From Minisyncoccota bacterium (GTDB lineage Bacteria > Patescibacteriota > Minisyncoccia > Phycocordibacterales > UBA9973): a stretch of 39,372 nt of DNA. Every line of letters begins with the position of its first letter. The stretch's first letter is position 1. The translations under genes and the position numbers were made by a program. The notes under the pieces were generated by a model, which had not been told where the DNA came from, made no database searches, and saw nothing but the letters and a program-made list of their open reading frames with translations. Positions 1 to 39,372 of this stretch are shown here, one piece after another. The stretch covers positions 1 through 39,372 of the forward strand of contig JAGOUX010000007.1 of the NCBI GenBank assembly GCA_018061035.1, written 5' to 3'.

Positions 1-20
1 ATATCATGCTCAAAATTACT

Positions 21-950
21 CTAACGTAGATACTTATTAATATTCTGATTATGCTCAGATAGCGTCCGAGCATAGTGCGCCACCCCGAGCTTGTCGTGAA
101 GATAATATAAATATGAAGAAGATTTCGGATGCATCGCAGCATCAATAGCCTCAAGTCCAGGATTACCGATAGGTAGAGCAGGTAGTCCTTTGTGTTCGTA
201 GGTTTCTCTAGCAGCATCTGCCTGAAGTGGCATTCCAATTTTTATTCTTTGCCATAAAATACCAGAAATAATATTTCTATCTCCATCTCCACGTGCTTCC
301 TTTTCCAACAAAGCTGCCATATTGATAATATCTTTTTCAGATTTACCTGAAGCACTGATTTGAGCCCGAAGTGGTGCTATCTTCTTTTCGAAAGTTTGAC
401 TCATATTTTGGAATACTTCATTTTCGCCATCAGTTGAGAAAAAGAAATATGTGTCTGGAAAAAGATATCCCTGTTTTACCTTGGCCTTCTCTAGGAATAC
501 TTTAGGATCAAATGAAGGCAATTTTGATGTTGCTGTGAGAGCAATTTCATTATTATTGAAACCTTCTGGAATAGTGACAGAAATCTTCGATATGTGCCTA
601 TCGCCGCTAGAAATACGTCTGGCAACTTCGTACACATTAAGCTTTTGCTCAAACAAATAGTCCGCACGAATAATATGCCTGTCGCCACCATATAAAATTA
701 CAAAAGATTCAAAAAGTAAACGAGACCGAATTATACCCTGGGATTTGAGATGCAAAGACACACTTCGCAAAGTATCACCCGAAGAAACCTCAAATATTTT
801 TCCTGATGGAAAATTATTGGGTGCAGAAACTACATAATATCCTACAAGCATTATCGCCAATATGCTTCCACAAAAATAAAGCATCTTTGGGTAATGACGT
901 TTGGGTTTGAGAAAATTCTCGTTTTGATTTAATTCACCGTAATTTTCCAT
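21..950 (-). CDS. mltG: Endolytic murein transglycosylase MltG (YceG-like)
   Basis: Membrane-anchored enzyme that cuts nascent peptidoglycan strands internally and so terminates glycan elongation at the outer face of the membrane. The 309-residue protein has a short cytoplasmic N-terminus, one membrane segment (about 22-42), a LysM-like region (about 50-110) and the YceG catalytic domain. The catalytic Glu lies in LLEKEA (E218), followed by the family motifs GMPLQADA, GLPALPIGNPGLEAI and SEHN near the C-terminus. Length is near the usual 330-350. It starts 9 bases after the upstream membrane-protein gene and is probably cotranscribed with it; the stop is 20 bases from the window edge. Start chosen as the ATG that leaves a short tail before the membrane segment. 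High certainty on family; role inferred from the family. Confidence 0.95.
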   Translation of the reverse strand: MENYGELNQNENFLKPKRHYPKMLYFCGSILAIMLVGYYVVSAPNNFPSGKIFEVSSGDTLRSVSLHLKSQGIIRSRLLFESFVILYGGDRHIIRADYLFEQKLNVYEVARRISSGDRHISKISVTIPEGFNNNEIALTATSKLPSFDPKVFLEKAKVKQGYLFPDTYFFFSTDGENEVFQNMSQTFEKKIAPLRAQISASGKSEKDIINMAALLEKEARGDGDRNIISGILWQRIKIGMPLQADAARETYEHKGLPALPIGNPGLEAIDAAMHPKSSSYLYYLHDKLGVAHYARTLSEHNQNINKYLR

Positions 951-959
951 ATTTTAATA

Positions 960-2303
960 TTAAATAGGCAAATTGGTAGGTGGTGAAGCTTCTTTGGATT
1001 CGATACGTTCGAGTGTAGGTACTTGCAAAATTTGACCAGGAAAATGCCACAAGGATGCTATCTCTTCGGTATTTAATACGAAAGTCTGATGGTGAAAAAA
1101 TGGCAAATAAAATGCTTTTACTATCATCATGAATATAGTCTGGAGTACTGGTATTGGCATTATTTTATGAAACGCATGTTCTGATAGTAGATGATGACGA
1201 AGTGGTAAATTCCAAAAAGCACGTTCACGGTATTCGTGTAGCATTCGTTGAGCCAACAACATGACATTTTTTTGAGACAGACTAAAATACTGACTACCAA
1301 GAGCGTCAGCCTGAGTACTATTTATACGCTTAAGGCCGTTAACATCTGGTGCATTGAACTGGCGAAAGATCATACGAATATTTCTACGATTATTCATACT
1401 ATAAGATTCCTTTTTGGCAATATACAAAATTCGTATTCCTGTATCAAAGCCTAGTTTCGAAACTTTGGCCGTCATTCTTTCTGCCGCTCTCTTATAATGG
1501 TCCGGAGTACGCATTTCAACTCGTGCGTCAGTGCCCAATTCTTGACCCTTGCCTTTAATAGCGGTATATGGCTTGAGCAAACGATACATTTCCTGAATTG
1601 ATTCTTCTACCCAATCATGATGTCCAAACCAAGTACCTGCAGTATGATATTCATCTTTTGCTGGACGTACGACTATCTGCACCCAACCCTGCTCACCTTT
1701 TTGTAGTGAACCAAAAAATTCTATGAGTGGAGAAAGTGGGTCCACTTTGTACTCTTCTTTTGGATCCTTATCTAGTCCAAAATCAACATATGTTTTAATA
1801 GGATATGCGAAATGTTTTTCTAAGCCAAATTCGCAACCCCATCCCATCCACTGACTGTGTGCCGATATCTCATCCACCCCAAGAGTATAGTCTTCGACGA
1901 CTTTTACCTGAGCTTGTGGATATTGAGCATACATTTGAGTCTCGATTAAGGTTCTGATACGAGACGGTGTGCGTACAAAAAAATGCACCTGACCTTCGAT
2001 AGAAGCAATTTCCAGTGAAAACCAAAGTCTGACTGCTCCTTGCCAATATTCCTCTCGGCCGCCCTTCAGGCTCCAGTGGTATAGTGCATTAGAAAAAAAT
2101 AGCTCCATGGCTTTTGGATTACGAAGAACTTCACGAGGCGGGACTATTTCAAGTAATACATATTCTATGCCCGAGATGAAGTCTTGCTGGATATAATGCA
2201 TCCATACCTTGAAAGCCGCCCATCCGAGAAAAATAGTTCCGACAAAAGGCAAAATAGCAAAGAATACTTTGTAGAGGAAAAATATAATCGTCTCCATTAT
2301 CAT
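960..2303 (-). CDS. Conserved membrane protein of unknown function, Patescibacteria-type
   Basis: A 447-residue protein with a hydrophobic N-terminus (about 5-35) followed by a long soluble part that shows no catalytic motif I recognise. The soluble region starts with an amphipathic stretch around GIEYVLLEIVPPREVLRNP and includes WSLKGGREEYWQGAVRLWFSLE, likely a membrane-proximal beta/alpha domain. I recall similar proteins in Patescibacteria genomes, sometimes next to type IV secretion ATPase genes, but no ATPase is present here. Two Met codons lie at the start (M1 and M3, at 2303 and 2297) and either could be used. It sits between the sigma4/HARE gene (46 bases upstream) and mltG (9 bases downstream), so it is probably in one transcription unit with them. 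Function not known. Confidence 0.8.
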   Translation of the reverse strand: MIMETIIFFLYKVFFAILPFVGTIFLGWAAFKVWMHYIQQDFISGIEYVLLEIVPPREVLRNPKAMELFFSNALYHWSLKGGREEYWQGAVRLWFSLEIASIEGQVHFFVRTPSRIRTLIETQMYAQYPQAQVKVVEDYTLGVDEISAHSQWMGWGCEFGLEKHFAYPIKTYVDFGLDKDPKEEYKVDPLSPLIEFFGSLQKGEQGWVQIVVRPAKDEYHTAGTWFGHHDWVEESIQEMYRLLKPYTAIKGKGQELGTDARVEMRTPDHYKRAAERMTAKVSKLGFDTGIRILYIAKKESYSMNNRRNIRMIFRQFNAPDVNGLKRINSTQADALGSQYFSLSQKNVMLLAQRMLHEYRERAFWNLPLRHHLLSEHAFHKIMPIPVLQTIFMMIVKAFYLPFFHHQTFVLNTEEIASLWHFPGQILQVPTLERIESKEASPPTNLPI

Positions 2304-2348
2304 GGATACATTTTAATATAAATAGGTCTAAAAAGACAGCAAGTAGAA

Positions 2349-3380
2349 TTATGAAACCGAAGTATAGAGTCCGTTTTTATTCTTCTTGAAAAATTTTGAG
2401 TTGACCAAGTTGACCAAAACTGTGTTTTTCTTGAAATATCTTTCTTTCATTACACGGTCTACTATATCTTCTTTTGAGAGGGGTCCTTCCTTCTTGAGAA
2501 TTTCCTTGATTACATCACGAGCTATGCCAGCCTTGTATCCCCACTCTGAGAGAGCATAAATACCTCGGCCAACTAATACAAATCTTGAGTCTTTGATGAG
2601 CTCATTGTGACAAGTAGCATAGTGAGTTTTGCGTCCAAAAGTCTTCGAGATAGCATCGGCAACCTCTTTGAAATGCATCGGAGATCCATGTCTTCGCATT
2701 ACCAAAAAGGCGTAATCCTTTACTCCGCGAGTTCTTATATTTGGAGAAGAAGCTTTACCCCATTCACCCAATGGATTCTTGGCAATTGCTTTTGACATAG
2801 AAAGCCATCGCTTTGCCATTTCATCGTTTTTGTATTTGTCAGCTACATCCTTCATCTGATCAAAAAATTTCTTGATCATCTCTGTCTCAGGTACGAGGTC
2901 CTCGTCATTCAAAGTTCCGTAAAGCTTCTTCAATGAATCATGAACCTTTAGAGTCATAGCATCGTCTACACTCCATCTAGCATGAAAATGATCATCTTCG
3001 CGATGCTTCTTAAATGAATCACCTAAGACCAACAAAAAATGAACGTGATTCTGAGTAGATTTATCCTTAGAAATATGTGGAAGTAATTCATGCTCTGCAA
3101 CAATAGCTCCAAGAGAGTGCATGAGCTGTTTGAGTTCTTCAAAAAAAGCTTGTTCTGATTTGTAAGCAGAAGATTTCTTGATTAGATTGAGAGCCGCGTC
3201 TTCTACTTGTCTGACACGCTCACGAGTAATACCGTATTTCTTTCCGATTTCTTCTAATGTTTTCATCTCACCATCAACATTTAGACCAAAACGGTTCATA
3301 ATCACATCTCGAGCTCTATCGCCCAATCCTGATGTAATTCTTTTTGTTATTTGTTTTGGTTTGAAAGTTATTGTTGACAT
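2349..3380 (-). CDS. Sigma-70 region 4 + HARE-HTH transcription-associated protein
   Basis: A 343-residue DNA-binding regulator-like protein. Residues about 18-70 match sigma-70 region 4 (LEEIGKKYGITRERVRQVE, the -35-recognising helix-turn-helix). Sigma regions 1-3 are absent, so it cannot be a full sigma factor. The middle (70-230) is helical and unassigned. Residues about 230-343 look like one or two winged-helix HARE-HTH units (HFKEVADAISKTFGRKTHY; LSKEDIVDRVMKERYFKKN), the fold found in RNA polymerase delta subunit RpoE and ASXL proteins. It has its own near-consensus promoter (TTGACA, 16 bases, TATAAT) directly behind the typA terminator. No Shine-Dalgarno is visible. Likely modulates RNA polymerase or promoter choice (inference). 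Confidence 0.85.
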   Translation of the reverse strand: MSTITFKPKQITKRITSGLGDRARDVIMNRFGLNVDGEMKTLEEIGKKYGITRERVRQVEDAALNLIKKSSAYKSEQAFFEELKQLMHSLGAIVAEHELLPHISKDKSTQNHVHFLLVLGDSFKKHREDDHFHARWSVDDAMTLKVHDSLKKLYGTLNDEDLVPETEMIKKFFDQMKDVADKYKNDEMAKRWLSMSKAIAKNPLGEWGKASSPNIRTRGVKDYAFLVMRRHGSPMHFKEVADAISKTFGRKTHYATCHNELIKDSRFVLVGRGIYALSEWGYKAGIARDVIKEILKKEGPLSKEDIVDRVMKERYFKKNTVLVNLVNSKFFKKNKNGLYTSVS

Positions 3381-3421
3381 GATTTTTTAAAATTTCAGAA
3401 ATATTTTTCTGTTCAATATTA

Positions 3422-3449
3422 ATTATACATACGATTAATTTAATGTCAA
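3422..3449 (-). promoter_or_regulatory. Near-consensus sigma-70 promoter for the sigma4/HARE gene
   Basis: On the minus strand TTGACA (3449-3444), a 16-base spacer and TATAAT (3427-3422), the best promoter in the window. The predicted start near 3415 leaves a leader of about 35 bases that contains a small hairpin (CAGAAA/TTTCTG) and no Shine-Dalgarno. Confidence 0.75.
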
Positions 3450-3450
3450 A

Positions 3451-3475
3451 CAAAAAGTAAAATATTTACTTTTTG
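3451..3475 (-). terminator. Palindromic terminator overlapping the typA stop codon
   Basis: A perfect 11-bp inverted repeat, CAAAAAGTAAA and its complement around a 3-base loop. The typA stop codon lies inside the stem. The -35 box of the next gene begins immediately after it, so the two transcription units abut with no spare sequence. The U-tract is short, so efficiency is uncertain. Confidence 0.5.
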
Positions 3476-5280
3476 TCGACTCGAGTAGCCTTGATACGGT
3501 CGTTTTCGGTCAAATATTTTTTTCGAAGTCTCACACTTTTCGGCGTAACTTCTAAATATTCGTCTCCGTTCATCACTTCGAGGCCTCTTTCTATGCTCAA
3601 AGTAAACACCGGATTCAGAGTGATAGCTTCGTCCGTACCGGAAGCGCGCATGTTTGTAAGTTGTTTACCTTTAGTAGGATTTACAGACATGTCTTCACCC
3701 TTTAGCACGTTTCCTACTACCATACCTTCGTATACTTCGGTACCGTGCTCAATATATAGTATACCACGTTCTTGCAAATTTGCAAGGGAGAAGGCCACGG
3801 CCTTACCAGAAATCATTGAAACCATTGATCCATATTCCCTCTTCTTGATCTCTCCAGCATAGTCTTTGAAACCTATTACTCGTGAAGACATGAGCCCTTC
3901 GCCCTTGGTATCGATGATAAACTCACCTCTGTAACCCAAAAGTCCGCGGGTGGGAATGTCGAACACAATGCGAGTAATACCCTCCTTCTCAGTCATATCC
4001 TTCATAATACCCTTACGCTTACCTATCTTCTCTATAACTGCTCCAGAAGACTCCATAGGTACATCGATGACTAGCTCTTCATAAGGCTCGGTCCTATGAC
4101 CATTCTCTTCTTTCAAGATAACCTCTGGCTGTGATACCTGCATTTCAAATCCCTCACGGCGCATATTTTCTAAAAGAATCGCAACGTGTAATTCACCGCG
4201 TCCGTAGACTTTGAAGAAGCTTGGGCCGGATTTATTTGTACCTTGGTCTGGAGAAAAATCCACCTTGAGTCCGACGTTGATTTCGAGTTCTTTTTCGAGA
4301 CGCTCTTTGATCTGGCGTGAGGTAACAAACTTACCTTCCTTGCCGGCAAATGGAGAATCGTTCACCAAAAAGTTTAGAGAAAGAGTAGGTTCATCGATTG
4401 CGATGTGAGGCATAGGCTCGGTAGACTCGTCTTCACAGAGAGTCTCTCCGATATAAATGTCAGGAATACCCGCGATCATAACGATATCGCCGGATGTTGC
4501 GACAGGTACATCTTTGCGAGCAATACCTTCGAAGGAGAATAGCTTGGTGATCTTACCACTTCGAGTACCATTCTCGCCTTTAACAAAAATTGTACTACCA
4601 GATTTAACTGCTCCAGAATAAATACGGGCCACTGCCATACGTCCGAGGAAATTGTCATAGCCAAGGTTGAATACTTGAGCAGACATTTTACCCTCTGCAT
4701 TCACATCTGCTCTTGGAACTGTCGCCAAAATAAGATCGAGTAGTGGGGAGAGGTCTTTTGACTCATCTCCTAGGTTTTTGAAAGCCTGACCGTTTCGGCC
4801 GATTGCATATATAGTTTCAAAATTCGCCTGCTCTTCGTTTGCTCCAAGTTCAAAGAAAAGCTCAAGCACCTCCTCATGAACTCTGTGTGCATCGGCAGCA
4901 GGCTTGTCGATCTTGTTGATGACAACAATAGGCTTGAGTCCTAATTCTAGAGACTTCTTCAAAACGAATCGGGTCTGTGGCATAGGGCCTTCGACAGCGT
5001 CTACAAGTAGTAGCACTGAATCGATAGCTCGGAGCACTCGCTCTACCTCAGATCCGAAGTCGGCGTGGCCAGGAGTATCAACGATGTTGATCTTGGTATC
5101 CTTATAATAAATAGAAGTATTTTTGGAATAGATAGTAATACCGCGCTCTTTTTCGAGATCGTTGGAGTCCATTGAAAGACCTTCTTCTATGATTCCCCCA
5201 TTTTGCTTCATGAGAGCATCTGTGAGTGTGGTTTTGCCGTGGTCAACGTGAGCGATGATTGCGATATTTCTGATTTCCAT
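3466..5280 (-). CDS. typA: Ribosome-associated GTPase TypA/BipA
   Basis: Translational GTPase that binds the ribosome and helps 50S assembly, especially under stress or cold. The 604-residue length is standard. The G domain shows [15 protein letters not shown] (G1, about 10-24), the switch motif [15 protein letters not shown] (G3) and NKID (G4). EF-G-like domains III and V and the BipA-specific C-terminal domain follow ([16 protein letters not shown], then [14 protein letters not shown]). Codon use is typical of the AT-rich backbone. Upstream lie a promoter (5345-5373) and a hairpin with a U-run inside the leader (5311-5340) that could act as an attenuator. High certainty. Confidence 0.97.
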
Positions 5281-5310
5281 AAATATAAATTAAATTGATT
5301 AACGAAATAA

Positions 5311-5340
5311 AAAAAGCCCGAGAAACACTAATTGGCTTTG
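5311..5340 (-). promoter_or_regulatory. Possible attenuator hairpin in the typA leader
   Basis: On the minus strand AAAGCC, a 14-base loop and GGGCTTTTTTT, followed by an AT-rich tract, between the typA promoter and its start codon. The shape is that of a weak intrinsic terminator. No competing antiterminator is obvious by eye. Confidence 0.35.
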
Positions 5341-5344
5341 ATTT

Positions 5345-5373
5345 ATAATAACACAGCCTAAAATTTAAAGCAA
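5345..5373 (-). promoter_or_regulatory. Putative typA promoter
   Basis: TTGCTT, a 17-base spacer and TATTAT on the minus strand, about 65 bases before the typA start. It lies just past the terminator of the GC-rich cassette, consistent with a new transcription unit starting here. Confidence 0.5.
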
Positions 5374-5390
5374 TGATGCAGAAACTTAAA

Positions 5391-5428
5391 AGCCCCGGAA
5401 TCACAGCAAATGCTGTGATTCCGGGGCT
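5391..5428 (-). terminator. Long-stem intrinsic terminator of the GC-rich acidic-protein gene
   Basis: A perfect 18-bp inverted repeat (AGCCCCGGAATCACAGCA and its complement, 2-base centre), followed on the minus strand by TTTTAAGTTT. It lies 27 bases behind the stop of the 5456-5740 gene. The stem is longer and more GC-rich than terminators of the AT-rich genes. Confidence 0.8.
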
Positions 5429-5455
5429 CGATGTGGCCATTTCGTTGTCTTGACG

Positions 5456-5740
5456 TCAGGAGACGCCTTCGACTTCATCCGCGTCCTTGTCGGCCTGCTG
5501 AACCTCGCCGTCGGTCTGGGAGGTGGCGTCGCCTGCTGACGGTTCGAGGTTGGCCGGCTGGCCGTCGTTGGCGGGGTCAACCGGCTCGGGATTGGCCGCG
5601 TCGGTCTCGTCGCCCGAGTCGCCGTGGGCGTGGATCTTCGCGCGCCCGCCGGAGTTGGCGAGAATCGAGTTCATTGCGACCGCTGAGGCAACTGCGTTGA
5701 TTCCCTTGAATGCTGAATGCTGCTGCGTTCCTGTCGTCAT
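5456..5740 (-). CDS. Small acidic GC-rich protein, unknown
   Basis: Encodes 94 residues. A short Ala/Asn/Ser-rich N-terminal part (AFKGINAVASAVAMNSI) is followed by a hydrophilic, probably disordered acidic tail rich in Asp, Glu, Ala, Pro and Gln. No membrane segment or known motif. An upstream GTG in frame (5764) is possible, but the ATG at 5740 has a good Shine-Dalgarno (AAAGGGGAG, 6 bases away), so I chose it. The gene has its own promoter (5799-5826) and long-stem terminator (5391-5428). Base composition is far richer in GC than typA or clpB on either side, which suggests acquisition from another genome. I do not recognise it; the antisense ORFs in the same place look like shadows. Confidence 0.6.
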   Translation of the reverse strand: MTTGTQQHSAFKGINAVASAVAMNSILANSGGRAKIHAHGDSGDETDAANPEPVDPANDGQPANLEPSAGDATSQTDGEVQQADKDADEVEGVS

Positions 5741-5798
5741 GCTGGTCTCCCCTTTGTTGGACACACACGGATGAGTATTGAATGTGCGTCTGACAGAA

Positions 5799-5826
5799 AT
5801 GCTACATTGTATTTAAAAATTGTCAA
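5799..5826 (-). promoter_or_regulatory. Promoter of the GC-rich acidic-protein gene
   Basis: Consensus TTGACA (5826-5821), a 16-base spacer and TAGCAT (5804-5799) on the minus strand. The leader would be about 50 bases and carry the Shine-Dalgarno of the 5740 start. Confidence 0.55.
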
Positions 5827-5853
5827 TATTACTAAATAATATATAAAATAAAA

Positions 5854-5891
5854 GGCCCGGGGTAGGCGATAAAAATCGCTTTCCCCGGGCC
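5854..5891 (-). terminator. Intrinsic terminator of the upstream small cassette
   Basis: Inverted repeat GGCCCGGGG/CCCCGGGCC with an inner GCGAT/ATCGC stem, followed on the minus strand by TTTTATTTTATAT. It ends a transcript coming from about 6057. The promoter of the next cassette starts just beyond it. Confidence 0.75.
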
Positions 5892-5930
5892 GTCTTGCAC
5901 TTTCATGGCTGGATCTATTTCCTTTCCTAT

Positions 5931-6041
5931 TCAGTTGTCAAAGATCATTGTGTCAGCAGATTGATCACAATTAGCTTTGTTCAAGTTAGCGATGATGGGT
6001 GTTGGCTTGTTTCCGTCGGTGTGGGACGGCATGCAACACAT
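5931..6041 (-). CDS. Possible 36-residue peptide, or a small RNA in the same unit
   Basis: A short reading frame of 36 codons starting MCCMPSHTDGNK and ending MIFDN, between a promoter (6064-6091) and a strong terminator (5854-5891). There is no Shine-Dalgarno before either ATG (6041 or 6032), so the unit may equally encode a non-coding RNA of about 200 bases. Codons such as AAC, ATC and GAC resemble those of the other GC-rich cassettes more than the backbone. Nothing in it is recognised. Confidence that something is transcribed is higher than confidence in the peptide. Confidence 0.3.
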   Translation of the reverse strand: MCCMPSHTDGNKPTPIIANLNKANCDQSADTMIFDN

Positions 6042-6056
6042 CAAAAGGACTAACTC

Positions 6057-6091
6057 GAGAGTAATCTTACTCTCTTTGTTTCCTAAGTCAA
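6057..6091 (-). promoter_or_regulatory. Promoter with overlapping palindromic operator
   Basis: TTGACT (6091-6086), a 16-base spacer and TAAGAT (6069-6064) on the minus strand. Over the -10 box lies a near-perfect palindrome at 6057-6074 (GAGAGTAA, 2 bases, TTACTCTC), the arrangement expected for a repressor dimer site. No regulator gene is adjacent. Confidence 0.45.
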
Positions 6092-6140
6092 TGTTTTAAA
6101 AAGATGCAAAATCTTTACTTTCATGTTATTTTATATGCAC

Positions 6141-6223
6141 GCGTCGGTGGTGGAGTGGTCTATCACAGGAGACTGTAAATCTCCCGCCTTCGGGCTTCGT
6201 AGGTTCGAATCCTACCCGGCGCA
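6141..6223 (+). tRNA. tRNA-Tyr (anticodon GUA)
   Basis: Cloverleaf with a 7-bp acceptor stem (GCGTCGG/CCGGCGC, one G-U), anticodon loop CTGTAAA, a long variable arm (CCCGCC-TTCG-GGC type) as expected for bacterial tRNA-Tyr, and a TTCGAAT T-loop. Discriminator A. CCA is not encoded. A terminator follows at once. Confidence 0.95.
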
Positions 6224-6227
6224 CAAT

Positions 6228-6264
6228 AAAAAAATCCTTAACTTTTATGTTTAAGGATTTTTTT
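6228..6264 (+). terminator. Bidirectional terminator between tRNA-Tyr and clpB
   Basis: ATCCTTAA stem with an A-run on the left and a T-run on the right, so it can end tRNA-Tyr on the plus strand and clpB on the minus strand. Confidence 0.8.
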
Positions 6265-6323
6265 ATATCTCTCGCCGAGAGCAAGCAAACGGCGGTACCC
6301 GAGAAATTCCTGCCCAACTAAAT

Positions 6324-9014
6324 TTATACGGAAGATTTTGATCTCACTCGCACTCCGCTCTTTATCTTTCCTTTTTGATTTTGGATTACAAGTTCATTGC
6401 CTTTCTGAGAAACAGCAACAGTGTCCCCTTTCTTTACTCCATTTGAGATTATATAGGATGCTACTGGATTAAGAATCTTGTTCTGGATTAGTCTATTGAG
6501 AGGTCGCGCACCATAATGCGGATTATATCCTTCTCGTCCAAGATAGTTTAATGCCTCATCAGTGATGGTAAAGAGAATACCTTTCGCGTACAAGCGATCT
6601 TTTACTACCTTTACGCGAATATTCACTATTTCTCGTATTGCTTCCTCCGAAAGAATATCAAAAACAACGATCTCATCGAGTCGGTTGATAAACTCTGGCC
6701 GGAAGTGATCCTTTAGGGATTCCATAACCTTATCCTTCATCTGACTATAATCCTGCTTAGCAGAATTATTCGAGAAACCAATTGCTTCCATTCGCTCGAT
6801 GAATTGTGAGCCGATGTTTGAGGTTAGAATTATTATTGTATTCTTGAAATTTACAATTCTACCCTTTCCATCTGTCAGTCTTCCTTCGTCGATTACCTGA
6901 AGTAGCATATTGAATACTTCCGGATGAGCCTTCTCAATCTCGTCAAAGAGTATGACTGCATATGGTCGGTGACGAACTGCCTCAGTGAGCTGGCCTGCTT
7001 CATCATATCCGACATATCCTGGTGGTGAGCCAACAAGCTTGGATATCGAGTGACGTTCCATGTATTCAGACATATCTACTCGTATAACCGCGCGTTCATC
7101 ATTGAACATAAATTGTCCTAGTGCTTTGGTGAGCTCTGTCTTTCCTACGCCGGTAGGACCTAGAAAAATGAACGATCCGATAGGACGGTTCGGGTCTGAA
7201 ATTCCGGCACGAGATCTACGAATAACATCAGCGACTCTATTTATAGCTTCATCTTGGCCGATAACTCTCTTCTTGAGTTCTGCCTCCATCTTTTCGAGTT
7301 TTTCCCGCTCTTCTTCGAGCATCTTTGTAAGCGGTATACCTGTCCAACGAGCAACCACCTCTGCAATATCTTCGGCAGTAATTTCTTCTTTGAGTATCCT
7401 GCGTGATTTCTGAAGCTTCTTTAATCTCAAAAGTTTTATTTCAAGCTCCTTCTTGAGAGTAGGAATTTTTCCATAACGAATCTCAGCTGCTTTGGTAAGG
7501 TCTGCGCGCATCTCTGCATTTTCTGCTTCAAGACGCAATGTCTCTAGGTCTTTTTTAATCGCACGAATTTCTGTAACAGTAGCTTTCTCATTCTGCCACT
7601 TCAGCTCTAGTTCCTTGGTCTGCTCAGAAAGATTGCCGATTTCTTTATCGATATCCTTTAGTCTATTTTTTATCTCTTTCAATTTCATCTTGTCACTATC
7701 TCCAGCACTGACTTCTTTTTTGAGTGCTTCTTTTTCAATTTCGAGTCGCATTATTTTTGCATGCGCTTCCTCTAGCATTTTTGGCTTGTTCTCAAGCATT
7801 ATCTTAAGCGAGCTAGATGCTTCATCGATCAGATCCACAGCCTTATCTGGAAGAAATCTATTGGTGATATATCTCGCAGAAAGATTTACCGCAGACACGA
7901 TAGCGTCATCGGTGATTCGTACACCGTGAAATAGTTCGTACTTTTCTTTTAAACCGCGCAATATTGCAATTGCATCTTCTACTCCCGGCTCATCTACATA
8001 TACTGGTTGAAAACGGCGAGCGAGAGCAGGATCTTTTTCGATATGTTTCTGATATTCTCGAAGAGTAGTCGCACCAATAGCTCTCAATTCTCCACGAGCC
8101 AATGCTGGTTTGAGCATATTTGAGGCATCAAGAGTTCCCTCTGCTCCTCCAGCACCTACAATAGTATGAATCTCATCGATAAAAAGAATTATTTTACCAT
8201 CAGCACGTTCGATCTCTTTCATTATGCCTTTCAATCTTTCTTCGAATTCTCCACGGTATTTTGTACCAGCAATCAAAGAACCCAAATCCAGAGATACGAG
8301 TTCTTTTTCTTTTAACGATTCAGGAACATTGCCTTTCATGATTCGCTGAGCTAATCCTTCGACTACAGCAGTTTTACCCGTGCCCGCTTCTCCAATCAAT
8401 ATTGGATTATTTTTTGTGCGACGAGAAAGTATTTGCATGATGCGCATAATCTCAGCATCACGTCCTATCACCGGATCGAGTTTGTCTTCTTTGGCGAGCT
8501 TTGTGAGATTGCGGGTATATTTGAGAAGTAATTTGAATTTTTTTGGTTCTGACACATCAGTAATATTTTGACTTCGAAGCTCTTCCACAACTTTTAGCAC
8601 TTGCTCCTTGTGTATACGGAAACGTGCAAGTGTCTCACGAGACTCTCCTGCGACATCAAGTATGGCTATAAAAAGATGCTCGGTTGAGACGAAATCATCT
8701 TTCATTGATTCTGCCAATTTTGCAGACTGCTCGATAACCTGTGCTAGGTCAGGATTGAGATATATTTGATATGAGGGTGAAAGTGTACTGTGAGTCTCAG
8801 GTGGTTCTATCAGCTCAAGCACAGAATCAGTAAGAAGCATGGTGTCTACCTCCAATTTATCTAAAATTGAATTAACCATACTTTCTTCTTGTAGCAACAA
8901 GGCACCCAATAGATGCAGCGTAGAAACGTGATTTACTCCACGCTCTATTGCTAGCTCGTGGGCTTTCTTAATAGCGTCTTTGGCTTTAGTTGTAAATTTG
9001 TTTAATGGTGGCAT
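6324..9014 (-). CDS. clpB: ATP-dependent disaggregase ClpB (Hsp104 family)
   Basis: Hexameric AAA+ chaperone that threads aggregated proteins through its pore, normally with DnaK. The 896-residue chain has a Clp N domain (about 5-145), NBD1 with Walker A GEAGTGKT (208-215) and Walker [10 protein letters not shown], a long coiled middle domain (about 405-550, Glu/Lys-rich) that favours ClpB over ClpC or ClpA, and NBD2 with Walker [11 protein letters not shown], the pore-loop motif [12 protein letters not shown] and Walker [13 protein letters not shown]. No ClpP-binding IGF/L loop was noticed. A palindrome with a T-run precedes it (9039-9055). Converges on tRNA-Tyr with a shared terminator. Confidence 0.93.
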
Positions 9015-9038
9015 TAGGCTAATAATATCTCAAAAAAT

Positions 9039-9055
9039 ACGAATTATCAATTCGT
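9039..9055 (-). terminator. Hairpin between the pseudo-protease gene and clpB
   Basis: ACGAATT-GAT-AATTCGT followed on the minus strand by ATTTTTT. It may terminate the upstream gene, or be an operator for clpB. It is not a CIRCE element (no TTAGCACTC arms). Confidence 0.45.
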
Positions 9056-9080
9056 AAATTTAGGATTATTTATAAAATTG

Positions 9081-9845
9081 TTATGGCTTCTTCGGAGCGT
9101 CGATGTTCTTACGAGTTTCAATAATTGTATTTATTGGAATAAATGAATTATCAGATGAGAGGGCAACACCTAATACTTCTCCATCCAGATTTAGCACCAT
9201 GCTTCCGGTGTTTGATTTGGTCACTACTGGTTTGATATCTTTGTTGCCATCAAACATAAATGATGCAATGTTTCCACCAAATACCAATACCTTTTGTCCT
9301 GTCTTCATCTTATTTATATCTCCAAATGTTGGTACTTGAAATCCATTCTTGCTAGTGTCGTCTACCGGAGCACCGATCTTGAGGAATGTCACTGATGTCC
9401 AATCTCCACCGATAAATTCTGCTTTAAATTTTCCACTACCATTCTTTACATAATATATTCCTTTGTCAGAAGCGGTAGAACCATCTACCACTAGCGTACC
9501 GTCATCGGATATCACAAATCCGCGACCAATATTTGTCTCGATTGTTTTACCCTCTTCATCTGTGATTTCTCTTGTGACAGTAAATGCGGCAGACTGATTT
9601 TTGGCAATTGCATCCACAACCAAGTCTTCCTCTTTGACTACTATTGTCTGGGTGACAGTTTTACCTTCGACTTGTTCTATTTTTTCAACTGTCTGACGAA
9701 TCACTCTATTGATTGGTGCCGTAAAAGATACTGGCGCTTGTTGCATCAGGGTCACAGTAGTAATACCTGTCGCGATAGAGGTAATGAACGACAAAAGTAT
9801 CGCAAGTAATATGAGTTGTGATTTATTGAGATCTTTGATATCCAT
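9081..9845 (-). CDS. Membrane-anchored trypsin-fold protein lacking the catalytic triad
   Basis: A 254-residue protein from the chosen start. One N-terminal membrane segment (about 10-33) is followed by an extracytoplasmic domain that follows the DegP/HtrA protease pattern but without catalysis. GRGFVISDDGTLVVDGSTA stands where HtrA has GSGVIIS...NHV (His lost). SVTFLKIGAP replaces DLAVLKI (Asp lost). SNTGSMVLNLDGEVLGV replaces GNSGGPL (Ser lost). It may therefore bind rather than cut peptides (inference). An upstream in-frame ATG (9872) exists, but the ATG at 9845 sits directly behind TTCTAACGGG, the same arrangement as at secA. It lies 65 bases upstream of clpB, suggesting an envelope-stress link. 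Confidence 0.75.
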   Translation of the reverse strand: MDIKDLNKSQLILLAILLSFITSIATGITTVTLMQQAPVSFTAPINRVIRQTVEKIEQVEGKTVTQTIVVKEEDLVVDAIAKNQSAAFTVTREITDEEGKTIETNIGRGFVISDDGTLVVDGSTASDKGIYYVKNGSGKFKAEFIGGDWTSVTFLKIGAPVDDTSKNGFQVPTFGDINKMKTGQKVLVFGGNIASFMFDGNKDIKPVVTKSNTGSMVLNLDGEVLGVALSSDNSFIPINTIIETRKNIDAPKKP

Positions 9846-9849
9846 CCCG

Positions 9850-9927
9850 TTAGAAGTTAAATAATAATACATGTATCCTATTAGAACAACGGAAATCTAA
9901 AGATTCCTTAATTCTAACAGGATCCAT
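9850..9927 (-). promoter_or_regulatory. Palindromic leader with a 25-codon upstream ORF
   Basis: Minus-strand leader of the pseudo-protease gene. It contains three related arms: GGATCCTGTTAGAA (about 9925-9912), TTCTAATAGGATAC (9886-9873) and TTCTAACGGGATG (9855-9843). The first arm can pair with either of the others over about 12 bases, and the last covers the start codon, so two mutually exclusive folds are possible. A reading frame from the ATG at 9927 starts MDPVRIKESL and ends with TTC TAA four bases before the main start. It follows the desulfurase stop by 3 bases. A TATAGT lies at the right distance to make this ORF leaderless. The same layout occurs before secA. Confidence 0.5.
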
Positions 9928-9930
9928 AGC

Positions 9931-11169
9931 CTAACTATACCACTTTTTGAGCTTTGTCAAAATCGTCCTTAATGCTTTGATTGTTAGGTCGATTTCAGTT
10001 TTTGCAGTACTAGGACCAAGTGAAAAGCGAACTGATCCATCCGTGTCTTTAATATTAGGATTGATAGCTTGAATTACATATGAGGCCTTGCCATCGCCGG
10101 CCTTGCAGGCACTCTTGGCAGAAGCCATTATGTTGTGAGCAGAGAGCTCTATGACCAGAAGATCACTTGGAATATTTGGAATCGTGATATTGATATTATT
10201 GGGTAAACGCTCCTTAATATCTCCATTCAAAATTATGGTTGAATCAAGCCCTGATAATTTTTTTAAAAAATAATCTCTCAAAACTATTAATCTTTTATTT
10301 TCATTGATTTTATTTTTTCCTACGACAGACAAGGCTTGCCCAAATGATGTAATTGCTGGAAGATTTTCAGTACCTGGACGCAAACCATATTCTTGATCAC
10401 CACCACCCATGATTGGAAGAAGTGCAACAGTACTTCTTTTGTACAATATTCCCGCCCTGCCAGCACTTTCAATCTTGGCGCCCGACAATGTCAGCAAATC
10501 TACCCCCAAACGCTCCACATTGAGATCTAGATAATTTACTGCTTGCACAGCATCTGTATGAAATACCAAATCTGTTTGTAAAGGACTGTCCTTTACAAAA
10601 TTTAATTTTTTGAAGTGTCGAATTTCTTTTGCAATCTCTCGTATTGGCTGAATTGTTCCAATCTCATTGTTGGCATACATAACAGAGATCAACACTGTAT
10701 TCTTCTTGATAGCCTTTCTGATTTTCTTTGGATCAACAATACCGTTTTTTTCGACTGGAATAATCGAAACTTCAGCCAAATTTCTTTTTTCTAATAAATG
10801 GAAAGTCTCTAGTACAGATGAGTGCTCAATATTTGTCGTAATAATATGCGGTGCGGGAATAAGTTTTTTGAATGGTCTGGCCGAGATAGGTGCATGGAGA
10901 TCTGAGGACTTGAGAAAAATTTGTTCCCATGCCGCATTCACAACTCCTTGGATAGCTAGGTTGTTACTCTCGGTGCCTCCACTAGTAAATATGATTTCTT
11001 TTACTCGACAACCCAAAATATCCGCAACGCTTTTCCGCGCGTTTTCAAGCTGTATTTTTGCTTTTACTCCCCCACCATGAATTGAACTTGCATTAGGAAG
11101 CACCCCCGATGCGTAATCGAAGTAGATTTTATTTGGCTTTTTGGCTGATATCCGGTTTGATTTAGGCAC
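9931..11169 (-). CDS. Cysteine desulfurase (NifS/IscS-like, class V aminotransferase)
   Basis: PLP enzyme that takes sulfur from cysteine and passes it as persulfide to Fe-S or tRNA-thiolation acceptors. The 412 residues show SGGTESNNLAI (63-73), His116 in IEHSSV, Asp206 in HTDAVQA, the PLP-lysine K232 in SGAKIE (family SxHK, so the His before Lys is replaced by Ala), GTEN, and the active-site loop SAKSACKAG with the catalytic Cys. The N-terminus is shortened: about 20 residues between FDYA and SSIH are missing compared with IscS. No scaffold gene (iscU/sufU) is in the window. GTG start, six bases after a TATACT box, so the mRNA is probably leaderless. Divergent from the DUF4446 gene. Confidence 0.9.
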   Translation of the reverse strand: MPKSNRISAKKPNKIYFDYASGVLPNASSIHGGGVKAKIQLENARKSVADILGCRVKEIIFTSGGTESNNLAIQGVVNAAWEQIFLKSSDLHAPISARPFKKLIPAPHIITTNIEHSSVLETFHLLEKRNLAEVSIIPVEKNGIVDPKKIRKAIKKNTVLISVMYANNEIGTIQPIREIAKEIRHFKKLNFVKDSPLQTDLVFHTDAVQAVNYLDLNVERLGVDLLTLSGAKIESAGRAGILYKRSTVALLPIMGGGDQEYGLRPGTENLPAITSFGQALSVVGKNKINENKRLIVLRDYFLKKLSGLDSTIILNGDIKERLPNNINITIPNIPSDLLVIELSAHNIMASAKSACKAGDGKASYVIQAINPNIKDTDGSVRFSLGPSTAKTEIDLTIKALRTILTKLKKWYS

Positions 11170-11203
11170 GAAAATAGTATATATTGAAAACGTATGAATA
11201 CAA
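11157..11203. promoter_or_regulatory. Overlapping divergent promoters, both apparently leaderless
   Basis: Only 24 bases separate the two starts. Plus strand: TTGATT (11157-11162), 17 bases, TATATT (11180-11185), then ATG at 11194. Minus strand: TTGTAT (11203-11198), 16 bases, TATACT (11181-11176), then GTG at 11169. The two -10 boxes overlap by two bases, so the promoters should compete. Each start codon lies 6-8 bases after its -10 box, about where transcription begins. Confidence 0.55.
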
Positions 11204-11652
11204 AGCTCGAAATTGTGTTTTTTGCTGTAACCCTTCTATTTCTAATGATTGGAGCATTTTGGCTATGGAATACCGAAAAACGACTTAAAAGATTTTTCTT
11301 GGGTAAAAAAGCTAAAGATTTGGAGGACACAATCTTGGCACTACAAAATGAATTACTAAAACTGGACAGATCTCGACAAAATTTTGAAAAAGAGTTTGCT
11401 CTAGTGAATACTAAACTAAAGAAAAGTATCCGCGGACTAGAAACGATTCGTTTTAATCCTTTTCCAGATCAAGGTAGCAACCAGAGTTTCGCTATCGGCT
11501 TATTAAACGAAGATGGTGATGGAGTAGTAGTTTCTAGCTTATATTCCCGTGAGAGAATGAGTGTATTTGCAAAACCAGTAAAAAATGGAAAATCAGAATA
11601 TGAACTTACTATTGAGGAAAAGGAAGTATTGTCGAGAGCGGAAGTTAATTAA
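11194..11652 (+). CDS. DUF4446 family membrane protein
   Basis: A 152-residue protein with an N-terminal membrane segment (about 5-24), a charged coiled-coil-like stretch (about 28-80) and a C-terminal DUF4446 domain. Family features seen are RFNPFPDQGSNQSFAIGLLN, DGVVVSSLYSRE, VFAKPVKNGKSEYEL and a final LTIEEKEVLSRA. The family is widespread in Firmicutes and Patescibacteria and has no established function that I know of. It is likely a cytoplasm-facing membrane protein. It is followed after 20 bases by infB and is probably cotranscribed with infB-rbfA. Leaderless-type start behind TATATT. Confidence 0.85.
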   Translation: MNTKLEIVFFAVTLLFLMIGAFWLWNTEKRLKRFFLGKKAKDLEDTILALQNELLKLDRSRQNFEKEFALVNTKLKKSIRGLETIRFNPFPDQGSNQSFAIGLLNEDGDGVVVSSLYSRERMSVFAKPVKNGKSEYELTIEEKEVLSRAEVN

Positions 11653-11672
11653 TCTTAATTTTAAAATTCACA

Positions 11673-13181
11673 GTGAAAGAAAATACAACACAACAGAATA
11701 TCACAACTCGGCCGCCAGTAGTGGTAGTGATGGGTCATATCGACCACGGTAAATCTACCCTGCTCGACTATATCCGAAAATCAAACATAACCGAAAAGGA
11801 AGCTGGCGGTATAACTCAGCGTATTTCTGCATATGAAGTAATCCACAAAGATGAACATGGTGCGGATCAGAGAATAACTTTTATTGATACACCTGGACAT
11901 GAAGCATTCTCAAAAATGCGTGCACGAGGGGCTGGGATAGCGGATATAGCGATTCTAGTAGTATCAGCTGAAGACGGAGTGAAACCTCAAACTCTAGAGG
12001 CGTACAAGACAATACAAGAAAGTAAAATTCCGTACATTGTGGCAATTAATAAAATTGATAAACCGGGTGCTAATATCGAGAAGACTAAAATCGAACTTGC
12101 CGAGAATGAAATATATCTTGAAAATTATGGAGGCAAGATCCCTTTTGCGCTTATTTCTGCGAAAGTTGGAACTGGTATTGATGATCTTCTGTCGCTTATT
12201 CTCATATTGTCTGAACTTGAAAGTTATACTGGCGATCTTTCCAAAAACGCATCTGGAATAGTTCTCGAAGCTAATTTGGATTCAAAAAGAGGTATCGGAG
12301 CTACACTCATCATCAAAGACGGCTCTATCAAAAAAGGTATGACTGTGGTGGTAGAAGATAGTATTTGTTCTACCCGTATGATCGAAAATTTCTTAGGCAA
12401 ACCCATAGAAGAAGCAACCTTCTCATCTCCTATTCGCCTAGGTGGCTTTAGCAAAATGCCAAAGGTGGGTAGCGAGTTTAAATCCTTTGAAAAGAAATCT
12501 GATGCGGAAAAATACGCAAAGCAACTTGAAAATAACAAGGGTTCTACTGCAAATATAAAAGAGACTGCAACTGATAAGAAAATAATTCCTATTGTACTCA
12601 AGGCTGATGTTTGGGGTATGGTAGAAGCTCTCGAAAAAGAAATTGCAAAAATAAAGAGCGACAGTGCTATGTTTAAAGTGGTAGCAAAGAATGCTGGCCC
12701 TATTTCCGAGAGCGACATAAAATCTGTAGCCACTGGTGAAAATATAATCGTAATTGGTTTCAATGTAAAAGCAGATTCAAGTGCAGTAGAATTGGCTGAA
12801 AAGCGTGGTATCAAAATTGCATTCTTCGATATCATTTATAAAATGACAGAATGGCTAGAAACTGAAATGGAATCTCGAAGACCAAAGGTTGAGACTGTAG
12901 AGGTGACCGGAAAGCTTAAAATAATCAAAGCCTTTAGTCGCACCAAAGAAAGACAAATAGTGGGTGGTAAGGTCATCGAAGGCTGTATAGCCTTAGACAG
13001 TGTTGTAAAAATAGTACGCCGAGAATTCGAAATAGGACGGGGTAGAATTGTAAACCTGGAAAAAGGTAAGGTTAAGACTAGTCAGGTCGACGAAGGAACT
13101 GAATGTGGAATGATGATCGAATCTAAAATTGAGATAGTGGCAGGTGATGTACTAGAATCATTTAATATCGTACAAAAATAA
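11673..13181 (+). CDS. infB: Translation initiation factor IF-2
   Basis: GTPase that brings initiator tRNA to the 30S subunit and promotes subunit joining. The 502-residue protein is an N-terminally minimal form: the G domain begins within about 15 residues, and the long N-region of E. coli IF-2 is absent. G1 is [16 protein letters not shown] (Ser replaces the usual Thr of GKT), then GGITQ (G2), DTPGHEAF (G3), NKID (G4) and SAK (G5). Domains II, III and IV ([12 protein letters not shown], end [11 protein letters not shown]) follow. GTG start without a clear Shine-Dalgarno. Its stop overlaps the rbfA start by one base (TAATG), implying translational coupling. Confidence 0.95.
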
Positions 13182-13504
13182 TGACTGAACGAACAGAAAA
13201 AGTATCAAATTTGATTAAGGAGCTATCTGCTTCATTTTTAGGACGAGAAAATAATAAAACTTCACTTATTACTGTTACCAGCGCAACAGTCTCCCCTGAT
13301 TTGAAAAAAGGAACTATCTTTATAACTGTGCTTCCTGACTCCAAAGAGCACGATGCATTAGAGTTTGCAAAGAGAAAACGTCCAGAACTCAGAGAATTTC
13401 TCAAGAAAAACATGGAGACGAAAGTAATCCCTTTTATCGACATCCTAATCGATAAGGGTGAAAAGAACCGTCAAAAAATTGACGAATTGCTAAGAGAAAG
13501 CTAG
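13181..13504 (+). CDS. rbfA: Ribosome-binding factor A
   Basis: Small KH-fold protein needed for late 30S maturation and 16S 5'-end processing. The 107 residues fit the family length. They begin TERTEKVSNLIKEL and include SATVSPDLKKGTIFITVLP, the family's beta-strand region, and end in IPFIDILIDKGEKNRQKIDELL, matching the usual F.D.S...a..i..ll end. It overlaps the infB stop by one base. tRNA-Cys begins 24 bases after it, so that tRNA may be processed from the same transcript. Confidence 0.93.
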   Translation: MTERTEKVSNLIKELSASFLGRENNKTSLITVTSATVSPDLKKGTIFITVLPDSKEHDALEFAKRKRPELREFLKKNMETKVIPFIDILIDKGEKNRQKIDELLRES

Positions 13505-13528
13505 GATTAATTTGTTGGGTTCGTATTC

Positions 13529-13600
13529 GGCCTGGTAGCCAAGTGGTAAGGCATTCCTCTGCAAAAGGAATATACGGCGGTTCAATTCCGCCCCAGGCCT
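13529..13600 (+). tRNA. tRNA-Cys (anticodon GCA)
   Basis: Acceptor stem GGCCTGG/CCAGGCC, anticodon loop CTGCAAA, T-stem GGCGG/CCGCC with loop TTCAATT, and discriminator U, which is the Cys identity base. CCA is not encoded. Its last base overlaps the stop codon of the convergent 687-residue gene. Confidence 0.95.
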
Positions 13601-15663
13601 CAATTCCAAAATCTAAACCATTCCAATCTAGGTGACTTGACCTTAACTGTTTGAGTCTTTTCACTATAATTTCCTGCCTTATCGTACACACGCAAGGTTA
13701 TATTTTGGTCACCAGATTCTAGAAATGGCACAAAGAGTTGTGATCCTATAGGTAGAAATAAATGACTACCAAGATCTACATAATAATTGCCTTCGACTCC
13801 GCTTGCTATATCTTCAGCTTCAAATAGAAAACGAACCACATCTCCTACCACAATATTATTTGAGCTCAGCAACATCGATTTAATCATTGGTGGAGTTCGA
13901 TCTGATTGGATTTTGTAATGAGTTACAAAGTCTCCTACTGCGGATTTAATATGAAAATAAAGTATACCATCGCCCGATATCGGCAAGGTTATCGAATTAC
14001 CTAAAGTGACTTTATTTCCCGTAGGAATTGTCGTCGGGTTACTATCAAAACTATAAGCATAAGCAGAATCCCTATCACCCAACCAGACAAAATATGCATT
14101 GTTGGAATTATACCAGCGTCCTTGGTTGGGATGAGTTGGAGAAAATACCACAATTTGATTTGAAATAGAAGATTGATTGAAATTTTTATCTACAAATGAT
14201 GAACCGAAATCTTCGGCACTATAACTACCCGACTGTGACATTCGAAGAACATTGGTACCGAGTCCATCACTAGCTAAAACTTTAGTGTCTTCTTTATCGA
14301 ATTCCAAACTAAAACCTCCAGGTGTTTTAGGGACAAGGATTATATCAGCGACATTTATCGATCCAGTTTCTCCTCCTTTTTTGAGCACCACACACGAGAC
14401 AATTGCTTCACCCTTGGTCTCATTTATTTTATTTTCTATAAAATATGCACAGCTTGATTTGTTAGTATCTAAAGATCGAATAAATACTTTATTGGGATCA
14501 AAAAGAACTTTTGCTTCGACAGCATTTATAGCTTCATCGCCTGTGTCTACAACGATTGAAAACGACTGCTCTGACCCTACATCGTATATTCCAAACTCTG
14601 GTTGGAATCTTAATGTTGAGTTATACAAAGTATATGGAATATGCTCCAGCCTAAGATATCCTATATTCTGAAGTCTAAGAATAAAAAATGCCAATAATAT
14701 AGCTGGTAATCCTACGACACAAACAAACATAATATATTTCCAGCCTTTTTCTTCTCCATATGAATTTCTATGTCCGAAATATGAAAGAAGTAAAAATACT
14801 AAAAGTGTTAGCATGGTAATAATCACACTTGCAGTGCGAGAAATGTCTCTTCTCGGTACAAATATCAAAGCACCTCCTGGACTTTTTTCCAATCCAGGAA
14901 ATATGACATTTTCGACAAAGAAAAATCTTCCATCTTCGAGTTCGATAGTTTTGCTCGACATTCCATCCTTGATCCATTCAGAACCCGAATTGAAATACGA
15001 ATTAGTGAGTCTGTGTATCTCGGGATCATTAAAACTTTCTCCATATATCCCTGCATTTTTATTGTAAAAAATAACTTCCACTCCAGCTGGCAAGTATTTG
15101 GATTTAAATGCTTTAGCGTATTCATCATCAGTAAGATAATTTGCAAATAAACTACCGATCATTTTGCCATCTCGAATCACATGCCTTCCGGTAGTTAGAA
15201 ATAATTGATGAGGATCAAAAGCACTAGTCTCTTCGACACTTTCTACGTGATTTTCTTGAGCTAGCACTCTTCCTGCAGGACTTGTTAGAAATACATTATC
15301 CCCTACTTTGCTGGCTGTCCTAGTGCGACTCAAAATCACTCCTTTGGCATCAGTGGCACCCATAAGACCGATGGAATATTTATTTCTTTTTTCCTGAAGA
15401 TAATCCACCAAAGCTGTGGCGTTCTTGGATAAAATAAGTTCGGCCAACTTTTCGTCTTTAGATATATCATCCCCTTTCTCTTTTAGATATTGTAAATCGG
15501 ATTTGATTCCAGAATTAAATGCGTTTATAGATTCTTTACTTATGGAAGATACATACAAAGCCCCAAAAACATGGAAAATAGAAAAAACAAAGAGGAAGAC
15601 CCCAGCAGTAATATATAAGGATCGAAGTAAATTTCGTAAGGTTCTAGAAATGTATTGATTCAT
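13600..15663 (-). CDS. Cache-like sensor with cohesin-like and Ig-like surface domains
   Basis: A 687-residue membrane protein. TM1 (about 14-36) is followed by an extracytoplasmic Cache/PAS-like part (about 40-270; GLMGATDAKGVILSRT, DGKMIGSLFANY, ELEDGRFFFVENVI). Two membrane segments follow (about 275-298 and 308-330). Outside the membrane comes a cohesin-like beta domain (about 355-480; FSIVVDTGDEAINAVEAKV, LFDPNKVFI), a less clear beta region, and a C-terminal Ig-like domain (about 590-675; DRTPPMIKSML, LRVYDKAGNYSE). There is no kinase or HAMP domain, so it is a surface binding or adhesion protein rather than a classical sensor kinase (inference). It converges on tRNA-Cys with a 1-base overlap. 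The next gene upstream ends 5 bases before it. Confidence 0.75.
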   Translation of the reverse strand: MNQYISRTLRNLLRSLYITAGVFLFVFSIFHVFGALYVSSISKESINAFNSGIKSDLQYLKEKGDDISKDEKLAELILSKNATALVDYLQEKRNKYSIGLMGATDAKGVILSRTRTASKVGDNVFLTSPAGRVLAQENHVESVEETSAFDPHQLFLTTGRHVIRDGKMIGSLFANYLTDDEYAKAFKSKYLPAGVEVIFYNKNAGIYGESFNDPEIHRLTNSYFNSGSEWIKDGMSSKTIELEDGRFFFVENVIFPGLEKSPGGALIFVPRRDISRTASVIITMLTLLVFLLLSYFGHRNSYGEEKGWKYIMFVCVVGLPAILLAFFILRLQNIGYLRLEHIPYTLYNSTLRFQPEFGIYDVGSEQSFSIVVDTGDEAINAVEAKVLFDPNKVFIRSLDTNKSSCAYFIENKINETKGEAIVSCVVLKKGGETGSINVADIILVPKTPGGFSLEFDKEDTKVLASDGLGTNVLRMSQSGSYSAEDFGSSFVDKNFNQSSISNQIVVFSPTHPNQGRWYNSNNAYFVWLGDRDSAYAYSFDSNPTTIPTGNKVTLGNSITLPISGDGILYFHIKSAVGDFVTHYKIQSDRTPPMIKSMLLSSNNIVVGDVVRFLFEAEDIASGVEGNYYVDLGSHLFLPIGSQLFVPFLESGDQNITLRVYDKAGNYSEKTQTVKVKSPRLEWFRFWN

Positions 15664-15668
15664 ATAAT

Positions 15669-16343
15669 TTATCTTTTACGTTTATCGAGATAATTTCCGT
15701 AATACAATAATGGTAAGCCCACAATACCAGTGAAAATTTTGAGCAACCACCCTGTAAGGATTAATTCTAGTAACAATGGTCCAGAAAGATCAAAAAAAGC
15801 AATAGAGAAAAACAGCATACTGTCGGCGAGCTGACTCACGATATTTGCCCCAGTACTTCTCAGCCAAAGATGTTTGCCATTGGTATGTGTTTTCAACCAT
15901 TCGTAAAGGTTGATATTTATAAATTGAGCAAAGATATACCCCAAAATACTGGCAATAACAATACGAACAGAGAAAGAGAATAAGGTCGATATGGCATTAT
16001 TGACCACACTACTATCATTGAGTCCTGATAATTTTGCGGCAATCTGAGACATAATATTAAAAAATAATATGAAGACTACTCCATCCCAAATAGTTTGAAG
16101 TCCTATTTTTTTACCATGTTTTTCAACCAGAAAATGTGTTGCCAGAAAAGCACTAGCGTAAAATATATTACCAATGTTGGTGACAAAACCAAATACAGAA
16201 ATAAGTTTAGCCCCAAATACGCCCACCAAAAGAAGATTGACTAGTATGCTTCCGAGAAGCCACTCCATACTGCGTCTGGAAGCAAAGAAAATAAATAATA
16301 TGTCCAGGATGATCAACATCAAGACCAATATTTCATTCAGCAT
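15669..16343 (-). CDS. Queuosine precursor transporter-like membrane protein (YhhQ/VUT family)
   Basis: Integral membrane protein with about six helices, belonging to the VUT/YhhQ family that imports preQ0/preQ1 or related 7-deazapurines for tRNA queuosine. Family signature seen: SILGYIFAQFININLYEWLK, GKHLWLRSTGANIVSQLADSMLFFSIAFF, with the typical R-S-x-x-A-x-x-x-S-Q-x-x-D run. The ORF can be extended to 16412, but that extension reads through the repeat region and is charged, so I chose the ATG at 16343 (MLNEILVLMLI). No queuosine biosynthesis gene is in the window, consistent with salvage. The 225 residues are normal for the family. Confidence 0.85.
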   Translation of the reverse strand: MLNEILVLMLIILDILFIFFASRRSMEWLLGSILVNLLLVGVFGAKLISVFGFVTNIGNIFYASAFLATHFLVEKHGKKIGLQTIWDGVVFILFFNIMSQIAAKLSGLNDSSVVNNAISTLFSFSVRIVIASILGYIFAQFININLYEWLKTHTNGKHLWLRSTGANIVSQLADSMLFFSIAFFDLSGPLLLELILTGWLLKIFTGIVGLPLLYYGNYLDKRKR

Positions 16344-16396
16344 AATAAAATTATACCATATAAAATAAATGTTAAAAGCAATATATGTAAATTTAT

Positions 16397-16647
16397 TTAC
16401 TCTTGTGGGCAAGGAGGGACTCGGCTATTACATAGCCAGGTGATTTTTGATGCACTTGGTGCATAACAAAAATCCTTTCGATTCCCTCACGTAAGCAAAT
16501 AAATTTGCTTACTCTTGTGGGCAAGGAGGGACTCGGCTATTACATAGCCAGGTGATTTTTGATGCACTTGGTGCATAACAAAAATCCTTTCGATTCCCTC
16601 ACGTAAGCAAATAAATTTGCTTACTCTTGTGGGCAAGGAGGGACTCG
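16397..16647 (-). repeat. 112-bp tandem repeat carrying the 3' end of tRNA-Leu
   Basis: Two identical 112-bp units (16397-16508 and 16509-16620) and a partial third (16621-16647) that runs into the real tRNA-Leu gene. Each unit contains the last 18 bases of tRNA-Leu(UAG) plus its downstream flank. The units hold three hairpins: GGCTAT/ATAGCC, ATGCAC/GTGCAT flanked by GATTTTTG/CAAAAATC, and GTAAGCAAAT/ATTTGCTTAC. Not a CRISPR: there are no spacers. It fills the gap between the transporter gene and the tRNA; no gene is seen in it. Confidence 0.9.
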
Positions 16648-16711
16648 AACCCTCAAGTCTTGCGACATTAGTTCCTAAGACTAACGCGTATACCAATTCC
16701 GCCACTTGCCC
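16630..16711 (-). tRNA. tRNA-Leu (anticodon UAG)
   Basis: Class II tRNA. Acceptor GGGCAAG/CTTGCCC, anticodon stem TTAGT/ACTAA with loop CTTAGGA, long variable arm, T-loop TTCGAGT, discriminator A. CCA not encoded. Partial copies of its 3' end are repeated downstream. Confidence 0.95.
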
Positions 16712-16744
16712 AATATATTAATAAATATTCGAAATATTTATTTG

Positions 16745-16817
16745 TGCGTCCAGAAGGGATCGAACCTTCGACCTTATCCTTAAGAGGGATCTGCTCTACC
16801 AGCTGAGCTATGGACGC
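16745..16817 (-). tRNA. tRNA-Lys (anticodon CUU)
   Basis: Acceptor GCGTCCA/TGGACGC, anticodon loop CTCTTAA, T-arm GAAGG-TTCGATC-CCTTC, discriminator A. One G-A mismatch at the base of the anticodon stem. CCA not encoded. Its 5' end is repeated upstream in 72-bp units. Confidence 0.93.
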
Positions 16818-16981
16818 ATATTATTTAATTTACAAAACAAACTTACTTTAGCACATTATCTAACGACCTACCAAAACAGCTATGGACGCATATTATTTAA
16901 TTTACAAAACAAACTTACTTTAGCACATTATCTAACGACCTACCAAAACAGCTATGGACGCATATTATTTAATTTACAAAA
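16806..16981 (-). repeat. 72-bp tandem repeat carrying the 5' end of tRNA-Lys
   Basis: Two identical 72-bp units (16806-16877 and 16878-16949) and a 32-base partial unit (16950-16981). Each starts with the first dozen bases of tRNA-Lys (read on the minus strand) plus its upstream flank, including an AT-rich -10-like TAATAT a few bases before the tRNA start. The promoter region of the tRNA therefore seems to be present in three copies. No gene is seen between here and tRNA-Leu(UAA). Confidence 0.9.
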
Positions 16982-17018
16982 ACAACTGTGGTACTTTTAC
17001 TATTATTCAAATTCCCGG

Positions 17019-17100
17019 TGCCCGAGGTGGGGGTCGAACCCACATCCCTTGCGAGACACGATTTTAAGTCGTGCGCGTATACCAATTCCGCCACTCGGGC
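17019..17100 (-). tRNA. tRNA-Leu (anticodon UAA)
   Basis: Class II tRNA. Acceptor GCCCGAG/CTCGGGC, anticodon stem CACGA/TCGTG with loop CTTAAAA, long variable arm, T-stem GTGGG/CCCAC, discriminator A. It shares the D-arm sequence with tRNA-Leu(UAG). No repeat copies around it. Confidence 0.95.
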
Positions 17101-17173
17101 AATTTCACCTAACAAAATAGATTATATGTAAAAAGTGCCCAAATAACAAGCTTTTCAGGCTTTATCAGGGTAC

Positions 17174-17202
17174 TTGACTTTTATCTCAGTATATGCTATA
17201 CT
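17174..17202 (+). promoter_or_regulatory. Promoter placing the start codon at +1
   Basis: TTGACT (17174-17179), a 17-base spacer and TATACT (17197-17202). The ATG at 17210 begins 7 bases after the -10 box, so the transcript is probably leaderless. Confidence 0.65.
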
Positions 17203-17209
17203 TCTTAGT

Positions 17210-17761
17210 ATGAGTAATATAAATAACAAATTAATACTTTTGAGCTTCGCAATATTGGGTATTTTCACTATTGGTATATCTTCTGTCAGTGCCTTCGATG
17301 AAGGTGTTTCAAGACCATACAATAGTCCTAATGCCTCAAATACTGCGTATTTGTACCAGTATCCCCCAGCAAATTATCAGCCGGGAGCACAGACTTATTA
17401 CAATAACCCTCCCCTATATCAGCCTGGACAAACTGCGTACTATACAAATCCTGAGCCAACAATAATATACGTACCAGGACCAACCAGAACAATATACAAG
17501 ACAACTACTGTAAAAAATACTAGTTCAAATACTTCTACTACAGATACTTCAAACACCTCTGCTGATAACAAGGAAGTTAGTTATACAGACAAATACAATG
17601 CTCTTGGCGCAAGTGCGATTATGGGAGGAAATTCTTTTGCTCCATCAGGCCTTGTACAGTGGATTCTACTTGCGATAATCATCCTTGTGATCATTATCCT
17701 TGCTCGAAGAATATTGGGTGCGACAGACAAGTACCACAAGACTCCTCTTAAGCACGCTTAA
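17210..17761 (+). CDS. Surface protein with signal segment and C-terminal membrane anchor
   Basis: A 183-residue protein. N-terminal hydrophobic segment (about 8-27, ending SSVSA, a plausible signal-peptidase site), a Pro/Tyr/Asn/Gln-rich stretch (PPANYQPGAQTYYNNPPLYQ), a Thr/Ser-rich low-complexity part (about 100-125), then a C-terminal membrane helix (about 147-168, LVQWILLAIIILVIIIL) and a short basic tail. The composition suggests an extracellular, membrane-tethered filament or coat protein. I recognise no domain. The reading frame stays open up to 17174, but that region is the promoter, so the ATG at 17210 is used. Followed by a terminator. Confidence 0.75.
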   Translation: MSNINNKLILLSFAILGIFTIGISSVSAFDEGVSRPYNSPNASNTAYLYQYPPANYQPGAQTYYNNPPLYQPGQTAYYTNPEPTIIYVPGPTRTIYKTTTVKNTSSNTSTTDTSNTSADNKEVSYTDKYNALGASAIMGGNSFAPSGLVQWILLAIIILVIIILARRILGATDKYHKTPLKHA

Positions 17762-17788
17762 TCTTAGAAATAGCAATATACAGCAACA

Positions 17789-17820
17789 AAAAAGTCAGCC
17801 CCAAGGGGTTGACTTTTTTG
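17789..17820 (+). terminator. Intrinsic terminator after the surface-protein gene
   Basis: AAAAGTCA-G-CCCC/GGGG-T-TGACTTTT hairpin ending in a T-run. The -35 box of the next promoter (TTGACT, 17809-17814) lies in its right arm. Confidence 0.8.
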
Positions 17821-17837
17821 ATTTATTGTGATACAAT
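17809..17837 (+). promoter_or_regulatory. Promoter of the SPFH cassette, overlapping a terminator
   Basis: TTGACT (17809-17814), 17 bases, TACAAT (17832-17837). The predicted leader of about 94 bases holds a GC hairpin GCCCGC/GCGGGC (17907-17921) and a purine-rich AGAGAAGAG before the ATG. Confidence 0.55.
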
Positions 17838-17937
17838 TCCTAGTAAGGAATTGATCTTCGAAATTGAAATAGACTAACGAATTCTGTTCTAGAAGTCACA
17901 ACTAGCCCGCGCCGCGGGCGCAGAAAAGAGAAGAGTC

Positions 17938-18714
17938 ATGGATGTATTGTCATGGATCCTACTCCTTGCTACTACTGTGTTCGCATGGTGGTGGTCAGGT
18001 TGGCACAAGATTGCAGTGGGTTGGAAAGGGCTCAAGCTTTTACTCGGCGTTCGCACAGAAGACGAGGTCAAGGAAGGTTGGAGGTGGGCCGCTTGGCCGT
18101 GGTCCATCATTCAAGTGGACTGCAGACAGAAAGTCACGAAACTTAAGCCAATCATCGTGATGACCGAAAATAACGTGGCGGTTACGATCAATGGCTCGAT
18201 CATGAGCCGTGTGACCAACCTAAACTCAAACTTCAACATCAAGCCCGAGGAGATCAGGAAGGGTCTTGATGATGTCTGGGACGAAATCATTAGAAGACAA
18301 GTTTTCGGCAAGTCGCTACGTGATGCGCTCGACATGCAAGTCGACCTCGGAGTAGCCGCGACAAGCTATCTTCGTGGACATGCGGCTGAGCTGAACTGGG
18401 GCATAACGATCGACAAGGTCGTCGTAGCCTCAATTCTTCCAGACGAGGCAATGCTGGTAGCCCTTCAACAGAAGCAAAAGGAAGAGTCTGATCGTGACGC
18501 TCAGAAAGTCGAGCTCAAGCACGTCGGCGAAAGGGTTATGGAATTAATGCAACTTCCGCCTGGCGGTCCCGGCTATACCCGAGAGCAGGCGATTGAGGAA
18601 GTCCAGATGTCTGTCCATGGGATCAAGAAGAACGTGGATGTGAAATCCCTTGGTCTCGACGCAAACATGATGGCCATAGTAATGGCCTTCTTGGAGAAAT
18701 GGAAGGAAAAGTGA
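17938..18714 (+). CDS. SPFH/Band-7 (stomatin-like) membrane protein
   Basis: A 258-residue protein with a single N-terminal hydrophobic segment (about 4-24, Trp-rich) and an SPFH/Band-7 domain. Expected features seen: VTKLKPIIVMTENNVAVTINGSIMSRV (the domain's strand pattern), EIIRRQVFGKSLRDAL, and GITIDKVVVASILPDEAML followed by a charged helix QQKQKEESDRDAQKVELKH, as in stomatins and prohibitins. Such proteins form membrane-associated oligomers that organise partners. Much richer in GC than the backbone. Its stop overlaps the next start (TGATG), so the two products are made together. Short for the family; the C-terminal part (about 205-258) is unassigned. Confidence 0.75.
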   Translation: MDVLSWILLLATTVFAWWWSGWHKIAVGWKGLKLLLGVRTEDEVKEGWRWAAWPWSIIQVDCRQKVTKLKPIIVMTENNVAVTINGSIMSRVTNLNSNFNIKPEEIRKGLDDVWDEIIRRQVFGKSLRDALDMQVDLGVAATSYLRGHAAELNWGITIDKVVVASILPDEAMLVALQQKQKEESDRDAQKVELKHVGERVMELMQLPPGGPGYTREQAIEEVQMSVHGIKKNVDVKSLGLDANMMAIVMAFLEKWKEK

Positions 18715-19292
18715 TGTCAGATCACGAGAAGAAAGATGGCCAAAGCAAGAAAGACCATCACGGTGCGAAGGAGGCGCATGATGGCAAGCATGATGCTCAT
18801 GACGCCCACGGTGGAGGGCATGATGATCATGGCGACGATCATGGTCATGGCGAAAAGGAAGACTCGGAGAATGGCATCAAATCGGCGAACATGATGGCGC
18901 CCATTCTGCTCTTCCTTGTGGTGCTCGTCATCGTCCTCACGAGGTGGTGCAGTGCGGCAAGCCACGAACGTGAGGTTATTGCCGAGAAGCGCAAGGCTGC
19001 GATCGAAAGATCGCAAGCCATGCATGAAGCGCGCAGCCTTGGGCAGTTCGATGACCGATACACACCAGCAACCCTGGTGGCGACGTCGATTACCGACGTC
19101 TACACCGACGGAGAACCCATCTGGGTTCTGCCGCCCGGCTGGCCAGAGAAGGACGCAGTGTACTATTCGGGCAAAGGACGCCTGAATCTTACGGGTGGCA
19201 ACATTCACGCCGGCACACCAGAGAATCCCTGGAAATTCTGGTCGGCTGTTGATAGAGAGAAGAGTGTACTGCTCCGGATCTGGGGCAAATAA
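18714..19292 (+). CDS. Membrane protein with His-rich cytoplasmic tail, partner of the SPFH protein
   Basis: 192 residues. The N-terminal 46 residues contain 11 His plus many Asp, Lys and Gly (for example HDAHDAHGGGHDDHGDD), likely a metal-binding, disordered tail. One membrane helix (about 60-76) follows, then a charged segment EREVIAEKRKAAIERSQAMHEAR and a C-terminal domain with Trp/Pro-rich patches (PIWVLPPGWPEKDAVYY; PENPWKFWSAVDREKS). The start is the ATG overlapping the SPFH stop, with GGAA upstream; the longer frame from 18699 lies inside the SPFH gene. GC-rich like its neighbour. I do not recognise the C-terminal domain. Confidence 0.65.
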   Translation: MSDHEKKDGQSKKDHHGAKEAHDGKHDAHDAHGGGHDDHGDDHGHGEKEDSENGIKSANMMAPILLFLVVLVIVLTRWCSAASHEREVIAEKRKAAIERSQAMHEARSLGQFDDRYTPATLVATSITDVYTDGEPIWVLPPGWPEKDAVYYSGKGRLNLTGGNIHAGTPENPWKFWSAVDREKSVLLRIWGK

Positions 19293-19309
19293 AGAAGTTA
19301 GTCTATTTC

Positions 19310-19340
19310 AAAGGAGGTGCCTATGGCACATATCGGCTGA
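19310..19340 (+). other. Perfect Shine-Dalgarno, hairpin and five-codon ORF before the terminator
   Basis: AAAGGAGG is followed at 5 bases by ATG GCA CAT ATC GGC TGA (19323-19340). GTGCC-TAT-GGCAC forms a tight hairpin over the start codon. A matching element with compensated bases lies at 27336-27352. It may be a mini-ORF, a structured RNA end, or a remnant of a third gene. Confidence 0.4.
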
Positions 19341-19362
19341 GATATCGCGTCTAGCCAACGCA

Positions 19363-19394
19363 AATGGGCGGAACCTTTCGGTTCCGCCCATTTT
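19363..19394 (+). terminator. Intrinsic terminator of the SPFH cassette
   Basis: A 13-bp perfect stem (AATGGGCGGAACC, loop TTTC) followed by TTTT. Long, GC-rich stem as in the other cassettes. Confidence 0.85.
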
Positions 19395-19404
19395 CGCATC
19401 CACT

Positions 19405-19767
19405 TTATTTCGAATGAAATTCTTTTAAATCAATTTCAAAGCCTGCGCTATTATCACCATCTTGCTGAATCTTTACCTGATCCGATACTCCGATTGTTTC
19501 AGTTATGAAACCCAGAATTCCCCAAACTCCTAGCATGATCACCAGACCTATTACTCCCCACATCATATGGCTCTTGCCTAGGGTTTTTTTCTCTTCATTG
19601 CTTTGATTGGCCATGAATTCAAAAACTCCCCAGAGAAAGTACACCAGCGCTAAAGCGAACAAAAGCTCGATTAGCGGGTTGATTATGGTCTCATTCACAT
19701 TCGCAAGGAATGTATCAAGACTAGCATAAGCAACCTTGGTGGAAAATAAGTCTACTATGAAATGCAT
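19405..19767 (-). CDS. T4SS pilin-like (VirB2/TrbC type) membrane protein
   Basis: 120 residues with two membrane helices (about 31-53 and 70-92) joined by a charged loop (NQSNEEKKTLGKSH), then an acidic tail. It matches the neighbouring pilin copies (ALVYFLWGVFEFMANQ; MMWGVIGLVIMLGVWGILGFI), the T4SS_pilin-type two-helix hairpin. Unlike the others it lacks a clear signal peptide and the N-terminal Cys pair, and has a longer C-terminal tail. Last gene of the array and the most diverged of its subgroup. The assembled structure (pilus or membrane channel) is unknown. Confidence 0.75.
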   Translation of the reverse strand: MHFIVDLFSTKVAYASLDTFLANVNETIINPLIELLFALALVYFLWGVFEFMANQSNEEKKTLGKSHMMWGVIGLVIMLGVWGILGFITETIGVSDQVKIQQDGDNSAGFEIDLKEFHSK

Positions 19768-19774
19768 AGAAGGA

Positions 19775-20161
19775 TTAATAAGGAACTGTTGGAAGAGTGA
19801 TAGGAGTGATGTTGTTAAGACCGAAAGAATTTGTAACGATTCTTACTAGTCCCCACATACCTACGATAACTACCAATCCAATGATTCCGTAGATTATCTT
19901 ATCGCGTCCTGCTGTCTTTGCTTCTTCATCTCCGGCAATCATGTAAGACACGACTCCCCATACGAAGTAAAGTACACCAAGCGCAATTATAAATGGAAGC
20001 AATGCTCCCAAAATCTCATTGAACTTACAGATCAATGTCTGGATAGTAGTGATTGCACCACCAGAACATACTGTAGGATTTCCTCCTGTTGTCTGAGCAA
20101 ATGCTACAAATGGAGCAAGAGTAAGACCCAAACCAGACAATACTGCTAATTTATTTTTCAT
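19775..20161 (-). CDS. T4SS pilin-like protein with signal peptide
   Basis: 128 residues: a signal peptide (cleavage after about VAFAQ), a short loop with two Cys (VCSGG...LICKF), then two membrane helices (ALLPFIIALGVLYFVWGVV and GIIGLVVIVGMWGLVRIV) separated by the charged turn DEEAKTAGRDK. The same core occurs in the first half of the 20267-20995 protein, so the two share a recent origin. Separated from that gene by 105 bases containing a 16-bp-period direct repeat, possibly a promoter region. Confidence 0.85.
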   Translation of the reverse strand: MKNKLAVLSGLGLTLAPFVAFAQTTGGNPTVCSGGAITTIQTLICKFNEILGALLPFIIALGVLYFVWGVVSYMIAGDEEAKTAGRDKIIYGIIGLVVIVGMWGLVRIVTNSFGLNNITPITLPTVPY

Positions 20162-20180
20162 AATAATTTCTAAAACTGTT

Positions 20181-20209
20181 ACCTTATAATAATGCGACCT
20201 TATAATAAT
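20181..20209. repeat. Short direct repeat in the gap between pilin genes
   Basis: ACCTTATAATAAT occurs at 20181-20193 and 20197-20209. Read on the minus strand it gives two ATTATTATAAGG units upstream of the 20161 start, with -10-like TATTAT motifs. Confidence 0.5.
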
Positions 20210-20266
20210 AATTTACCAAAGAACCAATGTCGATATTATATCATACCATTAATAATTGCATAGCAA

Positions 20267-20995
20267 TTAAGGCTTCACCCGTGGTAGGAACCCGGTATTC
20301 AAATTGAAGGTTTCTCCCACAATCCCTACAATACCCCAAACAGACAGCATGACCACAAGAGCTATGATGCCCCAAATCATAAATTGCTTGCCTTGGGAAC
20401 GTTTCTCCTCCTCCCCCCCTCCTAATATGAAGTAATTAACAACTCCCCATATGAACATACCTGTTGCGAGGGCAAATATGAATGGGATAACAGATGCTCC
20501 AATTAGGCATGTGATATAGCTCAGCACCCCTTGAAGTTTCGTTCCCATTTCGCATGCATCGCCCGCAGTAGGCTGAACCTGAGTGCCAGCAACTGGCAAG
20601 CCTGGAGTGGCCATTACAGCGAGCTGGGCGTCAGTGAATCCAAAAGTATTTACAACAATAGAAACAAGGCCCCACATTCCTGCAATCACTACAAAACCGA
20701 TCAGACCATATATTATTCTATCTCTGCCCTCTTTCTTTGCTTCTTCTCCTCCACCGATCATATACTGAACTACTCCCCATACAAAATATACTACCCCCAG
20801 CATCACCATAAGTGGGACTAGTGCTTTAAGGAAATCACCAAGTTTACAAATAATATCTGTATAATCTACAGTTGTAGGGTTGCAAGTCTTCACAGAATAA
20901 GCTGCGTAAGCTGTGTTTACACTTGGAAAAACAAAGATTGATAATATAAAAACGAGTACTATGAACGGTAAATATTTTTTCATATGATTTTGCAA
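20267..20995 (-). CDS. Two-domain T4SS pilin-like fusion protein
   Basis: 242 residues with a signal peptide (end about SVNTAYA) and two tandem pilin units, giving four membrane helices after the signal. Unit 1: ALVPLMVMLGVVYFVWGVV, loop GGGEEAKKEGRDR, then GLIGFVVIAGMWGLVSIV. Unit 2: VIPFIFALATGMFIWGVV, loop GGGEEEKRSQGKQ, then WGIIALVVMLSVWGIVGIV. Each unit is preceded by a Cys-containing segment (TCNPT...IICK; CEMG...YITCL). A covalent dimer of a normally single-unit pilin is unusual and could fix subunit pairing (inference). Belongs to the subgroup marked by YFVWGVV. Confidence 0.85.
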   Translation of the reverse strand: MQNHMKKYLPFIVLVFILSIFVFPSVNTAYAAYSVKTCNPTTVDYTDIICKLGDFLKALVPLMVMLGVVYFVWGVVQYMIGGGEEAKKEGRDRIIYGLIGFVVIAGMWGLVSIVVNTFGFTDAQLAVMATPGLPVAGTQVQPTAGDACEMGTKLQGVLSYITCLIGASVIPFIFALATGMFIWGVVNYFILGGGEEEKRSQGKQFMIWGIIALVVMLSVWGIVGIVGETFNLNTGFLPRVKP

Positions 20996-21028
20996 AATGC
21001 CACGTAAGTCGATTAGACGAGGCGTTAT

Positions 21029-21397
21029 TTATAATGCTTGCACTGTGTCTGTTATTAATTGTGCAATTGCTGCTGCTCCCATGAGTATAGCTGCTCCAAT
21101 CAAGGTATACATCAATGCGCTTTTGGCTTTACTAAGCTCTTCTGGATTACCTCGAGCAGAGACAAACAAAAAACCAGAGTATATTACCGCCAAAGCAATA
21201 ATAGGGAGTCCGATCTTGAGTGCCCCCTCCAAAACTTTCGCAAGAAGATCAGTGAAATTCTGCTGCTTTATAGGATTACAAATCCGTCCCGATGTCTCGC
21301 ATGGTTCAATGTGCACCTGAGCAAAAGAAATTACAGGCATAAAAACTATGTAAAATGCTACGATACTAGCCAGCAAATTATGTTTGAAAAATTTCAT
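21029..21397 (-). CDS. T4SS pilin-like protein (TrbC-type subgroup)
   Basis: 122 residues from the chosen ATG (the longer frame to 21433 overlaps the upstream gene's end). Signal peptide ending VISFAQ, a Cys pair (EPCETSGRICNP), two helices (IGLPIIALAVIYSGFLFVSA and LIGAAILMGAAAIAQLI) and loop RGNPEELSKAKSA. The GFLFV...GNPEE pattern is closer to classic VirB2/TrbC than the YFVWGVV subgroup downstream. Start supported by the hydrophobic signal directly after MKFFKHN. Confidence 0.85.
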   Translation of the reverse strand: MKFFKHNLLASIVAFYIVFMPVISFAQVHIEPCETSGRICNPIKQQNFTDLLAKVLEGALKIGLPIIALAVIYSGFLFVSARGNPEELSKAKSALMYTLIGAAILMGAAAIAQLITDTVQAL

Positions 21398-21417
21398 ATG
21401 ATTAATGATACACCAAT

Positions 21418-21810
21418 TTAAAATCCAATCCAACCCCCATCATAGCCAAGAGTAGTCAGTATTGTTTTGATAATTAGCCATGCGCCAGCTACTAACATAA
21501 GTCCGACAGCTGCATTGGTAAAAATTCCTTTAGCCTTCGATTTAGCTTCGCTACTCTCACCTCCAGCAGTGACTAATATAAATCCAGCGTAAGCAAACAT
21601 TAATGCGCACACAGGTAGTGCAAGCTTTGTTAGAATGAATGTAATAATATTATTTATCATTATCATGATATCCTTAAAACCACATGTATTTTCTACGCTT
21701 TGGTCAGCTCCACGGCCACATGTGACTAGTCCTTCGGCTTGTACAAAGACTGGAGATAGAAGCATCATCATTATAAAAATTGGTAGGAAAATTTTAAATA
21801 TATTTTTCAT
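21418..21810 (-). CDS. T4SS pilin-like protein (TrbC-type subgroup)
   Basis: 130 residues: signal peptide (MKNIFKIFLPIFIMMMLLS... ending VFVQA), Cys in VTCGRG and NTCGF, two membrane helices (LALPVCALMFAYAGFILVTA and AAVGLMLVAGAWLIIKTIL) with the loop GGESSEAKSKAKG. It starts one base after the stop of the solute-binding-protein gene, so the two are cotranslated. Typical length for a T4SS pilin. Confidence 0.88.
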   Translation of the reverse strand: MKNIFKIFLPIFIMMMLLSPVFVQAEGLVTCGRGADQSVENTCGFKDIMIMINNIITFILTKLALPVCALMFAYAGFILVTAGGESSEAKSKAKGIFTNAAVGLMLVAGAWLIIKTILTTLGYDGGWIGF

Positions 21811-21811
21811 A

Positions 21812-23101
21812 TTATTTCAAAAGTGATAAAGACAACTTGCTGTGCGCATCTCGAAGTGCATCTGCTATTGATAAATTATTTGAAAGCACAGATTCGATCA
21901 TTGATTTGAAGATTTTATTTGTCTCTACGGGATCTGGGTCTAACCAGCTTCTCGTATAAAGCGCAGAACTATAAAATATTGGTGAATAAGGGTCAGCCGG
22001 TATAGCAGTCAGAAGATCTCTTCTAGCAGGAGCAATTCCTAATCCTGAAGAAAAAGACTTGGCAAATTCACCACTAGACATAAGTCCTGCAGCGATAAAT
22101 GCTGTATTAAAATTCTTAGAAAAAGCAGAAATGGCGATACCTGTCACCTGACCTCCTGTCAATTTGGTATTGGATCCTTCTATCTGAGGCAATGGCGCTA
22201 TGCCAAAACTTAAATTGGGATTCCTATTTACTATAGATTGTATTTCGCTCGCATATCCGAAGTAAATTGCGGTATTCTCAGCAGAAAAACTATCTACAGA
22301 ATTTGGAAATGATCTATTCCATGAATACAATGGGTGAAGTGGATCAGCAAAATTAGTATAAAATTCTAAAATAGAATTGACGCTGTATTTAGAAGAATCA
22401 GTTAGAGTGGAAGTGAGCCTACCCTCTTTTTCTGAGACCATCGGATTTCCGCCCTGCATAAATAATGCAGCTAGAATATCTTTGGCATGAGTAATATTAG
22501 AAAATTGTCCGAGCGCGACTGCACTTTTATTTATCTTGTTTGCGTCATCTTTTTTGGTCAGAGTTGGCACCATAGTCACTAATTCATCCCATGTCTTTGG
22601 TGGATATACAATACCGTTGGCATCGAGCATGCTTTTGTTGAAATACATAACCAATGGATCGATAGTTATAGGAAAGGCTAAAATACCCTTACTGGTTAGA
22701 AATACACTGCCCCCACCTGCAAAATTATTTTGAAATGAAACAAGAGGATAACTACTAAAAGGAATAGTGAAAAGCTTATTTTTATAATGAAATGCTAAAT
22801 TATCAGGAAGAAAGAACAAATCTGGACCTGTTTGTGAAGCTAAGGCCTCTAGAAGTTCTTTATCAAATGTATCTTCAAATTTTTGAACATACTTCACAAC
22901 AAAAGTAGGATGTGCAGCATTAAATGCTTCGAGTACTGGACTCATTACTTCTACTTTCTCTGTACCCCACAGGACCACAGTACCCTGACCTTGATCCGCA
23001 CCATCGTTACCTAGCTTTATTGTTCCAGAAAATACTAAAACACCAAACACAGCGCCGACAATGAATATGATAACTATTATGATTTGAAAATTGTCCTTCA
23101 T
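21812..23101 (-). CDS. Extracellular solute-binding protein, family 1, membrane-anchored
   Basis: 429 residues. An N-terminal membrane segment (about 5-27) without lipobox is followed by a family-1 (MalE/UgpB-like) binding-protein fold: VVLWGTEKVEVMSPVLEAFNAAHP, GPDLFFLPDNLAFHYKNK, FPITIDPLVMYFNKSMLDANGI, PPKTWDELVTMVP, and ENTAIYFGYASEIQSI. Such proteins deliver oligosaccharides or glycerol phosphates to ABC permeases, but no ABC transporter gene is in the window. It sits between a methyltransferase gene (6 bases) and a pilin gene (1 base), suggesting a role tied to the pilus-like system, for instance ligand capture (inference). Confidence 0.85.
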   Translation of the reverse strand: MKDNFQIIIVIIFIVGAVFGVLVFSGTIKLGNDGADQGQGTVVLWGTEKVEVMSPVLEAFNAAHPTFVVKYVQKFEDTFDKELLEALASQTGPDLFFLPDNLAFHYKNKLFTIPFSSYPLVSFQNNFAGGGSVFLTSKGILAFPITIDPLVMYFNKSMLDANGIVYPPKTWDELVTMVPTLTKKDDANKINKSAVALGQFSNITHAKDILAALFMQGGNPMVSEKEGRLTSTLTDSSKYSVNSILEFYTNFADPLHPLYSWNRSFPNSVDSFSAENTAIYFGYASEIQSIVNRNPNLSFGIAPLPQIEGSNTKLTGGQVTGIAISAFSKNFNTAFIAAGLMSSGEFAKSFSSGLGIAPARRDLLTAIPADPYSPIFYSSALYTRSWLDPDPVETNKIFKSMIESVLSNNLSIADALRDAHSKLSLSLLK

Positions 23102-23107
23102 GGTTGG

Positions 23108-23626
23108 CTATATCTTTCTTAATATCATACCATAATGATGAGCGTTAGCGTCAATATCTCTCTCCCAAACAAAACTAGATGCCTCTAGAAGATTTTTCAT
23201 TTCAATTTTGGAGATAGTTTTGTGTCCATTAAATAGATGTCCATCTGGTGTCCAATCAATCACAAGCGCATGTCCGCCTTTTTTTAATATTCTTCCCATT
23301 TCGGCAATGAATTTGTGTTTATCCTCAAGCTGAGAAAATACATTTGAGACAATTACTTTATCTACGATATTATCCGCAATCTTTGTCCCACCCAATTTTT
23401 CGGCATTGCCCCAAATCGTTTCGATATTATGTAGTTTGGCTTCTTTTACATAATTTTTAATAGTAGTGAGATAGTCTTTATGAAGTTCCACTGCATACAC
23501 CTTGCCAGCATGCGCAATACGAGCCGCAGGAATAGCATAAAATCCTGTTCCCGCCCCCAAGTCAGCCACAATATCGTGTTCCCGTATTGCGAAGGCTTTG
23601 AGGTTTTTTAATGGATCAGTGAACAT
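23108..23626 (-). CDS. Class I SAM-dependent methyltransferase
   Basis: 172 residues, a compact Rossmann-fold methyltransferase: motif I DLGAGTGFYAIPAAR (about 20-34), acidic end of strand 2 AVELHKDYL, motif II region IETIWGNAEKL, and post-motif DKVIVSNVFSQLEDKHKFIAEMGRILKKGGHALVIDW. Similar to the UbiE/Methyltransf_11 group; substrate not deducible. Lacks an N-terminal recognition domain. It starts 3 bases after gyrA and runs 6 bases before the solute-binding protein gene, in the same operon. Confidence 0.88.
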   Translation of the reverse strand: MFTDPLKNLKAFAIREHDIVADLGAGTGFYAIPAARIAHAGKVYAVELHKDYLTTIKNYVKEAKLHNIETIWGNAEKLGGTKIADNIVDKVIVSNVFSQLEDKHKFIAEMGRILKKGGHALVIDWTPDGHLFNGHKTISKIEMKNLLEASSFVWERDIDANAHHYGMILRKI

Positions 23627-23629
23627 AAT

Positions 23630-26095
23630 TTATATACAAGCAAGAGATGCAATACCGTCGCCTGCTCTTAGGCGCATAATGGTTACTCCTTGGGTCTGAC
23701 GACCAAGATTTGGAATATCCTTAAGTGCTGTGCGGATCACCTGGCCCTTCTTGGACATTGCGATGAGTTCTTCTTCCTCGCCGGTGATAACCTTTGCGAC
23801 GATAAGCGGACCGGTCTTTGGAGTAACCTTTGCAGTCTTCACTCCAGAGCCTCCGCGCTTCTGAACTTTGTATTCCTTAAGAGATGTTTTCTTTCCGAAG
23901 CCATTCGCGCTCATGCTGAGGAATGCGCCATCCTTCTGATCTTTCTTGACCACATCAACTCCGATGACTTCATCGTTCTTTCCGAGCTTGATACCACAAA
24001 CTCCGCCCGCCGTGCGGCCCATTTCACGAACATCGGATTCCTTGAATCGAATTGATTGCCCACTACCTGTAGCGACGATGACTTCATCTCCCTTGTCTGT
24101 AAGCAATGCAGAGATAAGCTGATCGTCTTTGTCGAGACGAATTGCAATAATACCGCTTCGGCGCACATCTTTGAAGCTCTCGATAGACATCTTCTTGGCT
24201 GTGCCATGCTTGGTCATAAGCATGAGTGAACAGCTTGCACCTTTGTTTACTTTTTTGATTGGAAGAATTGAATTCACTTTTTCTTCACCAGAAAGAGAGA
24301 GGAAGTTCATGATGGATTTTCCTTTTGTCGCTCGGCGTCCCTCAGGAATATCATACATTTTCATCTGGTACACCTTACCCATGTTAGTGAAGAACAGAAG
24401 ATCATCGTGAGTAGAGCCAGAGACCAACATCGTCACGAAATCTTCTTCCTTGGTCTCGAGATCTACCACACCCACGCCTCCGCGCTTCTGCGCGCGATAT
24501 TCTGCAGGGTCGGTACACTTCACATAACCACCAGCTGTGAGTACAAGCATTGTCTCTTTTTCAGGAACAAGGTCTTCGTCGGAGATCTCTTTCACTCCAC
24601 CCTTAACTATTCTTGTTCTTCGCTCGTCAGAATACTTGGCTCGAATTTCTGCGAGTTCGTTTGCAATAGTCTTTAAAATTTTCTTTGGGCTTGCAAGCAA
24701 TTCCTTCATTTCTGCGATGAACTTCTGCTTCTCGGCAAGCTCGTCCTCTACAGCCTTACGCTCAAGTCCAGCAAGCTTGGAAAGTTTCATCTCAAGGATC
24801 GCTGTAGCCTGAAGATCAGAAAACTTAAACTCCTTCATCAAGTTCACTTTTGCAATAGCGGAATTCTTTGATCCACGAATAATAGTGATGACACGGTCTA
24901 TCTTGTCCAAAGCCTTCTTGAGACCGAGTAAAATATGCTCTCGTTCTTCTGCACGACGAAGATCGTACATGGTTCGGCGCTTGACCACATCCTTTCGGTG
25001 TCCGACAAATTCATTTAAGATAGATTTTAGTGATAGTGTCTGAGGTACGCCATCTACAAGTGCAACCATGTTGAAATTGAAATTGCTTTCGAGTTGAGTA
25101 TTTTTGTAAATATAGTTTAGAACTTTCTCAGGATGCGCGCTTGATTTGAGATCAATCACAACTCGAATATCTTTTGTAGATTCATCGCGAAGACCCTTGA
25201 TACCTTCTAGCTTCTTTTCCTGCACAAGCTCTGCAATCGAAACGATTAGATTGGATTTATTAACCCGAAATGGAATAGAAGTGATAATTATTGAAAAATT
25301 TCCATCCTTCTGCTCTACTATCTCTGCTTCACCGCGACAAACCACACCACCACGGCCTGTAGAGTAAGCGTGTAGCATGTCCTTATTACCATAAGCTATT
25401 CCTCCTGTTGGAAAGTCAGGGCCTTTGATAAATTGCATAAGATCTTCTGTCGTCGCCTCTTCATTGTCGATCAAATGCATGGTCGCATCGAGAACTTCAC
25501 CCAAGTTGTGCGAAGGAATGTTTGTCGCCATACCCACAGCGATACCCAGAGTACCATTTAGAAGTAGTGCTGGCACAGATGAAGGAAATACAACAGGCTC
25601 CTTGCGAGTCTGGTCGTAGTTGGGACGAAAGTCGACAGTTTCTTTTTCGAGATCACGCAAAAGCTCCGAAGAGATCTTGGACATTTTGGCCTCGGTATAA
25701 CGCATAGCTGCAGCATTGTCTCCATCGATAGAGCCAAAGTTTCCCTGACCCAATATCAATGGATAACGATACGAAAATTCCTGAGCCATACCTACCATAG
25801 AGTCGTATACTGCTGTATCACCATGTGGGTGATATTTACCGAGCACATCTCCAACTACTGCCGCAGATTTACGAAATCTTGCAGATGCCGTGAGTCCCAT
25901 TTCATGCATAGCATACATAATTCTTCGGTGTACTGGCTTGAGTCCATCGCGAACATCTGGAAGAGCACGAGAAGTGATAACTGACATCGCATATGCCAGA
26001 TATGAATCCTTCATTTCTTTCACGACATCTACTCCGACTATTGAGTCGTTTTGCTTGATGGGTTCGATATTTTCTTCTTTTGATTTCTTTACCAT
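23630..26095 (-). CDS. gyrA: DNA gyrase subunit A
   Basis: Type IIA topoisomerase subunit that cuts and rejoins DNA to introduce negative supercoils with GyrB. 821 residues. Winged-helix domain with [17 protein letters not shown], quinolone-region [12 protein letters not shown] (Thr94 at the Ser83 position of E. coli, Asp98 at the Asp87 position), catalytic Tyr133 in AAMRYTEAK, coiled-coil tower, and a C-terminal beta-pinwheel with GyrA-box-like QKRGGVG, plus a second QKRGGSG. The GyrA box argues for gyrase rather than ParC. gyrB is not in the window. The start overlaps the stop of the small membrane protein by 7 bases. Confidence 0.96.
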
Positions 26096-26301
26096 TGTTG
26101 TGGAATTTCTATATTAGCTTTTAAAACATTCAGTGGGGATACTTCTTTCGATGCTTTTTCTTTTGTGTCATTTATCCTATATCCAAGTGAGTAGACCCAA
26201 AAAAGCAAAAATATTAATCCGACGATAGCGACAAAAACATGTAGCACATGCCTTCGAACTTCTTCCGGCTGTTGACGCAAATTGTGAATTATTTTTTTCA
26301 T
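26089..26301 (-). CDS. Small single-pass membrane protein
   Basis: 70 residues: a basic N-terminus ([17 protein letters not shown]), one membrane helix (about 20-42, [21 protein letters not shown]) and a short outside tail. No domain recognised. Overlaps the gyrA start by 7 bases (ATGGTAA), which implies translational coupling and supports it as a real gene. Of a kind common in Patescibacteria before housekeeping genes (recollection). Confidence 0.7.
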
Positions 26302-26325
26302 ACTTTATAACTTTTTACTTTCAAC

Positions 26326-26952
26326 TTACACTTGTTTTAACACCACCACTTCCCCCTCCTTGCCTTCCAAATCTTTGCGCTTGAGGGTAAGCTTGTCTAC
26401 CACTTCTGCTTTTTCTTCTCCCATTTCTTTCAAGAAAAGCTTAAGGGATGTAGCGTCGTAATCCATCGGTATGACCATCTTTGGCTCGAAGGATGAGGCG
26501 AGTTTTGCTGCACTCTTGGCATCGAGAAGCCCATTGCCTCCTACAGGAATAAAAAGTATGTCGGGACTATTTATAGACTCCATTGTTTCCTTTGACAGCT
26601 GAGCATCAGAAAGAGCTCCTAGAAATAAAAGATCGATTCCATCCACAGCAAATGAATATATAGTATTGATGTATTTCTTGTCAGAAATAGTGGCGTTTGA
26701 AATTGAACCCTTAATAAAAATTTCTTTAACTTCATAATCCCCTGGCCCTGTCACTGAGAAAGGAACTCGGTCTCCATGTGAAAGCTGGTCGAGACCATTG
26801 TAATCAGGATGATTGGTAGTAATGAGAGATATGTCTGCTCCGAACTTGGCTGTGATGCCCGTTTTAGAAGCCTTACTGACAGGGTTAAAAGCCAGAACCA
26901 TTTCTCCTTGGCCAATCTTGAAAAACTGCTTGCCGTAATATGTGATTATCAT
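26326..26952 (-). CDS. Metallo-beta-lactamase-fold protein with degenerate metal site
   Basis: 208 residues resembling the COG2220/UPF0173 group of MBL-fold hydrolases: MIITYYGKQFFKIGQGEMVLAFNP at the N-terminus, FSVTGPGDYEV, VDGIDLLFLGALSD, ILFIPVGGNGLLDAKSAAKLASSFEPKMVIPMDYD near the end. The metal motif HxHxDH is reduced to NHPDYNGL (one His and one Asp), and the C-terminal IPMHY His is Asp (IPMDYD). A normal two-zinc centre therefore cannot form; the protein may be non-catalytic or use a different metal arrangement. First gene of the gyrA run. The start codon is 7 bases after a TATACT box, so the mRNA is probably leaderless. Confidence 0.8.
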   Translation of the reverse strand: MIITYYGKQFFKIGQGEMVLAFNPVSKASKTGITAKFGADISLITTNHPDYNGLDQLSHGDRVPFSVTGPGDYEVKEIFIKGSISNATISDKKYINTIYSFAVDGIDLLFLGALSDAQLSKETMESINSPDILFIPVGGNGLLDAKSAAKLASSFEPKMVIPMDYDATSLKLFLKEMGEEKAEVVDKLTLKRKDLEGKEGEVVVLKQV

Positions 26953-26959
26953 TAAGCAT

Positions 26960-26989
26960 AGTATACCAAATATGATTATAAAAAGTCAC
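26960..26989 (-). promoter_or_regulatory. Leaderless-type promoter of the MBL-gyrA operon
   Basis: GTGACT (26989-26984), an 18-base spacer and TATACT (26965-26960) on the minus strand, then 7 bases to ATG at 26952. Confidence 0.5.
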
Positions 26990-27037
26990 TTGTTTTATAG
27001 TAAAAATGTGTTAATTTAACCTAAAAGGAGCTCTTCC

Positions 27038-27229
27038 ATGGCATTACATCCGAAGAACAAGCGCCGGCGTCGCAAGGCCCTCCAGAAGGCAATCCGTCGC
27101 CGCGGAGGAAATGTCGGCAAGGCCGCGAAAGGGGCCAACCCGAAATCCACCCGCACTCAGATCAACGAGGAGCGGCACGAGAGTTACGAGGCCACCAGGC
27201 GTTATCCGTCCTGGTGGAACACCTACTAA
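27038..27229 (+). CDS. Small strongly basic GC-rich protein, unknown
   Basis: 63 residues. The N-terminal two thirds are extremely basic (KNKRRRRKALQKAIRRRGG, then KAAKGANPKSTR), followed by a mixed tail ERHESYEATRRYPSWWNTY. It looks like a nucleic-acid- or ribosome-binding peptide (inference). A strong Shine-Dalgarno AAAAGGAG lies 8 bases before the ATG. GC-rich codons (CGC, GGC, GCC) contrast with the AT-rich MBL gene next to it. Own intrinsic terminator at 27246-27280. No family recognised; the Arg runs resemble ribosomal small-protein tails but match none that I know. Confidence 0.65.
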   Translation: MALHPKNKRRRRKALQKAIRRRGGNVGKAAKGANPKSTRTQINEERHESYEATRRYPSWWNTY

Positions 27230-27245
27230 ACCCCGAGAAATGACA

Positions 27246-27280
27246 GGCCCCGAGCCACGTCGCTCGGGGTCTTGTTTTTT
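27246..27280 (+). terminator. Intrinsic terminator of the basic-protein gene
   Basis: GCCCCGAGC-CACGTC-GCTCGGGGT stem (one G-U pair) followed by CTTGTTTTTT. Confidence 0.85.
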
Positions 27281-27299
27281 ATATGAACATAAATTACGA

Positions 27300-27333
27300 A
27301 AACCGGCACGATCCTAAAAAGGTGTTGCCGGTT
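27300..27333 (-). terminator. Intrinsic terminator of the small minus-strand cassette genes
   Basis: AACCGGCA/TGCCGGTT stem with a 17-base loop, followed on the minus strand by TTTTCGTAATTT. Adjacent upstream is the hairpin GCGCC-TAT-GGCGC behind GGAGG (27336-27352), similar to the one at 19313-19329. The 38-codon frame starting there (27342) runs through this terminator and is not called. Confidence 0.6.
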
Positions 27334-27386
27334 CTGCGCCATAGGCGCCTCCATATTAAGTTACTCGATTCCGTCGAGCGCGGGTG

Positions 27387-27488
27387 CTAGAAAGCCCCAG
27401 CCGGCAAACCAAACACGATCCCTGCTAGCAAAATTGCTAGGAAGCCGAGGAGCGCAAGCAAGTCGCTGGGTGATTTATTATTCGACAC
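27387..27488 (-). CDS. 33-residue single-helix membrane peptide
   Basis: A GTG-started frame of 33 codons: MSNNKSPSD, then a hydrophobic helix LLALLGFLAILLAGIVFGL and a short PAGAF end. A canonical Shine-Dalgarno (AAAGGAG) lies 5 bases before the GTG, which is the main support. It starts 36 bases after the stop of the 55-residue gene and is followed by the terminator at 27300-27333. Probably a membrane micro-protein; function unknown. Confidence 0.55.
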   Translation of the reverse strand: MSNNKSPSDLLALLGFLAILLAGIVFGLPAGAF

Positions 27489-27524
27489 GATTACTCCTTT
27501 CTCACCGCTAAGGCTCGAATTATT

Positions 27525-27692
27525 TCAATTCTCTTCGAAAAGCCCGCCGAGTGGCAAAAAGATGAACACGCCGTAGATGAAGGCAGCCAAATACTCGCCG
27601 TCTTCTAGGGTGCATCCACATCCGAAGGCACAAGTGAGCGAAATTGCTACTTGAACGAGCATTCTCAGCTCTGACGACCCACTGCTAGCCAT
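27525..27692 (-). CDS. 55-residue Cys-containing hydrophobic peptide
   Basis: A 55-codon frame starting MASSGSSELRMLVQVAIS, with TCAFGCGCTLEDGEY in the middle (three Cys close together) and a hydrophobic C-terminal half LAAFIYGVFIFLPLGGLF. Possibly two short membrane helices joined by a Cys loop. Shine-Dalgarno GGGGAGG lies 5 bases before the ATG. A TTGACA lies about 55 bases upstream, but the spacing to the nearest -10 is poor. First gene of a two-gene GC-rich unit. Not recognised. Confidence 0.6.
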   Translation of the reverse strand: MASSGSSELRMLVQVAISLTCAFGCGCTLEDGEYLAAFIYGVFIFLPLGGLFEEN

Positions 27693-27746
27693 TTGAACCT
27701 CCCCGACTAAATACTGCCTCCCAATGGGCCTATTGTCAATATAGGC

Positions 27747-27774
27747 TTGCCTTTTGGCTATTTTATAGTAGTAT
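27747..27774 (+). promoter_or_regulatory. Putative rpsA promoter
   Basis: TTGCCT (27747-27752), 16 bases, TAGTAT (27769-27774). The same TAGTAT -10 is used at 29864-29869 and 38511-38516. Confidence 0.5.
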
Positions 27775-27780
27775 AACCAT

Positions 27781-27899
27781 ACAACTTAAAACATATTAAA
27801 AGCATGGATTTGGGGTAACCCTCTCGACACAAGGTCGGAGAACCTAAGCCTTATATCCGCTTTATTGAGCGGATCTTTCTGTTTTAGGGATAAATTATT
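27781..27899 (+). promoter_or_regulatory. Structured leader of rpsA
   Basis: About 119 bases between promoter and start codon. It contains a four-codon ORF (ATG GAT TTG GGG TAA, from 27804), a bulged stem CTC-CGAC/GTCGGAG enclosed by GGT/ACC, and a stem ATCCGC/GCGGAT (about 27856-27875) followed by a T-rich tract CTTTCTGTTTT. No Shine-Dalgarno precedes the ATG. S1 autogenously represses its own mRNA in E. coli; this leader could serve such control (inference). Confidence 0.45.
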
Positions 27900-28997
27900 A
27901 TGGCAAAAGAAGAAGTTATCGAAATAGTCAAAGAAGAAAACGCAGTGCTTAAGTCTATAGTAGACAGAAGCGGACAGAAGCCAGAAGTGGACTCTCTTGT
28001 TGAAGGTCCAGTTATTTTGGTTGAGAAATCTTCTGTATATGTAGACCTTTCTCCATACGGTACTGGTATCATTTACGGACGAGAATTTATAAATGCAAAG
28101 GACATCATCAAAAAGATCAGCCTTGGCGACACTATCAAAGCAAAGGTTGTCGAAGCTGAGAACGATGAAGGCTATGTAGAGCTATCCCTCAAGGAAGCAA
28201 AGCAGGCTCTTACATGGAGCGAAGCTGAGAAAGCTATCAAGGCCAAGACTATCCTCAACCTCGAGATCAAGGATGCCAACAAGGGTGGACTTATCTTGGA
28301 ATGGCAGGGTATTCAGGGATTCCTACCAGCTTCACAGTTGAAGGCTGACCACTATCCTCGAGTATTAGATTCTGACAAAGACAAGATATTAAAGGAACTT
28401 AAGAAATTAGTAGGTGAGAAGATTTCAGTTATGATCATCTCTACTCTGCCTAAGGAAGGCAAGCTTATCTTCTCTGAGAAGGACAACAATCCTGAGGAGA
28501 AGAAAGAGATTCTAAGTAAGTACACTGTCGGAGACGACCTAGACTGTACTGTTGCAGGACTCGTAGACTTCGGAGTATTCCTCAAGCTTGAGGACGGACT
28601 AGAAGGATTGGTCCACATCTCTGAGATCGATTGGGGCCTAGTAGAAGATCCTCGCACAATGTTCAAAGTTGGCGATAAGGTCCGAGCAAAGGTTATCGAG
28701 ATCAAAGAAGGCAAGATTTCCCTATCTATCAAGGCTCTTAAGGAGAATCCTTGGAACGAATTTGAAGGTAAGCTCAAGAAGGGCGATATCATCAAAGGAG
28801 TAGTGATCAAGTACAACAAGCACGGCGCGCTTGTAGCTATCAAGGAAGGTGTTGCAGGACTCGTCCACAACTCAACCTTTGGCTCAGAAGCAAAGCTCCG
28901 TGAGAAATTGGAACTTGGTAAGAACTACAACTTCCAGATCACTCTATTTGAACCAAAGGATCACAAGATGACCTTGGTACACCTAGAACAAGCATAG
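27900..28997 (+). CDS. rpsA: 30S ribosomal protein S1 (S1-domain protein)
   Basis: 365 residues with four S1 RNA-binding repeats: about 30-100 (GPVILVEKSSVYVDLSPYG), 115-185 (LEIKDANKGGLILEWQGIQGFLPASQL), 205-275 (LDCTVAGLVDFGVFLKLEDGLEGLVHISE) and 295-362 (IKGVVIKYNKHGALVAIKEGVAGLVH). It delivers mRNA to the 30S subunit. Shorter than the six-repeat E. coli S1, like many Gram-positive and Patescibacteria forms. Codons are more C/G-ending than neighbouring genes, fitting high expression. Own promoter and terminator, so a single-gene unit. Confidence 0.93.
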   Translation: MAKEEVIEIVKEENAVLKSIVDRSGQKPEVDSLVEGPVILVEKSSVYVDLSPYGTGIIYGREFINAKDIIKKISLGDTIKAKVVEAENDEGYVELSLKEAKQALTWSEAEKAIKAKTILNLEIKDANKGGLILEWQGIQGFLPASQLKADHYPRVLDSDKDKILKELKKLVGEKISVMIISTLPKEGKLIFSEKDNNPEEKKEILSKYTVGDDLDCTVAGLVDFGVFLKLEDGLEGLVHISEIDWGLVEDPRTMFKVGDKVRAKVIEIKEGKISLSIKALKENPWNEFEGKLKKGDIIKGVVIKYNKHGALVAIKEGVAGLVHNSTFGSEAKLREKLELGKNYNFQITLFEPKDHKMTLVHLEQA

Positions 28998-29008
28998 TCT
29001 TAATAAAC

Positions 29009-29034
29009 AAAAACCTCCCAATTGGGAGGTTTTT
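29009..29034 (+). terminator. Bidirectional terminator after rpsA
   Basis: AAAAACCTCCC-AATT-GGGAGGTTTTTG. It can also end the convergent minus-strand operator region. Confidence 0.9.
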
Positions 29035-29052
29035 GTTTTGTTTATAATATTA

Positions 29053-29703
29053 TTAAATAGATGCGAGAGTTGTCGAAGCTTCGATGACTGATGGACCTAT
29101 GTCATTCATGATCGAGATAACCTGTTCGGCATATCTTGGCACGATAGACGGAGGGTTGTAAGCTCGCAAAATCTCAATAGTAGTCTTGTTGTCGTAGTGA
29201 TGAGCGGTCTTAGGATTATTACCTCCTAGGTTTCGAGCGACTGTTTCGATCGCATGTTCATTTGATTTGAAGTTGATCTTACATGATCCCCATCCAAATG
29301 CATTGAAGTCTGCTTTCTTACACTCAAACTTTCCACCAGTAGACTCTCGGACCGAGATGGCCGCAATAAGGCGCCAATCCAATCCGTTCTTCTCAGCCTC
29401 AGCTACCATTGTTTCTCCAGTTCCTTCGAGAGGCATATTGCGCTCTCTAAAGTAACTATCGATTGCTTCTGCTTTGATCTTTAGGATCGAGGCAGATTTT
29501 TCTGCTTCGGAGTCCTTATCCTGATTCAAGGACAGAAGACCCGTAGTACCCATATTCAATTTTTGAGCCAGCGTCGCTTGTGGAGCCTTTACTGTAACAG
29601 ATACCTCAGGGACAGATTTAACTGATCCCACTGGCATTGATACCGTAACGATTGGTAATAGAACCAATGACTGCACAAAACGAATTATTTTTTGATTTTT
29701 CAT
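29053..29703 (-). CDS. Secreted lysozyme-like / lytic transglycosylase-like protein
   Basis: 216 residues. N-terminal hydrophobic signal segment (about 8-28), a linker with an Ala/Lys-rich stretch, and a lysozyme-fold domain (about 90-210): GETMVAEAEKNGLDWRLIAAISVRESTGGK (Glu in RES-TGGK as likely catalytic acid), NAFGWGSCKINF, AIETVARNLGG, ILRAYNPPSIVPRYAEQVISIM. Cys in FECKK and GSCK could form a disulfide. Probably cuts peptidoglycan outside the membrane. A single-gene unit with a strong promoter and a long structured leader. Whether it is a transglycosylase or a glucosaminidase cannot be told from sequence by eye. Confidence 0.8.
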   Translation of the reverse strand: MKNQKIIRFVQSLVLLPIVTVSMPVGSVKSVPEVSVTVKAPQATLAQKLNMGTTGLLSLNQDKDSEAEKSASILKIKAEAIDSYFRERNMPLEGTGETMVAEAEKNGLDWRLIAAISVRESTGGKFECKKADFNAFGWGSCKINFKSNEHAIETVARNLGGNNPKTAHHYDNKTTIEILRAYNPPSIVPRYAEQVISIMNDIGPSVIEASTTLASI

Positions 29704-29808
29704 AATTGGCGGTTGTGGTCTTGCTAGTAATAGTTGGCCGAAGCGTTCTATATACTAGCGGACTATCAAAACAGACTTTTTAGTTAAACCGTCTAAAAAC
29801 TAAAAAAT

Positions 29809-29854
29809 CCTTATATACAAGGTATGTAACAAGTTACAACCTTATGTATAAAGG
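29809..29854 (-). promoter_or_regulatory. Large hairpin in the leader of the lysozyme-like gene
   Basis: Imperfect 46-base inverted repeat: outer CCTTATATAC/GTATAAAGG, middle AAGGT/ACCTT, inner TGTAAC-AA-GTTACA. A second stem TTTTTAGTT/AACTAAAAA lies at about 29777-29807. They fill most of the ~150-base leader. Confidence 0.5.
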
Positions 29855-29863
29855 AATATCTAT

Positions 29864-29892
29864 ATACTAGCATATTTAGATTAAAATGTCAA
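29864..29892 (-). promoter_or_regulatory. Strong promoter of the lysozyme-like gene
   Basis: TTGACA (29892-29887), a 17-base spacer with TG before the -10, and TAGTAT (29869-29864). The -10 core GCTAGTATATA recurs at about 29752 and at the secA promoter. Confidence 0.65.
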
Positions 29893-29926
29893 TAGTTATA
29901 CCATAATTTTTGAGGGTGTCAAATGC

Positions 29927-29955
29927 AAAATACCCTTATTTTATAAGGGTATTTT
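29927..29955 (-). terminator. Terminator after murC
   Basis: Palindrome AAAATACCCTTATTTTA with its complement, flanked by A- and T-runs. It lies in the 342-base gap after murC; a second inverted repeat (GGCTA...ATAG-TG-CTAT...TAGCC) is at 29978-30004. No gene is seen in the gap. Confidence 0.75.
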
Positions 29956-30045
29956 GGAATATAGTGCTTGACAAATTAGGCTAAAAATAGTGCTATAAAT
30001 AGCCTGGGGAGAAGAAATCGTCAAAAACTATGCTAAGAAAGATTT

Positions 30046-31296
30046 TTATTCGAAATCAAATACTTGGTCGGCTACTTTGTAAGCCTCCCCTGCTCCCATC
30101 GTCACAAAAACGTCATTTTTGCCAAGGTTTAGAGCCTTGATCACCTCGGCGGCAGACTCAAAATCTGGAAAAGCGTAGGCTGTTACCCCATTAAGGTCAA
30201 TAGCTTCAGCAAGTATCTCGCTTGAGATAGTATCATCCTGAGTTTCTCGAGCAAAGTAGATCGGCAGTAGGTATACTCGATCGGCACCAGTGAAAGCTTG
30301 AGAGAACTCTTTGAATAGGGCTCGGGTCCGGCTGTATAGATGCGGTTGGAATAAGACTACGATATTTTTCTGCCCTCGGGGATACAATTCGCGCAGTGCT
30401 TGGAGGCTGGCTCGGATCTCTGTAGGATGGTGGGCATAGTCGTCGTATATTGTGACTCCTTCGGCTGTCTCCCCCTTCTTCTCTAGTCTGCGCCAGGTAC
30501 CGGCAAAGGTTTCGAGTGATTTTTGGGCTACCCCTAGATCTATCTTTAGGAAATCTGCCACAGCTAGGGCTGCTGCTGCATCTTGGCGGTTGTGCTCGCC
30601 AGGTACCATTAGCTTTGGCACCTTGTCCAAATACTTGGAATAGTCATTGATGACATTCTCACTCTGATTCTCAAACTCCTGAAAGGCTCCCTTTATGTCT
30701 GCTAGGTCCTTGTAGTAGTCTAGATGGTCTGCCTCGATATTGATGATCACTACTAGCTTTGGGTGAACATTCAAAAATGATCTCTCATACTCACAGGCCT
30801 CTACCACGAAGTACTCGCTCTTACCTACGATCAGATTGGATTTGTAACCCTTGAGCAAAGAGCCTACGATTACCGAAGGGTCCAATCCTGCATCTACCAA
30901 AATCTTGGCGATCATGGCTGTGGTGGTGGTCTTGCCGTGGGTACCTGCTACAGCGATAGTGTATTTGTTTGCAGTCACAATACCGAGCATTTCTGGATAG
31001 CTCTTCATGGAGACGCCGGAATTCTTGATCTGCTCGAACAGCTTCGGATCATAATGCGGTATAGCGATAGTGTAGACTATCAAGTCAGCATCTTTGGGTA
31101 TAAGGTCAAAACCCTGCCCGATGGTGACAGGTATGCCAAGTGCCGCAAGCTCGCGAGTCATTTCATTCTCTGCCATATCAGAACCTATGACCTCCTTACC
31201 CTCCAAATGCATCATCCGCGCAATAGCCGAAATACCAATGCCGCCAATACCGACAAAGTAAACCTTTTTAAATTGTTTTAGATTTATATTCGTCAT
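30046..31296 (-). CDS. murC: UDP-N-acetylmuramate--L-alanine ligase
   Basis: Adds L-Ala to UDP-MurNAc, the first peptide step of peptidoglycan synthesis, using ATP in the cytoplasm. 416 residues. N-terminal Rossmann domain (VYFVGIGGIGISAIARMM), central ATPase domain with AGTHGKTTTTAMI (P-loop), and ligase C-domain with DDYAHHPTEIRASL and FQPHLYSRT. Slightly shorter than E. coli MurC (491). The start overlaps the NUDIX gene by 29 bases. Last gene of the secA-mur cluster; murD and murE lie upstream in the same direction. Confidence 0.95.
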   Translation of the reverse strand: MTNINLKQFKKVYFVGIGGIGISAIARMMHLEGKEVIGSDMAENEMTRELAALGIPVTIGQGFDLIPKDADLIVYTIAIPHYDPKLFEQIKNSGVSMKSYPEMLGIVTANKYTIAVAGTHGKTTTTAMIAKILVDAGLDPSVIVGSLLKGYKSNLIVGKSEYFVVEACEYERSFLNVHPKLVVIINIEADHLDYYKDLADIKGAFQEFENQSENVINDYSKYLDKVPKLMVPGEHNRQDAAAALAVADFLKIDLGVAQKSLETFAGTWRRLEKKGETAEGVTIYDDYAHHPTEIRASLQALRELYPRGQKNIVVLFQPHLYSRTRALFKEFSQAFTGADRVYLLPIYFARETQDDTISSEILAEAIDLNGVTAYAFPDFESAAEVIKALNLGKNDVFVTMGAGEAYKVADQVFDFE

Positions 31297-31735
31297 ATAT
31301 TTTTAAAATTTCTGACATAGATGATCCGATATTTTCAGGAAATTTTGATCTTTCAAACCAGCCGGCTGTTTCAATTTCTATCGGGTCAATCTTAATATCT
31401 AGTATATCTGAATTAGTTAGGAAAATCTCTACAATATTCTTTTTATAATTTTTGTAGCTTGTATATGAACCGATGCATACTAAATCCTTTACATCAAGAC
31501 CTACTTCTTCTTTTGTTTCTCGGATAGCCGCCTGTAAAGATGATTCATTTCTTTTTGTACCTCCACCTGGGATTATCCATTTATGATGGGCGTAATTTAA
31601 TTTGACCAATAAAAATTTACCATTATTTTCAACAATACACTTTACACCTCTCAAGGTAGGCCTAAAGATAAACCAATATAGTTTCTGGGAAGGCCTTCCG
31701 AAGAACCAAAATACTTTTACTAGGATGTATTTCAT
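31268..31735 (-). CDS. NUDIX hydrolase
   Basis: 155 residues. The Nudix box is clear: GGGTKRNESSLQAAIRETKEEVGLDV (G-x5-E-x7-REU-x-EE-x-G-U), about 57-82. The N-terminus has a basic hydrophobic stretch (ILVKVFWFFGRPSQKLYWFIF), which may lie on the membrane. Substrate not predictable; housekeeping of nucleotide sugars or damaged nucleotides is usual. It lies between the alpha/beta hydrolase (1-base gap) and murC (29-base overlap), an unusual insert in a mur cluster. Confidence 0.88.
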   Translation of the reverse strand: MKYILVKVFWFFGRPSQKLYWFIFRPTLRGVKCIVENNGKFLLVKLNYAHHKWIIPGGGTKRNESSLQAAIRETKEEVGLDVKDLVCIGSYTSYKNYKKNIVEIFLTNSDILDIKIDPIEIETAGWFERSKFPENIGSSMSEILKIYDEYKSKTI

Positions 31736-31736
31736 A

Positions 31737-32435
31737 TTACTTCATTAATTCAATAATCTTATCTACCACTCGTTTTAAATCTTCAAGATGCTGAGGTAAG
31801 TAATCATTCATTATTCTATGGGGAGCATCTGGAAAAGTAATAACTTCTCTATAGTTTACATTGATAGCACTATCGTATATTTTTTGAGGAATTTCTACGG
31901 GTATCACTTCATCTTTACCCCCTTTGAGCACTATCAAATTACCTTTATATTTATTTAGAATCTCCCAGGCATCTGTCTTATCCCAACTTTTGGGCTCACG
32001 TATTAATGCTGAAAAGTTGTTACCGAAGTTCACCTCGTAGACATCTGGTCGGTATAAGCCAGGAGCTGAAAGCACCAGCAAGGAAACTGGATAAATTTCT
32101 GTCAGTTTTATAGCATTGTAAGCAGCCATACTCCCAGCAACGACCACTAAGGGCTTTACTACATTTGCCTTTTCAATTACTGCCTGAGCTTGTTCTGTTC
32201 TAGATTTTAAACTGGAATCATTTAGATTGCCTCCAGTATCTCCATAGCCTAAAAAGTCCAGCGCGCAAGAAGAAATATTGTTCTGAGCAAGCTCTTTACG
32301 TATTGCCTCATAAATTAATCTATTAGAAGCACCGGCACCGTGCAATAAAAGCACCTGTGGCTGAGATCGAGCAGGTATTATGTCGGCGACAATTGTAATA
32401 CTCTTATATTCAGTTTTAATAATCTCCTTTTCCAT
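31737..32435 (-). CDS. Alpha/beta hydrolase
   Basis: 232 residues of the serine alpha/beta hydrolase fold. Oxyanion region VLLLHGAGAS, a following LDFLGYGDTGG loop, nucleophile elbow AGSMAAY (Ser in G-S-x-A-A, a variant of GxSxG), Asp in KGGKDEVIPVE and His in PDAPHRIMND near the end. All three triad residues seem present. Likely an esterase or peptidase acting on a small substrate. It directly abuts murD (no gap) and the NUDIX gene, so it is cotranslated with the wall-synthesis genes. Confidence 0.88.
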   Translation of the reverse strand: MEKEIIKTEYKSITIVADIIPARSQPQVLLLHGAGASNRLIYEAIRKELAQNNISSCALDFLGYGDTGGNLNDSSLKSRTEQAQAVIEKANVVKPLVVVAGSMAAYNAIKLTEIYPVSLLVLSAPGLYRPDVYEVNFGNNFSALIREPKSWDKTDAWEILNKYKGNLIVLKGGKDEVIPVEIPQKIYDSAINVNYREVITFPDAPHRIMNDYLPQHLEDLKRVVDKIIELMK

Positions 32436-33734
32436 TTATTTCAATGCCTTAATTATCTTCATAAACTTCTCTCCTCGATCGTATTCGTTCTGGAACATTC
32501 CAAAAGATGTGAACGCTGGAGAAAAGAGGATAGTGTCGCCCTTCTTTGCGAGAGAATACGCATTGCTTACTGCATCTATTAGATCTTTGGCCTTATACCC
32601 TACAACTTTAAGTCTGTCTGTCCCGTTGCCAGGGAGCAAAACTACTGCCTTGGTGTATTTTTTGATATCATTCTCTAAATTTTTTAATACTAAATTTTTA
32701 TCTGTACCTCCAACTATCAAAATAATATTTTTACCTAGGGTCTGGAGTGCAACACTTGTAGCCTCAGGGGTGCAAGCATTAGTATCATTATATATTTCTA
32801 CTCCCTTAACAGTCTTTACCAATTCCATTCGGCCAGAGACAGCTTTGAAATTCTCTACTGCTTTCTTGATAACTGCTTCCTTGACGCCCATAACTTTCGC
32901 TGCCTCAAGAGCACATGCAATATTTTCCATGTTATGCGCACCCTTTAACCCTATCTTCCAATTCTTTGGTATTATTTTTGTATGTGCCTTTATTACTTTC
33001 GACTTTATACTTTCAACTTTTAACTTCATACTCGGTCCGAGAATGAGTGCATCTTCTGCCTTTTGATATTTATAAATATATGCCTTGTCAGTGAAATATT
33101 GCTTGAGATCATCTTTGTAATAATTCATATGGTCTGGCATGAAGTTGGTGAACACAGAAATACTCGGAGATATTTTCGCATCACCAAATCCCTGCAACTG
33201 CCACGAAGAAAGCTCAAAGACCACAGTATCTCCAGCTTTCACTTCCTTAAGAAGTGGTAATGCTGCCGTGCCTTTGATATTGCCTCCCAAATGCACTCTT
33301 AATCCCGCTGCCTTTAGTATCTCGTAAATCAATACAGTAGTGGTACTCTTTCCCCGAGTTCCAGTGATCCCAATAATTTTTACTTCAGGTGCAAGCTTGG
33401 CAAAAAGTGATTCGTCCATCTCTATAGGTATGCCATTCTTGCGAGCATGAGCAATATAGGGTGAATCCAGAGCGACCCCCTGACCCTTCAGCACCATATC
33501 GCAATTCTCAAAGTCCTCCATTCTATGCTCACCAAGAACATAGGTAATGTTTTTATACTTCTTTAGCTTATTAACAGAAGGCGCAAGATCTTTTGCAGAT
33601 TTCGTATCTGTTACAAGAACTTTTGCTCCGCATTCAGATAGAAACGCGATATCCCCCAGGCGCTTTCCCAGAAGTCCGAGGCCTACCACTGTCACTCTTT
33701 TATTCTTAAAATATTCTTTATAGTTCTTAGACAT
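32436..33734 (-). CDS. murD: UDP-N-acetylmuramoyl-L-alanine--D-glutamate ligase
   Basis: Adds D-Glu to UDP-MurNAc-L-Ala. 432 residues from the chosen ATG. N-terminal nucleotide-binding domain (VTVVGLGLLGKRLGDI), P-loop GITGTRGKSTTTVLI, GGNIKG, FELSSWQLQGF (the MurD signature), NFMPDHMNYY, C-domain with YNDTNACTPEAT and LLPGNGTDRLK. A longer frame to 33764 exists, but the ATG at 33734 gives an 8-base overlap with the murE stop (ATGTCTAA), typical of this cluster. Confidence 0.94.
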   Translation of the reverse strand: MSKNYKEYFKNKRVTVVGLGLLGKRLGDIAFLSECGAKVLVTDTKSAKDLAPSVNKLKKYKNITYVLGEHRMEDFENCDMVLKGQGVALDSPYIAHARKNGIPIEMDESLFAKLAPEVKIIGITGTRGKSTTTVLIYEILKAAGLRVHLGGNIKGTAALPLLKEVKAGDTVVFELSSWQLQGFGDAKISPSISVFTNFMPDHMNYYKDDLKQYFTDKAYIYKYQKAEDALILGPSMKLKVESIKSKVIKAHTKIIPKNWKIGLKGAHNMENIACALEAAKVMGVKEAVIKKAVENFKAVSGRMELVKTVKGVEIYNDTNACTPEATSVALQTLGKNIILIVGGTDKNLVLKNLENDIKKYTKAVVLLPGNGTDRLKVVGYKAKDLIDAVSNAYSLAKKGDTILFSPAFTSFGMFQNEYDRGEKFMKIIKALK

Positions 33735-34965
33735 ATAATTTCTTAAATTCTTCCATATCATCAAAATGATACTTCACACCCTTGATCTCTTGATAATCCT
33801 CGTGGCCCTTACCCGCGCATAATATTATATCCCCTTTTTGAGCAATATTTACTGCCTCCTTGATTGCGTCGTGGCGATTCGGAATCGTTTTCAATTTTTT
33901 ATAGTCTTCTTGAGATAAACTGGTTTTCATCTGATCAATGATTTTATTTGGGTCTTCGCTACGAGGATTGTCAGAAGTGAATATCACCACATCCGAAAGC
34001 ATTGCCCCCAATTTACCCATCACGGCCCGCTTGATCGGATCTCTGTCGCCACCACAGCCAAAGACTGTGATTAATTTACCTGCGGAATCCTTGATTTCCC
34101 GAACCGGCTGGAGAATATTCTCAAGCGCATCTGGGGTATGAGCATAGTCCACCACCACCAGCACCCCATTCGGCGACATAAAATGATCAAATCTCCCTCG
34201 AGGAGGTTCAATGCTCTCAATTAATTTATTCACCTTATCCATCTCGAATCCGAGAAGCGAGCAAGCACTCCATACTGCGAGCAAATTATATGCGTTAAAT
34301 TTACCCAGAAGTTTAGACTGTATAGGGATCTTGTTGAAAGAAAGCTTAAGCCCGTGAATGTCTTTGTTGATTATCTCTCCATGAAAATGGACAGCGTCAA
34401 AATCTCCGTTGAATCCATACGAGAACTGATTGGCTTTTATACCCGAGAGCATCTTTATTCCATATTCGTTATCGGCATTTGTAAGTGCGAAAGCTCGCTC
34501 GGGCAACATCTGGAAAAATTTCTTCTTAGCAGCAAAATAATTCTCAAAGGTCTTGTGGTAGTCGAGATGATCATGGGTAAGATTCGTAAAGATTCCTCCG
34601 GCAAATACAACTCCGGCAACTCGGCTCTGGTCCATCGCATGTGAAGACACTTCCATAAATACATACTCACAGCCTCTCGCCACCATTTCATTTAAGAGTT
34701 TATGAAGTGATACAGGATCTGGGGTGGTGTGCGTTGCTGGCCTGACTTCCCCATCAATGATATTTTCTACTGTGCCGATAAGCCCCGCTTTGTAGCCCAA
34801 GCCTTTCGCAATTCTATACAATAATGTAGCAGTTGTGGTCTTGCCATTCGTACCTGTCACACCCACTATCCGTAGCTTCTTACCCGGATTGCCATAGAAA
34901 TGCAGTCCTGCCAAAAGCGTGATCACCCGCCGTTTAAGTCTTAAATTTTTTAAAATAGATTTCAT
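33727..34965 (-). CDS. murE: UDP-MurNAc-tripeptide ligase MurE, N-terminal domain missing
   Basis: Adds the third amino acid of the peptidoglycan stem. 412 residues against about 490 in E. coli. The P-loop VTGTNGKTTT lies at residues 35-44 instead of about 115, so the N-terminal UDP-binding domain is absent. Signature parts seen: HTTPDPVSLHKLLNEM, FMEVSSHAMDQSRVAGV, TNLTHDHLDYH, DYAHTPDALEN, GCGGDRDPIKR. The DNPRSEDP motif is the meso-diaminopimelate type. Overlaps the HAD gene by 4 bases (ATGA) and murD by 8. Specificity is an inference from the motif. Confidence 0.93.
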   Translation of the reverse strand: MKSILKNLRLKRRVITLLAGLHFYGNPGKKLRIVGVTGTNGKTTTATLLYRIAKGLGYKAGLIGTVENIIDGEVRPATHTTPDPVSLHKLLNEMVARGCEYVFMEVSSHAMDQSRVAGVVFAGGIFTNLTHDHLDYHKTFENYFAAKKKFFQMLPERAFALTNADNEYGIKMLSGIKANQFSYGFNGDFDAVHFHGEIINKDIHGLKLSFNKIPIQSKLLGKFNAYNLLAVWSACSLLGFEMDKVNKLIESIEPPRGRFDHFMSPNGVLVVVDYAHTPDALENILQPVREIKDSAGKLITVFGCGGDRDPIKRAVMGKLGAMLSDVVIFTSDNPRSEDPNKIIDQMKTSLSQEDYKKLKTIPNRHDAIKEAVNIAQKGDIILCAGKGHEDYQEIKGVKYHFDDMEEFKKLYV

Positions 34966-35588
34966 AATGATTCAACTGCCTCCTCCAATTTACTAAATTC
35001 GGCAATATTCAAATCGGCTTCTTCGCGTATTCTTTTATTATAATTTATTGCCTTCATTCCCGAAGCCCGGGCAGCAACTATATCAGTCGCTGAATCACCC
35101 ACATAGACACACTCTGAAGGATTTAAGTTTAATTTTTGCGCCGCTAGCAATAATGGCTCAGGATGGGGCTTGTGATTTTCGGTATCCTCATACAAAACCA
35201 CAGCTCTAAAATATTTAGAAATTAATTTTAACTCAGGAAAATCTTCTAATGGATTAAGTGTTCTACTCGTAGCAATACCTAGTGTATATTTTTTACTTAG
35301 TTTTTCGATGGTTTCAGACATACTATTAGGAAATTCCAAAAGTTCATCGGGATAAGGCATTCCACCTTTCTTGGTAGATGTCCAAATTTTATGAATTTCG
35401 TCCTCATCAGTAGACTTAGTAGTGTGGCGAACAATATCTTTTGTCGTTAAATGAAAGTAATTTTCGTAATCTTCCTTGGACATAAAAGTGTAGCCAAATT
35501 TGCGAAAAAGATCACCAAAAAATTTATGATTCGCCTCAAACGAATGGACCAACACCCCATCTACGTCAAATATTATCGCCTTAATCAT
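34962..35588 (-). CDS. HAD-superfamily phosphatase
   Basis: 208 residues. Motif I FDVDGVLVHS (nucleophile and acid Asp), a helical cap (about 15-90), motif II GIATSRT, motif III Lys in HKPHPEP, motif IV VGDSATDIVAAR. Resembles phosphoglycolate phosphatase or beta-phosphoglucomutase subfamily members; substrate unknown. It starts 4 bases inside the end of the DUF1653 gene and overlaps murE, so it belongs to the mur operon. Confidence 0.9.
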   Translation of the reverse strand: MIKAIIFDVDGVLVHSFEANHKFFGDLFRKFGYTFMSKEDYENYFHLTTKDIVRHTTKSTDEDEIHKIWTSTKKGGMPYPDELLEFPNSMSETIEKLSKKYTLGIATSRTLNPLEDFPELKLISKYFRAVVLYEDTENHKPHPEPLLLAAQKLNLNPSECVYVGDSATDIVAARASGMKAINYNKRIREEADLNIAEFSKLEEAVESL

Positions 35589-35889
35589 ACATTTTGTGCT
35601 TTATTGTTTCCAACTCTGAAATAACCTTTAGGTCAGTAATTTTAGTAAAACGCTTCATTTCCTTGCCGTCTTTTACCACATTCTCAATAAACATTGAATG
35701 TGGACGAAGCCAAAGATTCTGTGCTCCACCTTTACCGTCAGCACTCTCGTATAATGAACGATATACAACAAAAGGCTCTGTGGTCTCAGAATGAATACCC
35801 ATACCCATAACCTCATAAGCATAGTTGCTAAGCTCGCCATTTGGATTATGTTTATAATGATAATAAAATCCTTTTTGTATCTCTGCCAT
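35581..35889 (-). CDS. DUF1653 family protein
   Basis: 102 residues. Family pattern: GFYYHYKHNPNGELSNYAYEVMGMGIHSETTEPFVVYRSLY (about 6-46), then LWLRPHSMFIENVV and RFTKI. A compact soluble beta-rich domain, common as a stand-alone protein in bacteria, without an assigned function. Overlaps the HAD gene by 8 bases; 26 bases downstream of the secA stop. Confidence 0.88.
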   Translation of the reverse strand: MAEIQKGFYYHYKHNPNGELSNYAYEVMGMGIHSETTEPFVVYRSLYESADGKGGAQNLWLRPHSMFIENVVKDGKEMKRFTKITDLKVISELETIKHKMYD

Positions 35890-35915
35890 TTTATTTCTTA
35901 TTACCTATAGACAAT

Positions 35916-38378
35916 CTACACCCCGTGGCACTTCTTATATTTCTTTCCGCTTCCGCATGGGCAAGGATCGTTGCGTCCCACTTCCCCCTTTTCTGTTGCA
36001 GTAGTCGGCTGAGATTCCTCATGATTAGTGACAAGGGTCTGCGCTGGTGCCATTTGTTCAGCCTGCACTGAGATAGTACTTTCGGTATTTATCGAACCCA
36101 CCAATGAATGCACCTGATCTTTGAATACTTCCTCCATTTCTTTAAACATCGCAAGTCCTTCTTTCTTGTATTCCACAATAGGCTCTCTCTGTCCGTATGC
36201 GCGGAGGTTCACAGAACTACGGAGATAATCCATAGCCTCGAGATGTTCCATCCATAATGTATCAGTGGTGTAGAGTGCTATTCGGCGGACTGTTTCGTAG
36301 AATCCCGGCTCTCCCATCTTGGTTTTCTTTTCTTCGACTACTTTATCGAAGCCTTCGTGTTCAATAGCAATTGTTGCAAGTAGAGCTTCGATTCCATCTT
36401 TGTCTGCACGAAGCATCTTTTGTCTTCTCTCATAAATAATCTTACGTTGATGGTTCATGACATCATCGTATTCTAGGGTATGTTTACGATTGTCGAAATG
36501 GAATCCTTCGATTTTTGACTGGGCGCCTTCTAGAGAACGACCGATAAATCTATTCTCGATAGGCTGATCTTCTGCAATGCCGAATCTTCCCATCATGGTC
36601 TTGATCCTCTCCGCTCCGAACACACGCATAAGGTCGTCCTCAAGCGATACATAGAATTGAGTTGCACCTGGATCACCCTGTCGGCCAGATCTTCCGCGAA
36701 GCTGATTGTCGATTCGACGCGCTTCATGTCTTTCGGTTCCGAGCACAAACAATCCGCCAGCAGCTTTCACCATTTCGTATTCCTCTTCTGTACTAGGATT
36801 TCCTCCGAGCTTGATATCGATTCCACGGCCAGCCATGTTGGTAGCGATAGTCACTGCGCCTCGGCGTCCAGCCTGAGCAATGATCTCTCCTTCTTTCTCA
36901 TGATTTTTTGCATTCAATATTGTATGCTGAACGCCTTCTTGTTTTAGGTACACAGACAGAAGCTCGTTTTTCTCGATAGAGATGGTACCGATTAGAACTG
37001 GAGTTCCTGCTTGATTTAGCTCTTTGACCTTTTTTGCGATAGCTTGAAACTTGCCCTTCTCAGTCTGAAAGATCAAATCATTGTGATCGATACGCACCAC
37101 AGGGCGATTGGTCGGGATAACAATAACATCGAGTCCGTATACCTTTAGGAACTCTTCTGCAGATGTCTGTGCAGTACCAGTCATACCAGAGAGCTTTTTG
37201 TAAAATCTGAAATAGTTTTGGAATGTAATCGAGCCCGAAGATCGAGTCTCCTTTTCAATCTTTACTCCTTCTTTGGCTTCGATGGCCTGATGTATACCCT
37301 CGCTCCATCGACGGCCTGGCTGGAGGCGACCAGTAAATGGATCGACGATTATCACCTCGCCTTCTTTGACCACATAATCCTTGTCACGCTCGAAAATTGC
37401 CTGCGCTTTTACCGCAGTTTCTAGGTGGTGCACATATTTGATACCCTTTTCAGTATATATATTGTCGATACCGAGAAGTTGTTCAGCTTTGGTGATACCT
37501 TCATCGGTCATACTGATAGCCTTAAGCTTTTCGTCCACTGTATAGTCAGTATCTCGCTTGAGCTGTTTTGCAATTTGGAAAAACTTGGTATAGAAATCTT
37601 CAGAATCTCCGGAAGCAGAAGATATAATAAGTGGTGTTCGAGCCTCATCAATCAATATTGAGTCCACCTCGTCCACTACTGCAAAATTGTGCCCACGCTG
37701 TACTAGTCCATCGAGAGAGTTCGCGAGGTTGTCACGCAAATAATCAAATCCATATTCATGGTTTGTACCGTATGTAACATCGGCTTCATATGCTTGTCGT
37801 CGAGACACAGGTTTCAAAAAATCATATACTATTTTAAATTCACCGACTTGATCACGCTCACCATCTTCCTCCTTATGCGAAGCATCATAAAGATACGATA
37901 CATTTTGAGAATTGATCACACCGACTGAAAGTCCAAGCAAGTTGTACACCTGACCCATGAGTACTGCACCGATACGTGATAGATAATCATTTACAGTAAT
38001 GATGTGCACTCCTTCACCAGTAAGTGCATTTAAATACGCAGGCAAAACAGTAACAAATGTTTTTCCTTCACCTGTCTTCATCTCGGCGATTTTTCCCTTA
38101 TGAAGCGCTAATCCTCCGATCAACTGCACGTCAAAAAGGCGCTTGTTGTCTGCACGCTTCATCGCCTCTCGCACCAAGGCAAAAGCCTCAGGCAATATCT
38201 GATCGAGACTTTCTCCAGCCTTTAATCTTGCTTTAAATTCATTAGTTTTCTCTGGGATACCAGCGTCTGTCAGCTTGGCCATTTCCGCCTCTAAAGCATT
38301 GATTTTTATGACTGTATCTTTAGTATCTTTAAGAAACTTGGAGCTCTCATCTCCAAACATTGAACTGAATATACTCAT
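35916..38378 (-). CDS. secA: Preprotein translocase ATPase SecA
   Basis: Motor that pushes unfolded preproteins through SecYEG. 820 residues: NBD1 with MKTGEGKTFV (Walker A), YGTNHEYGFDYLRDN, VDEVDSILIDEARTPLIIS (DEAD-like), the preprotein cross-linking domain, NBD2 with TNMAGRGIDIKLGG and GRSGRQGDPG, then the helical scaffold/wing region and a C-terminal SEC-C zinc motif NDPCPCGSGKKYKKCHG. The zinc tail normally binds SecB or ribosomes. Start follows TAACAGG and is preceded by a structured leader with two upstream ORFs. First gene of the mur cluster. Confidence 0.97.
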   Translation of the reverse strand: MSIFSSMFGDESSKFLKDTKDTVIKINALEAEMAKLTDAGIPEKTNEFKARLKAGESLDQILPEAFALVREAMKRADNKRLFDVQLIGGLALHKGKIAEMKTGEGKTFVTVLPAYLNALTGEGVHIITVNDYLSRIGAVLMGQVYNLLGLSVGVINSQNVSYLYDASHKEEDGERDQVGEFKIVYDFLKPVSRRQAYEADVTYGTNHEYGFDYLRDNLANSLDGLVQRGHNFAVVDEVDSILIDEARTPLIISSASGDSEDFYTKFFQIAKQLKRDTDYTVDEKLKAISMTDEGITKAEQLLGIDNIYTEKGIKYVHHLETAVKAQAIFERDKDYVVKEGEVIIVDPFTGRLQPGRRWSEGIHQAIEAKEGVKIEKETRSSGSITFQNYFRFYKKLSGMTGTAQTSAEEFLKVYGLDVIVIPTNRPVVRIDHNDLIFQTEKGKFQAIAKKVKELNQAGTPVLIGTISIEKNELLSVYLKQEGVQHTILNAKNHEKEGEIIAQAGRRGAVTIATNMAGRGIDIKLGGNPSTEEEYEMVKAAGGLFVLGTERHEARRIDNQLRGRSGRQGDPGATQFYVSLEDDLMRVFGAERIKTMMGRFGIAEDQPIENRFIGRSLEGAQSKIEGFHFDNRKHTLEYDDVMNHQRKIIYERRQKMLRADKDGIEALLATIAIEHEGFDKVVEEKKTKMGEPGFYETVRRIALYTTDTLWMEHLEAMDYLRSSVNLRAYGQREPIVEYKKEGLAMFKEMEEVFKDQVHSLVGSINTESTISVQAEQMAPAQTLVTNHEESQPTTATEKGEVGRNDPCPCGSGKKYKKCHGV

Positions 38379-38516
38379 CCTGTTAGAAGCAGGTCGCGGT
38401 CAACAAACCGAGACTGTGCTTAATTATGCTGTTAAATTTGATATATGTTGTCATTATTACGTATTTTTGCTTAAACTGCGCCCGCGATTTCTAACGGGAC
38501 TCATGGGTATATACTA
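38379..38516 (-). promoter_or_regulatory. secA promoter and palindromic leader with two upstream ORFs
   Basis: Extended -10 TGCTAGTAT (TAGTAT 38516-38511; weak -35 TTTAAA). A 15-codon frame begins at the likely +1 (38504, MSPVRNRGRSL, stop 38457). A 23-codon frame follows (38454-38383, starts MTTYIKF, ends TATCF) and stops four bases before the secA ATG. Arms CCCGTTAGAA (38499-38490) and TTCTAACAGG pair over 10 bases, extended by CCGCGA/TCGCGG, and would sequester the secA ribosome-binding region. It may be a member of a dispersed palindromic repeat family. Confidence 0.55.
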
Positions 38517-38553
38517 GCATAAAACGGCCTCTTTTTAAATGCTTTAGACAAAG

Positions 38554-38586
38554 AAAAAACCCCGAGCTTTTGGCTCGAGGTTTTTT
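38554..38586 (-). terminator. Terminator of the Lys-rich peptide gene
   Basis: AAAAAACC-CCGAGC-TTTT-GGCTCG-AGGTTTTTT hairpin. A- and T-runs on both sides make it bidirectional. Confidence 0.85.
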
Positions 38587-38596
38587 CTAAGTAGGA

Positions 38597-38674
38597 CTAA
38601 GCTCGCTTCTTTTTTGAAGCTACTTTCTTTGTAGTCTTCTTTACTGCCTTCTTTGCTTTCTTTTTTGCTGCCAT
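38597..38674 (-). CDS. 25-residue Lys/Ala-rich histone-like peptide
   Basis: A 25-codon frame starting MAAKKKAKKAVKKTTKKV and ending KKKRA, followed 10 bases on by a strong terminator. Composition matches the Lys/Ala tails of histone H1-like bacterial proteins (AKKA/VKKT repeats), so it may bind DNA or RNA. No Shine-Dalgarno precedes it. A promoter is suggested at 38784-38812. Too short for most gene finders; the coding signal is the regular codon pattern bounded by promoter and terminator. Confidence 0.65.
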   Translation of the reverse strand: MAAKKKAKKAVKKTTKKVASKKKRA

Positions 38675-38783
38675 AATATTTTTATTTTAAACTATTAATT
38701 TAGTTTGCGATAATACGACCTGAAAATATTTTTGAAAGTTGAATTAAAAAAATATTTTAAATTATTATCACGGACACATATTA

Positions 38784-38812
38784 ATTATCTCGCATATGCG
38801 CGCACATTACAA
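38784..38812 (-). promoter_or_regulatory. Putative promoter with palindrome in the spacer
   Basis: TTGTAA (38812-38807), a 17-base spacer, GATAAT (38789-38784) on the minus strand, about 100 bases before the Lys-rich peptide. The spacer holds the palindrome CGCATATGCG (38791-38800), a possible operator. Confidence 0.45.
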
Positions 38813-38829
38813 TACTTTTTTATAAAAAC

Positions 38830-38838
38830 TGTGGATAA
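38830..38838 (-). other. Perfect DnaA-box sequence
   Basis: TTATCCACA on the minus strand, in a very AT-rich stretch (38700-38990). Only one perfect copy was seen, so this is weak support for an origin; it may be a DnaA regulatory site. The rest of this stretch shows no gene. Confidence 0.4.
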
Positions 38839-38982
38839 CTTCTAAATTTATTTTTGTAAAATGAATTTAAAAATTTTTAATTACATATTTTATTTTTTGA
38901 TTTAATAAATTTTTTTGAAAAGAAGTAAATTAATTTAAAATTGCGAGCATTATATAATATAAAAAATTATTTAAGTAAAAAT

Positions 38983-39014
38983 AAAATCACCACCCTATTG
39001 AGGTGGTGATTTTT
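38983..39014 (-). terminator. Bidirectional terminator of the candidate small RNA
   Basis: ATCACCACC-CTATTGA-GGTGGTGAT with A-run left and T-run right. On the minus strand it is followed by TTTATTTTTA. Confidence 0.85.
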
Positions 39015-39102
39015 GTTATTTACATGTGAAGCGGATGATGGCGAAACTCCAACATATGTGCGTATGTGAGTGCGACCATCCGCTACAGATATAAACAACT
39101 CT
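38983..39102 (-). ncRNA. Candidate small structured RNA of about 115-120 bases
   Basis: A perfect extended -10 (TGCTATAAT, 39117-39109) follows the ddl-like stop by about 35 bases. The predicted RNA contains a nested stem-loop at 39030-39084: AGCGGATG/CATCCGCT at the base, then ACTC/GAGT and ACATA/TATGT around a CGCACA loop. It ends at the terminator 38983-39014. There is no convincing ORF or Shine-Dalgarno. It does not show the conserved features of SRP RNA, tmRNA or RNase P that I know. It could instead be the 3' end of the ddl mRNA. Confidence 0.45.
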
Positions 39103-39149
39103 GATAATATTATAGCATATATAAGTCTATTAAAAGCAGCTTAAGTTCT

Positions 39150-39372
39150 CTAAAATGCCCTTTGTAGTATATGCTCAATTATATGATGCATCTTTGCGCC
39201 CACAGATTCTACTACTTGAGAGAGATGTGAATCTGGTTTGAGATCAGGACTGAGTTCAAGATTTAACAAGTATATACTTCCCTTTGGGGTGAGGACAAAG
39301 TCAGACTTGAGATAATGCCCAGCATCGAGATGCTTGTGAAGATTTTTTGCCATACTAATCAGGCTCTCCTTC
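39150..39372 (-). CDS. D-alanine--D-alanine ligase-like ATP-grasp protein, C-terminal part
   Basis: Partial: the frame is open to the right edge of the window, so the Met at 39353 is internal (upstream codons read KESLIS). The 74 visible codons match the end of Ddl enzymes: AGHYLKSDFVLTPKGSIYLLNLELSPDLKPDSHLSQVVESVG, then IIEHIL. In Ddl the metal-binding part reads E-x-N-x-x-P-G; here it is N-L-E-L-S-P-D, so Glu and Asn appear swapped. Close to secA and the mur genes, consistent with a role in making the D-Ala-D-Ala end of the stem peptide, but another ATP-grasp ligase is possible. Confidence 0.7.
   Translation of the reverse strand, partial: KESLISMAKNLHKHLDAGHYLKSDFVLTPKGSIYLLNLELSPDLKPDSHLSQVVESVGAKMHHIIEHILQRAF

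Follow-up and report, generated by a model that had tools for sequence, protein, structure and literature searches.

A probable MITE-like copy of a start-codon-inserting GIY-YIG element in the secA leader of a Minisyncoccota bacterium

The start of secA in a Minisyncoccota bacterium is preceded by a palindrome and two short reading frames, raising the question of whether this leader regulates the gene or was inserted in front of it. The locus lies on the minus strand of a 39,372-nt stretch of DNA (contig JAGOUX010000007.1, positions 1 to 39,372), hereafter the window. A preliminary description, made from the letters alone, reported the palindrome with its CCGCGA/TCGCGG pair and both frames with their stops, all of which are present in the sequence as described. 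It proposed a SecM- or MifM-like leader coupling secA to ribosome behaviour and, as an alternative, the insertion of a palindromic repeat common in Patescibacteria. The alternative turned out to be right, on the evidence of a target duplication, dispersed copies and empty sites in relatives. Sequence comparison makes it likely that the leader is a MITE-like, non-autonomous copy of a GIY-YIG element that inserts at start codons, with the nuclease as its presumed mover.

The secA leader and its empty sites

The features of the locus are the following, all on the minus strand.

38379 to 38498: putative MITE-like non-autonomous element at secA, with terminal inverted repeats, a target duplication and empty sites in 21 of 22 relatives
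38378 to 38499: the same element as a 122-bp unit, that is, the 120 bp plus a terminal T (38499) and A (38378)
38500 to 38503: promoter-proximal copy of the target duplication TGAG, within ATGAGT (38504-38499)
38374 to 38377: gene-side copy of TGAG, at a secA start that agrees with that of relatives
38505 to 38516: -10 box TAGTAT (38516-38511), a consensus match, plus a 6-nt spacer; empty sites in relatives are arranged alike
38457 to 38504: upstream frame 1, MSPVRNRGRSLSKNT and a stop, 15 codons, beginning at the duplicated ATG; frame not conserved
38383 to 38454: upstream frame 2, 23 codons, beginning 2 nt past the stop of frame 1
35916 to 38378: secA, the host gene (NCBIfam SecA)

The 120-bp block is flanked as ATGAG, TCCCGTTAGAA...TTCTAACAGG, ATGAG, and sits exactly on the secA start codon. 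Read along the minus strand, the -10 box is followed by 6 nt, ATGAGT, CCCGTTAGAA..., TTCTAACAGG and finally ATGAGTATATTC, which belongs to secA. CCCGTTAGAA (38498-38489) can pair with TTCTAACAGG (38388-38379) at 9 of 10 positions, the two arms forming terminal inverted repeats, and the presence of ATGAGT on either side of the palindrome as a duplicated target marks the block as an insertion. The last base of the element (A, 38378) combines with the gene-side TG to give the ATG of secA. Frame 2 ends with TTC TAA, its TAA lying inside the right repeat, 4 nt ahead of this ATG. No Shine-Dalgarno sequence is found at a usable distance from secA, the only candidate being an AGG that abuts the ATG, and the TAGTAT box with its spacer is, by its sequence, the putative leaderless promoter of secA before the insertion. 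No Rfam family matches the element, and the RNA fold of the block is unremarkable (z = −1.64). A cis-regulatory RNA was considered and rejected, since this fold is not significant and the copies resemble one another at their ends and not in their interiors.

To see the locus without the block, secA was compared between the genome of the window and 22 relatives with a secA match. In 21 of these the gene carries no element, and the start codon with which it begins follows a -10-like box at a distance of a few bases. The sole other occupied secA, that of genome G006, has its element at the same nucleotide, but the copy is a different one: its first frame is another (MSPVRSRGHGMRRET and a stop), and it has no second frame ending at secA; a frame resembling frame 2 is present in some copies elsewhere. 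The G006 secA copy is closest to other G006 copies (73%), while the secA copy of the window is closest to a G006 copy at another gene (78%), a pattern of best matches which suggests that secA was hit twice independently. The mreB site is likewise empty in most relatives, and in G004 an independent variant element with other repeats (CCCGTATGAAAT...TTTCGTACGGG) occupies the same codon. Judged by their sequence, the empty secA and mreB sites are leaderless gene starts.

Further upstream, at about 38606-38674 on the minus strand, the window holds a small lysine-rich frame of the type MAAKK...KKRA, and many relatives have similar frames upstream of secA.

Ends, targets and hosts of the short copies

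A second copy of the same design lies elsewhere in the window, also on the minus strand.

9846 to 9921: second element copy, 76 bp, ahead of the gene at 9081-9845
9927 to 9850: 25-codon upstream frame of this copy, ending TTC TAA 4 nt ahead of the host ATG
9923 to 9926: promoter-proximal copy of the target duplication TGGA, within ATGGAT (9927-9922)
9841 to 9844: gene-side copy of TGGA

Here ATGGAT stands at both sides and duplicates the start of the host, which therefore most likely begins at ATG 9845 (MDIKDLNKS) rather than at 9872. Gene starts are probably mis-annotated wherever the element sits, as with the ATG at 9872. The RNA fold of this copy (9840-9935) has z = −3.33.

Whole-genome counts were obtained by pattern searches and from fetched stretches. 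The pattern TTCTAACRGG occurs 26 times in the 607-kb genome of the window, against 2 occurrences of the reversed control. This recurrence is far above what chance would give. Almost all of the 26 ends lie on gene starts, often with a second copy of the start codon beyond the element, and the hosts include secA, dnaA, fpg, gatC, rplI, miaA, murI and mreB. Within one genus the counts of repeat ends are patchy (76 in G006, 38 in G012, 22 in G018 and 0-12 in others), and G006 copies at different genes are up to 94% identical.

The copies are bounded by the terminal inverted repeats YCCCGTTAGAR...YTCTAACGGGR and share these ends but not their interiors. An exact 4-bp target duplication flanks 75 of 144 short copies (shuffled mean 16, maximum 30), about half having no exact duplication. 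The duplicated target is mostly the TGNN of an (A)TGNN start, so that the last element base, A or G, together with TG rebuilds an ATG or GTG. A duplication of 6 bp was considered initially and revised to one of 4 bp with a terminal Y...R pair beside it, since the base that follows the duplication is T or C in nearly every case and can pair with the final element base; the terminal pair varies as a unit, being T..A in 126 copies and C..G in 8. Among 77 start-codon copies with a far-side TG, 69 also repeat codon 2 at its first and second base. Of 74 copies, 30 have a TANNNT box 5-7 nt ahead of the promoter-proximal start, a number that falls to 12-14 when control distances are used, and only 2 have a Shine-Dalgarno-like motif; hosts are thus often, though not always, recognisable as leaderless genes.

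A second class of copies has the left flank AC[TCG]TGT (ACTTGT) and the right end TTYTAATGGG followed by ATG (TTCTAATGGG). It is found at many gene starts with no target duplication, again with a -10-like box about 6 nt ahead; members are L018 (rplQ), L010 (rpmB) and L001 in the genome of the window and L050, L157, L131, L068 and L147 in relatives.

The nuclease-bearing form

Where ends of this kind stand further apart, the DNA between them contains a GIY-YIG reading frame. The genome of the window has one such nuclease element (L193), beside a gene read by eye as grpE. Eighty nuclease loci were fetched from public genomes by protein alignment alone, and in 76 of them both inverted repeats bracket the nuclease frame, with a median element length of 278 bp. 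An exact 4-bp duplication flanks 44 of these 76 (shuffled mean 19, maximum 28) and is missing from 32; TGAA is the commonest right flank. Of 27 further nuclease loci, 14 reached a terminal-inverted-repeat score of at least 12, compared with 1 of 256 random control positions.

The single frame between the ends encodes 85-86 aa matching PF01541 (GIY-YIG; E = 1e-15 and 1.6e-16), and the GIY-YIG catalytic residues Y3, Y5, Y16-T17-G18, R24/R26, H30 and E62 are invariant in A1. Since no recognised transposase gene lies between the ends, the system falls outside the known insertion-sequence families (DDE, HUH, serine/tyrosine recombinase). The closest solved structure by sequence is 1zg2, the UPF0213 protein BH0048 (E = 4e-12); in the literature examined, no description of UPF0213/YhbQ-like GIY-YIG proteins as parts of mobile elements was found. 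In 57 of 71 cases the nuclease stop codon starts at the first duplicated base: the frame, having no stop of its own, takes the TGA (of ATGA) or TAA of the target and so often overlaps the host start codon.

In a phylum-wide sample of 287 genomes, 143 have homologues of the nuclease (E ≤ 1e-15). Most record titles of the loci fetched by protein alignment name Patescibacteria groups; some are Omnitrophota, Planctomycetota or Desulfobacteraceae bins, where transfer or binning error may be at work. Other family members carry other repeats (CCCTGTTAAAT, CACGTATGAAAT, CCGCACACTTA) and occupy other sites too. The family appears to be widespread, with a single tiny GIY-YIG gene and complete members of about 278 bp. 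Carriage by phages or plasmids was considered and set aside, with one weak, partial match each in phage and plasmid records and none in IMG/VR.

The short and long forms have ends in common, which makes the nuclease the candidate enzyme of an autonomous partner. Within the genus, repeat ends number 7-76 (median 22) in the 7 genomes that have a close nuclease and 0-11 (median 2) in the 18 that do not (p = 1e-4, where the cut-off for a close nuclease, E < 1e-38, was chosen after the data had been seen and non-independent genomes are treated as independent). The nuclease element of G006 ends in GAAGTC/GACTTC, as do several G006 short copies. In the genome of the window the repeats of the nuclease element (TCCGTTAGAG) are slightly unlike those of the short copies, a difference in sequence suggesting that the short copies there may be relics of a lost partner.

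Several further loci were noted. The gene downstream of the nuclease element in the genome of the window (L329, G000:C14:14976 onward) belongs to a paralogous family of proteins of about 580 aa, with up to 51 matches per genome in the genus and none in nine other genomes of the order searched. L191 (G038) is a small GIY-YIG frame with different repeats that, read by eye, appears to lie directly ahead of a tRNA-Ser gene, part of which is duplicated. L170, L179 and L183 are GIY-YIG frames whose repeats (CCGCACACTTA...TAAGTGTGCGGG, for example) precede TTGAC, possibly a -35 promoter site; they may form a sister family with another target.

Proposed mode of spread, alternatives and related systems

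We propose the following route for the element. The GIY-YIG nuclease would serve as the mobility enzyme, cutting the target and the element ends, possibly as hairpin-forming single strands. Cleavage would fall in the start-codon region, perhaps aided by promoter melting, and host repair would close the gaps; short copies such as that at secA would be acted on in trans. The host gene would stay on with its promoter intact: either translation begun at the old leaderless ATG would run through the inserted DNA and resume by reinitiation at the duplicated ATG, or ribosomes would start directly there. Termination and reinitiation from a small frame into secA would be a plausible way for the host to stay expressed, and any altered level of secA would be a by-product of insertion. 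To our knowledge, GIY-YIG nucleases have no stand-alone transposase role. Also speaking against the proposal are the class of copies with no duplication, the short and long copies that have no exact one, and the slightly deviating repeats of the nuclease element in the genome of the window.

Other accounts of the same data have to be weighed. Were secA controlled by the small frames through the stem, as in the leader-peptide reading of the preliminary description, the existence of frames and stem, the end of the second frame 4 nt from secA and the occurrence of frames ending a few bases from the host ATG in 33 of 74 short copies (18 when mononucleotide-shuffled, a modest excess among copies that are related) would find an explanation. 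However, the element is missing at secA in 21 of 22 relatives, where the gene is leaderless; the frames differ in G006, the only other occupied secA; elements of the same kind precede unrelated genes; and the RNA of the secA copy has no remarkable fold. SecM and MifM also are small frames upstream of a secretion gene, but those at secA are not conserved, not specific to secretion and derived from an insertion, and since other secA genes lack the two-frame chain, a dedicated secretion sensor is disfavoured. We regard this reading as highly improbable. Copies scattered with no preference for 5' leaders, named in the preliminary description as grounds for refutation, were not what was found; the copies favour the start codon itself. 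Such a preference could also arise with no true targeting, if insertion occurred at many TNNA sites and start-codon copies were seen because rebuilding of the start codon makes them nearly harmless. Insertions with duplications away from starts do exist in G006 and G012 (for example at ATTTA, ATAAAA and GTTGAC), and from these sequences survival bias may contribute to the location as well. As the full explanation it is rather unlikely, since target-like 4-mers in the window number 542 in intergenic DNA and 20 at starts, yet the genome has about 18 of its 19 copies on start codons (the exception being L017); the expectation at starts is 3.6% if only coding interiors are forbidden, a value that ignores promoters and other intolerant intergenic sequence. 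Likewise, 46 of the 54 nuclease elements that make an ATG or GTG open a frame of at least 60 codons, as against 26% of all RTGAA sites.

The role of the nuclease itself is open to two further challenges. An unrelated transposase might move both short and long elements in trans, leaving the GIY-YIG gene a passenger: terminal inverted repeats with target duplications are typical of DDE transposons, and Tsy transposons carry a GIY-YIG nuclease that is not essential (PMC10293859). We consider this unlikely, as there is no other gene between the ends in the 76 nuclease-bearing loci and copy number tracks the nuclease. A homing-endonuclease-like gene, spreading by cleavage of empty alleles and recombinational repair with short copies as remnants, would suit GIY-YIG as a classical homing nuclease domain, the positions that the family takes up within a 16S rRNA gene and next to a tRNA gene, and some insertions common to the related genomes G012, G021 and G023. 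It is very unlikely nonetheless, because many unrelated sites per genome, with only about 4-5 bp in common and a target duplication, are unexpected for homing; GIY-YIG insertions in CPR rRNA genes have likewise been placed outside homing spread (PMC11270868).

Compared with known systems, the secA block has the marks of a MITE, namely inverted repeats, a target duplication, dispersed copies and empty sites in relatives. Like bacterial MITEs, the short copies are geneless and numerous, with an apparent autonomous partner that has the same ends; unlike in MITEs, that partner encodes only a GIY-YIG nuclease and no known transposase, start codons are preferred and the element end rebuilds the start. 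REP and REPIN palindromes are small dispersed repeats associated with a single small nuclease, RAYT (TnpA-REP, a Y1/HUH enzyme). The likeness, small palindromic repeats spread by one small nuclease, is one of working, but here the presumed enzyme belongs to a different superfamily, a 4-bp duplication is made and start codons, not extragenic space, are occupied. With homing and free-standing GIY-YIG genes of the I-TevI and Seg types the element shares the catalytic domain (PF01541) and selfish spread; in contrast to them it has no intron, many short targets, inverted repeats, target duplications and non-autonomous derivatives, and because its sites are many, short and duplicated it falls outside the homing genes.

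On balance, we lean towards regarding the element as a new superfamily of DNA transposable elements: about 278 bp long and possibly the smallest complete one known, with an 85-aa GIY-YIG protein as its own transposase, targeting the start codons of leaderless genes, rebuilding the start, borrowing its stop and leaving short copies at essential genes across Patescibacteria. Novelty at the level of class hinges on the nuclease being the mover; otherwise the element would be a novel form of a MITE family. Should the nuclease prove to drive movement, transposition enzymes would gain a new class that consists of a bare GIY-YIG domain. About 700 bp is usually quoted as the minimum for insertion sequences, and the element would then lie far below it. 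The proposal would also explain the small GIY-YIG genes in half of the sampled Patescibacteria genomes and, if true, would describe how a parasite persists in a streamlined genome by landing on start codons, duplication and translational coupling, with secA, dnaA and mreB staying functional. No account of such an element was found in a literature search that had preprints and most subscription journals outside its scope and is therefore weak evidence.

GIY-YIG reading frames have been reported in insertions of CPR rRNA genes that are neither group I nor group II introns (PMC11270868); inverted repeats, target duplications, start-codon sites and short copies are not described in the main text of that report. 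L178 (G033), a small GIY-YIG frame with CCACACCTC repeats that by eye appears to lie within a 16S rRNA gene, and these insertions probably belong to the same wider nuclease family.

Two other features of the window were recorded. At 5375-5749 lies a GC-rich island of 64-66% in surroundings of about 40-46%; it contains short repeats but no clear gene. At 16388-17011, tandemly duplicated segments of 112 bp and 72 bp adjoin and partly overlap the tRNA-Leu and tRNA-Lys genes.
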